DNA of 64,000 nt from an uncultured Amphritea sp. (GTDB lineage Bacteria; Pseudomonadota; Gammaproteobacteria; Pseudomonadales; Balneatricaceae). The stretch spans positions 58,668 to 122,667 of the forward strand of contig NZ_CAKZLP010000011.1 of assembly GCF_937127095.1 (NCBI RefSeq), read 5' to 3'. The notes beneath the pieces were generated by a model. The model saw nothing but the letters and a program-made list of their open reading frames with translations. It searched no databases and was not told the origin of the DNA. The translations under genes and the position numbers were made by a program. Of the stretch, positions 1 to 64,000 are shown piece after piece (positions within the stretch are counted from its first letter, which is position 1; each line of letters begins with the position of its first letter).

Positions 1-126
1 TCCCTGTATAAAGGGTCGGGCATCAGGTTAGATAAACAAAAAAGACAAACCGGGGTTTGTCTTTTTTTGTTTTGAACTCAGGACGTTCTGCTATTCACTG
101 CTTATACGAGCACTTAATAAAAGCAC

Positions 127-1173
127 TTATAGCGATGGAATCACCGTTTCATCATGATTTTTAACGTCACCCAGGAGGATAGTTTTGTTTCCGGTGATTG
201 TTCTTACCAGCGCAGAGTAATCGGCAGCACCGTCTCCGTCGGGCAGAAATTCAAAGATGGTTTCTCCATGGGAGGGCGAGCGGCTTAGCTGCTCGTCATA
301 CCGGATCGGTGTGCACACCTTATCTCCGTATAGGCTCTGCAGCTTACGGTAGATGTTTTGCGGCTGTTCAACCCGGGTATCGAGAAAGGTCGGCAGAATG
401 TAATTGAGATCGATCTCTTTGTATTTCTTTATCGCATGGAGGTTCTTGGTAAACTCAGCCAGACCATGCAGCGACATGACTTCCAGTGATACCGGTGTCA
501 GCACTTCGGTGGCATAAAAAAGCACGTTGACGGTTAACTGATCCCAGCCGGGAGAGGTGTCGATGATGACATAGTCATACTCTTTATCCAGATTCTCCAT
601 CGCTTCGGACAGGGTCCACTCAGAACCAAAACTTTTTTTATCAATAATTCGTTTGACGCCCGCCAGGGATCGTCCCCCGCCGAGCAGAAACAGATTTGGC
701 CGCGCCTCTATGATGGTCTCTTTAGGCGTCAGTTCACCGGTTAGCAGCTCGGTCAGACCTGCCGGGGGTTTTTTACCTAACATAAAGGACGACTGACCCT
801 GAGTATCGGTATCGATCAGCAGCACTTTATAGCCCGCCATCGCCAGGCCAGCGCTGAGATTTACGGCGGTTGTGGTTTTTCCCACCCCGCCTTTGCTGAG
901 TGATACACAAATTTTCCTCGGAGTTTTCTGGCCTTGAGGAGGGGTAGGGGGTTGCAAACTTTCAGCTCCGGGATTGCTGGCAACCTGAGGCTGCACCGTC
1001 GGTGCAGGAGCTGCGTGAGTAACAACTGGCTGGATGACCTCGCTGTTATCAAGATTGATCAGAAATTTATGATCACACGCCTTGCACCGCACCACGAATC
1101 GTTTCTTCGCAGCCACTTTACTGGTATCAGCATGGTGCTTACGAGAACAGTTAGGGCAAACAATAATAGTCAT
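127..1173 (-). CDS. ParA/MinD-like ATPase with N-terminal zinc-ribbon (MJ0042-type) domain
   Basis: ORF begins with CPNC...CKAC zinc ribbon, then KGGVGKTTTAVNLSAGLA deviant Walker A and DTDTQGQ; overlaps the next ORF by 4 nt. Confidence 0.88.
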   Translation of the reverse strand: MTIIVCPNCSRKHHADTSKVAAKKRFVVRCKACDHKFLINLDNSEVIQPVVTHAAPAPTVQPQVASNPGAESLQPPTPPQGQKTPRKICVSLSKGGVGKTTTAVNLSAGLAMAGYKVLLIDTDTQGQSSFMLGKKPPAGLTELLTGELTPKETIIEARPNLFLLGGGRSLAGVKRIIDKKSFGSEWTLSEAMENLDKEYDYVIIDTSPGWDQLTVNVLFYATEVLTPVSLEVMSLHGLAEFTKNLHAIKKYKEIDLNYILPTFLDTRVEQPQNIYRKLQSLYGDKVCTPIRYDEQLSRSPSHGETIFEFLPDGDGAADYSALVRTITGNKTILLGDVKNHDETVIPSL

Positions 1174-1493
1174 GGGTTAGCCTTCTTAAGATCTTCCAGG
1201 ATTGCCTTCAATGCAATCTTGGCCAGTCTTTCCACTGAGACGTTTGTTTTGGACTTGGTGATAAATTTAAGACTTATTTTGCCTTTTAACTTCCAGGCAT
1301 GAATAGCAAACTGGTCGCTTTCGGTTTGCCAGATCAGCTCACCCTGGTCCTTACGCGACTCGGCTTCGTTTAAAGGTGTCGTTTCGGTGTCGCAAAAAAT
1401 GAAGTTATTGAGTTGCTGCAGCTCATCGATATCGTCGCCGACCTCTTCGCTGAGCAGCATTCCCATAATATCCAGCTTTTCATTATCAGGCAT
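1170..1493 (-). CDS. hypothetical protein, coupled between PilZ and ParA genes
   Basis: 107 aa ORF overlapping both neighbours by a few nt. Confidence 0.7.
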   Translation of the reverse strand: MPDNEKLDIMGMLLSEEVGDDIDELQQLNNFIFCDTETTPLNEAESRKDQGELIWQTESDQFAIHAWKLKGKISLKFITKSKTNVSVERLAKIALKAILEDLKKANP

Positions 1494-1893
1494 TATTAAA
1501 AATCTCCTTGCGGAGGCGTATTAACATCTGCTCTAAGGATTTAAGAGTTTGTTCGTCGATCTTCAGCCACTGAATACCACAGATCCAGTTGCCGTCACCA
1601 TCCAGAGAGGCATGAACGACCTCTCCCTCTAAGCCATCAAAGCTCTGCTCACCCAGAATCAGTTTGCAGCTCGGTTTGATATCTTCCGAGGAGATAGGGG
1701 ATGCTGCTTCGATAGCGATACAGACCCCTTCCATACTAATGTCCATTAGAGGGTATGTTTTACCGTTGGCTTCAAGTAAGTGGGTAGCCCGGTCTCCGAT
1801 GGGCAAACGGTATGATTTTCGGGAGACAAGTATTGATTCTGAATCACTCGAAATTTCTTCAAATTCAAGCGTGTCATCATTTATGAGTTTCAT
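1486..1893 (-). CDS. PilZ domain protein
   Basis: 135 aa; RKSYRLPIGDRA...MDISMEGVCIAIE resembles the PilZ RxxxR...DxSxxG signature. Confidence 0.75.
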   Translation of the reverse strand: MKLINDDTLEFEEISSDSESILVSRKSYRLPIGDRATHLLEANGKTYPLMDISMEGVCIAIEAASPISSEDIKPSCKLILGEQSFDGLEGEVVHASLDGDGNWICGIQWLKIDEQTLKSLEQMLIRLRKEIFNNA

Positions 1894-2377
1894 CGAAAAA
1901 CCTCTTTGAGCACCAGGTCTATCCCCGCATAGTTGTAGTCAGATCGAAAGAATTACACTATTCATCTGATAATGAGGTTGATAAAGCTGAGAAAGACACT
2001 AAAAAGCCTTATAGCAAGGCTAGATTAAAAAACAGCTTATAACACCCATATAAACAATATTAACAGGCTTTCTCAAGAGGAGTACCTCTTAAAATGGGTA
2101 TTACCTGCTGCGGTTTCTCTGCTCTGGATCAAGTTTTGCTGTTGTTACGCTGGCAGTGCCAACAACTGTTTGAATCGGCAATATCAGCATTGCAAATTTT
2201 CTAAATGTCATTGCTGGTTGCGGCTCTGTGGTGAGCGTTTTATCCTCTGGCCTGAGTTTAGTATATGATGAGACTGATGGCCCCGCCTGAATGTACTGGA
2301 AGATCAGTTCTAAGGGCATGTTTATAAATGAATTAACAGATGCTTAACTAATAAAGACCTCTTTTCTGCTCAGTTGA

Positions 2378-2419
2378 GTCAGGTTAGCGCTGATAAGTGA
2401 GTTCTAACCTGACTTTTTT
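2378..2419 (+). promoter_or_regulatory. terminator-like hairpin abutting the ndh RBS (possible attenuator)
   Basis: GTCAGGTTAG...CTAACCTGAC perfect 10-bp arms followed by T6, 11 nt before the ATG at 2431. Confidence 0.6.
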
Positions 2420-2430
2420 GAGGGCTTCAA

Positions 2431-3720
2431 ATGAAAACAATCGTAATCGTAGGGGGAGGTGCCGGTGGTCTTGAGTTGGCAACAAAACTTGGACATAAGC
2501 TGGGCAAAAAAAAGCGCGCTAATATCATTCTGGTTGACCGTAACCGCAGTCATATATGGAAACCATTGTTACATGAGGTAGCCACCGGCTCACTGGATAT
2601 GAACAGTGACGGCGTTGTCTATCGGGCTCATTCGGCGGCGCACTATTATCAGTTTCAGCTGGGTACCATGATTGGCCTGGACAGGGTCGCGAAATCTATC
2701 CGTTTACAATCGTTTAAAGACGAAGAGGGTAAAGAGGTGTTGCCTGAGCGCGAGATCTCCTTTGATACTCTGGTGATGGCGGTCGGCAGTGTCAGTAATG
2801 ATTTCGGTACCCCGGGTGTGGCGGAGCACAGCTACTTTCTGGACTCGCATCAGCAGGCTGAACGCTTTCATCGGGCATTGTTAAACCAGTTCTTACGTAT
2901 CAATCAGAAAGCATCAGAAGCGAAATTGAGGCTGGCGATTGTCGGTGGTGGTGCCACCGGTGTTGAACTGGCGGCTGAGCTCTATCATGTTGCCGATCTG
3001 TTTAAGATCTACGGTATGCCCGAGATGTCGCGTAAACGACTGACTATCGAGCTGATAGAGGCGGGGCCAAGAATACTGCCTGCACTGCCGCTACGTATTG
3101 CTACGGCAGCTAAAAAAGAGCTGATGGCCCTGGGTATTACCATCCATGAAAATGTGCGGGTAACCAGTTCGACAGATGAAGGCTTTATAACCCATGAGGA
3201 TACTCTGATTGGTGCGGACCTGCAGGTCTGGGCTGCCGGGGTTAAGGCGCCTGACTTTATCAAACAGATCGGTTTTTTTGATACCAATCGAAATGGCCAG
3301 ATCGTGGTTAAGCCCACTTTACAGAGCACCGTGGATGACGCCGTGTTTGTCATCGGTGACTGTTGCGCTTGCGAGCAACCGGATGGCAGCTGGGTTCCGC
3401 CCCGGGCGCAATCGGCCCATCAGATGGCCAGTCTGGTCTACAAGAATATTCTGTTAATGGAGCAGGGTAAGCCGTTACAGGAGTACATATATAAAGATCA
3501 CGGCTCATTGGTTAATCTGAGTCGCTATAGCACCGTTGGCAGCTTGATGGGTAATCTCACTAATGGGTCGATGTTTATCGAAGGAAAGCTTGCCCGGCTG
3601 GTGTATATATCTCTGTACCGGATGCATCAGATTGCTATCCATGGCTGGCTGAGAGCGGCCGCAGTGTACTGGGCTCAGAAGATTAGCGGTGCGGTGAAGC
3701 CGAAAATGAAGCTGCATTGA
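2431..3720 (+). CDS. ndh: NADH dehydrogenase type II (FAD-dependent)
   Basis: 429 aa; IVGGGAGGLELATKLG dinucleotide-binding motif, VGGGATGVELAAEL, VFVIGDC. Confidence 0.88.
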   Translation: MKTIVIVGGGAGGLELATKLGHKLGKKKRANIILVDRNRSHIWKPLLHEVATGSLDMNSDGVVYRAHSAAHYYQFQLGTMIGLDRVAKSIRLQSFKDEEGKEVLPEREISFDTLVMAVGSVSNDFGTPGVAEHSYFLDSHQQAERFHRALLNQFLRINQKASEAKLRLAIVGGGATGVELAAELYHVADLFKIYGMPEMSRKRLTIELIEAGPRILPALPLRIATAAKKELMALGITIHENVRVTSSTDEGFITHEDTLIGADLQVWAAGVKAPDFIKQIGFFDTNRNGQIVVKPTLQSTVDDAVFVIGDCCACEQPDGSWVPPRAQSAHQMASLVYKNILLMEQGKPLQEYIYKDHGSLVNLSRYSTVGSLMGNLTNGSMFIEGKLARLVYISLYRMHQIAIHGWLRAAAVYWAQKISGAVKPKMKLH

Positions 3721-3783
3721 TGTTGCGGAAGGTCATTGCTGGCTGTTAGCTTAAACGTTTGCTCTGACAATCGTTAGAACGTA

Positions 3784-3820
3784 AAAAAACCGGATCAGTT
3801 AAACTGATCCGGTTTTTTTG
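3784..3820. terminator. bidirectional intrinsic terminator
   Basis: AAAAAACCGGATCAGTTAAACTGATCCGGTTTTTTT. Confidence 0.85.
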
Positions 3821-3846
3821 TCACTGCTTAAACTGAGGTTTTACGC

Positions 3847-6075
3847 TCAGGAAAGTGCCGCCAGAGCCGCATTCAGTGTTGCGCTAGGACGCATAACTTT
3901 TTTAACCGCTTCACGATTGGCGTGGTAATAACCACCCAGATCAGCAGGGCGACCCTGAACAGCACTCAGCTCAGCAATAATCTGTGCTTCGTTGTCTGCC
4001 AGTGTTTTCGCCAGCGGAGCAAACATCGCTGCCAGTTCGGCATCTTCTGTCTGAGCAGCAACTTCCTGTGCCCAGTACATACCGAGGTAGAAGTGGCTGC
4101 CACGGTTATCAAGCTCACCGGTTTTGCGTGAAGGAGACTTGTTGTTCTCCAGCAGGGTGCCGGTTGCAGCATCCAGGGTTTTAGCCAGAATCTCAGCGCG
4201 CTTATTGCCTTCTTTAATGCCCATCTCTTCCAGAGATACGGCCAGAGCAAGGAACTCGCCCAGTGAGTCCCACCGCAGATGGTTCTCTTCCTCAACCTGC
4301 TGTACGTGCTTAGGCGCAGAACCGCCGGCACCTGTCTCATACATACCGCCGCCTTTCAGCATCGGCACGATGGACAGCATCTTAGCAGAGGTGCCCAGTT
4401 CCATAATCGGGAACAGGTCAGTCAGGTAGTCGCGCAGAACGTTACCGGTGACAGAGATAGTATCGTTACCACGAATCATGCGGTCCATGCTGAAGCGGAT
4501 CGCCTGATTGTAGGTCTTGATAGAGATTTCAAGACCTTCGATATCATAATCCTGCAGGTAGGTGTTAACCTTTTTAATCAGTTCACGGTCATGGGCACGT
4601 TTGTGATCCAGCCAGAACACAGTCGGCATGCCGGACTGACGGGCACGGGTAACGGCCAGCTTAACCCAGTCACGCACAGGTTCGTCTTTGGTTTGACAGG
4701 CGCGCCAGATGTCGCCTTTCTCAACATCGTGCTGCATCAGTACGGTGCCGTCAGCGGTGACAACACGCATGAAACCGTCGGCCATCATTTCAAAGGTTTT
4801 GTCGTGAGAACCGTACTCTTCTGCTTTCTTAGCCATCAGACCAACGTTGGGTACAGTACCCATCGTGGTAGGATCGAAAGCGCCGTTAGTTTTACAGAAG
4901 TTAATCATCTCCTGATAGATACGGGCATAGGTACTTTCCGGCATAACCGCTTTAGTATCCTTTGGCTTGCCGTCAGGGCCCCACATCTTACCGCCGTTAC
5001 GAATCATCGCAGGCATAGAGGCATCGACGATAACGTCAGAAGGTACGTGCAGGTTGGTGATCCCTTTAACAGAGTCAACCATCGCCATTTCCGGGCGGTG
5101 CTCTAAACACTCATGGATCGCTTCTTCGATCTCTTCGCGCTTAGAGGTTGGCAGAGTGGAGATCTTGTCGTATACGCTGCCGATACCGTTGTTTGGATTA
5201 ACGCCCAGCTCATCGAACAGGTCCTGATACTTGTCAAAAAGCTCTTTGTAGAACACGGTTACAGCATGCCCAAACACGATTGGGTGAGACACCTTCATCA
5301 TGGTCGCTTTAACGTGCAGAGACCACATCACGCCGCTATCTTTAGCGTCCTGCATGGTTTCTTCAAAGAACTCACGCAGCGCTTTGCAGCTCATGCGCAT
5401 GCTGTCCAGAATCTCGCCCTGTTCCAGGCTCAGTTCTTTCTTAACTTCGACATTGCCAGCCTTATCAACGAACTCAAGGCGAACATCGCCAGCCTGATCC
5501 ATAGTGATGGACTGCTCGCTGGAGAAGAAATCCCCATCGCGCATATAGTCAGCGTGGGTACGGGATGCTTTGCTCCACTGGCCCATAGAGTGAGGGAACT
5601 TACGCGCGAAGGCTTTAACTGCTCCGGGCGCGCGTCGATCAGAGTTACCTTCACGCAGTACCGGGTTTACCGCTGAACCAAGAATTTTTGAGTAACGCGC
5701 CTGAATCGCTTTGTCTTCATCAGTCTGTGGCGCTTCAGGGTAGTTCGGGATGTCGCAACCCTGAGCCTGAAGTTCAGCGATACAGGCTTTCAGCTGAGGA
5801 ATAGACGCAGAGATGTTGGGTAGTTTGATGATATTTGCGTGTGGATCCTGGGTCAGTGCCCCCAGGAACGTCAGACCATCTTCAGCTTTCTGTTCTTCAG
5901 ACAGTTTTTCGGGGAATGCTGATAACACTCGACTTGCCAGAGAGATGTCGCTGATCTTGACGTCGATGCCCGCAGCTTTGGTAAAAGTCCTTACGATTGG
6001 CAGTAAAGAACAGGTTGCCAGTGATGGTGCTTCGTCGGTAAGGGTCCAGTAAATAGTTTGATTCGTTGTAGTCAT
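3847..6075 (-). CDS. icd: NADP-dependent isocitrate dehydrogenase, monomeric type
   Basis: 742 aa; sequence typical of the monomeric IDH family ([16 protein letters not shown]..., [37 protein letters not shown]). Confidence 0.95.
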
Positions 6076-6360
6076 TTTATCCCCTTGTCATTTGGCTGGT
6101 AGCCAGAGGCTTAACAGGGCAGCTTGTGACTGTCCTTAACATCTTTGCTTAAGCCTTATAATTAATTATTCCGCGGGCGCATTATACGTTAAAAAACTAC
6201 TAATACTGAAGTAGGCACAGGTATTCCGTCGGGCTATATCGACTAAAAGATAGTATGGATGTAGTTTTTTTACCGCAGTGCAGCATCTGTTTTGGTGTTT
6301 TCTGAGTGGCCAGAACAAAAAAAAGGGATCCGAAGATCCCATTTTTGTGTCATTTAGCGT

Positions 6361-7428
6361 TTAGCGATTAGGTAACACGTCTTTCAGTTTAGCGTGCATC
6401 TCTAACAGCGTTTTCTCAGTGGTGTCCCAGTCGATGCAGGCATCAGTGATAGACACGCCGTACTGCAGATCTGCAGGGTTCTCAGTCATTTTCTGATTAC
6501 CCCACCCCAGATTGGACTCAACCATCAGGCCAACGATGGATTTGTTGCCTTCGATAATCTGGTTGGTAACGTTTTCCATCACCAGAGGCTGTAAGGCCGG
6601 GTCTTTATTGGAGTTTGCGTGGCTGCAGTCAACCATGATGTTTTTCTTCAGGCCCGCTTTATCCAGTGCCTGTTCACACAGGGTAACATTGACCGAGTCA
6701 TAATTCGGTTTGCCATTACCGCCACGCAGCACCACATGGCCGTACTTATTACCTTTGGTATGAACTTTAGAGACCTGTCCCTGCTCGTTAATACCCAGAA
6801 AATTATGCGGGTGAGACACCGATTCAAGTGCGTTGATGGCGACAGTCAGGCCTCCATCGGTACCGTTTTTGAAACCGACCGCGCCGGACAGGCCGCTGGA
6901 CATCTCCCGGTGAGTCTGAGACTCGGTGGTGCGTGCACCAATGGCAGACCAGGCAATCAGATCTTGCAGATACTGCGGTGAAATAGGATCCAGCGCTTCA
7001 GTTGCCAGCGGCAGCCCTGCCTCAGACAGGTCAATCAGCAACTCGCGACCGATATGCAGGCCCTCTTCAATCTCAAAAGAGTCATCCATATGGGGGTCGT
7101 TGATCAGGCCTTTCCAGCCAATAGTCGTCCGGGGCTTCTCAAAATATACGCGCATAACCAGATAGAGAGTGTCCTGAACCTGTTCAGCCAGCTGTTTCAG
7201 CTTGTGACCATATTCGATCGCCGCTTTGGTATCGTGAATAGAGCAGGGACCCACCACGATAAACAGTCGCTTATCTTCACCCTTCAGAATGTTTTTTATC
7301 ACCTGACGACCTTCCATCACAGTGGTCGCTGCAGATTCACTCAGGGGCAGTTTTGTTTTCAGCTGGTCAGGGGTGACCAGAACCGTATTACTCTCAATAT
7401 TGAGGTTTTCGACTCGGTTATCAGACAT
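6361..7428 (-). CDS. aroG: 3-deoxy-7-phosphoheptulonate (DAHP) synthase, class I
   Basis: 355 aa; VVGPCSIHD, MRVYFEKPRTTIGWKGLINDP, IMVDCSHANSNKDP; isozyme letter uncertain. Confidence 0.92.
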   Translation of the reverse strand: MSDNRVENLNIESNTVLVTPDQLKTKLPLSESAATTVMEGRQVIKNILKGEDKRLFIVVGPCSIHDTKAAIEYGHKLKQLAEQVQDTLYLVMRVYFEKPRTTIGWKGLINDPHMDDSFEIEEGLHIGRELLIDLSEAGLPLATEALDPISPQYLQDLIAWSAIGARTTESQTHREMSSGLSGAVGFKNGTDGGLTVAINALESVSHPHNFLGINEQGQVSKVHTKGNKYGHVVLRGGNGKPNYDSVNVTLCEQALDKAGLKKNIMVDCSHANSNKDPALQPLVMENVTNQIIEGNKSIVGLMVESNLGWGNQKMTENPADLQYGVSITDACIDWDTTEKTLLEMHAKLKDVLPNR

Positions 7429-7442
7429 CTCAATTTCCTAAA

Positions 7443-7466
7443 GTGTACAGCCTTTACCCTGTACAC
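7443..7466. promoter_or_regulatory. palindromic operator-like site upstream of the DAHP synthase gene
   Basis: GTGTACAG-N8-CTGTACAC perfect 8-bp arms, 15 nt upstream of the start codon. Confidence 0.45.
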
Positions 7467-7702
7467 CCGTTAGCGCGTTCGTAAAGGACGTACTTTGTAA
7501 CATATTAATGAACAAGGTTTAAGTGCTGATACGGGCTATCCGGTGATACAATCGGGTAAATTTACCGGCTTATGGTAAAGCCGAAGGTTATTTTCAAATT
7601 TTGATAAGCTTTCTGCCTGTTTATCCACAGGCTGGATCGAACTCCCCAGACCGCTTGCTGTCAATAAATCGTTCGATCAGACTTATACATTAAGGGGTTA
7701 TT

Positions 7703-9631
7703 GTGCCGTTACTGCTTCAACGACTGACCACTCCAGTCATCGTTATCCTGATGTTATTGATAATGCAATTCAGTACACCTGCGAAAGCGGGCCTGTTTGA
7801 TAACGCTAACCGGTTTGCTGCTGATGATAGACCGCTGCAGGTGGAACAGGCGTTTATCTTTGATTATGAACAGGATGCTGATGGCGCTGTAAAACTGGTC
7901 TGGACCATTGCCGATGGTTACTATCTATACCGGGATAAGATAGAGCTTACTTATGGGCCGGAACTGGAAGAACTCGATCGACGTTACTCCGATGCAGAAC
8001 AGAAAGATGACCCCCTGTTCGGTCAGGTATGGGTCTATCATAATCAGGCGGTGATCAATCTTGATCTGACCAGCACCACCGGGCAACCGGTAGACAGTGT
8101 CGTGACGGTCAATTATCAGGGTTGTTGGGAAGGGGGGATCTGCTACCCGCCGGTTACTAAAACTTTCAATCTGAAGCAGTTGCCGGTAAATCCGGGAATG
8201 GCTGATGACGCGGAGGCCGTTACAGATAACGCCGTTACAGATAGCGCTGTTATAGATCGCTCTCAGGCAGCAGTCTCTCAGTCTGGTGTAACGTTACCCA
8301 GCGCGTTGCCTGCATCTTCAGTCATCCAGAGCGAACAGGACCGCTTTGCGGCACTGATTTCCGGTAGCAGTCTGTTACTTACCCTCGGAGCATTCTTTGT
8401 TGCGGGGCTGGCGCTGGCGCTGACGCCCTGCGTATTTCCGATGATTCCGATTCTTTCCAGCATTATTGCCGGTCATGGGGATAAAACTACGGCCCGGCAT
8501 GGTTTCTTTTTATCCCTCATCTATGTGTTATCGGTTTCCCTGACCTATACGGTTGCCGGGGTTATTGCCGGAATGTTTGGTGAAAACCTGCAGGCGGCCT
8601 TTCAGAATGTCTGGATTATCGGGTTTTTCAGCCTGATCTTTGTGCTTTTGTCACTATCGATGTTTGGCTTTTATGAGCTTCAGTTGCCTTCGAGTTGGCA
8701 AAGTCGCCTGAACAGTATGAGTAATGGTCAGAAGGGCGGAACGGTGATGGGCGTCGTCGTGATGGGCCTGCTATCAGCATTGATTGTTGGACCCTGTATG
8801 GCGGCACCGCTGGCCGGTGCGCTGATTTATATTGGTCAGAGTGGCGATCCGTTATTAGGGGGGGCAGCGTTGTTCAGCCTGAGCTTAGGTATGGGTGTGC
8901 CGTTACTGATTGTCGGCGCGTCTGCGGGTAAGCTGCTACCCAAAGCCGGGGGCTGGATGGAGAGCGTTAAAGCAGGTTTCGGTGTCATGCTGTTGTTGCT
9001 GGCCGTCTGGATGCTGGACCGGGTGATTGCCGACAATATCGCCTTACTGCTGTATGCCGTGATTCTGCTGGTGGCAGCGGTGCATATGAAAGCGCTTGAC
9101 CGGTTAAAGGATAACGCCGCTGGCTGGAGCTATTTCTGGAAGGGGATTGGGGTTGTGTTACTGCTCTACGGCGGCATCCTCTTTATCGGCGGACTGACTG
9201 GCGGTAAAAGCCTGATACAACCGCTGAAGGGTTTTGCTGTCACAGGTGCTCAGGCCCGGACTACTTCAGAGATGAGCTTTGTCACGGTCACCAACAAGCA
9301 GCAACTGGATAGTTTGCTCAGCGATGCTAAAGAAAAGCAACAACCGGTGATGCTGGATTTTTATGCTGACTGGTGTATCTCTTGTATCGAACTGGACTAC
9401 GTCACCTTTGCTGATAGCTCAGTACAGCAGGGCCTTAGGGACTTTCAACGCATAAAAGTTGATGTCACTGCGAATGATGATGCGGCAAAAGAGTTAAGCG
9501 CGCTGTATAGCGTTATCGGCCCTCCGGCTCTGATCTTCTTCGATCGGGCTGGTCAGTATCATCCGAATATGACGCTGATCGGGGTGATAGACCCGAACGT
9601 TTTTGTCAGGCATATCGCCGGGCTTAATTAG
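7703..9631 (+). CDS. dsbD: thiol:disulfide interchange protein DsbD
   Basis: 642 aa; N-terminal periplasmic domain, TM domain with LTPCVFPMIPI, C-terminal thioredoxin fold YADWCISCIELD. Confidence 0.92.
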   Translation: MPLLLQRLTTPVIVILMLLIMQFSTPAKAGLFDNANRFAADDRPLQVEQAFIFDYEQDADGAVKLVWTIADGYYLYRDKIELTYGPELEELDRRYSDAEQKDDPLFGQVWVYHNQAVINLDLTSTTGQPVDSVVTVNYQGCWEGGICYPPVTKTFNLKQLPVNPGMADDAEAVTDNAVTDSAVIDRSQAAVSQSGVTLPSALPASSVIQSEQDRFAALISGSSLLLTLGAFFVAGLALALTPCVFPMIPILSSIIAGHGDKTTARHGFFLSLIYVLSVSLTYTVAGVIAGMFGENLQAAFQNVWIIGFFSLIFVLLSLSMFGFYELQLPSSWQSRLNSMSNGQKGGTVMGVVVMGLLSALIVGPCMAAPLAGALIYIGQSGDPLLGGAALFSLSLGMGVPLLIVGASAGKLLPKAGGWMESVKAGFGVMLLLLAVWMLDRVIADNIALLLYAVILLVAAVHMKALDRLKDNAAGWSYFWKGIGVVLLLYGGILFIGGLTGGKSLIQPLKGFAVTGAQARTTSEMSFVTVTNKQQLDSLLSDAKEKQQPVMLDFYADWCISCIELDYVTFADSSVQQGLRDFQRIKVDVTANDDAAKELSALYSVIGPPALIFFDRAGQYHPNMTLIGVIDPNVFVRHIAGLN

Positions 9632-9753
9632 TAGGTTATTCTAAATTAAAGCCCCTAACCAGACGCTTTAAACTAAACTTCCAGGGTAAACAACGAGCAA
9701 TCAGCACACTCTTATCGCCCTGTACCGGGACATAAAATGCCGTCAACACACGA

Positions 9754-10659
9754 ATGATGAAATCATCAAAGCATGACCCGGTGTTTAAACGTGCAAATAA
9801 ACAGGTACATCGGCTGCTGAAAACACTTTCAGCGTCCCTCCCATCATCAGACACTCTTTCTGCAGAACAGGTACACAAGATTCGTGTGTGTAGCAAAAAA
9901 CTGCGGGCATTATTACCGTTGTATCGACCCTGCTGCAAAAAGGCGGCGATCAGAAGTGTTAACCAGCAGATCAAACAGCTTTCAGCAGCATACTCAGGTC
10001 AGCGAGATACTGATGTTCAATGCGAGATGCTATCCATGGCGGCCATCGGTCTTGGTCAGCAAAGCGGATCAGATATTGAGGATTTACGAAGTTATTTTAA
10101 CCGGGCGCGAGAGCAGGTTATCAGTCAGCACAGCTACTCTGACACAGAAAGTCGCTTGAAACAGATACTTGAATATTGGGACGTCACCTTAGCCACTGGT
10201 TCCTCTCCTGAGTGTCAGCAGGGGATCGATTTCACCTACCGTAAAGCCCGAGAGCTAGCCGATTCCGCATTATCAACGGGTGACGATGGCGCCCATCATC
10301 AGTGCAGGAAATGGGTTAAATACTATCTGTTCCAGTTACAGATGTTGTTGCCTGAGAAGATCACTAAAAAGAAGGGCACTAAAAAGCAGGGCACTAAAAA
10401 CAAAAAGTATCTTAAAAAATTAACCCGTTTAGGTCACCGTCTGGGCGTGCTGCATGACCGTTGTGTACTGGAACAAACGTTAAACGATTTGTTAAGTTCC
10501 GTTAAAAGTGAAACAGATACACAGACTAATCCAGACTTAGAACGTTCCATCTCACTGACGCTAAACTGGTTAGCAGAGCAAAAACAGCAGGATAAAGCAT
10601 ACTGTCATACGCTGTTTAATAAAGTGTTCAAACAGTCAGAAAATCCAGTGACTCTTTAA
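9754..10659 (+). CDS. CHAD domain-containing protein
   Basis: 301 aa; VHKIRVCSKKLRALLPLYR, HRLGVLHD, basic histidine-rich helical repeats. Confidence 0.8.
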   Translation: MMKSSKHDPVFKRANKQVHRLLKTLSASLPSSDTLSAEQVHKIRVCSKKLRALLPLYRPCCKKAAIRSVNQQIKQLSAAYSGQRDTDVQCEMLSMAAIGLGQQSGSDIEDLRSYFNRAREQVISQHSYSDTESRLKQILEYWDVTLATGSSPECQQGIDFTYRKARELADSALSTGDDGAHHQCRKWVKYYLFQLQMLLPEKITKKKGTKKQGTKNKKYLKKLTRLGHRLGVLHDRCVLEQTLNDLLSSVKSETDTQTNPDLERSISLTLNWLAEQKQQDKAYCHTLFNKVFKQSENPVTL

Positions 10660-10960
10660 CTGTGAACGTTTAAACGCTCCGTTAGAAAGCCCAATAAAAA
10701 GGCTGAGGTATAAACAACAGCCCTTTAACTTAACCTGCACCAAAGCCAGGCAATCACGACGTTCATACGTGTTTTCCTTCGATGAACAACGAACCACTTA
10801 TTTCCCCTATGCACTTTTCCCTGGTGCCCACTATTCAGGTTTTTGATTTCACTGAATGTCCAAACTATGATTTATCGATGGTTTTAGATAATAAAATGAT
10901 ATCTGAAGTTTACTCATATCGATTGTCAGTCACTCAATATGACACATGGGGAGTCGTGAA

Positions 10961-11662
10961 ATGTTTGTAACATATTCACTGGAAGATGCGCGAATGCAGT
11001 TGCAGGATGCTGCGAATAAGCGACGTTTACACCAATGGACTAAAGAGCACCCTGATTCCTTTGCGCCTATAGTTTTTCCTTTTGAGTGTGTGCGCTTTCC
11101 GGTCGGTGTGTTTTTTATTCGAGGCGACAGGGCCGGTCCCGGTAAAACCCTTGCTGAGCAGGTCGTAGCCAGCTTTGGTTATTGGAACGATGATTCTGGC
11201 AAGTATTTTGACATGGTCTTCCCTGGATGGGCAAAAGATGGTGAGCTGATCCATTTCGACAGGGATGCTTTTCTCTCTTTCAGGCGCGAGATAGAGGCGA
11301 TGTCTAAGTACAGATACAGTGGCCAAACAGACATTTTACTTCTGAATTACGATTACCCAGTTGGTGGAGAAATAGGGGACTTCTCTTTAGACGAAGCCAT
11401 AGTGCTTCCAGTTGAAGAGATGGTGCGTGATGGCAGGATCAGCAATCTGGATGCTTTGATGCACGAACTGATTTGTGATGCTAAGGATATGTTTCAACAG
11501 GAAAGCAGTAATGTCATCTGGGATATAAGTGATAAAAGAGCTGTTGAAGGAGGCCGTAAAGCCTTACTTAAACTGATAAAACAGAAGTTTCTCAAAGATC
11601 TCGTCAAAGTCTACGATGAGTTGAAACCGTTTGCAGTCTGCGATCTACGCTTACCAAAGTGA
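10961..11662 (+). CDS. hypothetical protein
   Basis: ORF with internal ATG start at 10961 (MFVTYSLEDARMQ...); no family recognised. Confidence 0.6.
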   Translation: MFVTYSLEDARMQLQDAANKRRLHQWTKEHPDSFAPIVFPFECVRFPVGVFFIRGDRAGPGKTLAEQVVASFGYWNDDSGKYFDMVFPGWAKDGELIHFDRDAFLSFRREIEAMSKYRYSGQTDILLLNYDYPVGGEIGDFSLDEAIVLPVEEMVRDGRISNLDALMHELICDAKDMFQQESSNVIWDISDKRAVEGGRKALLKLIKQKFLKDLVKVYDELKPFAVCDLRLPK

Positions 11663-11718
11663 CGCTAATCGCTATGAGTAATACACGAAAGGCGATGGTT
11701 TATAGGGTCGTATGAACC

Positions 11719-11756
11719 TGAAAAAGGCTGATACATCAGGTATCAGCCTTTCTAAA
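11719..11756 (+). terminator. intrinsic terminator
   Basis: AAAAAGGCTGATACATCAGGTATCAGCCTTTCT hairpin. Confidence 0.7.
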
Positions 11757-11810
11757 TAGACCAATGATTATTGTTTCAAATGTCCAATTATCACCACGTC
11801 CATACGCCTT

Positions 11811-11857
11811 TTCTAACCACTAGCAAGCGGCGAAGCCGCATCTAACTACTGCTTTTA
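11811..11857 (-). repeat. BIME/REP-like hairpin repeat, copy 1
   Basis: Reverse complement AAAAGCAGTAGTTAGATGCGGCTTCGCCGCTTGCTAGTGGTTAGAA immediately after the scoB stop codon. Confidence 0.8.
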
Positions 11858-12514
11858 AGCGAAGGTCATCTCTGGCACGTGGTCAGGTACAATCAGCTTG
11901 CCTTCGGTCTTCTCAATAATCTCTTCCACAGATACCCCTGGAGCACGCTCTTTCAGGTGGAAAGCGCCGTCCTTGATTTCCAGGAATGCCAGGTCGGTGA
12001 GGACTTTCTTGATACAACCCGCGCCGGTGAGAGGCAGGGTGCAATTGGTCAGCAGTTTTGATTCGCCATGTTTGGAGGCATGGGTCATGGTGACGATGAT
12101 GTTGTCAGCGCCTGCCACCAGATCCATTGCGCCACCCATCCCTTTAATCAGTTTGCCGGGGATCATCCAGGATGCAATATTGCCATTAACATCGACTTCG
12201 AATGCGCCGAGCACGGTCAGGTCGACATGCCCGCCACGGATCATGGCGAAGGATTCAGCGGAGGAGAATATCGATGCGCCGGTGGCGGCGGTGACGGTCT
12301 GCTTGCCAGCGTTAATCATATCCGCATCAATTTCATCTTCGGTGGGGAAGGGGCCCATACCGAGCAGGCCATTTTCGGATTGCAGCATCACCTCGATGCC
12401 ATCGGGAATATAGTTTGCGACCAGTGTCGGGATACCGATTCCCAGGTTGACGTAAAAACCATCTTCCAGTTCGCGTGCAATACGCTGTGCTATCTGTTCA
12501 CGTGAGAGTGCCAT
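11855..12514 (-). CDS. scoB: 3-oxoacid CoA-transferase subunit B
   Basis: 219 aa; GFYVNLGIGIPTLVANYIP, SENGLLGMGPFP. Confidence 0.92.
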   Translation of the reverse strand: MALSREQIAQRIARELEDGFYVNLGIGIPTLVANYIPDGIEVMLQSENGLLGMGPFPTEDEIDADMINAGKQTVTAATGASIFSSAESFAMIRGGHVDLTVLGAFEVDVNGNIASWMIPGKLIKGMGGAMDLVAGADNIIVTMTHASKHGESKLLTNCTLPLTGAGCIKKVLTDLAFLEIKDGAFHLKERAPGVSVEEIIEKTEGKLIVPDHVPEMTFA

Positions 12515-12589
12515 TGTCTTTCCTCTTCTTTCTGACAGCGGTGTAACGCCAGGGCTATCAGAAATTCAATAAATTACCGGAGTGTCGTA

Positions 12590-13291
12590 TCAGCCCTGGC
12601 GCACGGTGCGCTGCTCAATACGTTTTTCGAAACTGCCCTTAATCACACGATTAACGTAGATGCCTGGGGTGTGAATCTCGGTGGGTTTCAGTTCACCCGG
12701 TTGCACAATCTCTTCTACTTCTACCACGGTGATTTTACCGGCTGTTGCCGCCATTGGGTTGAAGTTCTGTGCCGTATCACGGTAGACAACATTACCGTAG
12801 GTATCTGCTTTCCAGCCTTTTACGATGGCAAAGTCGCCGGTGATGGACTCTTCCATAATGTATTTACGGCCGTTGAATTCGCGTACCTCTTTACCGTCAC
12901 CCACTGGGGTACCGTAACCGGTAGCCGTATAAAAAGCTGGAATACCCGCGCCGCCTGCGCGCATCTTCTCCGCCAGGGTTCCCTGAGGGGTTAGTTCAAC
13001 TTCAAGTTCGCCCGCCAGCAGCTGTTTTTCAAACAGAGCGTTTTCACCCACATAGGAGGAGATCATCTTTTTGATCTGGCGATCGACCAGCAGAATGCCA
13101 AGACCGAAGTCATCAACACCGCAGTTATTCGAAACAAAGGTCAGCTCTTTGGTGCCCATTTTTTTAATCTGAGCGATCAGATTCTCCGGGATACCACAGA
13201 GGCCAAAGCCGCCCGCGATGACGGTCATGCCATCTTCCAGGCCTGCCATCGCTTCTTCGTAGCTGTTTACAACTTTATTGAAACCCGACAT
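12590..13291 (-). CDS. scoA: 3-oxoacid CoA-transferase subunit A
   Basis: 233 aa; [43 protein letters not shown]. Confidence 0.92.
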
Positions 13292-13533
13292 GTGTGCAAC
13301 TCCGCATTTTCGGTTCTTGTTATTAAGTTCTACTTAATGAGGTAGATACCCGGCTGGGACCGTTCCGTTCCCGGAACACCGGATATCTGTTTAGCGAATG
13401 GGTTAAGTCTCATATAGGTGGTATTATTTAGCAAATTTAATGATTTTAATTATTTATAAATTTTGTTTATAAATTTAACACATGTTAAGTGTGGCGAGAT
13501 GCGTTTGAATAAAATTGGTCGGATGGCAGAAAA

Positions 13534-14448
13534 ATGACGAATATTACCCTGAAGCAGTTAAGAGCTTTTGTTGCGGTTGCCCGTACTCAGAGTTTTACTG
13601 AAGCCTGCGTTCAGGTGCACCTGTCTCAACCCGCCCTGAGTATTGCGATTAAAAATCTGGAAGAGGAAGTGGGTGGCGCGCTGTTTAGTCGCACCACCCG
13701 CGCAATTGCATTGACGCCGGAGGGGGAGGAGTTTTATCCCGTGGCGCAGAAGATCCTGCATGATTGTGAATCTGCACTGGATGATCTCAACCAACGCTTT
13801 GCCCTTAATCGGGGACGGGTGGTACTGGCGGCGATGCCATCGTTTGCCAGCAGCTTGTTGCCGGGCATTATCAGCCAGTACCGCGCCCTCTATCCCAATG
13901 TCAGCATTACGGTGAATGATGTTATTGCGGAGGATGTGGTCGATATGGTGCGTAATGGTCAGGTTGAAGTGGGCATTACCTTTGACCCGGGCCGCTCTGA
14001 AGATCTAACCTTTACTCCGCTGTTTGATGACCGGTTTGTGGCGGTGGTTCATGCGGATCATCCACTGGCGGAAAGCGGCAGCATCCCCTGGCAGGCGCTG
14101 CTTAAAAATGACTTTATTACCTTGCAACGGCCCTCCAGTATTCGTCTGCTGATCGAAGCTAAACTGCGTCAGTTGGGGATGCAGGTGTCACCTGAATTTG
14201 AAACCCATCAACTGGCAACTATCGGCAGAATGGTGGCAACCGGTCTGGGGGTGAGTGCGGTGCCTTCTCTGTGTATTCAGCAGATGCGGGAACTCGGGGC
14301 GGTCTGCCGGGAACTGGATACCCCGGTGATGCAAAGGCCTGTCGGTGTGGTGATGCGCAAACGCTACCCACTGTCGACGGCAGCACGCAGTCTGGTTGAC
14401 ATTATTCTCGGTTCTGCCACGGATCTAAGCGAGAGGATAAAGCTATAA
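13534..14448 (+). CDS. LysR-family transcriptional regulator
   Basis: 304 aa; LKQLRAFVAVARTQSFTEACVQVHLSQPALSIAIKNLE HTH; divergent from scoAB. Confidence 0.92.
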   Translation: MTNITLKQLRAFVAVARTQSFTEACVQVHLSQPALSIAIKNLEEEVGGALFSRTTRAIALTPEGEEFYPVAQKILHDCESALDDLNQRFALNRGRVVLAAMPSFASSLLPGIISQYRALYPNVSITVNDVIAEDVVDMVRNGQVEVGITFDPGRSEDLTFTPLFDDRFVAVVHADHPLAESGSIPWQALLKNDFITLQRPSSIRLLIEAKLRQLGMQVSPEFETHQLATIGRMVATGLGVSAVPSLCIQQMRELGAVCRELDTPVMQRPVGVVMRKRYPLSTAARSLVDIILGSATDLSERIKL

Positions 14449-14508
14449 CGCGGGCAACAAAAAGGGAGCCTCAGGCTCCCTTATCATTCATCACAAGTCA
14501 GTCAATAG

Positions 14509-15054
14509 TTAGCGTAAAAACCGAGTACTGAACTCTTTAAATTCCGGGGTCCCGGACTGCTGAATCCATTCGAAACCCACCATCTCTTTGGTGACGATAT
14601 GGATACCGCAGTGGCGCATCCGCTCCAGCGCGGCCTGTTTGTCTGCTGGGTTACGTGAAGAGACTGCGTCGGCCACCACATAGACCTCCCGGGCCTGCTG
14701 TTTAATCTGAATTGCGGTTTGCATTACGCATACATGGGCTTCCATGCCGACAATCACCACCTGATTAGGACGAATGCTGTTGATCTTGGCATTACAGGCG
14801 TCATCAGCCATACATGAGAAGTGCAGCTTTTCCATAAAGCCATCTTCGGGGAGTACATCCAGTAACTCGGGCACTGTGCGTCCTAGTCCTTTCGGGTATT
14901 GTTCCGAGGTAAGCACAGGCACACCGGCCAGCTTTGCCACCTCAGCCAGCCAGCGGACATTGGTGACAAGGGCTTCACTTTCATGCACTGCTGGAACCAG
15001 TTTTTCCTGGATGTCGACAACTAGAAGGCAGGATGAGTTTGGGTAGATCAACAT
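14509..15054 (-). CDS. isochorismatase-family hydrolase
   Basis: SSCLLVVDIQEKLVPAV, VIVGMEAHVCVMQTA catalytic Cys context. Confidence 0.9.
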   Translation of the reverse strand: MLIYPNSSCLLVVDIQEKLVPAVHESEALVTNVRWLAEVAKLAGVPVLTSEQYPKGLGRTVPELLDVLPEDGFMEKLHFSCMADDACNAKINSIRPNQVVIVGMEAHVCVMQTAIQIKQQAREVYVVADAVSSRNPADKQAALERMRHCGIHIVTKEMVGFEWIQQSGTPEFKEFSTRFLR

Positions 15055-15098
15055 AAAATTCTCCAGCAAAATCGTACTTATTATTTGGGTGCTTTTTA

Positions 15099-15130
15099 AT
15101 CTGAGCTTTTCAATCAGAGCTTATCAATAT
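15099..15130. repeat. 14-bp imperfect tandem repeat
   Basis: CTGAGCTTTTCAAT / CAGAGCTTATCAAT / ATGAGCT... Confidence 0.6.
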
Positions 15131-15301
15131 GAGCTGAGACATTGTGATGCTGATAGCATCATGGCAGACGAGAATGTCAGGTCTGCCAAAAATAAAGTGA
15201 ATAAGGATATACCCTTATTAAAATTTTGGCTACGGTCGTGGGTATTGAAATTTAAGCCCTGAATATAAGCCAAGGATTTAAGCCCTCAATTTTTTTTCAA
15301 T

Positions 15302-16510
15302 TCAGGCCTGAGGTTGTGTTCTGACGACTGGTGTGGGCTTTACGAGAAAAATGAAAGACACCATAGCCAGCATCGCCATCGCTGCGATAGTGACCGCCAT
15401 CGTGGTGGGTGTGCCGCTGTGATAGTGGCCAACCAGCATACCCACCGTTGCAGCACAGATCGATTGTAAAAAACCAAGCAGTGAAGAGCCGGTGCCGGCA
15501 ATCTTGGCGAAAGGTGCGAGTGCGCCCGCCATTGCCTGAGGCATTACCATGCCAACCCCAATCATATAAACGATCTGCGTTATTGTGGTTATCCAGAGGT
15601 AGTGAATATTTAATAGTGCGGGTATCAGCATCGCTATACCTGCGATGACCGAGATAGTTGTTCCCCGTTTCAGGACTCCGTTTATACCCACCTTAGAGCC
15701 AATTCGCTGAGCGATAATAGTACCGGTTAAAAATCCGAACGAGGCGACCGCATAGAAAATGCCACTGTGTTCGGCGGCTACGCCGAAGTAATCAACCAAC
15801 ACAAAGGGTGCGCCTGAGAGGAATGCAAATAGCCCTGAAAAGATGAAACTGCAACACAGGGAGTAGCCCAAATACTGACGATGCCTTAGTAGCGTGCCAA
15901 AGTTGTTGAGTATGGTTAACGGTTTAAGTGAACTGCGGTTTTCCGCTGTCAGTGATTCAGGTACTTTAAAGGCAATCAGAAGAGTGACTATGATGGCGTA
16001 GACGCTGAGGAAAATAAACGTTGAACTCCAGCTAAACAAGGCGACCATGTAACCACCGATAACCGGCGCAACCGCAGGCGCAAGTGCCATGATACTGCCC
16101 ATCATTGAGAGCACCTTTGCTGCGTTTACCGGGCCATGGATATCCCGCACCATCGTCCTCCCCAATACCGGGCCACCGCAGGCGCCCAGTGCCTGGAGAA
16201 ACCGGAACAGAATCAGTTCCTCTATGGAGGTTGAAACGGCACAGCCAACCGAGGAGACAAAGAACAGTATCAGACCACCGATCATCACCGGCTTTCGTCC
16301 ATAGCGATCAGCCAGCGGGCCATAGACTAGTTGTGCAAAGGCAAAACCAAAGAGAAATACTGACAGCGTTACCTGCACCCGGTCCACCGATGTAGCAAAA
16401 ACCCGGGTGAGATCGGGCAGGCTTGGCAGATACATATCCGTTGATAACGGGCCAAGTGCAACGACTGACGCAAGGGTGATAATGACCGCTGTAGACTGGG
16501 GTTTAAGCAT
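15302..16510 (-). CDS. Bcr/CflA-family MFS drug efflux transporter
   Basis: 402 aa; LGPLSTDMYLPSLPDL, QLVYGPLADRYGRKPVMI, LGACGGPVLGRTMVRD. Confidence 0.92.
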   Translation of the reverse strand: MLKPQSTAVIITLASVVALGPLSTDMYLPSLPDLTRVFATSVDRVQVTLSVFLFGFAFAQLVYGPLADRYGRKPVMIGGLILFFVSSVGCAVSTSIEELILFRFLQALGACGGPVLGRTMVRDIHGPVNAAKVLSMMGSIMALAPAVAPVIGGYMVALFSWSSTFIFLSVYAIIVTLLIAFKVPESLTAENRSSLKPLTILNNFGTLLRHRQYLGYSLCCSFIFSGLFAFLSGAPFVLVDYFGVAAEHSGIFYAVASFGFLTGTIIAQRIGSKVGINGVLKRGTTISVIAGIAMLIPALLNIHYLWITTITQIVYMIGVGMVMPQAMAGALAPFAKIAGTGSSLLGFLQSICAATVGMLVGHYHSGTPTTMAVTIAAMAMLAMVSFIFLVKPTPVVRTQPQA

Positions 16511-16714
16511 TGGAAGTATAATCGCTACTGTTTCAGAGAATGGGGGATTGTGGGCAGTGACGATATATATTCTGCCACTATTAATTTATTTAACAAGTTA
16601 ACTATATTGCCCGGAAATAAATATTGGGGTATTCCTGTATATTGAAATCCGCTAAAGTAGCGTCTGAATGCTTTACTGTCGGTAAAGCTGTTATCAGAAA
16701 TATGGAAAACAGCT

Positions 16715-17320
16715 ATGAAAGTCTACTCAATTGATGGTATTACCCCGGTTGTTCATCCAACGGCTTATGTTCATCCCACCGCTGTATTGATCGGTGACGT
16801 AATTGTCGGCCCCGGCTGTTATGTAGGACCGGCCGCCTGTTTGCGCGGGGATTTCGGTCGCCTGGAGCTTAAAAAAGGTGCCAACTTGCAGGACACCTGC
16901 GTCATGCATGGTTTTCCCGGCACCGATACGGTAGTGGAAGAGGACGGTCATATTGGTCATGGGGCGGTGCTTCATGGCTGTGTTATTGGCAAGAATGCCC
17001 TGGTGGGAATGAACTCGGTGATTATGGATGGGGCCATTATTGGTGAGTCATCTATTGTCGCGGCGATGTCATTTGTTAAGGCAAAGATGGAGGTTGCACC
17101 ACGCACTCTGGTCGCCGGTTCACCGGCCCGCGTTATCAAAGAGCTGACCGATAAAGAGATCGACTGGAAATCCGCCGGTACCCGTCAGTATCAGGATCTG
17201 GCGATTCGCAGCATGAACACCATGCAGGAAGTTGAGGCGTTAACGGAGGTTGAAGCCGACCGTCCGAGGCTGCAAGTCGGTATTGAAGGGGTAGTGCCTA
17301 AATATAAAGCGGAAAGCTGA
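16715..17320 (+). CDS. PaaY-like gamma-carbonic-anhydrase-fold hexapeptide-repeat protein
   Basis: 201 aa; left-handed beta-helix repeats ([29 protein letters not shown]...), C-terminal helix. Confidence 0.85.
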
Positions 17321-17393
17321 TGGACGGCAACTGTTGAAAACGTAAGTCATCACGGTTTGATCAGGCATCGGTTAGCGATGCCTGATTGGATTC

Positions 17394-17443
17394 GCTCACA
17401 GAACTCTCTCTCAGAGCTCTCTCACAGAGCGCTCTCACAGAGC
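17394..17443. repeat. 13-bp imperfect tandem repeat
   Basis: GCTCACAGAACT/CTCTCTCAGAGCT/CTCTCACAGAGCG/CTCTCACAGAGCT. Confidence 0.75.
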
Positions 17444-17846
17444 TCCCCATTACCACTGGCCTTCCGGCTGTTTGTTCTCATAAAACTCCTTGACCTGATC
17501 CCGAAGTCATTAGATCATGCGTCCAACATTCCAAATATAACAACCAGTTAGAGTGATTTTGCACCTAATAAACGGTTGTGTAGGTGGCATTGCATTATGG
17601 AATCACCTGGAAAAGGATTTTTGTTTCTATAGATATTTCGTCGTTATTAACAGGGTAACCATTGAGTTGCTTTGCATTAGTGTCGCTACCTTTAGCCTGT
17701 TTACATCGCTATGCGACACAGAAGTGAAGCTGCATTTTAATATCAATAACCGTGATAGCTGTTGTCCATTCCGGACAGACAGTTCGTTTTGCTTGCGAGT
17801 CAACCATCGTAGCGACAGGGGACGCCCTGACTGACAGGAGATAAAC

Positions 17847-19760
17847 GTGGCTTTTGATTATGGATCGATTGATTTAGGGCTTAAAAATCCGTTTAAAAAG
17901 GAAGGGGCAGTGACTACTGTGCGTGGCTTAATTGTCACTGCTCTGGGGGTCTACCTGCTGATAGAAGCAGCATCTACGGTAAAAGCCGATGCCGCTGTTG
18001 GCTGGATCATCGTCCTGTTTGGGTTATTACTGCTGGGCGGCGGAATTGCAACCGCATCCGCGGGTATTATTGCATTGCTGCGCTACTTTGTCGGGCGTAA
18101 CCATCCAACTTCACTGGCGCACAATTACAGCCGTTCAGAGGCCAGTACCGCCAGGGAAGAAGCGGCTTATCTCGCGTATAGTAAACAAGATCTGACGGAG
18201 ATGCTGGTTGGCCGCAAAAACGCTACATTCATTGAACCTCAGGGAATTCTTGGTCGGTTAGCGCACAGTATTTTCCCCCGGTTGACCTATATGCCTTATC
18301 CGGTCAGAAATCTGGCTCAACGATTATTTGGTGCCTGGATTAAAACGCTGGTGGCATTGATCGCCTATGCCTTCGCCGCGTTCGTTTCGTTAGCGGGATT
18401 TGCGGGTGAAGTCGGGGCGTATGCTTTTCCGGTCTATTCCGTTGTTCTGACGCTCTACCTTATATTGACCTGGCGGGCCGCCGGCAAGTCGATTAATCGG
18501 ATGGCTGACCGGTCCATCTCCAGCATGGGAAGTGCCGAGCTGGTTAAAATAATCAGTGGTGCAATCCTGCTGCCCGTCGTGGTGGGCTTAGGCTTAGGTT
18601 CAGCGTTGAATTCATCTGAGATGTCAGTGGCTCAGCTCAATCAGTATCTGGCATTCCTGCCGGTGCCACATACGCTGATCTACCTGCTGAGTATTCTGCT
18701 GGGAGCGGCGATAGTGACGGTGATTGCCACGATCATGCTGCGTCAGCGGATGAGCTATGCCGATCCTAAGGTTGAAGTGTCTGAGTTGCGGGAAAACTGG
18801 CAGGAGTCGGTTCACCCGAATGAGATTTTCATTAATCTTGATAATCTGGTGATGGCCAACCGCCGCTATAAAGAGGTTCCTAACCGGGTATATCAGGAGT
18901 TAGAGCCGACTCTGGATGAACAGGTTGAGGGTAAGGGTAAATTCTTTGGTGAGATGATTCAGGAGATTCAGCCTCGTTTTAAAGCGATGAAGCTTGGTAA
19001 TGCTTTTAATCTGGCACGATTAATCAGCCTTATCACCGGACATACGTTGTTTGTCGTTGCCGCTATACTGACGGTTTTACTGGCCTTCACTATTGGTGAT
19101 GCTTATGCCTATTTTCAGGGGACTGGATTTAACAAGCTTTCCCGCAATATGCCTCAGGCAGATGTAGCGATGATCTCGGAGTTTGCCGGAACGATCTTCC
19201 ATCTGTTTATCGCAGGAATGCTGATTCGTGCTTTTGCCCGCATTCTGGCGAATTCAGCGCATCTTTTCTTCGCGGAGATGCTGTTTGAAAGTAATTTGAT
19301 ATACCTGAAAATTGAAGGCACTTTCACTGAGTCTAAAATCTCCACAGGTACCGGTATCCATGATTCTACCCGTTCAGAAAATGTGCTGGTGCGATCCAGT
19401 ATCACTCCCTGGGTGATTGTTTGTCGTATGGTATCCAGCACCTTTGCTGGCACCGGTATGCGCAACCTTGAACACCCCCGTTACATTTTAGAGATGCATA
19501 AAAATGATGCGGAACTGAAGAGTATCAAAGATGATGTCATTGGTTTTCTCAAAGATCGGGAATCGATTGCATCTATTACCAGCGAAAGAGATCTGCGTAA
19601 TGCCTCGCAGATTCATGGGATCAATCAGCAGTCCAGAGCGATTCCTATGCAGAACGCGCTGATGCAGAAGGATGAAGAAGCAGCAGGGTATCTGAGGCAG
19701 GAGGCCGGAGAGATAAACTCCGTTACATCAGAGCATAAGGCGCCTCTGGAAGGGGCTTAA
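17847..19760 (+). CDS. large multi-pass membrane protein, unknown function
   Basis: 637 aa ORF with AGGAG RBS upstream and several hydrophobic segments; no family recognised. Confidence 0.8.
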   Translation: MAFDYGSIDLGLKNPFKKEGAVTTVRGLIVTALGVYLLIEAASTVKADAAVGWIIVLFGLLLLGGGIATASAGIIALLRYFVGRNHPTSLAHNYSRSEASTAREEAAYLAYSKQDLTEMLVGRKNATFIEPQGILGRLAHSIFPRLTYMPYPVRNLAQRLFGAWIKTLVALIAYAFAAFVSLAGFAGEVGAYAFPVYSVVLTLYLILTWRAAGKSINRMADRSISSMGSAELVKIISGAILLPVVVGLGLGSALNSSEMSVAQLNQYLAFLPVPHTLIYLLSILLGAAIVTVIATIMLRQRMSYADPKVEVSELRENWQESVHPNEIFINLDNLVMANRRYKEVPNRVYQELEPTLDEQVEGKGKFFGEMIQEIQPRFKAMKLGNAFNLARLISLITGHTLFVVAAILTVLLAFTIGDAYAYFQGTGFNKLSRNMPQADVAMISEFAGTIFHLFIAGMLIRAFARILANSAHLFFAEMLFESNLIYLKIEGTFTESKISTGTGIHDSTRSENVLVRSSITPWVIVCRMVSSTFAGTGMRNLEHPRYILEMHKNDAELKSIKDDVIGFLKDRESIASITSERDLRNASQIHGINQQSRAIPMQNALMQKDEEAAGYLRQEAGEINSVTSEHKAPLEGA

Positions 19761-19918
19761 GCGGTTCAGCGATGCGGAATCTGGTCGAATATCATTTTGC
19801 TGATACCCGTTAGTAAGCTGATATCTTTTGGCTATGTCGCGATGATTGCCGGAATTCAGGGCGCACTTAACTGAAGCAGTTTTACGCCTATCATAAAACT
19901 GCTTTCAAAGAGACGCGC

Positions 19919-20554
19919 TCAGTATGCCAGGCCGATCCGCTGTTGCGGGTGGGCGCCAGATTCCACTTCATCCAGCAGTCCTGAGGCGTAATCCTGGACA
20001 CTGATCTTACTGTTACCTTCAGCATCCGCCAGTAGCTGATCACCCCCGACACGATAGTGACCGCTCTTTTCACCCGGAAAAATCTCTGCAGCGGGGCTGA
20101 CGTAATGCCAGTTGACAGATGTATTGCTGTTTTTGAAAACGGCTAACGCTTCACCCTGCGCGATAGCTTCAGCTTTGTACTCTTCCGGAAAGCCCGGTGC
20201 TGATAGCAGCGCCACACCCGGTGCTACTTCTAATGATCCTGCACCACCCACCCAGATTAACTGATTAATATCTGTGTCAGCCAGTTCTGTCAGCATTTTC
20301 TGCGCGGTAGCGGCGACGATTTCATGATTATCGAGAGCGCGCCCGCCAATGGCAACGATCAGGGCATCCGCTCCGGCGATTGCATCTTTCAGCGAGTTGT
20401 CACCCTGGATGTCGTAGCTGCGCTTTGAAGTGATCGCTTCAGGCAGCTTATTAATATCCCGCGCCAGGCCGATAATCTCATGTCCGCGTGACAGCGCTTC
20501 AGCCGTAATTGTTGAACCGATCCAGCCAGTGGCACCTAAAATCGCAAGTTTCAT
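19919..20554 (-). CDS. NAD(P)H-binding SDR-like protein
   Basis: 211 aa; MKLAILGATGWIGSTITAEALSRGHEI Rossmann motif. Confidence 0.88.
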   Translation of the reverse strand: MKLAILGATGWIGSTITAEALSRGHEIIGLARDINKLPEAITSKRSYDIQGDNSLKDAIAGADALIVAIGGRALDNHEIVAATAQKMLTELADTDINQLIWVGGAGSLEVAPGVALLSAPGFPEEYKAEAIAQGEALAVFKNSNTSVNWHYVSPAAEIFPGEKSGHYRVGGDQLLADAEGNSKISVQDYASGLLDEVESGAHPQQRIGLAY

Positions 20555-20671
20555 ATTAATTCTCCTCAGGTTTAAAGCTGTTTATTAACGAATATGACTA
20601 GTCTATTGATTACGTTTACGTTGATAAATAAGTTATATTGAATATGTTTGTATCATTATGAGAACTAATCT

Positions 20672-21544
20672 ATGAGTAAACTCGAGGCGATGCGCAGTTT
20701 CGTCGAGGTCGCATCGGTGGGTAGTTTTACCCGGGCTGCTGAACGGCTGGATGTTCCCCGTATCCGGGTGACAAGGGACGTGCAGGAACTTGAAGACTGG
20801 TTACAGATTCGGCTGTTACACAGAACGACCCGCAGAGTGAGCCTGACAACGGCAGGTGAAGATGCGCTAAAAATATGTGAGCGTATTTTGAATGACGCGG
20901 CTGAGCTGGAGAGCAACGCTCATCTGCATTCCCGTGAGCTGGTGGGTGATATCCGTATTGCTGCGCCGATCGGCCTGGGGCAAACACAGTTATTACCCAT
21001 AATTGCGGACTTCAGTCAGATCCACCCTAAAGTGAGTTTTCAACTGTTGCTGTCGGATAAAAATGCACAACTGGTGGAGGAACGAGTCGACATTGCGCTG
21101 CGATATACCCGTCTGCCGGATGAAAATCTGATCGCCCGAAGGTTGCTGAATGTGGGTATGGTTGTCTGTGCCTCACCTGGCTATTTAGAGTTAAACGGTG
21201 TGCCACAGCAGTTACGTGATCTCACTCAACACCGCTGTCTGGTGCATATTAATCAGCATGTCTGGGCATTTCCCAATGGCGAAGACGTTGACGTTTCCGG
21301 GCCCCTCAGGGTTAATGATGCCGTGACTCTGGTGGAAGCCGCGAAAGCGGGGATGGGCATTGCCCGTCTGCCGAAAGATTTAGCGGCAGACTATCTTAAG
21401 TCCGGGGAGTTAATCGCACTACCTGAGTGTTTTGATTTAGCCCAACAGGCCGTTTGGGCGGTCTATCTGTCACGCAGTTATCAGCAGCCGGTTGTGCGTG
21501 CTTTTATCGATTATGCAGCAGCTAAATGGCAAGAAACCCCTTGA
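20672..21544 (+). CDS. LysR-family transcriptional regulator
   Basis: 290 aa; LEAMRSFVEVASVGSFTRAAERLDVPRIRVTRDVQELE HTH; divergent from the SDR-like gene. Confidence 0.92.
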   Translation: MSKLEAMRSFVEVASVGSFTRAAERLDVPRIRVTRDVQELEDWLQIRLLHRTTRRVSLTTAGEDALKICERILNDAAELESNAHLHSRELVGDIRIAAPIGLGQTQLLPIIADFSQIHPKVSFQLLLSDKNAQLVEERVDIALRYTRLPDENLIARRLLNVGMVVCASPGYLELNGVPQQLRDLTQHRCLVHINQHVWAFPNGEDVDVSGPLRVNDAVTLVEAAKAGMGIARLPKDLAADYLKSGELIALPECFDLAQQAVWAVYLSRSYQQPVVRAFIDYAAAKWQETP

Positions 21545-21649
21545 CCTTAAGGGGTTATCAAAAGATTATTGTTGGGCTTTAATCATCCCTGGTTATATTA
21601 AATGAGTCATTTAACCAATGATTCATTCTTATTGGTAAAAGGAATTGCC

Positions 21650-21982
21650 ATGAAATTTTTACATCTCTGTGTATTGTCTACGTGTTTAATTCAATCTGTT
21701 TATGCAACCGATCTGTTACCTGAAGGAGTCATTCAGGCGGGTAGTCTTGCAAGCGAAACACTCATTCATGATGCCATGATAGGTGTTGCAGCTAAAGTTG
21801 CGGGACAAGGCTGTAGCCGTCCTGAAAATTTCACTCCCTACATTACGGCGATGCCGGTTGGCGAAGTTGGCGCCAGACGTTGGCGAGAACTATGGATGGT
21901 TACAGGGTGTGGACATGAGTATCCGATAAAACTTGGTTTCATGGAAAGCGGTTTGGATGCTGCTGACTGGTTTGTTGAGTAA
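21650..21982 (+). CDS. small exported hypothetical protein
   Basis: Internal Met start MKFLHLCVLSTCLIQSVYA (signal peptide-like). Confidence 0.65.
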   Translation: MKFLHLCVLSTCLIQSVYATDLLPEGVIQAGSLASETLIHDAMIGVAAKVAGQGCSRPENFTPYITAMPVGEVGARRWRELWMVTGCGHEYPIKLGFMESGLDAADWFVE

Positions 21983-22064
21983 CATTAAAACGCTTGATCT
22001 GTGGAGATAGGGGTTTTAAATATTGCTCAGTTTTCAAAAGGATATTGAGGAGGCAGTGCTTCAA

Positions 22065-22358
22065 ATGGACATGATAATTTTTGTGGTTGTGCTGAATGCG
22101 GTTATTACCGGCGCTATTTTATGGATTGCCAGTAAGATTACCGCGGTTCATCTGAATTTTTCACATACACTTATCGCCGCAGGCGGGGCAGCGCTAGTAT
22201 CGCTGATACCCTCATTTGGCTGGGTGCTATCAATTATTGTACTGTTTTATCTGTTAAAACAGTTCAGTGATGCAGATATCTGGCCGGATATTATTTTACT
22301 GGTGCTGGTCAGCCAATTGATATTGTTTGCCGTGGGCACCACTCTGGGCAGCATATAG
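22065..22358 (+). CDS. small membrane protein, unknown
   Basis: Hydrophobic 97 aa ORF, MDMIIFVVVLNAVITGAILW... Confidence 0.6.
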   Translation: MDMIIFVVVLNAVITGAILWIASKITAVHLNFSHTLIAAGGAALVSLIPSFGWVLSIIVLFYLLKQFSDADIWPDIILLVLVSQLILFAVGTTLGSI

Positions 22359-22387
22359 ATTATAGTCTTGTAAACTACAGGGGCTGA

Positions 22388-22672
22388 TCAGCAACACTCC
22401 TGTTCCAGCTTCCACAGAAGCTGCAAAGCCTCCTGATTATCAAGCTCTTCAAAAAAACTGTAGAGATTGTTCATCTGTGCACTGACAAAGAACAGATCGT
22501 CATGTTTCATTCGGGCCTGCTCTTCAAATTTCATGGCAAAATACTGTTGCCACTGAGCACTCCCGCCTGTCTCCAGCGTCTCTTTGAGTTCACTGACCAG
22601 CGCTATTGCCCAGCTATCGCATTCAATGCCACAAAAACTGACTTAGCGGTCGGTATTGGCTGCCTGATCCAT
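22388..22672 (-). pseudogene. cowN: CowN-like (nitrogenase CO-protection) gene with in-frame TAA at codon 10
   Basis: MDQAANTDR*VSFCGIECDSWAIALVSELKETLETGGSAQWQQYFAMKFEEQARMKHDDLFFVSAQMNNLYSFFEELDNQEALQLLWKLEQECC; RBS AGGAG upstream of ATG at 22672; resembles CowN (R-Y-V-S-F-x-G-I-D-C-D ... ECC). Confidence 0.7.
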
Positions 22673-22910
22673 AAAAGATCGCTCCTGAATAAATGAAATA
22701 GCCATTTTAGGGATGAGAGTGTTATGTCTCTAGCGAAATTAAGCTCAATGACGAGATTACTTGCGTTATATCAACTCCTTGAATGAACGACCTAAAAGGT
22801 AGTATCACTGCCTATATCTACTTGTTGAGCAGTGTGTCATTCCGGTAGAATCTGCCGCACATCATTTGATAGCGTTTTTTGCTAAATAACTAAAAACACA
22901 GGAGTCGCTT

Positions 22911-23528
22911 GTGGAACTCGCATGTCTTGACCTGGAAGGTGTACTGATCCCTGAGATCTGGATCGCTTTCGCTGAAGAAACCGGAATTGAAGAGCTTAAA
23001 GCGACTACCCGTGATATTCCTGACTATGACGTGCTGATGAAACAGCGTTTGCGTATTCTGGATGAACACGGCCTGACACTGCCACAGATTCAGGCAACCA
23101 TCGATCGTCTCTCCCCGCTGGAAGGTGCCCGTGAGTTTATCGACTGGCTGCGTGAGCGTTTTCAAGTGGTTATTCTGTCCGATACGTTCTACGAGTTTGC
23201 CGCACCGCTGATGAAGCAACTGGGTAATCCAACACTGTTGTGTCATAAGCTGGAAGTGGATGAGAACGGTCGTATTACCGACTACACTCTGCGTCAGAAA
23301 GATCCTAAGCGTCAGTCCGTGCGTGCGTTTCAACTGCTGAACTACCGTGTTATCGCGGCGGGTGATTCCTACAATGACACCACGATGCTGACTCAGGCAG
23401 AAGCGGGTGTACTGTTCCATGCACCACAGAATGTTATTGATGAGTTCCCGCAGTTCCCGGCGGTGCATACCTTCGAAGAGCTTAAGCAAGAGTTTATCAA
23501 AGCGAGCAACCGGGATCTGTCTCTTTAA
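22911..23528 (+). CDS. thrH: bifunctional phosphoserine phosphatase/homoserine phosphotransferase ThrH
   Basis: 205 aa; MELACLDLEGVLIPEIWIAFAEETGI, GDSYNDTTML. Confidence 0.92.
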   Translation: MELACLDLEGVLIPEIWIAFAEETGIEELKATTRDIPDYDVLMKQRLRILDEHGLTLPQIQATIDRLSPLEGAREFIDWLRERFQVVILSDTFYEFAAPLMKQLGNPTLLCHKLEVDENGRITDYTLRQKDPKRQSVRAFQLLNYRVIAAGDSYNDTTMLTQAEAGVLFHAPQNVIDEFPQFPAVHTFEELKQEFIKASNRDLSL

Positions 23529-23565
23529 CAGCGGTTGTTAGATGTGGCTTCGCCACTGGCCAGAA
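23529..23565 (+). repeat. BIME/REP-like hairpin repeat, copy 2
   Basis: GCGGTTGTTAGATGTGGCTTCGCCACTGGCCAGAAAAAG directly after the thrH stop. Confidence 0.75.
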
Positions 23566-23574
23566 AAAGATTAA

Positions 23575-23597
23575 GAGCGCTTTGGCGCTCTTTTTTG
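23575..23597 (+). terminator. intrinsic terminator after thrH
   Basis: AGAGCGCTTTGGCGCTCTTTTTT. Confidence 0.85.
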
Positions 23598-23650
23598 TAC
23601 TCAGAGATCTCTTTTAAACATGATAGAAGCGGCAGGTATTAAACGATGTC

Positions 23651-24352
23651 ATGCGGTTAGATAAATTTATCTGTAAAAGCACCCACTATACGTTGGCTGA
23701 AGCGCTGATGCTGATAGAAACTGGTCGGGTTATTGTCAACGAAACGGTTGTTTTTGAGGTGTCTTATCAGGCTCACAAGAACAGTGTTGTGACCCTGGAT
23801 GGTCATAGTCTTACCCCCAGACCATTCCGCTATTTTATGCTGCATAAGCCTGTCGATATGATCTGCTCAAACGTCGATGAGAAATATCCTTCGGTACTCA
23901 ATCTTCTTGATGTTGATAGCGTTAGTGAGCTACACATTGCCGGGCGCCTGGATGCCGATACAACTGGCCTGGTGCTGGTGACCGATGATGGACACTGGTC
24001 TTTTAATCTGACTTCACCCAGCAATAAGTGCGAAAAAGTGTATAAGGTGTTGTTGTCTAAACCCATATCACCGGACGCGGCACAGCGTTTTGCCGAGGGC
24101 ATTTTGCTTCAGGGTGAATCAAATCTGACGCTTCCGGCGACATTACAGATTATTGACCCCTATAATGTGTTTTTAACCCTGACAGAGGGGCGCTTTCATC
24201 AGGTGAAACGGATGTTCTCTGCGATTGGCAACCGGGTTAAATCGCTGCACCGTCAGCAGATCGGCAGTCTGGAACTGGATATTGAAGAGGGCCACTGGCG
24301 CAGCTTAACTCTGGCCGAAGTTGAAACACTTTCAGTTGAGCATTTGTCATAA
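23651..24352 (+). CDS. rsuA: 16S rRNA pseudouridine(516) synthase
   Basis: 233 aa; MRLDKFICKSTHYTLAEALMLIETGRV S4 domain, AGRLDADTTGLVLVTDDG catalytic motif. Confidence 0.9.
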   Translation: MRLDKFICKSTHYTLAEALMLIETGRVIVNETVVFEVSYQAHKNSVVTLDGHSLTPRPFRYFMLHKPVDMICSNVDEKYPSVLNLLDVDSVSELHIAGRLDADTTGLVLVTDDGHWSFNLTSPSNKCEKVYKVLLSKPISPDAAQRFAEGILLQGESNLTLPATLQIIDPYNVFLTLTEGRFHQVKRMFSAIGNRVKSLHRQQIGSLELDIEEGHWRSLTLAEVETLSVEHLS

Positions 24353-24542
24353 CTCACTTCCTCAGTGACCATTTTGATAAATCACATGTCAGCTGCTGCT
24401 AGGAAACACCACTGTGAACACAGGGGCCACAGATAAAAAGCCATTGCTAAGCCAGTCGCAAAGAAAGCTTCGTTTGGCTACCGTTCGACCACGGTAAATT
24501 GACAGAAAAATACTTAATTCTCCAGAGCGATAAACCGATACT

Positions 24543-25499
24543 ATGACGAGAAAAACACTGAGTTTGAAGGCGAAAAAAAATCAAGAGGTCACACCGGTAA
24601 ACGAGGTGCTCAAGGATCAATTTGATGGTGACCCGCAAAAGCGTTTTTTAAATGGTGTTGCTATCCATCCGTCCCCTGGTCTTCGGCTGGAAGCGGGCTC
24701 TCAGCAACTTTCTATGCGCGCGATGGATCTGATTACGCCTATAGGCCTGGGACAGCGGGGGTTGATCGTTGCACCGCCAGGCTCGGGTAAATCAACTCTG
24801 TTAAAACATCTCTGTCAGTCAGTGGGTCAGGCTTATCCCGACATAAAGCTGTATGCGCTGCTCATTGATGAGCGGCCGGAAGAGGTCACTGATTTTAAGC
24901 GTAGCGTGTCGGCAGAAGTACACGCCTCATCCTCTGATGAAAGTTATGCTCATCATGTCAGGGTGGCGGATCAACTGCTTGACAGAGCCCGCAGAGAGGC
25001 GGGTGAAGGTCACGATGTGATGATTGTGATCGACTCACTCACCCGGCTCTCACGGGTGCATAACGCCGAGCAGAGAAGCAGCGGACGCACCATGTCAGGC
25101 GGGGTAGATGCAAGAGCCCTGGAGATACCCCGTAAACTGTTTGGCTCGGCTCGTAAGATTGAGAATGGTGGGTCGCTGACGATTCTGGCAACCATCCTCG
25201 TTGATACCGGAAGCCGCATGGATCAGGTGATCTTTGAGGAGTTCAAGGGCACCGGTAACATGGAGGTTGTTTTATCCCGCGAAGCGGCCAACCGGCGGAT
25301 CTTTCCCGCGCTGGATATTGCCAAAAGCAGTACCCGTCGTGAAGAGCTGCTGCTGAATCCGAAAGATCTACAGGTTGTCAGGGCTTTGCGGCGCAGTCTT
25401 GTCAACCTTAAACCGGAAGAGGGTGCCAGAAAGCTGGTCGAGTTGCTCGAGAAATATCCAACGAATGAAGAGCTTTTAAAAGCAGTTGCTAGTGGTTAG
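24543..25499 (+). CDS. Rho-like ATPase lacking most of the N-terminal RNA-binding domain
   Basis: 318 aa; GQRGLIVAPPGSGKSTLL, LLIDERPEEVTDFKR, SGGVDARALEIPRKLFGSARK, DTGSRMDQVIFEEFKGTGNMEVVLSR; only ~45 aa precede the Rho core. Confidence 0.88.
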   Translation: MTRKTLSLKAKKNQEVTPVNEVLKDQFDGDPQKRFLNGVAIHPSPGLRLEAGSQQLSMRAMDLITPIGLGQRGLIVAPPGSGKSTLLKHLCQSVGQAYPDIKLYALLIDERPEEVTDFKRSVSAEVHASSSDESYAHHVRVADQLLDRARREAGEGHDVMIVIDSLTRLSRVHNAEQRSSGRTMSGGVDARALEIPRKLFGSARKIENGGSLTILATILVDTGSRMDQVIFEEFKGTGNMEVVLSREAANRRIFPALDIAKSSTRREELLLNPKDLQVVRALRRSLVNLKPEEGARKLVELLEKYPTNEELLKAVASG

Positions 25500-25545
25500 A
25501 CGTGGCTTCGCCACTTGCTAGACGTCGCTGCGCGACTTGCTCGAA
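25481..25545 (+). repeat. BIME/REP-like compound hairpin repeat, copy 3 (encodes the last codons and stop of the Rho-like ORF)
   Basis: AGCAGTTGCTAGTGGTTAGACGTGGCTTCGCCACTTGCTAGACGTCGCTGCGCGACTTGCTCG. Confidence 0.85.
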
Positions 25546-25859
25546 AAAGATTAAGAGCGCTGAGTTGCTGCTGTATTGCAGGTCATTGCAAAGGGTGTCT
25601 TACTGAATGCCCTCTATTTGGTTATATACAGCCTCCTGTTTTTGCTTTATGTTTCTATCGGTTTTTTGTCTGCAGATCATTGGTACTAAACATCTTATTC
25701 TTTGTAGACGATAAATCCTGATCTGATTTTTGTGGTGGCCGCAGGACTGCAGGTTATCGAAATACTATAAAAAGTGCAGGCAATAGGAAAGGACGCGGTA
25801 GACGTACTCCAATATGCTGATATGTATTGCTTTTTTACTGGATAGTTAAGTGTTAAACC

Positions 25860-26678
25860 ATGCCTGAAAAACGAAGCAGCTTGACCAGATTCAGATATAA
25901 AGAAGATCGCTGGCCTGTCTTTATTGTTCTGATGCTGACCCTTATAGACTTTATACTCTATTTTACACTCGATAGTATGGCCGTCTTTTGCGGCTATTAT
26001 CTGTTGATGTTACTGCCAAAGGGCGTCATCTGTGCCTGGAATCACCACCACCAACACCTCTTTACCTTCAGACATGCATTCCTTAATCGTGGTTTAGAAT
26101 TCGCCTATGCCTTACACACCGGTGTAACCACGCACCTTTGGCGTCTGCACCATGTGTTGGGACACCATCTTAACTTTCTTGATCAAGAGAGAGATGAGAG
26201 CCGCTGGAAGCGTAAAGACGGAACCCGGATGGGAGTCATCGAATATACGCTAAATGTCGCTGTGACCGCCTATACACGAGGTTATAAAGTAGGGATAAAA
26301 TACCCTAAACAGCTATCCCCCTTTCTGATATTTACCGCGATCACATTTACGGTTGTAGCCGTGCTGGTCTGGTATAAACCGGTAGCAGGCTTGATGCTAT
26401 TTGTCCTGCCAATGATCACTAGCCTGCTGTTTACCGCTTATGTCACCTACGAGCACCATTCAGGCCTGGATACGCAAAACGAATTTGAAGCGTCCTACAA
26501 CAACCTCGACCCGTTGTTCAATCGTCTCACCGGCAATCTCGGATACCATACAGCGCATCATCATAAACAAGGCGTTCACTGGTCAAAACTGCCAGCACTC
26601 CATGCCCAGATTGAAAGCAAAATCCCTGCACATCTGTACCAAAAATCAATATTTACCCGGATGATATTGAGGGGGTAA
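25860..26678 (+). CDS. fatty acid desaturase-family protein
   Basis: 272 aa; histidine boxes HHHQH, HHVLGHH, HTAHHHK. Confidence 0.82.
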   Translation: MPEKRSSLTRFRYKEDRWPVFIVLMLTLIDFILYFTLDSMAVFCGYYLLMLLPKGVICAWNHHHQHLFTFRHAFLNRGLEFAYALHTGVTTHLWRLHHVLGHHLNFLDQERDESRWKRKDGTRMGVIEYTLNVAVTAYTRGYKVGIKYPKQLSPFLIFTAITFTVVAVLVWYKPVAGLMLFVLPMITSLLFTAYVTYEHHSGLDTQNEFEASYNNLDPLFNRLTGNLGYHTAHHHKQGVHWSKLPALHAQIESKIPAHLYQKSIFTRMILRG

Positions 26679-26698
26679 GAGCAGTCGCTGCGCTTCTA

Positions 26699-26815
26699 AA
26701 AGCAGTGGCTAGTGGTTAGACGTGGCTGCGCCACTTGCTAGGAAAAGCCGTGGCTCGTTGTTCGATCGTCACAAAGATTGCGACTTGTTCGTGGCTGGAA
26801 TGTCGCTATGCAACT
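26699..26815 (+). repeat. BIME/REP-like compound hairpin repeat, copy 4
   Basis: AAAGCAGTGGCTAGTGGTTAGACGTGGCTGCGCCACTTGCTAGG followed by a second, diverged hairpin module. Confidence 0.75.
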
Positions 26816-26893
26816 TTACAGAAAAAGAAAAAAGAGCGCTCAGGTGTAACAGCTTAAGCGCTCTTTTTTTGTGCAGGCATCAAGTTCTTTCAA

Positions 26894-28231
26894 TTAACCC
26901 CAGATATGTTTGTTGGGTCGGTTCTCGTCTTTATCGGTTGAGGTTTTGCTGGGTGTTTTACCTCTGGTTTGTGACGGGGCTTTTTTTGATGAGGGTTGTT
27001 TTGATGAGGCTGTTTTTGATGAGCTTTTAGGCATCGGTGGTTTGCTGGTGCGGACAAAGTTCAGCACAGAGATAGGTACCTCTTTTCTAACTGGAAAACC
27101 TTCAATTTCTTTTCGCTCGATTAGCTGATCTAAGCGGCTTTCAATGGCGCAGAGGTTTTTAAAATCGCCCATGGCGACAAAGGATATTGCTTCACCGGTG
27201 GCTCCGGCACGTCCGGTACGGCCGATGCGGTGGATATAATCTTCTGGTTTGAATGGCAGGTCGTAATTTACCACGCGACTCAGTTCACCAATATCCAAGC
27301 CCCGGGCAGCGACTCCGGTGGCCACCAGATATTTTAGTTCGCCCGATTTGAAATCGGCGAGAATCTTTTCACGCATCGCCTGGCTTCTGTCACCATGAAT
27401 GGCTTCGGCAACAATACCGCGTTTAGCCAGCTGGACGACCAGTTTGGCCGCAGCGTGCTTCTTCTCGATAAAAATGAGAGCCTGATCCCACTGCTGCTCA
27501 TTAATCAGGTGGCTTAGCAGTGCGGATTTAGTGTCTTTATCGACGGTGATTAACCACTGATTGATCGTGGCTGCGGCTTTGGTTTTCGGTGAAACCGAAA
27601 TCTCAACGGCCGGGTTGCTCACTTTACTATCAGCAAAACTATCGGCGATATCACGCACGTCATCGGACATGGTGGCCGAAAACAGCAGGTTCTGACGGAC
27701 GTTGGGCAGGCGATCGATGATCTTATTGATATCCCCGACAAAGCCCATATCCACCATACGGTCGGCTTCATCTAACACCAGTACTTCCAGTTCATCAAAA
27801 TGCAGCGCCCGCTGGTGGGCCAGATCCAGCAGTCGGCCAGGTGTCGCGACTAAGATGTCGACGCCTTCGATTAAACGCTCTTTTTGTGGCTCGGCATCAA
27901 CACCGCCATACACGGCCAGAGAACTGAGATTAAGATGTTTACTGTACTCAGCTACATTGGCCGCCACCTGGATGGCTAACTCCCGTGTCGGGGTCAGAAT
28001 CAGCGCCCGGATGCGTTTCCCCCGCAATATCCGCTCCTGGTTAAATAACTCCAATATCGGCAGCACAAACGCACCTGTTTTACCGGTACCGGTTTGTGCA
28101 GTGGCAATCAGGTCTTTACCCGCAAGAATGAGGGGAATCGCTTGCTTCTGGATAGGGGTCGGGGCGGTATATCCCAGCTCTTTAATGGCTAATAGAAGCG
28201 GGGCGGATAATCCAAGGTTTGAAAATGGCAT
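26894..28231 (-). CDS. rhlE: DEAD-box RNA helicase, RhlE type
   Basis: 445 aa; ATAQTGTGKTGAFVLP, VLDEADRM, FSATMS, HRIGRTGRAG; Ser/Lys-rich tail. Confidence 0.9.
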   Translation of the reverse strand: MPFSNLGLSAPLLLAIKELGYTAPTPIQKQAIPLILAGKDLIATAQTGTGKTGAFVLPILELFNQERILRGKRIRALILTPTRELAIQVAANVAEYSKHLNLSSLAVYGGVDAEPQKERLIEGVDILVATPGRLLDLAHQRALHFDELEVLVLDEADRMVDMGFVGDINKIIDRLPNVRQNLLFSATMSDDVRDIADSFADSKVSNPAVEISVSPKTKAAATINQWLITVDKDTKSALLSHLINEQQWDQALIFIEKKHAAAKLVVQLAKRGIVAEAIHGDRSQAMREKILADFKSGELKYLVATGVAARGLDIGELSRVVNYDLPFKPEDYIHRIGRTGRAGATGEAISFVAMGDFKNLCAIESRLDQLIERKEIEGFPVRKEVPISVLNFVRTSKPPMPKSSSKTASSKQPSSKKAPSQTRGKTPSKTSTDKDENRPNKHIWG

Positions 28232-28276
28232 AGAGGCTCAGGAAGGTATCAAAAGGAGAGAAGGGGGGAGTATAGC

Positions 28277-28410
28277 TTAAAAGCAGTTGCTAGTGGTTAG
28301 ACGTGGCTTCGCCACTTGCTAGATAAAGCATAAAAGCCTTTTTTCGTAGCTCGAACGTCACAAAGAGCGTGACTTGCTCGTCGCTCGGGTGTCGTTGCTT
28401 GATCGGTTAG
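28277..28410 (+). repeat. BIME/REP-like compound hairpin repeat, copy 5
   Basis: TTAAAAGCAGTTGCTAGTGGTTAGACGTGGCTTCGCCACTTGCTAGA plus ...CTCGAACGTCACAAAGAGCGTGACTTGCTCG... Confidence 0.8.
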
Positions 28411-28488
28411 GGAAAGATGGGAAAAGAGTCAAAACCGTGGCTCGATGTTCTTTTATACTAACGTTTTCTGTGCAAGTATTGGTCAACC

Positions 28489-28617
28489 AAGGATAAGAAC
28501 GAGTCATCTCAGGGAGTCAGAGTGAGAATGAATCCGATTAATGCTCATGTCGAAGATTGTCTGCAGATAGACGACACGCTGTCCTATTTTCCTCAAGTGC
28601 CTTTTCGAATATTTAGC
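28489..28617 (+). repeat. diverged direct repeat, copy A
   Basis: AAGGATAAGAACGAGTCATCTCAGGGAGTCAGAGTGAGAATGAATCCGATTAATGCTCAT... matches copy B at 29212-29337 with indels. Confidence 0.65.
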
Positions 28618-28681
28618 TATTAGATCGCCAAGGAGAGAAATATGCAGTGTAAGCATGTTAAGGGGAACACCCGTATTTAAG

Positions 28682-28963
28682 ATGGAAGCATTGATACGAG
28701 CACGACCGGTTCTGTTAGCAGTATTTATATGTGCATTGGCATTAACTGCTATTGGATCTAGTTTAGAAATAAATTTCTTCTATCTCGTAAGTGGGGTTGC
28801 TGCACACATTGCACTACTATTATTTACGATAACTGAGTCATTTGGCACTCTTTCAAAGCGAAGGCATTTTTTTGTAAGAATTTTAGCCCGGTTGTTTCTC
28901 GTCATATTAGCCCTTGCTGTCGGTAATATGCTTTTCTATATTTTAGTCGTTTTTTTGTCGTGA
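28682..28963 (+). CDS. small membrane protein, unknown
   Basis: MEALIRARPVLLAVFICALALTAIGSS..., three hydrophobic segments. Confidence 0.55.
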   Translation: MEALIRARPVLLAVFICALALTAIGSSLEINFFYLVSGVAAHIALLLFTITESFGTLSKRRHFFVRILARLFLVILALAVGNMLFYILVVFLS

Positions 28964-29018
28964 TATTCGCGATACCTAACAAGAGACTGTGGTGTTCCAA
29001 CCCACCGAATAAACGTTT

Positions 29019-29082
29019 TTTCTAGCACGCCACGCAGTCGCGTCTAACCACTATCCGGCCGCAAAGCAGCGGTCTGGCCAAA
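29019..29082 (-). repeat. degenerate BIME/REP-like repeat, copy 6
   Basis: TTCTAGCACGCCACGCAGTCGCGTCTAACCACTATCC; shares TAGTGGTTAGACGCGAC on the minus strand. Confidence 0.5.
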
Positions 29083-29211
29083 CAGAGAATTTGATTTATT
29101 CATGCCGTGCTTCTGTGCGAAATCTTAGATGGCTCAATTTTTTAAATTGGCTTGAGTCATTGTGATTTTCCCCTTTTCACCTACCGTTTAGTATGTAAGC
29201 ATTGAGCAGCA

Positions 29212-29337
29212 AAGGATAAGTGCGAAGTAATTACTCAGGGAGCATGAGTAAGAATGAACCTATTAATCATCATTTCCAAAATCCCCTGTAGATATACGAC
29301 AGCGCCTCATCTTTGCTCAAGCTTATTTCAAGCTAGT
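29212..29337 (+). repeat. diverged direct repeat, copy B
   Basis: AAGGATAAGTGCGAAGTAATTACTCAGGGAGCATGAGTAAGAATGAACCTATTAATCATCAT... Confidence 0.65.
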
Positions 29338-29370
29338 TTTTAACTCCCCTAAACCTGTTGGATCTTATAG

Positions 29371-29703
29371 ATGAAGAAGTTCATATCGCTTGTTGCAGTT
29401 ATTTTACTACTATCGGGTTGTGCTAAACCGCTACCAGAAGACCGGTTGGATTATGTTGGCGAATGGCAGAGCAACCAAATGGGATTGTTAATCCTTGCGG
29501 ACGGAACTGTTGCCTATAAACGCTTAGAAGGTGGTGGTTCATCCTCTGTGAATGGCCCTTTAAAAGAGTTTATCGGTAATAATTTTGTGGTTGGGGTGCT
29601 TTTTATGACTACGACATTTGACGTTTCAGAACCCCCTCACGAAGTTGAGGGTATCTGGAAAATGACCGTTGATGGGGTAGAACTAACGAGAATAAATGAG
29701 TAA
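29371..29703 (+). CDS. small lipoprotein, unknown
   Basis: 110 aa; MKKFISLVAVILLLSGCAKPL lipobox. Confidence 0.75.
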   Translation: MKKFISLVAVILLLSGCAKPLPEDRLDYVGEWQSNQMGLLILADGTVAYKRLEGGGSSSVNGPLKEFIGNNFVVGVLFMTTTFDVSEPPHEVEGIWKMTVDGVELTRINE

Positions 29704-29716
29704 TGCATTTTAACAT

Positions 29717-29770
29717 GCACAGAGTGCCGCCCGCTTCAGGCTTGACAGACTAACGGGCGGCACTCTGTGC
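29717..29770. repeat. 17-bp perfect inverted repeat with 20-nt loop, no T-tract
   Basis: GCACAGAGTGCCGCCCG ... CGGGCGGCACTCTGTGC. Confidence 0.85.
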
Positions 29771-30204
29771 TGAACTCCTGTTGACGTTACCTCGAATCAG
29801 AGCAGTTGATCTGAATGTATGAAGTGTTTGTCAGGCTTTGTATCATGTTGGGATTCGTACCTCATCCCAACCTAGGTCATTTTCCTGGAAAACGACGCAG
29901 TGGCATCGAACCACCAGCAAGGGCGAAGCGCGTTTTAGCGGCGGCTCTTTCAATCAGAAGGGGCAGGTTTGTTGATTTTGGCCGATGCTGTGCGAGCCCT
30001 GGTCGTTCAGGTTTCGATTGACAATTAATGTCTTGTATATAACGATAAAACCATGAAAACGAACCTTAAGCAGCAGGCAGTACGATTTATCATCATTCTT
30101 TAGGAATGGTGGGATGGTTGTTGCGCGTACAATTTTTCAAACCCACCCAAGAGGTGGGTTTTCTGTTTCTGCCTCATGGGAATTATCTGTGTTAAGGAGG
30201 TAGT

Positions 30205-30735
30205 GTGAATAAAATAGCTGTTTTTGGTAAACCGGGCAGCGGCAAATCTGTATTGAGTAAAGCGCTGGCATCAGCCACGGGTATACCGCTATATCAGCTG
30301 GATTTAATGGTGTATCAGAAAAGTGGTGAGCTGGTTGATCGTACAACATTCGATGAAGCGCATGACAAAGCCCTGTCGTCTGATCGCTGGATCATTGATG
30401 GATTTGGCCCGATAGCATCCTTTTATACACGACTGGAGACCGCCGATACTCTGATCTACATCGATCTGCCCTATCTTACCAGTTACTGGCTGGTGACAAA
30501 GCGGCTTTTGAAGGGCCTGGTTGTCAGACCAGAAGGCTGGCCAGAGGGAAGCTCCGTGTTTAAGGGGACGCTGCAAAGCTACAAAACGTTAAGACTGTGT
30601 CCGGGGTTCTGGAATCAGGCTTTTATGGAGCGGCTGGATAAACTCGCGGTTAATAAAACGCTCTACGTGATCCGCTCGGTGACTGAACTAAATAACTTTA
30701 TCGATAAGACTATTCAGGGAGGCAAGCGTGCTTAA
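30205..30735 (+). CDS. P-loop adenylate kinase-like/topology-modulation-type NTPase
   Basis: 176 aa; IAVFGKPGSGKSVLSKALA Walker A. Confidence 0.75.
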   Translation: MNKIAVFGKPGSGKSVLSKALASATGIPLYQLDLMVYQKSGELVDRTTFDEAHDKALSSDRWIIDGFGPIASFYTRLETADTLIYIDLPYLTSYWLVTKRLLKGLVVRPEGWPEGSSVFKGTLQSYKTLRLCPGFWNQAFMERLDKLAVNKTLYVIRSVTELNNFIDKTIQGGKRA

Positions 30736-31177
30736 ACCCGTCGTACAGGAAGAACCGACCGGATGTGGAATCGCCTCTGTTGCGAATATCCTGGGAAAGA
30801 GTTACGCAGAGATGAAGGCCATCGCAAACGCTATGGGTATCTATGCTGCAGATAAAGCCCTTTGGTCTGACACTCAGTATGTAAGACGATTGCTGTCACA
30901 TTCGGGTGTTGATACATCCGCTGATGAGATCCCTTTTGAGTCCTGGAGTAAGCTGCCTGATATGGCGCTGCTGTCCATCAAACATCATCAGGATGCAGGG
31001 AAGAGCTTTTGGCACTGGGTTGTTTTTCAGCGTGATGAAAATCAGGCTTTTGTTCTCGATTCTGCAAGCTATCTGCCATCGAATATTCGATCTGATTTCG
31101 ATGAGATGAAGCCTGAGTGGTATATCGAGGTCAGGAGAGATGAGTCAGTATCGAAGCGCTTTTCTTACAGGCCCTGA
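30728..31177 (+). CDS. C39-like papain-fold peptidase domain protein
   Basis: 149 aa; EEPTGCGIASVANILGKSY, HWVVFQRDENQAFVLDSA; overlaps the upstream kinase by 8 nt. Confidence 0.7.
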   Translation: MLKPVVQEEPTGCGIASVANILGKSYAEMKAIANAMGIYAADKALWSDTQYVRRLLSHSGVDTSADEIPFESWSKLPDMALLSIKHHQDAGKSFWHWVVFQRDENQAFVLDSASYLPSNIRSDFDEMKPEWYIEVRRDESVSKRFSYRP

Positions 31178-31238
31178 TCTTACAAGCTCGGACCTTACAA
31201 GCTCGGACCTTACAAACTCGGAGCTTACACGCTCTGAT
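31164..31238. repeat. 15-bp tandem repeat, five units
   Basis: CTTACAGGCCCTGAT/CTTACAAGCTCGGAC/CTTACAAGCTCGGAC/CTTACAAACTCGGAG/CTTACACGCTCTGAT. Confidence 0.85.
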
Positions 31239-31333
31239 CTAAGGGCCTTGTACCTCTGACGTAGGCTACTCTGTGATAGTTGATAATGGGTTTCTATCAG
31301 GGGTGATATCTTTGCTGCGACGATTTAGCTGTG

Positions 31334-31390
31334 AAAAGTAAGCTCATTAAAAATAAGCTGTTAAAAATAAGCTCTGAAATTTAAGCTCGA
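31334..31390. repeat. 14-15-bp tandem repeat, four units
   Basis: AAAAGTAAGCTCATT/AAAAATAAGCTGTT/AAAAATAAGCTCTG/AAATTTAAGCTCGA. Confidence 0.8.
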
Positions 31391-31406
31391 CAATGAAGGT
31401 GTAAGA

Positions 31407-32033
31407 ATGATCGATCAAACGACACTGCTGACCTATCTGGCAATCCTGCTGGGGTTTGTTTTTATTCCGGGGCCTGCGGTGTTGTTGACGCTTGCGCGAG
31501 CCACCCGTTCGGGTACCCGGGTGGGAATGGCTACCGGTTTGGGTATTGCTGCCGGTGATCTGGTGCATACGCTGTTAGCGGTGGTGGGAATCTCTGCTAT
31601 CGTGCTGGCTTCAGCGCTGCTGTTTGCCATTGTTAAATATATGGGAGCGGCCTATCTGGTGTATCTGGGGGTGAAGGCTATTTTGAAGCGAGCCGATACG
31701 GGTCTTGTGCTAGCCGCCCCCTCTCTGAATGCAAAAACCGCTTTCCGGCAGGCGATTGTGCTGGAGATTCTCAACCCTAAATCGGCAATGTTTTTTCTCG
31801 CGTTTCTGCCGCAGTTTGTTAACCCGACAAATGGCTCAGTGGGCTTGCAGCTGATTATTCTTGGTTTACTGTTCGTGCTAATGGGGCTGCTGACGACGAT
31901 TCTGGTGGCGGTTAGCGCCGGGCAGGTGAGCCGTTTTCTGCAGCGCAATCCACTGGTGTTACGCTGGCAGGATCGGGTGGTTGGCGGTATTTATTGTGGC
32001 CTCGGGGTGCGCCTCGCGTTCACTGAAAAATAA
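31407..32033 (+). CDS. LysE/RhtB-family amino acid exporter
   Basis: 208 aa; GFVFIPGPAVLLTLARATRSGTRVGMATGLGIAAGDLVH, NPKSAMFFLAFLPQF. Confidence 0.9.
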   Translation: MIDQTTLLTYLAILLGFVFIPGPAVLLTLARATRSGTRVGMATGLGIAAGDLVHTLLAVVGISAIVLASALLFAIVKYMGAAYLVYLGVKAILKRADTGLVLAAPSLNAKTAFRQAIVLEILNPKSAMFFLAFLPQFVNPTNGSVGLQLIILGLLFVLMGLLTTILVAVSAGQVSRFLQRNPLVLRWQDRVVGGIYCGLGVRLAFTEK

Positions 32034-32141
32034 CGTTTAACGCACCGGGATCATGAGTGTCGGCAGAACACTAAGGTATAGTTGTATGTGTCAATTAAGT
32101 GCGTCAGGATGCACGCATTCATTCAATATGGAGAGCTGGTT

Positions 32142-32516
32142 ATGAGCAGTATTGAGTATATACGGATATTTGCCGATGCAGATGGATGTTCTCACTGTAG
32201 AAAAGAGTCGATTGAACTTAAATCGATACACTACGCGCCACCCGCTGCCTCGCTGAATACTACGGCACTGACTAAAGCTGATAGCTCAGTGTTTCTGGAA
32301 CTACCTGCCGCATGGCATGGTGACTGGCACCCCACACCTGTAAGGCAATGGTTGATTCTGATGTCGGGCTGCTGTGAGTTTGAGGTGGGCGATGGAGAGC
32401 GGTTTATCTGTAAAGCGGGGGATGTTGTGTTGCTTGACGATACCACCGGTCGCGGGCATAAAACCTGGGTGCTGGGGGAAGAGAGCGTGCTAATCTCGGC
32501 AATTCACTTCTCATAG
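32142..32516 (+). CDS. cupin-domain protein
   Basis: Internal Met start; WHPTPVRQWLILMSGCCEFEVGDGERFICKAGDVVLLDDTTGRGH. Confidence 0.75.
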   Translation: MSSIEYIRIFADADGCSHCRKESIELKSIHYAPPAASLNTTALTKADSSVFLELPAAWHGDWHPTPVRQWLILMSGCCEFEVGDGERFICKAGDVVLLDDTTGRGHKTWVLGEESVLISAIHFS

Positions 32517-32639
32517 GTCGAAACCGGCGTCGGCATGAAATAGTCTGAAAAGTAAAAGAGGCAGCAATCGGTGTTTATATAGCTACAACCGATCAACGCC
32601 GCCTCTTTATCATTTCTGCTGGCGTTTCAGGCTAGCAGT

Positions 32640-33899
32640 TTATTCCGGTTTCCATGCGGCAGCCGCAGTAAAAAATGAAACTGATTCATTGGTTAGCTCG
32701 GTATCATCACCGGGTGGAAAATAGCTTAGTTTGACGATCACGGTGTTGCTGGTCGGATCGACGAAGATAAACTGTCCCTGTAGACCAATCGCTGTATAGG
32801 CGTCGCTGTCAGCAACGGTCCACCACTGGTAGCCATAACCACCGGGGCCACCGTCACGGTCTTCGGGCCCTACCGATTTTGTTGAGAGTTTTACCCACTC
32901 AGGTGAGACAATCTGTTTGCCGTTAATCTGTCCTTCGTTCAGCATCATCTTGCCAATACGGGCGTAATCTCTCATTGTGGCATTGTAGCCTGCGCCATTA
33001 AACTCCCGTCCTACATCGGGCTGTCCATCCATGATGAAGAAACCGTCAGACTCTGCGCCCAGGGGTTCCCACAGATGTTTGGTCATATAGGAGGCGATGG
33101 TGCCGCCCTCTGAAACACGTTCAATCAGCAGACCAAGCACTGCAGTGTCGATGGTTTTATAGGCGAAAACTTCACCCGGTTTATGGGCGCGTTTGATGGT
33201 TTTGGCCGGCTCGACGAAGCGGGCAACATTCTTCACCAGTGCGAGAATATGGTTGCGGGCTGCCAGACCAGGGTTTTCGAAGTCATAGCGTTCTTCATAA
33301 TCCACGCCGGAACGCATGCCCAGCACCTGACGGATAGTAACGCCGTTGTATGCACCCTCCTTGAGTTCAGGCAGGTAGTCGCTAATATCGTCATCCAGCG
33401 ACTTAATTCGACCCTCCTCAAGAGCACAGCCGATCAGGATGGAGGTGAGTGATTTAGTCATTGACCAGCCCATAAAGTGGCTTTGGGCATCGCTGTTGTT
33501 GCGGTAGTTCTCATAGACGATATTACCGTCTTTCATAATCAATAACGCATTGGTGTAGGTTCTGTTGAGGAACTGATCCGGAGTGTAGCTCTCGCCATTA
33601 AACTGATAGTTGAAGTTTAGCGGCTTGTCGGTGCGGGATAGTGGGCTGGGTATGCCTGAGTGAGTTACTTTGCGGGTAGTAAACAGCCTGTCCATGCTGC
33701 GAAAGCTTAGTGTATTGAAGTAAGGTTGTAACATTGCCCAGCGGGTGTTCTGAACGGCAACCGGTACATCTGATACAGGGCCTACTGCTGCAACCAATGG
33801 GTCAACTGTCGATGCGGCATTCACACTTCCACCGTTGACTAATGTGGCGATAACACTTGCACAAGCCAGGGCAGACTTTAAAGGGTATTTTTTGCTCAT
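32640..33899 (-). CDS. beta-lactamase-family serine hydrolase (class C-like)
   Basis: 419 aa; signal-like N-terminus, GWSMTKSLTSILIG SxxK motif. Confidence 0.88.
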   Translation of the reverse strand: MSKKYPLKSALACASVIATLVNGGSVNAASTVDPLVAAVGPVSDVPVAVQNTRWAMLQPYFNTLSFRSMDRLFTTRKVTHSGIPSPLSRTDKPLNFNYQFNGESYTPDQFLNRTYTNALLIMKDGNIVYENYRNNSDAQSHFMGWSMTKSLTSILIGCALEEGRIKSLDDDISDYLPELKEGAYNGVTIRQVLGMRSGVDYEERYDFENPGLAARNHILALVKNVARFVEPAKTIKRAHKPGEVFAYKTIDTAVLGLLIERVSEGGTIASYMTKHLWEPLGAESDGFFIMDGQPDVGREFNGAGYNATMRDYARIGKMMLNEGQINGKQIVSPEWVKLSTKSVGPEDRDGGPGGYGYQWWTVADSDAYTAIGLQGQFIFVDPTSNTVIVKLSYFPPGDDTELTNESVSFFTAAAAWKPE

Positions 33900-34141
33900 C
33901 AGGTTGTAACTCCTTTGGATTATTATATTTTTCAGATCTAAAGCTGTTTATAACCAAAACAATTTCTATTTAAATCTATTCAGAGCTTACGTCCGGGTGT
34001 CACTAAGGGCCATATCACGGAAGGGGTAGTGAGTTGGTGGCGCTGATAAGGCTCTGTGTATCGTTGGGAATTGTGTTAAATATTACAGAGGGGTGTCGAG
34101 TCGGGTGTTAAGACGGAGTAAAAAGTTGAGGCAGGGAATAT

Positions 34142-34172
34142 GAAAAGGCGCACCCATGAGGCGTGCGCCCTT
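34142..34172. terminator. intrinsic terminator
   Basis: AAAAGGCGCACCCATGAGGCGTGCGCCCTTT. Confidence 0.7.
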
Positions 34173-34210
34173 TAGTGTTAAATAATTATTTACCGGGTCT
34201 GATTAACGGT

Positions 34211-36475
<2,265 letters not shown>

Positions 36476-36749
36476 TCACAAGCCAGGTGAGCCGTTTGAA
36501 ATGGCTACGTGTGCTGATGCTGTTTAGATCATCCTGTGATCGCTTAAGTAGTCTGTAGCTTAGTTCATTTTTGGCTACCCATTAGTTATAGCTGTTGATA
36601 GCAGCAGAACTAAATTGGATATCTTCATAAGGCTGATAGCCTGAACTTATTCGTCAGTTGTGCCCGCGAACTCAGGGGCAATTGTAGGTGTTGTTTTACT
36701 ATAAAAGAGGCAATAGGAGAGGGCTGGTAGGGGGCTGGTTTTCAATCAA

Positions 36750-36788
36750 AAAAACAGCACTGGCGTTATTCCCGGTAACGCCAGTGCT
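36750..36788 (-). terminator. intrinsic terminator (minus strand)
   Basis: 13-bp perfect hairpin AGCACTGGCGTTA/TAACGCCAGTGCT next to an A-tract (T-tract on the minus strand). Confidence 0.75.
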
Positions 36789-36925
36789 AGCGGTTAATTA
36801 AATGAGCGTTGTTTTTAATGAACAGATTTTTTGTAATGATTTGTATGATATATACTTGTAACAGTTATTAATAATCATATAGTTACTAGTATTAGTGAAT
36901 GTTATAGATTGCATGTAGGTGCTTG

Positions 36926-37795
36926 TTAATGTTTGATCTTATAAGCATCAATGCGCTGTGAAAACATCATCGGTACATACAACTGATCCCCCTTGGCGGC
37001 GATGTCGGCTGAATGTTTTCCGGCATTGAACAGCAGGTGAACCGCTGCGTTTTTGAACTCGAAAATATTGCCATTCATCCAGTCACTGATCAGCAGAGAA
37101 TCGCCCATAGCGGTAACACCATCAAGATTGCCAAACTGCTGCGCATCTTTGTAGGGAGTCAGGGTTGCCGTCTCTGGGGTAACCGCAAACAGCCCTCCCG
37201 GAGTCTCCGTTGAGAAGTCCTCTTTGAGTCCTTCCCCCCAGGTGGCGACAATCAGTTTCCCCTCCCTGAAAATCAGGCCATTAGGATGCGGCAACTGCTC
37301 AGCCGTGATCCATTGGCTCAGGGTGTTATTCATATAACGGTACAGACCGCCTCCCAGCAGGTCACTGATATAGACGACCCCTTTATCATCGATGGTGACA
37401 TCGTTGAGCATTTTACTGCTGGCCGCTTTCACCGACTTAACCAGTACGCCCTGTTCGATATCGATTATATGTAACTGCTGCATATCCGCGACGTAGAGGT
37501 ATTGTGCGTCCATCGCCATACCTTTGGGGGCATTCATACCGTTAACCCAGACGTGGCGGATTATCCTGCCTTCGCTGGACAGCAAGCTGATATAGCCTTT
37601 GCCATTCAGTTCGGTCGGGCTACCGTTCATATTTGAGACGAACAGCAGAGGTTGGGTGGGATGAACTAGCACAGACTCCGGTTCATCGAAGCCTTCCAGA
37701 CTCCAGGATAGCTGCGGTGCAGAGATTGCTGTCTGGGAAGCGATTGATAGTGCTACGACAGACGTACGTAAGAGGGTTTGAAATGTTGTGTTCAT
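36926..37795 (-). CDS. exported SMP-30/beta-propeller-like protein
   Basis: MNTTFQTLLRTSVVALSIASQTAISA signal; repeated propeller-like motifs (GMAMDAQYLYVADM, DVTIDDKGVVYISD). Confidence 0.7.
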   Translation of the reverse strand: MNTTFQTLLRTSVVALSIASQTAISAPQLSWSLEGFDEPESVLVHPTQPLLFVSNMNGSPTELNGKGYISLLSSEGRIIRHVWVNGMNAPKGMAMDAQYLYVADMQQLHIIDIEQGVLVKSVKAASSKMLNDVTIDDKGVVYISDLLGGGLYRYMNNTLSQWITAEQLPHPNGLIFREGKLIVATWGEGLKEDFSTETPGGLFAVTPETATLTPYKDAQQFGNLDGVTAMGDSLLISDWMNGNIFEFKNAAVHLLFNAGKHSADIAAKGDQLYVPMMFSQRIDAYKIKH

Positions 37796-37907
37796 GGTTA
37801 GCTCCTTGAGGTAATAGAGCCCGATTGTGCTATATTTGATCCTTGATTTTATAAAATTCATATGGGGTATCTTTTTTTGATACTTTAACGGCGCATCAGG
37901 TACCTAA

Positions 37908-38699
37908 ATGACAGATCTGGCTTCAGGTGGCATAAAACAATCGAGTCTCGCGGCTGATGACGACCAGCAACGTGAGAATCTGTTTACTCTGCTCAAACAA
38001 GCGCTGAAAGCCCGGGGCTTTACCTATGCTCGATTGGCGGCAGAGATGAATATGAGTGAGTTATCTATCAAGCGTTTGTTTAAAGAGAAAGACTGTAAGA
38101 TGAGTCGGCTTTTGGAAATATGCTCGATCATCGGATTAAGCATCGATGAGTTGGTTCAGATGCAACAGCGTTTCAGGCAGATACCTGAGTTTTTGCCTGA
38201 ATCTGTTGAAGCTGCGCTGGCAGCAGATAAGCAGCTGTTTATGATATTGATACTGTTGGTCTCACAGGTCGATATTCCGACCGTTCAGAGTCTGATGGAA
38301 GTGGATAAAGCAAAGTTATATCTGCACTTGCGAGCACTGGAGAAGCTTGGGTTGATTGAGCTGCAGTCCGCTGATCGGTTTCGTTTCTGCGTACCTCTGC
38401 CGATTCAATGGCGTATGGGAGGCAAGCTGGCCGATCTGATTAAGGGGATTAACAGACGTTATATCGCGCACTGCCTGGATCATGAGAAAGATTCTGAATA
38501 TGCATTTACAACCGCTAGCCGGCTGATGAGCAAGGGTAGTGTACTGCAGATCCAAAACAATTTGCGCCGAATACGGGAAGAGTTTGATTATCTCAGTAGC
38601 CAGGATCAGATGTTTTATAAAGTCGGGGAGCTGCAGTTTTATAAGTTGGTGTTTGGTATGGGGCCGTTCCCAGTGGATGTGATTCTGGTGGATGAGTAG
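37908..38699 (+). CDS. XRE/HTH transcriptional regulator
   Basis: 263 aa; RGFTYARLAAEMNMSELSIKRLFKEKDCKMSRLLEICSIIGLSIDELVQM. Confidence 0.8.
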   Translation: MTDLASGGIKQSSLAADDDQQRENLFTLLKQALKARGFTYARLAAEMNMSELSIKRLFKEKDCKMSRLLEICSIIGLSIDELVQMQQRFRQIPEFLPESVEAALAADKQLFMILILLVSQVDIPTVQSLMEVDKAKLYLHLRALEKLGLIELQSADRFRFCVPLPIQWRMGGKLADLIKGINRRYIAHCLDHEKDSEYAFTTASRLMSKGSVLQIQNNLRRIREEFDYLSSQDQMFYKVGELQFYKLVFGMGPFPVDVILVDE

Positions 38700-38954
38700 A
38701 CGTGATGCGGCAAGTAAAGTAAGAGGGTGGAAGATTGATAGCCTGATCAGGGTCTCAATTTGAGGTGTCTGAAGAGTTAATTAAGCCTGATCAGTGATTT
38801 GGGGGTATATACTGTATAGGTGTTGGCAGTGATCTCATTTCGAAGTGATTTGAACAGGCGTAGGAACATGCTTTACGCTTTCGGCCTACAGGGAATACTA
38901 AGGACCGTTCTTACCTTACTGATTAAACTTTCATGATCAAACAAGGTAGCTCCT

Positions 38955-40106
38955 ATGCACAACAATAACAGTATTCGCTTAGCTCAGTCCTGTCTAACCG
39001 ATACCTCCGCAGCGGTTGCCGAGTTTTTCGCAAAGGTCAGCCAGCCTGATATGGAGCTGGTGCTTTTTTTCTGTTCCAGTAAATACGATCTTGAAGTGCT
39101 TGCCAAAGAAGTCAATCGGCTGTTTGAGGGGGTTCAGGTGGTTGGCTGTACTACGGCGGGAGAGATCGGGCCAGCCGGATACCTACAGCATAGTTTATCT
39201 GGTGTCAGCTTCCCCCGACAACAATTTACAATTGTCAGTGGAGCCCTGAATGGGCTGAAACAGTTTGAGCTGAGTCAGGGGAATGACTGTGTTCAGGGGG
39301 TGCTGCAACAGCTGGAGAGCAAAGTGCCGTATGCTGATGGACAGAACAGTTTCGCATTTATGATGATTGATGGTCTGTCAATGTGTGAAGAGGTGGTCAC
39401 TCATTCACTGCAACACTCACTTGGTGATATCAGGCTGGTTGGCGGGTCTGCCGGAGATGACCAGAAGTTTATCTCTTCATCTGTTTTTAGTGGTGGCCAG
39501 TTTCATACCGACAGTGCGGTGGTTGTCGTGATTAACACGAGTAATCCTTTCACTCTGTTTAAAACCCAGCATTTTGTTTCGAGTGATGAGCGGATGGTGG
39601 TTACCGAGGCCGATACCACACAGCGAATAGTGAAAGAGATTAATGGCTTGCCAGCAGCAGAAGAGTATTCGCGTCTGGTCGGTGTAGCCGTTAGTGAACT
39701 CGATTCTATGCGTTTTGCCGAGTCCCCAGTGGTTGTATTGATTGATGGCACCGATTATGTGCGCTCCATCCAGAAAGTTAATGCTGACGGCAGTCTGACT
39801 TTTTACTGTGCAATCGAGGAAGGGGTAGTGTTCCGGGTGGCACATGGCGTCAGTCTGGTGAAAAATTTACAGGAGACCTTTGCAACCCTCAATAGCAAGG
39901 TCGGCCACCCGCAACTGGTGATAGGTTGTGATTGTATCCTGCGCAATCTAGAGGTTCGTCAGCGGGGTCTTGAGTCCCAGGTTGAGCGTCTGTTTAAAGA
40001 AAATAATACCATTGGTTTTAGCAGTTACGGTGAACAGTACGGTGGGGTGCATATCAACCAGACCCTTACCGGCGTGGTGATTGGCGAGGCTATTAATGCT
40101 GAATAG
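38955..40106 (+). CDS. FIST-domain (FIST_N/FIST_C) sensory protein
   Basis: 383 aa; LFFCSSKYDLEVLAKEVNRLFEGVQVVGCTTAGEIGPAGY, GSAGDDQKF, GFSSYGEQYGGVHINQTLTGVVIG. Confidence 0.9.
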   Translation: MHNNNSIRLAQSCLTDTSAAVAEFFAKVSQPDMELVLFFCSSKYDLEVLAKEVNRLFEGVQVVGCTTAGEIGPAGYLQHSLSGVSFPRQQFTIVSGALNGLKQFELSQGNDCVQGVLQQLESKVPYADGQNSFAFMMIDGLSMCEEVVTHSLQHSLGDIRLVGGSAGDDQKFISSSVFSGGQFHTDSAVVVVINTSNPFTLFKTQHFVSSDERMVVTEADTTQRIVKEINGLPAAEEYSRLVGVAVSELDSMRFAESPVVVLIDGTDYVRSIQKVNADGSLTFYCAIEEGVVFRVAHGVSLVKNLQETFATLNSKVGHPQLVIGCDCILRNLEVRQRGLESQVERLFKENNTIGFSSYGEQYGGVHINQTLTGVVIGEAINAE

Positions 40107-40114
40107 AGGGACAC

Positions 40115-41266
40115 ATGATGACTGAACAGTTAGCACCTTCTGTTGATGACTTACAGGCCGAGATAAAACGATTAAATAAGATTATTCAATCGTTGATGAA
40201 CCACGCTGAGCGCAATACCAGTATCAAGGGCTCAGAATTTACCCTATTTCAAACCGCTATCATGCTTGAAGATCAGGTAAAAGGTCGAACGGGTGAGCTG
40301 GAAGTCGCACTTAAAGAAAATGAAAAAATTAATCGGGCTTTGCGCCAAAGTGAATATAATCAACGTGTGTTGATTGAAAATGCGCCGGTGAGCATTCATG
40401 AAATCGATATGGATGGCCGTATTATTTCCATCAATAAGGCCGGGTTATGTATGAATGGGCTAACCGGGGAGGACGCGATACTGGGGAGCCTGTACCTCGA
40501 TAATGTCGGTGTATCAGACTGTGACCGGGTTGCTGGCTTGCTTGAAAAAGCATATGCCGGTGAAACCAGCCATTTCGAATATGACGCTGCGATTATGAGT
40601 GGGAGAACATATAAATCCTGCTTTGTACCGATCCTTAACAATCAGTCTTCAGTAACCAAAATTATGGGGATTACAGAAGATATTACGGAACGGAAAAAAG
40701 CGGAAGAACAGATTCATCACTTTGCATTTAACGATGCTTTGACACAACTCCCGAACCGGCGCCTGCTACACGACAGATTAAAACAGGCTATTGCAGCCTC
40801 GTTTCGCAGTGGTATGTATGGTGCCGTTATGTTTCTCGATCTGGATAATTTCAAACCGCTTAACGACACTCATGGACATGAAGCAGGTGACTTGCTGTTA
40901 ATTGAGGTGGCGCAGCGGCTGATCACCTGCGTCAGAAGCACCGATACCGTGGCGCGAATCGGCGGTGATGAGTTTGTGGTTTTGTTGAGCGAACTCCATA
41001 TTGATATGGCACTGTCCATTAAGCAAGCTCTAAGCGTGGCTGAAAAAATTCGTGCCTCGCTGGCGCTGCCTTATATATTGAGGCGTGAGCATGAAGGAGC
41101 GGTAACCACGATGGAACATCACTGCACGGCGAGTATTGGGCTGACGCTGTTTGGTATGAATGAACGTTGTGAAGAAAAAATTCTGAAAGCAGCGGATAAG
41201 GCAATGTATCAAGCGAAGGAATCAGGACGAAATAACGTTTTTATGTCTAATTTAAAAACACGTTAA
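40115..41266 (+). CDS. PAS-GGDEF diguanylate cyclase
   Basis: 383 aa; PAS segment VLIENAPVSIHEIDMDGRIISINKAG; RIGGDEFVVLL. Confidence 0.92.
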   Translation: MMTEQLAPSVDDLQAEIKRLNKIIQSLMNHAERNTSIKGSEFTLFQTAIMLEDQVKGRTGELEVALKENEKINRALRQSEYNQRVLIENAPVSIHEIDMDGRIISINKAGLCMNGLTGEDAILGSLYLDNVGVSDCDRVAGLLEKAYAGETSHFEYDAAIMSGRTYKSCFVPILNNQSSVTKIMGITEDITERKKAEEQIHHFAFNDALTQLPNRRLLHDRLKQAIAASFRSGMYGAVMFLDLDNFKPLNDTHGHEAGDLLLIEVAQRLITCVRSTDTVARIGGDEFVVLLSELHIDMALSIKQALSVAEKIRASLALPYILRREHEGAVTTMEHHCTASIGLTLFGMNERCEEKILKAADKAMYQAKESGRNNVFMSNLKTR

Positions 41267-41304
41267 CAAAATAGCAGATAACCCTGCCGACGGTGTAAAT
41301 GTGA

Positions 41305-41327
41305 AAACCCGCAACAGCGGGTTTTGA
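41305..41327. terminator. intrinsic terminator
   Basis: AAAACCCGCAACAGCGGGTTTTG. Confidence 0.8.
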
Positions 41328-41351
41328 GCATAATTGTATCTGCTTTAGACG

Positions 41352-42575
41352 TTATTTTTTCACCAGACTGTTGAGTTTGAAATCAGCATCTTCTATCTGT
41401 GCCTGAGTGGGCGATACTCCGGCAGTGATCAGCTTGCGACCGGCCATATGATCGGCTGGTCGATTGACTGTGTGTATCGCTATCAACTTCTCATCGCGGA
41501 AGAAAAACAGCGAAAACTTGTCGTCCTCCTGACTACCGCGTTGATAGAAATGGGTATAGCCGTCATGGACACCCACCATCTGCAGTTTGATATCGTACTG
41601 ATCAGACCAGAACCAGGGCACTGAATGGTATTCGGCGTCCTGACCTGCGATTACCTGAGCGATCACTTTTGCCTGATCAACCGCATTCTGCACCGATTCC
41701 AGGCGGATCTCAGTACCGGTGAAGGGGTTGTCGTAGCGGGCTGAATCGCCGGCGGCAAAAATATCAGGATCATTAGAACGACACTGGGCATCGACCACCA
41801 CACCATCGTGACAGAGCAGTTTTGCAGCAACCGCCAGTTCGGTATCTGCGGTGACACCGATGCCTGCCAGCACCAGCTGAGCGGGTAGCAGTGTGCCATC
41901 TTTCAGCCGCACCGCTTCAACATTGCCGCTGCCATCATCGGCAATATGGTCAACCTCAGCACCAAAGCGGATATCGACGCCATGTTGATGGTGGATATCG
42001 AGCATATACTGAGACAGTTCCGGGGTGACTGCGTTTGCCAGAATACGCTGGCCTCTGACCAGTACCGTAACCTTCTTGCCCAGTTTTGCCGCGGTAGCCG
42101 CAAACTCCAGTGCGATAAAGCCGCCGCCAATAATAACGGTTTCTTCAGTCTGGCTGAGGTGAGACTGGATATAGCGGATATCATCCAGGCTTTTTATGTA
42201 GCCGACGCCATTCAGGTTTGATCCGGGCAGATCAAGCTGTCGCAGTTTTGCTCCAGTCGCCAGCACCAGCTTGTCGTAGCTCAGCGTTTCACCGCGATCC
42301 AGCTCAACCTGTTTATCAGCACGATGGATTGCGGTGACCCGGTGACCGAGTTTCAAACCGATGTTGTGGTCATCGTAGTAGCTTTGAGTGCGGAACAGCA
42401 GCACCTCTTCGCCAGTATCGTTGAGCAGATGGCTTTTCGACAGAGGTGGACGCTGATAGGGCAGATGGCCTTCACCATCGACCAGGGTAATCTCACCGTC
42501 ATAGCCTGAGCGGCGCAGTGAATCAGCGCATTGATAGCCAGCATGACCGCCGCCAACAATGACAACGCCACTCAT
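41352..42575 (-). CDS. FAD-dependent ferredoxin reductase (P450 redox partner)
   Basis: 407 aa; VIVGGGHAGYQCADSLRRSGYDGEITLV, PYQRPPLSKSHLL, IFAAGDSAR. Confidence 0.92.
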   Translation of the reverse strand: MSGVVIVGGGHAGYQCADSLRRSGYDGEITLVDGEGHLPYQRPPLSKSHLLNDTGEEVLLFRTQSYYDDHNIGLKLGHRVTAIHRADKQVELDRGETLSYDKLVLATGAKLRQLDLPGSNLNGVGYIKSLDDIRYIQSHLSQTEETVIIGGGFIALEFAATAAKLGKKVTVLVRGQRILANAVTPELSQYMLDIHHQHGVDIRFGAEVDHIADDGSGNVEAVRLKDGTLLPAQLVLAGIGVTADTELAVAAKLLCHDGVVVDAQCRSNDPDIFAAGDSARYDNPFTGTEIRLESVQNAVDQAKVIAQVIAGQDAEYHSVPWFWSDQYDIKLQMVGVHDGYTHFYQRGSQEDDKFSLFFFRDEKLIAIHTVNRPADHMAGRKLITAGVSPTQAQIEDADFKLNSLVKK

Positions 42576-42898
42576 TACTCCTGCTCCTCAGGCATATGGA
42601 TGACGATGCCATCCAGTGCAGCGGTGGCTTTGATCTGGCAGCTCAGACGACTGTTGGGCTTACGTTCAGAGGCGGTATCGTCGAGCATCTCATCTTCGTT
42701 TTCTGACATCGCCGGCACTTTAGCCAACCAGGCGTCATCAACATAACAGTGACAGGTTGCGCAGGCACAGGAACCACTGCACTCACCCTCAATACCTTCA
42801 ACGCCATTCATCACGGCGCCCTGCATAATGGTCATACCCTCGGCCAACTCAAGCTGAGTAGACTGTCCATCGAAACTTACATAATTAACGGTTGGCAT
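42575..42898 (-). CDS. [2Fe-2S] ferredoxin (adrenodoxin/putidaredoxin type)
   Basis: MPTVNYVSFDG..., GECSGSCACATCHCYVDDAW cluster-binding Cys motif. Confidence 0.92.
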   Translation of the reverse strand: MPTVNYVSFDGQSTQLELAEGMTIMQGAVMNGVEGIEGECSGSCACATCHCYVDDAWLAKVPAMSENEDEMLDDTASERKPNSRLSCQIKATAALDGIVIHMPEEQE

Positions 42899-42980
42899 AG
42901 ATTCTGTCCCCATTCGGTCCTAAAAAGAGCACCAGCCTCTGAGCTACAGAGGCTGGCTTTTTTTATGATTATATAAACAT

Positions 42981-44147
42981 TTACGCTTTAACTTGTAGCT
43001 CCAGCGGGCTGCGGAAGTTGGTCGAAGGCATCCAGCGCAGTTCCTGATCAACTTTAGACAGGTTAGGGAACGCTAGCAGTAACTCTTCTACCGCCACTTT
43101 ACACGCCAGGCGCGCAATAGCTGTACCCAGACAGGCATGCACCCCGCCACCAAAGCCCAGGTGGCCTTTTGGCTTGCGGCTGAGGTCATAGACATCCGCA
43201 TTCGGGAACACATCCTCATCACGGTTACCCGCGCCATAGGCGAGAATAACAAAGTCACCGGGTTTCATCGTCTGACCATGCAGCGTGGTCTCTTTCATCA
43301 CACAGCGACGGAAGCGCTGTGCAGATGTATTGAAACGCAGGCTCTCTTCAATCGCATCCGGAATCAGATCCGGATTTTCCACCAGCGCTTCACGCACTTC
43401 AGGATGATCGGTGATGTTCTTGATCAGCATCGTCATAAAGCCAGACAGTGATTCGATACCCGCCATAATCAGCGTGGTAACGGTCAGCAGAATCTCTTCA
43501 TCTTTCAGCTTATCACCATCGATCTCAGAGAGAATAAACTGACTCAGCAGATCTTCACCCGGGTTCTTCTTGCGTTCCTGCACCAGATTACCGGCATATT
43601 CACGCATCCATTCATAGGCCGCCAGGTGTTCAGGGCCTTTCTGACGGGTAACCGGGTCAGTCTGAACCATCATTACCGCTTTATCACGCACGGTTTCCAG
43701 ATCAGCCGGTGGCAGATCAAACAGATAGACGATCAGATCTACAGTGTACTTTGATGAAAACTCAGCCACAAAATCAAACTGTTCACGGCCTTTCAGAGCT
43801 TCCAGATGCTTCTGCGCAACGGATTGAGCCGGAGCCATCAGGTGAGCCAGTGCCCGTTTGGTCACTGCTTTCTGGATCAGCGCACGTAGACGGTCGTGAC
43901 GGGGTGGATCTGTGGTGCCCAGGGTTGAGCCTGCACGGCCAGGCAGTTCATTCACCAGGTTGCCTTTGGCTGAGGAGAAGGTCTCCCAGTCATTCAGTGC
44001 CATCACAATATCTTTGTGACGGGACAGCACCCACATCTCAGCATCTTCGCTCCAGAAACAGGGGTATTCCGCCCGCAGGGTGGCGTAAGCCGGAAACGGA
44101 TCGGCGTCGATCTCGGGTGAATATGGATTAAATCTGAACATTCGCAC
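42981..44147 (-). CDS. cytochrome P450
   Basis: 388 aa; heme-binding GFGGGVHACLGTAIARL, EESLRF (ExxR), I-helix AGIES. Confidence 0.95.
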   Translation of the reverse strand: MRMFRFNPYSPEIDADPFPAYATLRAEYPCFWSEDAEMWVLSRHKDIVMALNDWETFSSAKGNLVNELPGRAGSTLGTTDPPRHDRLRALIQKAVTKRALAHLMAPAQSVAQKHLEALKGREQFDFVAEFSSKYTVDLIVYLFDLPPADLETVRDKAVMMVQTDPVTRQKGPEHLAAYEWMREYAGNLVQERKKNPGEDLLSQFILSEIDGDKLKDEEILLTVTTLIMAGIESLSGFMTMLIKNITDHPEVREALVENPDLIPDAIEESLRFNTSAQRFRRCVMKETTLHGQTMKPGDFVILAYGAGNRDEDVFPNADVYDLSRKPKGHLGFGGGVHACLGTAIARLACKVAVEELLLAFPNLSKVDQELRWMPSTNFRSPLELQVKA

Positions 44148-44268
44148 TCCTCACAACAGTTTCGTTCTTGTTATTGGAACTGTGTTCAGTGTAGGAGTAA
44201 TAACATACTTTAAAAATGGATATTCTGAGCAAAGCATTGTACTTTTATAACAGTTAAACTATCAATAA

Positions 44269-45201
44269 ATGCACTTAATGCTAGAAATGATGAATAAAAC
44301 TAACAGTGATGCCGGGACTGAGCGGCTAATTTCAACCTACTCACTCTACAGCGAAGAGCAATCACTTGGGGATCCGGAGTTTATCCATATCGAGGATATC
44401 CGCACCCGGGCAGAGCTGTTTGACTGGACCATTAATATCCATACTCACCCGAAGATGTTTCAAATCATCTACATACGTAAAGGCAGTGCCAGAATCCATA
44501 TCGATGGTCTGGAGCAGGTGGAATCCGGCCCCTGTCTGATTACGCTGCCGGCTGGGGTGGTGCATGGATTTGAGTTTGATCAGGAGCGAACCGAAGGCGC
44601 CGTGGTGACCGTATCGCAGCTGCTGATGCTGGATGAACAGTTTCAGCGACGCTTTCCTTTCAAAGAGGAGTTGTTGAGTAAAGCACTGATTATCCCACTC
44701 TCAGAGAACGATCCGGATCAGGCATTAATCGATCAGCAGGTCAAAGATCTGAGGCGGGAGTATTTTGACAATCAACCCGCCAAGGCACTGATGTTTGAGT
44801 GGTTGCTATTCTCACTGCTGGTGCGTATCGGACGTAAGCTGCACTCAGCTTACGGTCGCTCTGAAGTGGGTAGCCGCTATGAGCAGCGCTATAAAGAGCT
44901 ATGTCAGCTGATTGAGATGCACTATCGGGAACACCTGTCGGCGAATCAGTATGCCGAGATGCTGAATACCACGCCCATCGGTCTGAACCGTGCGTGTGCA
45001 GCGGTGGCAGGGAAAAACGTCAGTGAGTTATTGCAGGACCGGCTGATTCTGGAAGCTCAGCGGTTTTTGATCTACACCGCCGCTCCGGCTTCGCTGATTG
45101 CCTATGACCTGGGGTTTAAAGACCCAGCGTACTTTTCACGGTTTTTTAAAAGGAGAGTCGGGCTGAGCCCGGGGGCGTTCAGAAACCAGCGGGACAGATA
45201 A
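44269..45201 (+). CDS. AraC-family regulator, PobR-like
   Basis: 310 aa; N-terminal cupin-like sensor, C-terminal two-HTH domain DPAYFSRFFKRRVGLSPGAFR; divergent from P450. Confidence 0.88.
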   Translation: MHLMLEMMNKTNSDAGTERLISTYSLYSEEQSLGDPEFIHIEDIRTRAELFDWTINIHTHPKMFQIIYIRKGSARIHIDGLEQVESGPCLITLPAGVVHGFEFDQERTEGAVVTVSQLLMLDEQFQRRFPFKEELLSKALIIPLSENDPDQALIDQQVKDLRREYFDNQPAKALMFEWLLFSLLVRIGRKLHSAYGRSEVGSRYEQRYKELCQLIEMHYREHLSANQYAEMLNTTPIGLNRACAAVAGKNVSELLQDRLILEAQRFLIYTAAPASLIAYDLGFKDPAYFSRFFKRRVGLSPGAFRNQRDR

Positions 45202-45241
45202 GCCCCGCTGGACTGATAGTGACAGTCTTCAGCTTAACGAT

Positions 45242-46495
45242 TCAGAGCAGCAGATGAGTCAGCCCCATCACCGCCAGATAACCGCAGGTATAAGCGATCA
45301 GCAGCCAGTGAATAAAGCGCAGATAGCTGATAAAAGAAAGTTCTTCGAGTTTGCTCAGCGCAATTACACCGGCAGCAGAACCGACGATCAGAATTGAACC
45401 ACCAACGCCTACCGCATAGGTCAGACCCAACCATTCACTGGTTGTCATCGGAATGTCCGATTGCAGAATTGCCGCAGTTAGCGGTACGTTATCCACGAAC
45501 GCAGAAAGAATACCGATGATGTAGTTGGCCACAACCGCTGGCATCAGCGTATACAGCTCAGGCAGTAGTTCGAGTACGGATAGCTCTTTCAGCATGCCGA
45601 CTAACAGCAGCACCCCAAGGAAGAATAGCAGAGTATCAAACTCGATTTCGCGGACATACTCCAGCACATTCGGGTTCTGTTCTTTGCGAAAAATAATCCG
45701 GTGGACAATAAACATCAGCGCCAGGCCAAACAGGAAGGTCAGCACCGGTGGCACAGCGAATAATACGCTCATCGCCAGAGTGCTGATGATGGTCAGGAGA
45801 AACAGTGCGGCAATCAGTTTGTCACCAGCGGCGATGGGACGCTTGAACTTTGGCAGGGTGATAATCTCGTTGCTGCCCTGCATCAGAATCAGTGCCAGAA
45901 TCGCAACACCGATGATGGCTGGAATGACCAGCAGCAGCAGGTTGAGAATTGAGACTTTACCGTTGAGGAAGATCATCAGCGTGGTCACATCGCCGGTAAT
46001 CAGCGATACACCTCCGGAGTTAACCGCAAATACAATCAACGCAGCAAACTTCAGGGTGTCTTTGGTTTGTAATTTTAATGAGGCCAGCAGAGATAACATG
46101 ATCAGCGATGCGGTGATGTTATCTGCCAGCGATGAGAACATCAGACCCAAGAGTGCGATCAGAATCATCAGTGAGCTAAGCTTCAGCTCACTGGGGAGCA
46201 TTCGGTAAACCAGCTGGGTAATCAGGCCTTTTTCGTTGAGATAGGCCACAAAGGTCATCGCGGCCATCAGGAACAGCCACAGTATAGCGATATCAAGGAG
46301 CTGCTCATTGAGCGCTTCCTGTATTGCCTGAGGTGATTTTTCGGGGAAAACGAAGGCTAAGATCCAGACCAGAGTACCGATAAACAGCGTCGACTTTGCT
46401 TTGTTCAGATGAACAACATCCTCAAAGACGATCAGTACAAAGGCGAGGATAATCAGGCCTAGTAACAGATAATGCATTGTTATTCTCAACATCAA
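45242..46495 (-). CDS. nhaD: Na+/H+ antiporter, NhaD type
   Basis: 417 aa; LNKAKSTLFIGTLVWIL, SSLADNITASLIMLSLL, SAFVDNVPLTAAIL. Confidence 0.88.
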   Translation of the reverse strand: MMLRITMHYLLLGLIILAFVLIVFEDVVHLNKAKSTLFIGTLVWILAFVFPEKSPQAIQEALNEQLLDIAILWLFLMAAMTFVAYLNEKGLITQLVYRMLPSELKLSSLMILIALLGLMFSSLADNITASLIMLSLLASLKLQTKDTLKFAALIVFAVNSGGVSLITGDVTTLMIFLNGKVSILNLLLLVIPAIIGVAILALILMQGSNEIITLPKFKRPIAAGDKLIAALFLLTIISTLAMSVLFAVPPVLTFLFGLALMFIVHRIIFRKEQNPNVLEYVREIEFDTLLFFLGVLLLVGMLKELSVLELLPELYTLMPAVVANYIIGILSAFVDNVPLTAAILQSDIPMTTSEWLGLTYAVGVGGSILIVGSAAGVIALSKLEELSFISYLRFIHWLLIAYTCGYLAVMGLTHLLL

Positions 46496-46831
46496 AATTT
46501 TATAAGGCCGCTATTTTCTACTTTTGTATAACGTCATGACAATAGATATAACGCTCTATAGGATAAGAAAATTAGGATTAGTACTTTTTAGCCTCCTACT
46601 AATATTAATTTGCTGTTTTTCAGATCATTTTTGTACAAATGCCTGGCCTGAAAGCCCGCGGAGTGGTCTCGTCGGTTAGATGCAGGAGCGCTTGGAAAGT
46701 GATTTCATATCCTTGTATCGTTAACATTAGTGATATCCACTGTTATCAGCGTTACCACTTGCATAAGTGGCTGTGTCAGGGCTATATCTGTGTCTGTGTT
46801 TTAGAAATGTGTATTTAGAAAGGAAAAGAAC

Positions 46832-48268
46832 ATGTCTGATAAACGCCTGTTTTATATTGATGGTCGGTGGACTGCCCCGACTCAGAGTAATGACTTTGAG
46901 GTGATTGACCCATCGACTGAAGAGGTTTGCGCTGTCATCTCTTTGGGGGGTGAGGCAGATGCTAACGCAGCAGTGGCCGCCGCCCGAGGAGCTTTTGATC
47001 AGTGGAGCCAAACGTCAAAAGAGGAGCGGCTGGCGCTGCTTGAGAAACTTCAGGATATATATAATGAACGCTCAGAGGAGATGGCTGCGGCGATCTCTGT
47101 AGAGATGGGCGCGCCGATTGCGCTGGCTCGCACCGCTCAGTGCGGCAGTGGTTCTGGACATATTAAAAGCCTGATCCGGGCGTTGAAGGGTTATGAGTTT
47201 GACAAGCCTTTGGGGGCGCATGCACCGGATAATCGTATTCTGCATGAGGCCATTGGTGTCTGTGCCCTGATTACACCGTGGAACTGGCCGATGAATCAGG
47301 TCACCCTGAAAGTGGTTGCCGCACTGGCTGCAGGCTGCACCATGGTGTTAAAACCCTCTGAAATCGCGCCGCTGTCTTCGATGTTATTCGCTGAGATGAT
47401 CGATCAGGCGGGATTTCCTGCCGGGGTGTTTAATCTGGTGAACGGTGATGGGGCCGGTGTTGGTTCCGCCCTGACAGGACATCCGGAAGTGGACATGGTC
47501 TCCTTTACCGGTTCAACCCGTGCCGGTATCGCGATCTCTAAGAACGCTGCGGACACCGTTAAGCGTGTGGCACTGGAACTAGGTGGTAAGGGTGCCAATA
47601 TCGTCTTTGCCGATGCTGATGATAAGGCCGTGATGCGTGGCGTCCGTCACTGCTTCAATAACAGTGGCCAGTCCTGTAACGCCCCGACCCGGATGCTGGT
47701 GGAACGTTCGATCTACGATCAGGCGGTAGCAACCGCTGCGGAGATTGCCAGTCAGACTACGGTTGATCGTGCAGCAATTGATGGTCGGCATATCGGCCCG
47801 GTGGTGTCACAGTTGCAATATGACAAGATTCAGGCCCTGATTGAAAAAGGTATTGCCGAGGGTGGCCGCGTAGTAGCGGGCGGCCCGGGTAAGCCAGAAG
47901 GGCTGGAGAAAGGCTATTTCGTTAAACCGACAGTGTTTGCCGATATCAATAATCAGATGAGTATCGCCCGTGAGGAGATTTTTGGCCCGGTGCTGACAAT
48001 CATCCCCTTTGATACTGAAGAAGAGGCGATCGCGATTGCCAATGATACTCCTTACGGACTGACTGACTATGTTCAAACCCAGGATAGCGAAAAGGCTGCC
48101 CGGGTTGCTCGTCGCTTGCGTGCGGGTATGGTGCAGATAAACGGTACCAGCTTAGGCGCAGGTTCACCGTTTGGCGGATATAAGCAGTCAGGTAATGGCC
48201 GTGAAGGCGGTGTCTGGGGGCTGGAAGACTTTCTGGAAGTTAAAGCCGTATCCGGTTGGAACGTATAA
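46832..48268 (+). CDS. aldehyde dehydrogenase
   Basis: 478 aa; TPWNWPMNQVTLKVVAALAAGCTMVLKPSE, FTGSTRAG, LELGGKGANIVFADAD, NSGQSCNAPTRM. Confidence 0.94.
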   Translation: MSDKRLFYIDGRWTAPTQSNDFEVIDPSTEEVCAVISLGGEADANAAVAAARGAFDQWSQTSKEERLALLEKLQDIYNERSEEMAAAISVEMGAPIALARTAQCGSGSGHIKSLIRALKGYEFDKPLGAHAPDNRILHEAIGVCALITPWNWPMNQVTLKVVAALAAGCTMVLKPSEIAPLSSMLFAEMIDQAGFPAGVFNLVNGDGAGVGSALTGHPEVDMVSFTGSTRAGIAISKNAADTVKRVALELGGKGANIVFADADDKAVMRGVRHCFNNSGQSCNAPTRMLVERSIYDQAVATAAEIASQTTVDRAAIDGRHIGPVVSQLQYDKIQALIEKGIAEGGRVVAGGPGKPEGLEKGYFVKPTVFADINNQMSIAREEIFGPVLTIIPFDTEEEAIAIANDTPYGLTDYVQTQDSEKAARVARRLRAGMVQINGTSLGAGSPFGGYKQSGNGREGGVWGLEDFLEVKAVSGWNV

Positions 48269-48293
48269 TTCGTTAAAACCTGCGATCTGATAA

Positions 48294-48360
48294 GCTTTTG
48301 AAAGGGACAATCTTTTGAAAGGGTAGAGTCTTTTGCAAGGGTAGAGTCTTTTGAGACGGG
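48294..48360. repeat. 17-18-bp tandem repeat, about four units
   Basis: GCTTTTGAAAGGGACAA/TCTTTTGAAAGGGTAGAG/TCTTTTGCAAGGGTAGAG/TCTTTTGAGACGGG. Confidence 0.85.
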
Positions 48361-48392
48361 CATGGCCGATGGGTCATGCCCTTTTTTTTTAA
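48357..48392 (+). terminator. intrinsic terminator
   Basis: GGGCATGGCCGATGGGTCATGCCCTTTTTTTTT. Confidence 0.85.
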
Positions 48393-48484
48393 ATCTCGCT
48401 GTGCCCAATATGATCTTCCCGTTGCGGTGGTCTATGGGGCGTTTATGAGAGTCAGAAAGGGCCAGTGTCTGCCAGGTTTCAACT

Positions 48485-49567
48485 TTATGCTGACCGCTTC
48501 GCCAGGCATTTTTGAACAGCATCAACAAAGGGCCGGTGATGTATCACCCAGCCGCCGATATAACCGATAAAGCTGCCCAATATAATATCGAATAACCGTG
48601 ACAGTATCAGAATGTCTGTTGATGTGTTTGCAATAGCAACATCTGAAAATATGACTGTCAGAGGCGTAATAAATATAACCGCCAAACCGTAGTTACGGGT
48701 TATTAGTACTTCGATAAAAAAGCTCAGTAGAAAAATCAGCAGTGCTAATGTCCAGGTAGAGGGGGACAGAGAAAAGATTGCCCAGGCGATACCCATCCCA
48801 ATCGTCGTGCCAACTATTCTGTGAACATTACGGTGCCAGATGGCGCGAAACGTCGCCCCCTGCATAATCGCCGCGGTTGATATGGGCACCCAGTAGGGAT
48901 TGTCGAGGTTAACCAGCAGGGCGAACAGATATCCGCCACCGACAAACAGACTGATAGCCGCAGACTCGATGCTGATTGCGAGGATGTGATGATCAGGCTC
49001 TTCCGTCGGTCTGTGAGTGTACTCTTTAGAAAAATAGATCTGGTAAACGCTATAGCAAAACGCCAGTAAGCAGGCACTCATTGAACCGAACATCAGAATT
49101 CCGGTTCGCTCAGCGGCCAGAGGCAGATCGAAGGGGATGGTTCTGGCAAGGCATGCGACGACCACAAAGAACAGCGTGCCAGGGGGCGGAACCGCGTAAA
49201 AGCGACAGATGAGTGTTGCCAGAAAGACATTCAACGTCAGGGTTGCCGCTGAAACTAAAGGGTCGAAGCTGGTTAATACGCCGACAGCAAAGCTCAGTGC
49301 AAAGCCAAAGGCGCAGGTGGCCAGGGTCATCATTCTGCGGGAGATGTTGGTCTGTCGCATGTAGAGAATGGCCAGTCCGCCCATGCAGGCTAACATCGCC
49401 GTTGAAAACTCACCCAGCCAGGCACCCACGAATGCTGGTAACGCGACAGAGAATGCCGAAATTGCCAGAAATCCCAGAGGGCGTTTGTGCTCACTGAGCA
49501 CTAATAACGGTTTAATCACCTCCCAGATGCCTGCGCTACCGGGTTTTACAGCGTTATTGTTGCTCAA
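48485..49567 (-). CDS. FUSC-family inner membrane protein
   Basis: 360 aa; multi-TM, PYWVPISTAAIMQGATFRAIWHRNVHRIVGTTIGMGIAW. Confidence 0.8.
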   Translation of the reverse strand: MSNNNAVKPGSAGIWEVIKPLLVLSEHKRPLGFLAISAFSVALPAFVGAWLGEFSTAMLACMGGLAILYMRQTNISRRMMTLATCAFGFALSFAVGVLTSFDPLVSAATLTLNVFLATLICRFYAVPPPGTLFFVVVACLARTIPFDLPLAAERTGILMFGSMSACLLAFCYSVYQIYFSKEYTHRPTEEPDHHILAISIESAAISLFVGGGYLFALLVNLDNPYWVPISTAAIMQGATFRAIWHRNVHRIVGTTIGMGIAWAIFSLSPSTWTLALLIFLLSFFIEVLITRNYGLAVIFITPLTVIFSDVAIANTSTDILILSRLFDIILGSFIGYIGGWVIHHRPFVDAVQKCLAKRSA

Positions 49568-49893
49568 TGATTGTCCTTAATTTCAGCGCTACAGGTGTGG
49601 ATGGCTTTTTGAACAGAAAAGCAGAGACTGACACTCTGTGTCAGATATTTGCTATTTGAAAATGCTTTAAGTGTAAGGGATAGAGTGTACTGGATAGTAG
49701 GGGAGGTAAACAATATTTGCGATACCGTCCTGGCAACAAAATGGTTTTAATCATGCGCTATCCGCAGGCCAATGACTGCGTAAGAATACTTGACTCAAAA
49801 TTAGGGTTGTTATTCACTGCTTCGGCTTATTAGCGTGAAGCGTTATTCAGATCTTTCTCCTCCTATGGAAAGACGATAAGGGAAAATAAAACG

Positions 49894-50739
49894 ATGTCGG
49901 AACTACTAGAAAAAATTGATGTTAACCAATACTTTCCAGCAGCGCTGGACTGGGCAAGCAATATCCTTCTGGCCATTGTTATTCTGTTGCTGGGGCTATG
50001 GGTTGCGGGCAGAATGAACAAAGTGATTGTTGCTGCCAGCAAAAAGAACAAACACCTTGATGATACGCTGTTCCGCTTTCTCGGCAGTGTGGCCCGCTAC
50101 ATCATCATCGCGTTCGTGATGATCGCCGTATTGAACCGCTTTGGTGTGCAGACTGCGTCTATCGTTGCGCTGCTAGGTGCTGCGGGTCTGGCGGTAGGTC
50201 TGGCGCTTCAGGGAGCGATGTCAAATCTGGCTGCCGGCGTTATGCTGCTAATTTTCCGGCCCTATAAAGTGAATGATTTCATTGAAGCGGCAGGGCGCTT
50301 TGGTAAGGTGACAGAGATCGATATGTTTACCACCATTTTGCAAACCTTCGATAACCAGCAGATCATTGTGCCTAACTCGCAGATCTGGGGTGATCAGATT
50401 ATCAACCACTCTCATTATGATGTGCGGGGTGTCGATATGCATTTTGGCGTGGCGTATGCTGAAAGCACTGATGCCGCTCGTGCAGTCATCGAAGCGGTTC
50501 TGGCAAACCATCCTCATGTATTGAAAACACCCGCGCCCTTTGTTGAAGTGGAAACCCTGAATAACAGTTCAGTCGATTTTCTGGTGCGGCCATTCTGTAA
50601 GGGCGAGCACTACTTTGATTTGTTGTACTCTGTGCCTGAACAGATTAAGAAAGCGCTGGACGAGAACAATATTGAGATTCCATTCCCACACCGTAAAGTG
50701 ATTCTGGTGAATGAAACGACTAAAGAGTTGGTGTTATAA
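49894..50739 (+). CDS. mscS: small-conductance mechanosensitive channel, MscS family
   Basis: 281 aa; LLGAAGLAVGLALQGAMSNLAAGVMLLIFRPYKVNDFIEAAGRFGKVTEI. Confidence 0.93.
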   Translation: MSELLEKIDVNQYFPAALDWASNILLAIVILLLGLWVAGRMNKVIVAASKKNKHLDDTLFRFLGSVARYIIIAFVMIAVLNRFGVQTASIVALLGAAGLAVGLALQGAMSNLAAGVMLLIFRPYKVNDFIEAAGRFGKVTEIDMFTTILQTFDNQQIIVPNSQIWGDQIINHSHYDVRGVDMHFGVAYAESTDAARAVIEAVLANHPHVLKTPAPFVEVETLNNSSVDFLVRPFCKGEHYFDLLYSVPEQIKKALDENNIEIPFPHRKVILVNETTKELVL

Positions 50740-50794
50740 ATAGCTTAATATTTATTTCTCAAGCTATTGATTTTAAAGTTTTGTGATATTTAAA

Positions 50795-50822
50795 AGCCCT
50801 GATTTTTTGCCAGGGCTTTTTT
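50795..50822. terminator. intrinsic terminator
   Basis: AAAGCCCTGATTTTTTGCCAGGGCTTTTTT. Confidence 0.8.
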
Positions 50823-50860
50823 ATTCATCCAGCAAAATATTTGTGATCTCTCCAGGCGTA

Positions 50861-52996
50861 TCAGCCTCGTTTCCAGCGGTGAAACTTCTCCAGCCAGCCG
50901 AGAATCTTTTGTGGTGCATGCTTCTTTTTCCACTCGCCGGCGACAAAACGATTCGCTTCATTAAGGGTTGGGTACGCGTGCAGAGTACCGAGAATTTTGT
51001 TCAGGCCCAGTTTGTTTTTCATCGCCAGGGCAAACTCCGGCAACATCTCTGCGGCATGTTCGCCGACCAGCGTAACCCCGATGATCTTATCGCTACCGGG
51101 CTTTAATAGCACTTTAACAAAACCAAATGCGGCTTCATCGGTAATCGCCCGATCCAGCTCATCCAGATTGTAGCGTACCGCTTCATAGGCAATCCCTTTA
51201 TCTATCGCCTGTTTCTCATTCAGGCCAATACGCGCTACTTCAGGGCTGGTGTAGGTGGTAAAGGGGATGAAGGAATAATCCACCTTGAATTTACGGAACT
51301 GCCCAAACAGTGCATTTACCGAGGCGTACCATGCCTGGTGAGCAGCGGCATGGGTAAACTGATAAGGCCCGATGACATCACCGCAGGCCAGTATGTTCGG
51401 GATCCGGGTGCGTAGATAGGCATCCACCTGGATGGTGCCACCGGGTTTCGCTGTGATACCCAGCTCTTCCAGTCCAAATCCGCTGACATTGGCGGTACGG
51501 CCGGTGGCGACCAGCAGTTTGTCAAAGCCGATACGTTTTTCTTGGTCATTGTAGCGACAGACCAGCTCAAACCCGGTTGGGGTTGTCTGAAACCTGAGGG
51601 GCGTATGGCCGGAGCAGATGCGGATGCCATCCTGTTTCAGTCGTTCTTCAACCAAGGCAGCGGCATCCTGATCCTCACGGGTGAGTACCTGATTGCCTCT
51701 GAAGAGAATTGAAACATCGCTGCCGAGCCGGGCAAAGCACTGTCCCAGTTCACAACCGATAGCGCCTGCGCCGAGTACCAGAAGACGTTCAGGGCGCTGA
51801 CGCAGTCCCCAGATAGTGTCTGATGTTAGCGGGTCAACCAGTTCTATACCGGGTATCTCCGGGAGAGTCGGGCGGGCGCCGGTTGCAATAACAATGTTGC
51901 GGGTGGTGATGATCTTGCCATTTACTTCCACTTCCCAGGGGCTGCGAATATGTGCATCACCGGTAACGCAGTCAACGCCGAGTGATTCATAGCGTGCGAT
52001 TGAGTCGTGCGGCTCAATGGTTTTTATCACCCGTTGAACCCGGTCCATTACCTCGGAAAACTCATATTCTACTTCAGCTTTACGGATGCCAAGCCCTTCG
52101 GCGTCGCGAATATCCGCCAGGAAATGCGTGGTACGGATCAGTGCTTTGGAGGGGACGCAGCCGGTATTGAGGCAGTCGCCGCCCATCTTGTGGCGCTCTA
52201 TCAGAGTGACTTTGGCTTTAGTGGCGGCTGCGATGTAGGACGTTACCAATCCACCGGCACCCGCACCGATGACCACTATGTTGGTCGAAAAGGTTTTTGG
52301 CCGGGTAAAGCCTTTATAAACCCTGCGCCGTTTAACCGCATCAACAACGGATTTGGCGATCCAGGGGAAGATGCCCAACAGACAGAACGAGAGTATCAGG
52401 CTGGGTGAGAGGATATCGCCGGGTTTTTCGATGGCGGCCAACTGGGTGCCTGCATTGACGAAAACTGCGGTGCCCGGCAGCATGCCTAGCTGGCTGACCC
52501 AATAGAAGGTGCCCGCTTTCATCCGGGTCATCCCCATGACGGCATTAATAACGAAAAACGGGAATAGGGGTACCAGTCTCAGGGTGAACAGGTAAGAGAT
52601 ACCATCTTTTTCAATCCCCCGGTTGATTGGCTCAATATATTTGGAAAATTTGTTGGTCAATGGCTCCCGTAGCAGATAGCGGGAGATCAGGAACGCCAGG
52701 GTTGCGCCAATCGCGCTGGCAAATGACACCAGAAACAGACCGGTAACCAATCCGAATACCGCCCCCCCCATCAGGGTCATTACCACTGCGCCGGGAAGGG
52801 ATAGGGCGGTTACCACGATGTAGATCAGCATAAATGCGGCAATCGCTGATAACCTGTTATTCACTACCCAGCTTTGTAAGCTGTCCTGTTGTGATTTTAC
52901 ATATTCAAGATTCAGGTAGCTGCCCAGGTCCAGTAGGAAAAATGCACTGATCAGGGCTGCAATGATAACGATCAGAATAATTTTTTTACGATTCAT
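50861..52996 (-). CDS. TVP38/DedA-like membrane domain fused to a mercuric-reductase-like FAD disulfide oxidoreductase
   Basis: 711 aa; N-terminal multi-TM SNARE-associated/TVP38-like region, then VIGAGAGGLVTSYIAAATKAKVTLIERHKMGGDCLNTGCVPSKALI. Confidence 0.9.
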   Translation of the reverse strand: MNRKKIILIVIIAALISAFFLLDLGSYLNLEYVKSQQDSLQSWVVNNRLSAIAAFMLIYIVVTALSLPGAVVMTLMGGAVFGLVTGLFLVSFASAIGATLAFLISRYLLREPLTNKFSKYIEPINRGIEKDGISYLFTLRLVPLFPFFVINAVMGMTRMKAGTFYWVSQLGMLPGTAVFVNAGTQLAAIEKPGDILSPSLILSFCLLGIFPWIAKSVVDAVKRRRVYKGFTRPKTFSTNIVVIGAGAGGLVTSYIAAATKAKVTLIERHKMGGDCLNTGCVPSKALIRTTHFLADIRDAEGLGIRKAEVEYEFSEVMDRVQRVIKTIEPHDSIARYESLGVDCVTGDAHIRSPWEVEVNGKIITTRNIVIATGARPTLPEIPGIELVDPLTSDTIWGLRQRPERLLVLGAGAIGCELGQCFARLGSDVSILFRGNQVLTREDQDAAALVEERLKQDGIRICSGHTPLRFQTTPTGFELVCRYNDQEKRIGFDKLLVATGRTANVSGFGLEELGITAKPGGTIQVDAYLRTRIPNILACGDVIGPYQFTHAAAHQAWYASVNALFGQFRKFKVDYSFIPFTTYTSPEVARIGLNEKQAIDKGIAYEAVRYNLDELDRAITDEAAFGFVKVLLKPGSDKIIGVTLVGEHAAEMLPEFALAMKNKLGLNKILGTLHAYPTLNEANRFVAGEWKKKHAPQKILGWLEKFHRWKRG

Positions 52997-53094
52997 AAGC
53001 AGGTTTGCTCATCAGAGGTTGGCGGTGTGTTTGAAGTATTAACGCTGTACGTCAGGTTGTTTCGGTCTTGTCCCGAAATATAGTGTCATACTAA

Positions 53095-53148
53095 CCTGAA
53101 AATAGCCTGAAAATAGCCTGAAAATAGCCTGAAAATAGCCTGAAATAG
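53095..53148. repeat. 11-bp tandem repeat, about five units
   Basis: (CCTGAAAATAG)x4 + CCTGAAATAG. Confidence 0.95.
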
Positions 53149-53245
53149 TGAACTTAACGATGATCATAGGTTCAATGATATGTTGATCGGTTAGGTCGCA
53201 GATTTTACGCTGCCTCCACCTATGTAGAAAACTCTGAGAATGGCC

Positions 53246-53297
53246 AATAAAAAAAGGCCTTTTATGGTCTCCGTAGGAGGATAAAAGGCCTTTTTTA
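53246..53297. terminator. bidirectional intrinsic terminator
   Basis: AAAAAAGGCCTTTTAT...ATAAAAGGCCTTTTTT. Confidence 0.8.
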
Positions 53298-53309
53298 CAG
53301 CGATTAGTC

Positions 53310-54161
53310 TCAACTGTGATTATTGGCGGCTTCCAGGGTGTTTTCCATCAGTGTAGCGACGGTCATCGGGCCGACACCGCCAGGCACTGGTGTAATCCAA
53401 CTGGCTCTTTCTGCAGCTACTTCATAGTCAACATCACCCACCAAGCGGCCATCTTCGAGACGGTTGATACCCACATCAATAACAATAGCGCCGGGTTTAA
53501 TCCACTCGCCCTTGAGCAGGCCCGGTTTACCGACACCGACAACGACGATATCAGCACGCTGAACGTGACTGGCAAGGTCCTGAGTAAAGCGGTGGGTTGT
53601 AGTGGTGGTGCAACCCGCCAGTAACAATTCAAGGGTCATAGGCCGGCCAACGATGTTGGAAGCGCCAACGATCACTGCATCTTTACCGCGGATCGGTTCG
53701 CCGGTTGATTGCAGCAGTGTCATGACACCTTTGGGTGTGCAGGGGCGCAGTGCTGGAAGTCGTTGGGCAAGACGTCCCAGATTGAATGGATGAAAACCAT
53801 CAACATCTTTTTCAGGCCGGATGCGCTCAAGAATCTCATTCGCCTCCAGGTGTGCTGGCAGGGGTAGTTGCACCAGAATGCCATCAACGCTTGCATTACC
53901 GTTAAGCTCATCGACCAGATCCAGCAACTGTTGCTGGGTGGTTTCGGCAGGAAGGTCGTAAGAGACCGATTCGATACCGACCTCTTTACAGGCATTTTTC
54001 TTGTTTCTGACATAGACCTGAGAGGCAGGGTCGAAGCCAACCAGAACCACTGCCAGACAGGGGGCACGTTTACCCGCGTCAATACGGGCTTTAATCCCAA
54101 CTGCAACCTGTCCGCGAACATTTTGGGCAATCTGTTTGCCGTCAATTATCTGAGCGCTCAT
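53310..54161 (-). CDS. folD: bifunctional methylenetetrahydrofolate dehydrogenase/cyclohydrolase
   Basis: [16 protein letters not shown]..., [49 protein letters not shown]. Confidence 0.96.
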
Positions 54162-54357
54162 CTTACGAATGTTTTCCCCAGTCATTAATTTTGATGGCGC
54201 GGATTGTCTCATGGTTGCACCTATCCTCCAAGGGGAATTGCTTCAGGCTTTCTTTATAGGCTGCTGGGCTATATCGCTTTCAAGCAGTCTTGTATATATC
54301 GGTTTTACTGTGGGTTTTCCTCTCTATAAATTTTTGCGTTCTTATGGTTGTTTTGAA

Positions 54358-54435
54358 AAGTGCATTCAATAAGCGCTTTCAATGAGTGCTTTTGACAAGT
54401 GCTTTCAATAAGAGCTTTTTATAAGCGTTTTTAAA
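54358..54435. repeat. 13-bp tandem repeat, six imperfect units
   Basis: AAGTGCATTCAAT/AAGCGCTTTCAAT/GAGTGCTTTTGAC/AAGTGCTTTCAAT/AAGAGCTTTTTAT/AAGCGTTTTTAAA. Confidence 0.85.
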
Positions 54436-54616
54436 AGTTGACCGGGTTCAGGATCGGCGGGAGATGGAAAATCGCTAAGTGTCTTATTTTGTTAAATTTT
54501 TAAAAAAGGGTGTTGACGGGATATAAAGCGATATATATTATGCGCACCACCTTGAAGGGAGGGCAGTGACGTACTCCGGTACAGATAATTCTTCAGGCAA
54601 GGTCGGGCAGTGTCAG

Positions 54617-54692
54617 GCGCCCGTAGCTCAATGGATAGAGCACTCGCCTTCTAAGCGAGCGGTTGCAGGTTCGAGCCCTGCCGGGCGCGCCA
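54617..54692 (+). tRNA. tRNA-Arg (TCT)
   Basis: GCGCCCGTAGCTCAATGGATAGAGCACTCGCCTTCTAAGCGAGCGGTTGCAGGTTCGAGCCCTGCCGGGCGCGCCA; cloverleaf, anticodon TCT. Confidence 0.97.
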
Positions 54693-54722
54693 AAAAAGGC
54701 TGACAAAAAATGTATTGTTATG

Positions 54723-54798
54723 GTGGGCGTAGCTCAGTTGGTAGAGCTCCGGATTGTGATTCCGGCGGTCGTGGGTTCAAACCCCATCGTCCACCCCA
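54723..54798 (+). tRNA. tRNA-His (GTG)
   Basis: GTGGGCGTAGCTCAGTTGGTAGAGCTCCGGATTGTGATTCCGGCGGTCGTGGGTTCAAACCCCATCGTCCACCCCA; G-1 at 54722 opposite C73. Confidence 0.97.
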
Positions 54799-55040
54799 TT
54801 TCTCTGTTTTTCCGTATTCTTTCTGCTTATATAAACCCCATCTGAATCTGATATTGCTGTTTGCTCTGTATACGTTGATATTCAACGCTTTTCACTTGAC
54901 TAATAGTGCCGCTTCCCGGACAATTTCCGCCTTTAGAAATTCTGGCACCTGTTGTTACGGGCTTTATGTTCATACATAAGGGTAAATAGCGGGTCAATTT
55001 TCAGATTTGTAACGATACAAATAATTTTGTGAGGAATTCC

Positions 55041-56378
55041 ATGCAAGTATCCGTAGAAACCACTACTGGTCTTGAACGTCAGCTGACTGTTGTTGTACCT
55101 GCTGATCGTGTTGACGGCGATGTAGCTAAGCGTGTTCAGCAAACAGCCCGTACTGTTCGTCTGGACGGTTTCCGTCCTGGTAAAGTGCCTCTGAAAGTGG
55201 TTAAAAAACGCTACGGCCAGGGTATCCGTCAGGAAGTGATCGGTGAAGTTGTGCAGCAGAGCTTCTATGAAGCTATCCAGCAGGAAAACCTGACTCCAGC
55301 TGGTGGCCCGAATGTTGAATTTAAAAACGACAAAGAGGGTGAGGATTTCTCTTACACTGCAACATTTGAAGTGTATCCGGAAATTGCACTGGCCGACTTT
55401 TCCAGCGTAGAGATCGCTAAGAACTCCGCTGAAGTTAAAGATGCTGATCTTGATCAGATGATCGAAACGCTGCAGAAACAGCAAGCTGCTTTTGCAGAAG
55501 CTGATAAAGCGGCGGCTGAAGGTGATCAGCTGAATATCGATTTCGAAGGTTTCATCGACGGTGAAACATTTGACGGCGGTACTGCTACCGGTATGGACCT
55601 GGTGCTGGGTTCCAACACAATGATTCCGGGTTTTGAAACCCAGCTGGAAGGCGTTAAAGCAGGCGACGAGAAAGAAGTTAACGTAACTTTCCCTGCGGAA
55701 TACCACGCTGAAAACCTGAAAGGTAAAGATGCTAAGTTCAACGTTAAAGTGAACAAGGTTTCTGTTCAGGAACTGCCTGAACTGAACGAAGAGTTCTTCG
55801 CTAAGTTTGGTATCGAAGAAAAGACCGTTGACAGCTTTAAAGTTGAAGTGCGTAAGAACATGGAGCGTGAGCTGACTCAGGCGCTGAAATCCAAGCTGAA
55901 AGAAGCGGTATTCGGCAAGCTGGTTGAGATTAACGCAATTGACGTTCCTGCTGCCCTGATTGATGGTGAGATTGACGCTATGCGTCGTCAAGCTATCCAG
56001 CAGTTTGGTGGTGCTAACGCCAATATCGATCCTAACATGCTGCCGAAAGAGATGTTTGCTGATCAGGCTGCCAAGCGCGTAAAAGTAGGCCTGCTGGTTG
56101 CTGAAGTCATTAAAGCAAACGAACTGAAAGTAGACGAAGATCGTGTTCGCACTACCGTTGAAGAGCTGGCTGCTACTTACCAGGAGCCTCAGGAAGTTAT
56201 TGACTGGTACTATAGCAACCAGGAGATGCTGAATCAGGTTAAGAATCTGGTTCTGGAAGATCAGGTTATGGATCTGCTGCTGGATTCTGCTAAGGTAAGC
56301 GAAACCGAACTAAGCTATGAAGACGCAATCAAGCCAGCCGCACCTGCTGCTGACGCTGAAGAATCTGAAGAGGCGTAA
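55041..56378 (+). CDS. tig: trigger factor
   Basis: MQVSVETTTGLERQLTVVVPADRVDG..., GFRPGKVPLKVVKKRYG. Confidence 0.97.
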   Translation: MQVSVETTTGLERQLTVVVPADRVDGDVAKRVQQTARTVRLDGFRPGKVPLKVVKKRYGQGIRQEVIGEVVQQSFYEAIQQENLTPAGGPNVEFKNDKEGEDFSYTATFEVYPEIALADFSSVEIAKNSAEVKDADLDQMIETLQKQQAAFAEADKAAAEGDQLNIDFEGFIDGETFDGGTATGMDLVLGSNTMIPGFETQLEGVKAGDEKEVNVTFPAEYHAENLKGKDAKFNVKVNKVSVQELPELNEEFFAKFGIEEKTVDSFKVEVRKNMERELTQALKSKLKEAVFGKLVEINAIDVPAALIDGEIDAMRRQAIQQFGGANANIDPNMLPKEMFADQAAKRVKVGLLVAEVIKANELKVDEDRVRTTVEELAATYQEPQEVIDWYYSNQEMLNQVKNLVLEDQVMDLLLDSAKVSETELSYEDAIKPAAPAADAEESEEA

Positions 56379-56494
56379 TTGCCCTTCGCCTTAATTGCGT
56401 TTATAAAAGAACGGCTGTCGGCTTAGGTCGGCTGCCGTTTTTTTTTCTGGACGTGTGTTAAGCACGTTGTTAAGGAATTTAGGAGAGATTTCAA

Positions 56495-57115
56495 ATGTCG
56501 GATTTTTATAATGGCCCTACAGTAATTACTAGCAGTGGTCTGGTGCCCATGGTTGTCGAGCAGACAGCGCGTGGTGAGCGTTCTTACGACATCTACTCTC
56601 GATTACTCAAAGAACGGGTTATTTTCATGATTGGCCAGGTGGAAGACCACATGGCTAACCTGGTGGTTGCCCAGCTGCTGTTTCTTGAGTCTGAAAACCC
56701 GGACAAAGATATTCACCTGTACATCAACTCTCCTGGTGGCTCAGTGACTGCAGGTTTGTCTATCTATGACACGATGCAGTTCATTAAGCCTGATGTAAGC
56801 ACTATGTGTATCGGTCAGGCGGCCAGCATGGGCGCATTGTTGTTAACCGGTGGCGCAGCAGGTAAGCGTTACTGTTTGCCGCATTCACGGATGATGATCC
56901 ACCAGCCTTTGGGTGGTTATCAGGGCCAGGCAACGGATATCGAGATTCACACTCAGGAAATTCTGACGATTCGTGACAAGCTGAATACCATCATGTCCCA
57001 CCATACCGGTCAGGATATGGCTACTATCAGCAAAGATACCGACCGGGACAACTTTATGTCGCCTGAGCAGGCAGTTGCCTACGGCCTGATTGATCAAGTA
57101 ATGGCCAGCCGCTAA
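56495..57115 (+). CDS. clpP: ATP-dependent Clp protease proteolytic subunit
   Basis: 206 aa; [56 protein letters not shown]. Confidence 0.98.
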
Positions 57116-57295
57116 ACGTTTGCTGTTGTGCGGAGAGTGATCCTGAATTGATGCAGGCCCCTTACAACCTCTGTAAAAAGAGGGCGATTTTAAGTTTGAT
57201 TTAACGCGACGCACATTATCGCTATAATGTGCGTTTAGCGAGAAAGAAATTATAGGTCCTGGCCGGATATGGCAGGGACAAACAGAGGTAGTTGA

Positions 57296-58591
57296 ATGTC
57301 CGACGATATCAACGGTAAAGGAGGAAGCGATGACAGCAAACTGCTGTATTGCTCTTTCTGTGGTAAAAGCCAGGACGAAGTAAAGAAACTGATAGCAGGC
57401 CCGTCTGTATTTATCTGCGATGAATGTGTTGATCTGTGTAACGACATCATCAAAGAGGAGATTCAGGACGCGGAAGAGACCCGGGAAGAGGGTGATCGCC
57501 TGCCGACTCCGGCTGAAATTAAAGAGAATCTGGATGCGTACGTGATTGGTCAGGAACGGGCCAAAAAAGTACTCTCCGTCGCGGTATATAACCACTACAA
57601 GCGTCTGCGCTTTCAGCAAACTGCCGGTGATACCGATGTTGAACTGGGCAAGAGTAACATTTTGCTGATCGGTCCGACCGGTAGCGGTAAAACTTTGCTG
57701 GCTCAGACACTGGCGAGAATGCTCAACGTACCGTTTACCATTGCCGATGCAACCACCCTGACCGAAGCCGGTTATGTGGGTGAGGATGTTGAGAACATCA
57801 TTCAGAAGTTGCTGCAGAAGTGTGACTACGATGTAGAGAAAGCCCAACTGGGTATCGTTTACATCGATGAGATCGATAAGATCTCCCGCAAATCAGATAA
57901 TCCGTCAATCACTCGTGATGTGAGTGGTGAAGGTGTGCAGCAGGCATTGCTGAAACTGATTGAGGGTACCGTTGCGTCTGTGCCGCCGCAGGGTGGTCGT
58001 AAGCATCCGCAACAGGAGTTTTTGCAGGTAGATACCTCCAATATTCTGTTTATCTGTGGTGGTGCCTTCGCCGGTCTGGATCAGGTTATCAAGCATCGTA
58101 GCGAGAAGAGCTCTATCGGCTTCAATGCTGCGGTTGTGAGCAAGGAAGAGACGCGTAAGATCACTGATATCCTGGCAGACCTGGAGTCTGAGGATCTGGT
58201 CAAATATGGTCTGATTCCTGAGTTCGTCGGCCGTCTGCCGATGGTCGCTACTCTGACTGAACTGGACGAAGACGCGCTGATGCAGATTCTGACTGAACCA
58301 AAGAACTCGCTGACCAAGCAATACGCAGCGCTGTTCGGAATGGAAGGTGCTGATCTGGACTTCCGTGAAGATGCCCTGAAGGCGGTTGCCACTAAGGCAT
58401 TGGAACGTAAGACCGGAGCCCGTGGTCTGCGCTCTATTCTGGAAGAGAATCTGCTGGATATCATGTACAGCCTGCCGTCTCAGAAAGGGATCTCCAAGGT
58501 GGTGATTGATGAGGGCGTCATCAACGGCGTGTCTGATCCGATCCTTATCTATGAAAATCTGGACGCACCGAAAGCGGCTGCTGAAGACTGA
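57296..58591 (+). CDS. clpX: ATP-dependent Clp protease ATP-binding subunit
   Basis: 431 aa; zinc finger [11 protein letters not shown]...[21 protein letters not shown]. Confidence 0.98.
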
Positions 58592-58605
58592 TATTTATCA
58601 ATGAT

Positions 58606-58636
58606 ATGTAAAGACGCGCCCTCGGCGCGTTTTTTG
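58606..58636 (+). terminator. intrinsic terminator after clpX
   Basis: ACGCGCCCTCGGCGCGTTTTTT. Confidence 0.8.
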
Positions 58637-58760
58637 TACCCTGATCAAACAATCCTGTGTTAACAGCGGTATTTGTTAACATTTAGGATGCATACACTAG
58701 AGCTTAGGCGGGTGAGCGATTAGAATGTGCCCTGCCTTCATGTAAGAAAGAGATTTTCCA

Positions 58761-59483
58761 ATGGGAAGAAAGTTTGAAGTACGTAAGGCTTCCATGGCTA
58801 AGACTCAGGGAGCTAAATCCAAGGTATATGCCAAGTATGGCAAAGAGATCTATGTAGTTGCCAAAAACGGTGGTGTCGATCCAGAGGGTAATCTTTCCCT
58901 GCGTCGTCTCATCGAAAAAGCCAAAAAAGATCAGGTGCCTGCCCACGTTATCGAAAAAGCGATCGACAAGGCTGCAGGCGGCGGTGGTGAGGATTTCCTG
59001 CCAACCCGTTATGAGGGTTTTGGTCCCGGTGGCTGCATGGTTATCGCTGATTGCCTGACCGATAACAACAACCGTACCTTTGGTGATGTCCGGGTTGCTT
59101 TCAATAAAGGTAAGGCAAAGCTCGGCGGTCAGGGCACCGTTGCCCATATGTTCGATCACCGTGCAGTGTTTGTTTTCCCCCACGACGATGAGGATGAGGT
59201 CCTTGAGTTGCTGATGGAAGCGGATGTTGATGTGGCAGAGATCGAGAGTGAAGACGGCAATATCACTGTCTACGCGCCGCATACTGACTTCTTCAAGGCG
59301 AAAACCGCACTGCATGAAGCGTATCCGGATCTTGAAGTAGAGGTAGAGGAGATTACTTTCATCCCTCAGACCTACACTGAGCTGGCCGGTGAAGATCTTG
59401 AACAGTTTGAGACCTTCTTAGAGATGCTGAACGACGTAGAAGACGTTCAGGAGGTCTATCACAACGTTGAGATGCCTGATTGA
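58761..59483 (+). CDS. YebC/PmpR-family protein (YeeN type)
   Basis: 240 aa; [40 protein letters not shown]. Confidence 0.9.
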
Positions 59484-59509
59484 TTTTAGGTTTTACTTCG
59501 TTAGATAAG

Positions 59510-59541
59510 AAAGACTGATGTGGGAACATCGGTCTTTTTTT
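59510..59541 (+). terminator. intrinsic terminator
   Basis: AAGACTGATGTGGGAACATCGGTCTTTTTTT. Confidence 0.75.
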
Positions 59542-59558
59542 ATGGGGCTAAGAAAAGG

Positions 59559-59628
59559 AAGTGGCTAGATCGCGGCTTCGCCGCTGCTAGTGGTTAGAAC
59601 GTCGCTGCGCGACTGGCTAGAAAAAGCA
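59559..59628 (+). repeat. BIME/REP-like compound hairpin repeat, copy 7
   Basis: AAGTGGCTAGATCGCGGCTTCGCCGCTGCTAGTGGTTAGAACGTCGCTGCGCGACTGGCTAG. Confidence 0.8.
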
Positions 59629-59990
59629 AAGATTCAGAGCGGTTAGGGCTTCGATTATTCTTTGATGTCGAATCGCGACAATTTTACAGTTTATTTTATT
59701 TTGCTCTGCGGTTATGCTCAGATTATCGTTAGATAAGGGCTTGTTTTGCTGCTTGATGAGTTAGCAAAACGTCAGAAAAACAAAGGGATAGGTTGAAACG
59801 CTGGCGGGATACTACGCCGGGTCAGGAATGCAACTGCGCATTCTCGTTTTTGTCTTAAAGGAGATTGCGATGTCAGTTTTTTCCTCTTTATTATCTGATA
59901 GTTAGTATATCTTTAGTAAATTCAGCCTGGCATGCATATGCGCCGGCGTAGTATTAAGATGTTATGCACTAAGTGCCGGAGAACGAATAT

Positions 59991-60848
59991 ATGAGTGAAA
60001 CTGCAGGCACAGTGATCAAGCTATTGTCCGCTTTGACCTCACCAAAAGCTTCAGTCAAATACTTATCAGTGGGTATTTTTCTTGTGCTTTCGTGGAAGTA
60101 TCTCGATAACACTCTAGCTTCTTTGGACGCGCCAAAAGAGCATCATAGCCTCATAGTGTTGCTAATTGGGCTTGGCATAGGATCTCTTATTGGACAGGCC
60201 ATTTATGTTGTAGTTTCTTCAATATGGAAAAAAATTGATACTTCCATCAAAGAGAAGAAAGAAAAGCAGAGAAAAGACGAATTAGAGAAAGCTCAACAAC
60301 GATCAGTTGATCAAGAAAATGAAGAGTTTCTAGAGGGGTTCAAAAAAGCATTTGAACATTTCCCTTATTGGAAAAGGGATGCCCTTAGACTACTTATAGA
60401 TAAGGAACAAAGAATGGAGTGGAGTTTAGATTATGTAAACTCTCTCAAAACCAACAAATATATTCTTCGCACCATAAATATTGATAGTGATACTGATCTC
60501 TATAAAATTCATCCCGCAATCCGAGACTATGTAAAGGCCCAGTGGAAAGCTGAGATAGATTCAAATATGGCAGATTTTTTCGGAAACCTAACGCCAGAGA
60601 AAAATGAATTAATTGAAGTTATGAAGTTTACTGAAGAAGAGTTTAAAGGCCCAATTAGTCAAGCCTGCGCAGATTTGGTATATCCGATACATCCTTGCTT
60701 CACTAGGGAAGCTGAAGACGAGATTGGATTTTACATTTCATTTCGGAATCCGTACTGCAGCCTATTTAATGAAAAAACTGGCCTAGAGCTCATAGATGAG
60801 GTTTATATTAAGCATAGTTGGGTCCGCAGTGAAGATGTGAGCGCATGA
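59991..60848 (+). CDS. cassette ORF 1: SieB-like (superinfection-exclusion-like) membrane-anchored protein
   Basis: ATG at 59991 with GGAG upstream; two N-terminal TM segments, charged linker, C-terminal domain (KYILRTINIDSDTDLYKIHPAIRDYVKAQW); family assignment tentative. Confidence 0.5.
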   Translation: MSETAGTVIKLLSALTSPKASVKYLSVGIFLVLSWKYLDNTLASLDAPKEHHSLIVLLIGLGIGSLIGQAIYVVVSSIWKKIDTSIKEKKEKQRKDELEKAQQRSVDQENEEFLEGFKKAFEHFPYWKRDALRLLIDKEQRMEWSLDYVNSLKTNKYILRTINIDSDTDLYKIHPAIRDYVKAQWKAEIDSNMADFFGNLTPEKNELIEVMKFTEEEFKGPISQACADLVYPIHPCFTREAEDEIGFYISFRNPYCSLFNEKTGLELIDEVYIKHSWVRSEDVSA

Positions 60849-60852
60849 AAAT

Positions 60853-60948
60853 GCATAACAAAGCCAAGCACGATCCCCAGCAAAGCTGGCTGGACCTACA
60901 TTCCGCTGCTTCGCAGCTCCATTACGGCCCGTGTTGGCGGCGTTAGAT
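60853..60948 (+). other. attC-like integron recombination site
   Basis: R'' GCATAAC, L'' CCAAGCACG pairing with L' CGTGTTGG with one unpaired base, R' GTTAGAT (GTTRRRY); internal hairpin GCTGCTTCGCAGC. Confidence 0.82.
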
Positions 60949-60964
60949 TTACAAGGAGAATAGC

Positions 60965-61936
60965 ATGACTTCAGTCGGAGGGATCGAGCTCCATTACTAC
61001 CTTGAAGATGGCGAGCACTCCATGGATGCTGTTCTTCGCAATCGTTGTGAGGCTGAATTACTCGCTATTTTTCAGGAGGTTGCCTTTACTCTTGGGTTAC
61101 CTGTTCAGATTGATGCACAAGCGCTTGCAGAAGGTGGCTTGAGAGAGATTTGGACATGGGCAGGAGAGAATTCTGGGCAGTTGAGTATTGTTCTCTCCGT
61201 TGTGGCTATTCTTGTCTCCCTTGCACCACAGATATACGAATCAGAGGAAGAGGCGCTCAGCAAAGAATTAACAGAGCTCAGTATTGAAGAAAAAAGACTT
61301 CAGATTGAAAAGTTGCGCCAAGAATTACGTGAAATCGAGTCCAGAACTGAGAATGCTACACGAGATAACGCCGTTCACTTGTTGAAGAAAGAACCCAAGA
61401 TAGTAGTCAGAAGGTCGAACTTCTACAAAAACCTAAGTGATCGTGATGACGTAGAATCAATCGGAATTTCACCTCTAGACAAAAATCTCAAACCTTTTTC
61501 CCCAGAAAGAAATGTTCCTAAGGAGCGATTTCACGATTTCATACTGACTTCGCATTCGATAAAGCCTTTGATCATCGAGAACGCCAATATTGAAGTTGTT
61601 AGCCCTGTATTGAGAGAGGGTCGGTATAAGTGGAAAGGGATTTATGACGAGCAGGTTATTGGTTTCACAATGCAGGATGCAGCTTTTCAACACCAAGTGT
61701 TAAGGGAGGAAATCACCTTTCAGCATGGTACGTTTTTAGAGTGTGTTCTCAACGTTTTTAGAAAGCTCGATGAGGTTGGTGAGGTTGAGATAACCGGATA
61801 TGTTGTGACAACTGTAATTCGTAAATATGACGAAAGGCAGTCGATCGAGACTCCGCAAGGAAAGAGTTATAAGCATGCTCAGAAATTGCGAGCCTCCCAA
61901 TCAGACCTATTCCGAGACGGCATACAAGAAATCTAA
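60965..61936 (+). CDS. cassette ORF 2: hypothetical protein, single TM plus coiled coil
   Basis: 323 aa; LSIVLSVVAILVSLAPQIY TM followed by ELTELSIEEKRLQIEKLRQELREIESRTE. Confidence 0.75.
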   Translation: MTSVGGIELHYYLEDGEHSMDAVLRNRCEAELLAIFQEVAFTLGLPVQIDAQALAEGGLREIWTWAGENSGQLSIVLSVVAILVSLAPQIYESEEEALSKELTELSIEEKRLQIEKLRQELREIESRTENATRDNAVHLLKKEPKIVVRRSNFYKNLSDRDDVESIGISPLDKNLKPFSPERNVPKERFHDFILTSHSIKPLIIENANIEVVSPVLREGRYKWKGIYDEQVIGFTMQDAAFQHQVLREEITFQHGTFLECVLNVFRKLDEVGEVEITGYVVTTVIRKYDERQSIETPQGKSYKHAQKLRASQSDLFRDGIQEI

Positions 61937-61963
61937 CCAGTGCAGGCAAGTTAAAGAATCAAT
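61931..61963 (+). other. truncated attC left half
   Basis: ATCTAAC perfectly matches RYYYAAC, overlapping the ORF stop; no R' partner follows before the palindromic element. Confidence 0.5.
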
Positions 61964-62036
61964 GGGGTCAGGTCTTGCATTTTGCAGGATTGAGAAAATT
62001 GGATGAACTCTCGTGCAAAATTCAAGACCTGCCCGC
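61964..62036. mobile_element. palindromic MITE/REP-like element, copy 1
   Basis: GGGGTCAGGTCTTGCATTTTGCA ... TGCAAAATTCAAGACCTGCCC; about 75-80% identical to copy 2 in the interior by eye, near-identical arms. Confidence 0.85.
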
Positions 62037-62040
62037 GGGA

Positions 62041-62103
62041 TTTCTTGACATCAATGAGAATATGGATCGGGTTTGCGGAATTATTGAGTCATGGAATAGT
62101 TAA
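62041..62103 (+). pseudogene. possible 3' remnant of a cassette ORF
   Basis: Open frame FLDINENMDRVCGIIESWNS* directly before attC; no start codon, upstream replaced by the palindromic element. Confidence 0.4.
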
Positions 62104-62104
62104 A

Positions 62105-62176
62105 ATGTAACAAGCGCATGTTGTCGGACTGCTTTCCCGCTGCGCTTCAAATCAGCGGCAAGTGAGGGCGTTATAG
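62105..62176 (+). other. attC-like integron recombination site
   Basis: ATGTAACAAGCGCATGTTGTCGGACTGC...CCGCTGCGCTTCAAATCAGCGGCAAGTGAGGGCGTTATAG; TAAC...GTTA cores, CCGCTG/CAGCGG stem. Confidence 0.82.
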
Positions 62177-62178
62177 CC

Positions 62179-63099
62179 ATGAAGAGACATGAGTTTTGGC
62201 GGCATGTGTATCGCCAGAATAGATATATGGAATATCTTTCTCAAGAAGACCTTGAGTCAAGGACGAGGGATATTATTACAAATATGATGACGCTATCTGA
62301 CAAGGGTCAGATAAGCTTACATGGTCTCAACGACGTGGGTGAATACTGGATGATTAAATGGACCCATGTTTTAGAAGAGTTCCAAATAAGATATGGGCCT
62401 TACCCCAATGGCTTTACGAATGGATTCCTGAAAAAAGCCTCTATTGTTAACCCTTCATTCCCATCTCCTCCCAAAGCTAAAGATGCCATTGAGAAGATAG
62501 GCGGCATTCCTGATGGCGCTTTATTTAAATTTGGGAAAGCTGAACATTTAGATGATATGTATCGCAAAGGTAGCATAAGGATCGCTCCAGCCTCTTACTA
62601 TGATGATCCTTCGTTAAATAGTGCAATTAGAGATGATGAGCTTTCATTTACTGTTCAAGCTAAGCCGGAGTCTGTACAAATTAAGAACAATAAGGGTGAT
62701 GAAATAAAACCCAAAGGCAATGTCAGTTTTACCATTGAGAGCACAACTAACTATTATGTCTCTTGCTTTGCGCAAAAATATACGTTCAGGGAATATGATG
62801 ATTTTGAGGCTGACGCATGCATTGTTATTCGGGAGCCTGGGATTTTCATCGAAAGAATGATTCACTCGCTCGAAGCAGGTGTATCAGACTTTACAGGGTA
62901 TGCTGCGCCGGTTAAGTATATTGATCCCCTAGTTGCTAAATCTAAAGATGTAGAAGTATTTATTTCTAAACATTTTCGGTATGCGTATCAAAACGAATTT
63001 AGAATTATTTGGCTCCCAGAGAAACAAGTAAAGAAGCTGGATGCCCTTTTCATAAACATAGGGAGTATGGAAGATTATTCCGATATCATCCATGTATAA
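62179..63099 (+). CDS. cassette ORF 3: hypothetical protein, weak DUF2971-like layout
   Basis: 306 aa; LFKFGKAEHLDDMYRKGSIRIAPASYYDDPS, YYVSCFAQKY, FRYAYQNEFRIIWLPE. Confidence 0.65.
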   Translation: MKRHEFWRHVYRQNRYMEYLSQEDLESRTRDIITNMMTLSDKGQISLHGLNDVGEYWMIKWTHVLEEFQIRYGPYPNGFTNGFLKKASIVNPSFPSPPKAKDAIEKIGGIPDGALFKFGKAEHLDDMYRKGSIRIAPASYYDDPSLNSAIRDDELSFTVQAKPESVQIKNNKGDEIKPKGNVSFTIESTTNYYVSCFAQKYTFREYDDFEADACIVIREPGIFIERMIHSLEAGVSDFTGYAAPVKYIDPLVAKSKDVEVFISKHFRYAYQNEFRIIWLPEKQVKKLDALFINIGSMEDYSDIIHV

Positions 63100-63120
63100 C
63101 AAAGCCAGCCAGGAAAATTA
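63094..63120 (+). other. truncated attC left half
   Basis: GTATAACAAAGCCAGCCAGG, sharing ATAACAAAGCCA with the attC at 60853; no R' box follows. Confidence 0.55.
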
Positions 63121-63153
63121 GGGGCAGGTCTTATGATGCGCGGTGAAAAAATT

Positions 63154-63226
63154 AGGGTCAGGTCTTGCATTTTGCAGGGTTAAAAAAATTGGATTTACTC
63201 TCGTGCAAAATTCAAGACCTGACCCC
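63154..63226. mobile_element. palindromic MITE/REP-like element, copy 2
   Basis: GGGTCAGGTCTTGCATTTTGCA ... TGCAAAATTCAAGACCTGACCCC, arms differ at one position over 22 bp. Confidence 0.88.
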
Positions 63227-63264
63227 AGGATCCATGCGCAAGACCTGACCCCAGGATCCATGCG
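63213..63264. repeat. 26-bp exact tandem duplication including the element end
   Basis: (CAAGACCTGACCCCAGGATCCATGCG)x2. Confidence 0.95.
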
Positions 63265-63314
63265 GGATCCAGCTGACCCCGGGATTACATTTTTATCGAA
63301 AATAGGCAGTTTTT

Positions 63315-63756
63315 ATGACAATATCGTTTGAAACCCAAAGGTTGAAAGTGGATGAAGTTTCAGGTGAGCTAGCTTCGGTTGAGCGCTCACTTCTGCTTGA
63401 ACAGATACCTAAAATTCTAACGCCATTAGTTGTTAAAAACTTACCTCCATATTTTCATGGTATTACTTCCAGTGAATTGGCGGGAATCTGGCTTGACCGA
63501 ATGTTGTTGGATAGTCGGTTACTTCAAGTAAAATCCGAGGCGCATAAGTTAATCGGTTTTCTGTTCGCCTATGTAGAAAACGAAAGTGATGCGCATATAG
63601 GTTACTTACTCACTGAAAAATGCTGGGGCAAAGGACTGGCGAGTGAACTACTGCAAACCTTTATAGTAGAAGTGGCTAAGGTTGAGTCATGGTCAAAGCT
63701 TATTGGTGGTGTTGACGTATCTAATGATGCTTCTGCTAACTTGCTTAAAAAGTTAG
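63315..63756 (+). pseudogene. GNAT-family acetyltransferase interrupted near the 3' end by an IS5-family element
   Basis: HIGYLLTEKCWGKGLASELLQTF acetyl-CoA motif; frame runs into the IS end at LLKKLG. Confidence 0.8.
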
Positions 63757-64000
63757 GGAAGTTGCGAATAAGTCCCTCCTCTTGAGACAATCTGCGATGC
63801 AACCTTCTCAGAGATAAGCCATGGATCATCAACTTACTTTCGCCGACAGCGAGTTCAATCAAAAGCGCAGAATAACCCGTAAAGAGATCTTTCTCGGACG
63901 CATGGATAATCTCATACCCTGGCAGCGTCTTGAGAAGATTATCACACCGCATTATCCCAAAGCGGGCAAGGGTCGTCAGCCATATCCACTCTCTACGATG
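63757..64000 (+). mobile_element. IS5-family insertion sequence, left part (continues past window)
   Basis: Left end GGAAGTTGCGAATAAGTCCC preceded by TTAG (fits YTAR target); transposase starts at 63821. Confidence 0.88.
63821..64000 (+). CDS. IS5-family transposase, N-terminal 60 codons
   Basis: [60 protein letters not shown]. Confidence 0.92.

What the first reader, a model, noticed from the sequence alone, without database searches (positions are those of the whole stretch)
61931..63226. Same palindromic element sits inside two different truncated attC sites: possible attC-targeting element
A 73-bp element with ~22-bp terminal inverted repeats (GGGGTCAGGTCTTGCATTTTGCA...TGCAAAATTCAAGACCTGACCCC) occurs twice, at 61964 and 63154. 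Both times it lies just downstream of an attC left box (R'' at 61931 and 63094) whose right half is missing. At the second site a fragment of the element's left end (GGGGCAGGTCTTA at 63121) begins 27 nt after the R'' start; at the first site the element begins 33 nt after it. Two junctions at nearly the same position in unrelated cassettes suggest targeting of the attC stem. Folded single-strand DNA is a plausible target for an HUH/Y1 (RAYT-type) transposase acting in trans. Group IIC-attC introns and IS1111-attC elements are the known precedents for attC targeting.
Basis: partly seen in the sequence, partly recalled or inferred. Interest (0 to 1): 0.85.

Follow-up and report, generated by a model that had tools for sequence, protein, structure and literature searches.

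The report
Miniature transposons breaking integron recombination sites
Two copies of a 73-base hairpin-forming parasite, whose likely transposase (single-strand, Y1/TIRYT type) sits elsewhere in the same Amphritea-like genome, have each broken an integron recombination site; related copies do this in several genera more often than chance, but they also land downstream of ordinary genes, so they do not look specific for such sites.

Summary
Two 73-bp palindromic elements (61964-62036, 63154-63226) each follow an attC left half (R''+L'') whose right half is gone. An orthologous cassette in another family carries a complete attC, so the first site probably was intact once. The genome encodes one intact cognate enzyme: a Y1 transposase with a C-terminal HTH, bounded by the same palindrome (contig C66:5124-6045). 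Its features match the known TIRYT / TnpA_REP subclass 2.1 (ends GGGGWSAS), so the window elements are best read as its non-autonomous miniatures.

Across the family's genomes, 17 of 64 element loci have attC sites within 4 kb, against 1 of 40 random windows and 2 of 38 DDE-IS loci. R'' boxes are over-represented next to element ends and R' boxes are not. Orientable array copies almost all point the same way as the cassettes.

Strict attC targeting is not supported. Most copies lie outside arrays, the insertion point varies widely, some array copies sit in cassette ORFs, and non-array copies also sit close downstream of genes. Best reading: a REP-like, 3'-of-gene miniature that accumulates in cassette arrays and inactivates attC sites. 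Loss of the right half remains unexplained.

The parts
61964..62036 (+). Element copy 1: 73-bp palindromic non-autonomous TIRYT-type element; right end decayed
63154..63226 (+). Element copy 2: 73-bp palindromic element with intact right end
61931..61948 (+). attC left half (R''+spacer+L'') of the 60965-61936 cassette; rest of the attC missing
   Evidence: aligned with the complete attC of the orthologous cassette in L220
61949..61963 (+). 15-nt stretch of unknown origin between attC left half and element 1
   Evidence: alignment end
63094..63112 (+). attC left half (R''+L'') of the 62179-63099 cassette; rest missing
   Evidence: matches the start of an intact attC in L074
63121..63133 (+). 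Tandem-duplicated fragment of the element's left end
   Evidence: same pattern at C60, L075, L077, L041, L102, L141
63238..63252 (-). Tandem-duplicated fragment of the element's right end
   Evidence: (C11:121905-121919)
62037..62106 (+). 3' tail of a truncated cassette ORF, followed by its attC
   Evidence: sequence reading, (inference)
60853..60948 (+). Complete attC site
   Evidence: attC scan
62105..62176 (+). Complete attC site
   Evidence: attC scan
60965..61936 (+). Cassette ORF, 323 aa, LAPAL_fam similarity just below the cut-off; orthologue in G044 has a complete attC
62179..63099 (+). Cassette ORF, 306 aa, no family match
63315..63785 (+). Cassette ORF, GNAT acetyltransferase
59973..60848 (+). 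First cassette ORF of the array, 291 aa, no Pfam match

Best explanation
The 73-bp elements are non-autonomous, MITE-like dimers of the terminal palindrome of a TIRYT (TnpA_REP subclass 2.1, Y1/HUH) element. They are probably moved in trans, through folded single-stranded DNA, by the Y1 enzyme encoded at C66:5193-6041. The family inserts, like REPs, mostly in non-coding DNA just downstream of genes, and it accumulates in integron cassette arrays, perhaps because several autonomous copies themselves sit in arrays and because cassettes are dispensable. In an array the first tens of bases after a stop codon are the attC site, so insertion there leaves R''-L'' and inactivates the attC. Shown: the anatomy, the cognate enzyme, the array enrichment, the R'' association, the co-orientation, and an intact homologous attC for copy 1. 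Inferred: mobilisation in trans, the single-strand route, local spread, attC inactivation, and loss of the right halves by recombination or deletion next to the element.
For: Cognate enzyme: Y1_Tnp E=1.2e-16 plus a C-terminal HTH_28 (Bac_DnaA_C-like) domain, with the same palindrome at both ends, the right one overlapping the gene's 3' end. This fits the published TIRYT / subclass 2.1 definition: GGGGWSAS ends and an HTH tail (PMC3733652; PMC6006769). Array enrichment: 17/64 element loci versus 1/40 random windows (p=0.001) and 2/38 DDE-IS loci (p=0.008). R'' motif in element flanks 14 versus 4.7+-2.1 in shuffles; R' motif 6 versus 6.3. attC left-half junctions in the window, Amphritea atlantica (L043/L075), G317, G350, G351, G356 and G357. 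Non-array copies within 100 bp of a gene on their left-end side follow co-oriented genes (10 versus 3 opposed, counted by hand). Autonomous copies in or beside arrays in G295, G318 and G323.
Against: A preference for attC over other non-coding DNA inside arrays was not separated from a plain 3'-of-gene preference by a formal test. Right-half loss is not predicted by a simple insertion. No transposition was observed. Copies within one array, and G350/G356, are not independent.
Confidence: 0.68

Rival explanations
1. The Y1 enzyme recognises the folded attC hairpin itself as a target (attC targeting), possibly exchanging the distal attC hairpin for the element hairpin, which would explain why R''-L'' stays and the rest goes.
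For: R''-side asymmetry; homology of the first cassette ends right after L''; 15 of 16 orientable array copies co-oriented with attC (my reading); at L103a the next cassette starts exactly at its TTRRRY core and in C60 an intact GTTAGGG follows the element.
Against: Junctions at very different attC positions; C60 and other array copies in ORFs; most copies not in arrays; the same 3'-of-gene placement outside arrays.
Confidence: 0.15
2. No insertion preference at all: autonomous copies happened to be caught in arrays, and IntI shuffling plus homologous recombination between copies spread the palindromes among cassettes and made the mismatched flanks.
For: Autonomous copies in or beside arrays in G295, G318 and G323; element copies in one array have flanks from unrelated attC sites (L103, L107); tandem end duplications.
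Against: G000's autonomous copy has no attC nearby, yet at least 3 of its 5 long copies are in two separate arrays; array copies in genomes where the enzyme was not found (G317, G321) still sit at attC or behind a stop codon.
Confidence: 0.15
3. The elements are ordinary parts of gene cassettes, acting as surrogate attC sites or terminators.
For: They sit where attC should be and fold well.
Against: The related cassettes carry normal attC sites without the element; the same element occurs outside integrons.
Confidence: 0.02

Closest known systems
TIRtrons / TIRYT (TnpA_REP subclass 2.1)
   Same: Y1 transposase with HTH tail, GGGGWSAS ends, dispersed paired palindromes in the genome
   Different: The two papers read here do not mention integrons (term search); association with cassette arrays and attC disruption not described there
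IS1111-attC elements (ISKpn4, ISPst6)
   Same: Mobile element found at attC sites
   Different: Those are DEDD transposons guided by a seekRNA to one end of attC; here a Y1 family, 73 bp, variable position, left half kept and right half lost
Group IIC-attC introns
   Same: Use attC-type hairpins and occur in arrays and CALINs
   Different: Retroelements in a defined TTGT/T site, usually opposite to cassettes; here co-oriented DNA elements
REPINs / BIMEs with RAYTs
   Same: Short palindromic dimers downstream of genes, with a single-copy Y1 enzyme
   Different: No GTAG tag; TIR-type ends

Membership tests
TIRYT / TIRtron (TnpA_REP subclass 2.1) | Y1_Tnp (HUH/tyrosine) catalytic domain in the partner gene | tested here: met
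   PF01797, 61.4 bits, cut-off 23; HYH motif visible in the translation
TIRYT / TIRtron (TnpA_REP subclass 2.1) | C-terminal HTH (HTH_23, HTH_28 or Bac_DnaA_C) | tested here: met
   HTH_28 over cut-off; HTH_23 and Bac_DnaA_C below theirs
TIRYT / TIRtron (TnpA_REP subclass 2.1) | Flanking TIRs with GGGGWSAS, also dispersed in the genome | tested here: met
   GGGGTCAG at the left end and GGGGTCAA (last base off consensus) at the right end of C66:5124-6045; GGGGTCAG at most dispersed copies
TIRYT / TIRtron (TnpA_REP subclass 2.1) | Phylogenetic placement of the enzyme in subclass 2.1 | not tested
   No tree was built; placement rests on domains and ends only
TIRYT / TIRtron (TnpA_REP subclass 2.1) | Enzyme acts on the palindrome | not testable with these tools
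   Needs biochemistry
GTAG-type REP/REPIN | GTAG tetranucleotide at the palindrome end | tested here: not met
   Ends are GGGG
IS1111-attC | DEDD transposase and insertion at one fixed attC position | tested here: not met
   Partner is Y1; positions vary
Group IIC-attC intron | Intron RNA with reverse transcriptase, opposite to cassettes | tested here: not met
   73-bp non-coding elements, co-oriented; no group II intron match in 59000-64000 with Rfam

The most novel reading that the evidence does not exclude
A Y1/TIRYT single-strand transposase uses folded attC sites as preferred targets and replaces the distal attC hairpin with its own palindrome, freezing cassettes in integron arrays: a third, mechanistically different class of attC-directed mobile DNA.
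Probability: 0.15. Interest if true: 0.8.

Novelty: new member of a known kind. Interest (0 to 1): 0.5.

Why it matters
Both integrons and Y1 elements work through folded single-stranded DNA. A miniature element that repeatedly destroys attC sites would be a natural way to lock cassettes in place, turn arrays into clusters without mobility, and seed recombination between cassettes. It also gives TIRYTs, whose dynamics are little studied, a tractable natural target set.

Tried and rejected
A genome-contig scan for complete elements found only two records, and a DNA search of 295 order genomes found none outside G000, so a family-wide pattern search was used instead. A first attC scanner that forced pairing through the spacer failed on known sites and was replaced. 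Rfam gave only weak miRNA hits to the palindrome, below the gathering scores. No solved-structure relative of the enzyme by sequence. The plasmid collection held one marginal 30-bp hit. A simple attC pattern count was too noisy for genome-wide totals. A shared left-flank tetranucleotide ([GC]AA[CT] before GGGG) was seen in many copies but not tested statistically. The elements as surrogate attC sites: disfavoured by intact homologous sites.

Full report
Observation. The window holds two 73-bp imperfect palindromes at 61964-62036 and 63154-63226, with strong single-strand hairpins. They lie in a small cassette array after clpX and yebC: cassettes at 59973, 60965, 62179 and 63315, and complete attC sites at 60853-60948 and 62105-62176. 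The only integron integrase over the family cut-off in this genome is on another contig, C60:203525-204466, so within the sequence available the window array has no adjacent integrase; the contig ends with the window.

attC halves. Each element follows an R''-L'' half without a partner. For the first, a cassette 86% identical at protein level in genome G044 (another family of the same order) ends in a complete attC (ATCTAACCAGCGCAGGCACGG...GCGGGCGTTAGAT). Nucleotide homology with the window runs through R'' and L'' and stops at 61948; the next 15 nt and the element replace the rest. For the second, the 18 nt TATAACAAAGCCAGCCAG also begin an intact attC in L074. So complete attC sites were probably present, and the alternative that the cassettes never had them is contradicted for copy 1.

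Identity. The genome carries long copies at C60:197799 (in the integrase-bearing array), C32:88 (beside an attC-like right part at a contig end) and C40:82547, besides the two in the window, and shorter partial copies. One intact autonomous copy, C66:5124-6045, encodes a 282-aa Y1 transposase with a C-terminal HTH, with the palindrome at both ends. Published TIRYTs have GGGGWSAS inverted repeats, a Y1 domain and an HTH tail, and their repeats occur singly or as dimers in genomes (PMC3733652; PMC6006769). The fit is good; the 73-bp copies are best called TIRYT miniatures, although no tree of the enzyme was built. The host is inferred to be Amphritea: the element locus L043, titled Amphritea atlantica DSM 18887, has the same sequence around the element as locus L070 of G295, which is in the same genus as G000.

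Distribution. A pattern search of 117 family genomes found matches in 26. I fetched about 4-20 kb around nearly all of them and scanned with an attC finder written here (R''/R' boxes, L-box pairing). It found attC within 4 kb of 17 of 64 element loci, against 1 of 40 random 8-kb windows and 2 of 38 loci of DDE insertion sequences from the same genomes (Fisher p=0.001 and 0.008). The R'' motif occurs in the 80 nt outside element ends 14 times against 4.7+-2.1 in shuffles; the R' motif 6 against 6.3. These counts include related copies (G350/G356), so the p values are guides. The random windows came from five genomes, and one IS locus beside an element copy was left out of the IS control.

Junctions. 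Clear attC left halves adjoin the element in the window (2), A. atlantica (L043/L075), G317, G357, G351, and G350/G356. Distances from the AAC of R'' to the element are about 26, 20, 33, 31, 19, 38, 59 and 77 nt (G317 has AAT in place of AAC). In G350/G356 one attC is kept up to the R' region, compared with intact attC sites in other genomes. In C60 a relative in G388 shows that the element removed the end of the ORF and the whole attC left side. In G318, G351 (C13) and G352 copies lie in cassette ORFs. By my reading, 15 of 16 array copies with a definable direction are co-oriented with the cassettes; some of these are related copies.

Interpretation. Outside arrays the element also tends to follow gene ends: within 100 bp, 10 co-oriented upstream genes against 3 opposed, counted by hand, an observation and not a planned test. 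In a cassette that place is the attC. A REP-like 3'-of-gene habit together with array enrichment therefore explains most of the picture without attC recognition. Why arrays are enriched is open; three genomes carry the autonomous element in or beside an array, which allows local spread. Why the right half is lost is unexplained: recombination between copies, deletion, or hairpin replacement all fit. At L103a and C60 the next cassette keeps its start, which fits replacement within the attC.

Known precedents. IS1111-attC elements use a seekRNA and hit one end of attC; group IIC-attC introns use the bottom-strand hairpin and usually face the other way. My searches for RAYT, TIRYT or MITE together with integrons or attC found no report of this association, within an open-access library only.

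Verdict. Real and more frequent than chance; a new member of a known element kind in a habitat I found no description of; strict attC targeting remains a minority hypothesis.

Noticed in passing
L080:779 and 7828, L082:104 (genome G303): An IS110-like insertion sequence (one copy read: DEDD_Tnp_IS110, below cut-off) appears to abut three differing copies of the palindrome at the same point of its left end, as if it targets this palindrome.
   Followed up: partly
window 63121-63176 and 63213-63252; C60:197878; L075:8310; L077:4251; L041:3525; L102:4922; L141:3953: Tandem duplication of an element end together with some flanking bases recurs at many copies; origin unknown.
   Followed up: partly
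window 63821-64000: Open frame at the contig end that looks like an IS5-type transposase N-terminus from memory; no Pfam match on 60 aa.
   Followed up: partly
C60:203525-204466 (L025): Single integron integrase of the genome over the family cut-off, with about 5 kb before the first clear attC of its array.
   Followed up: no
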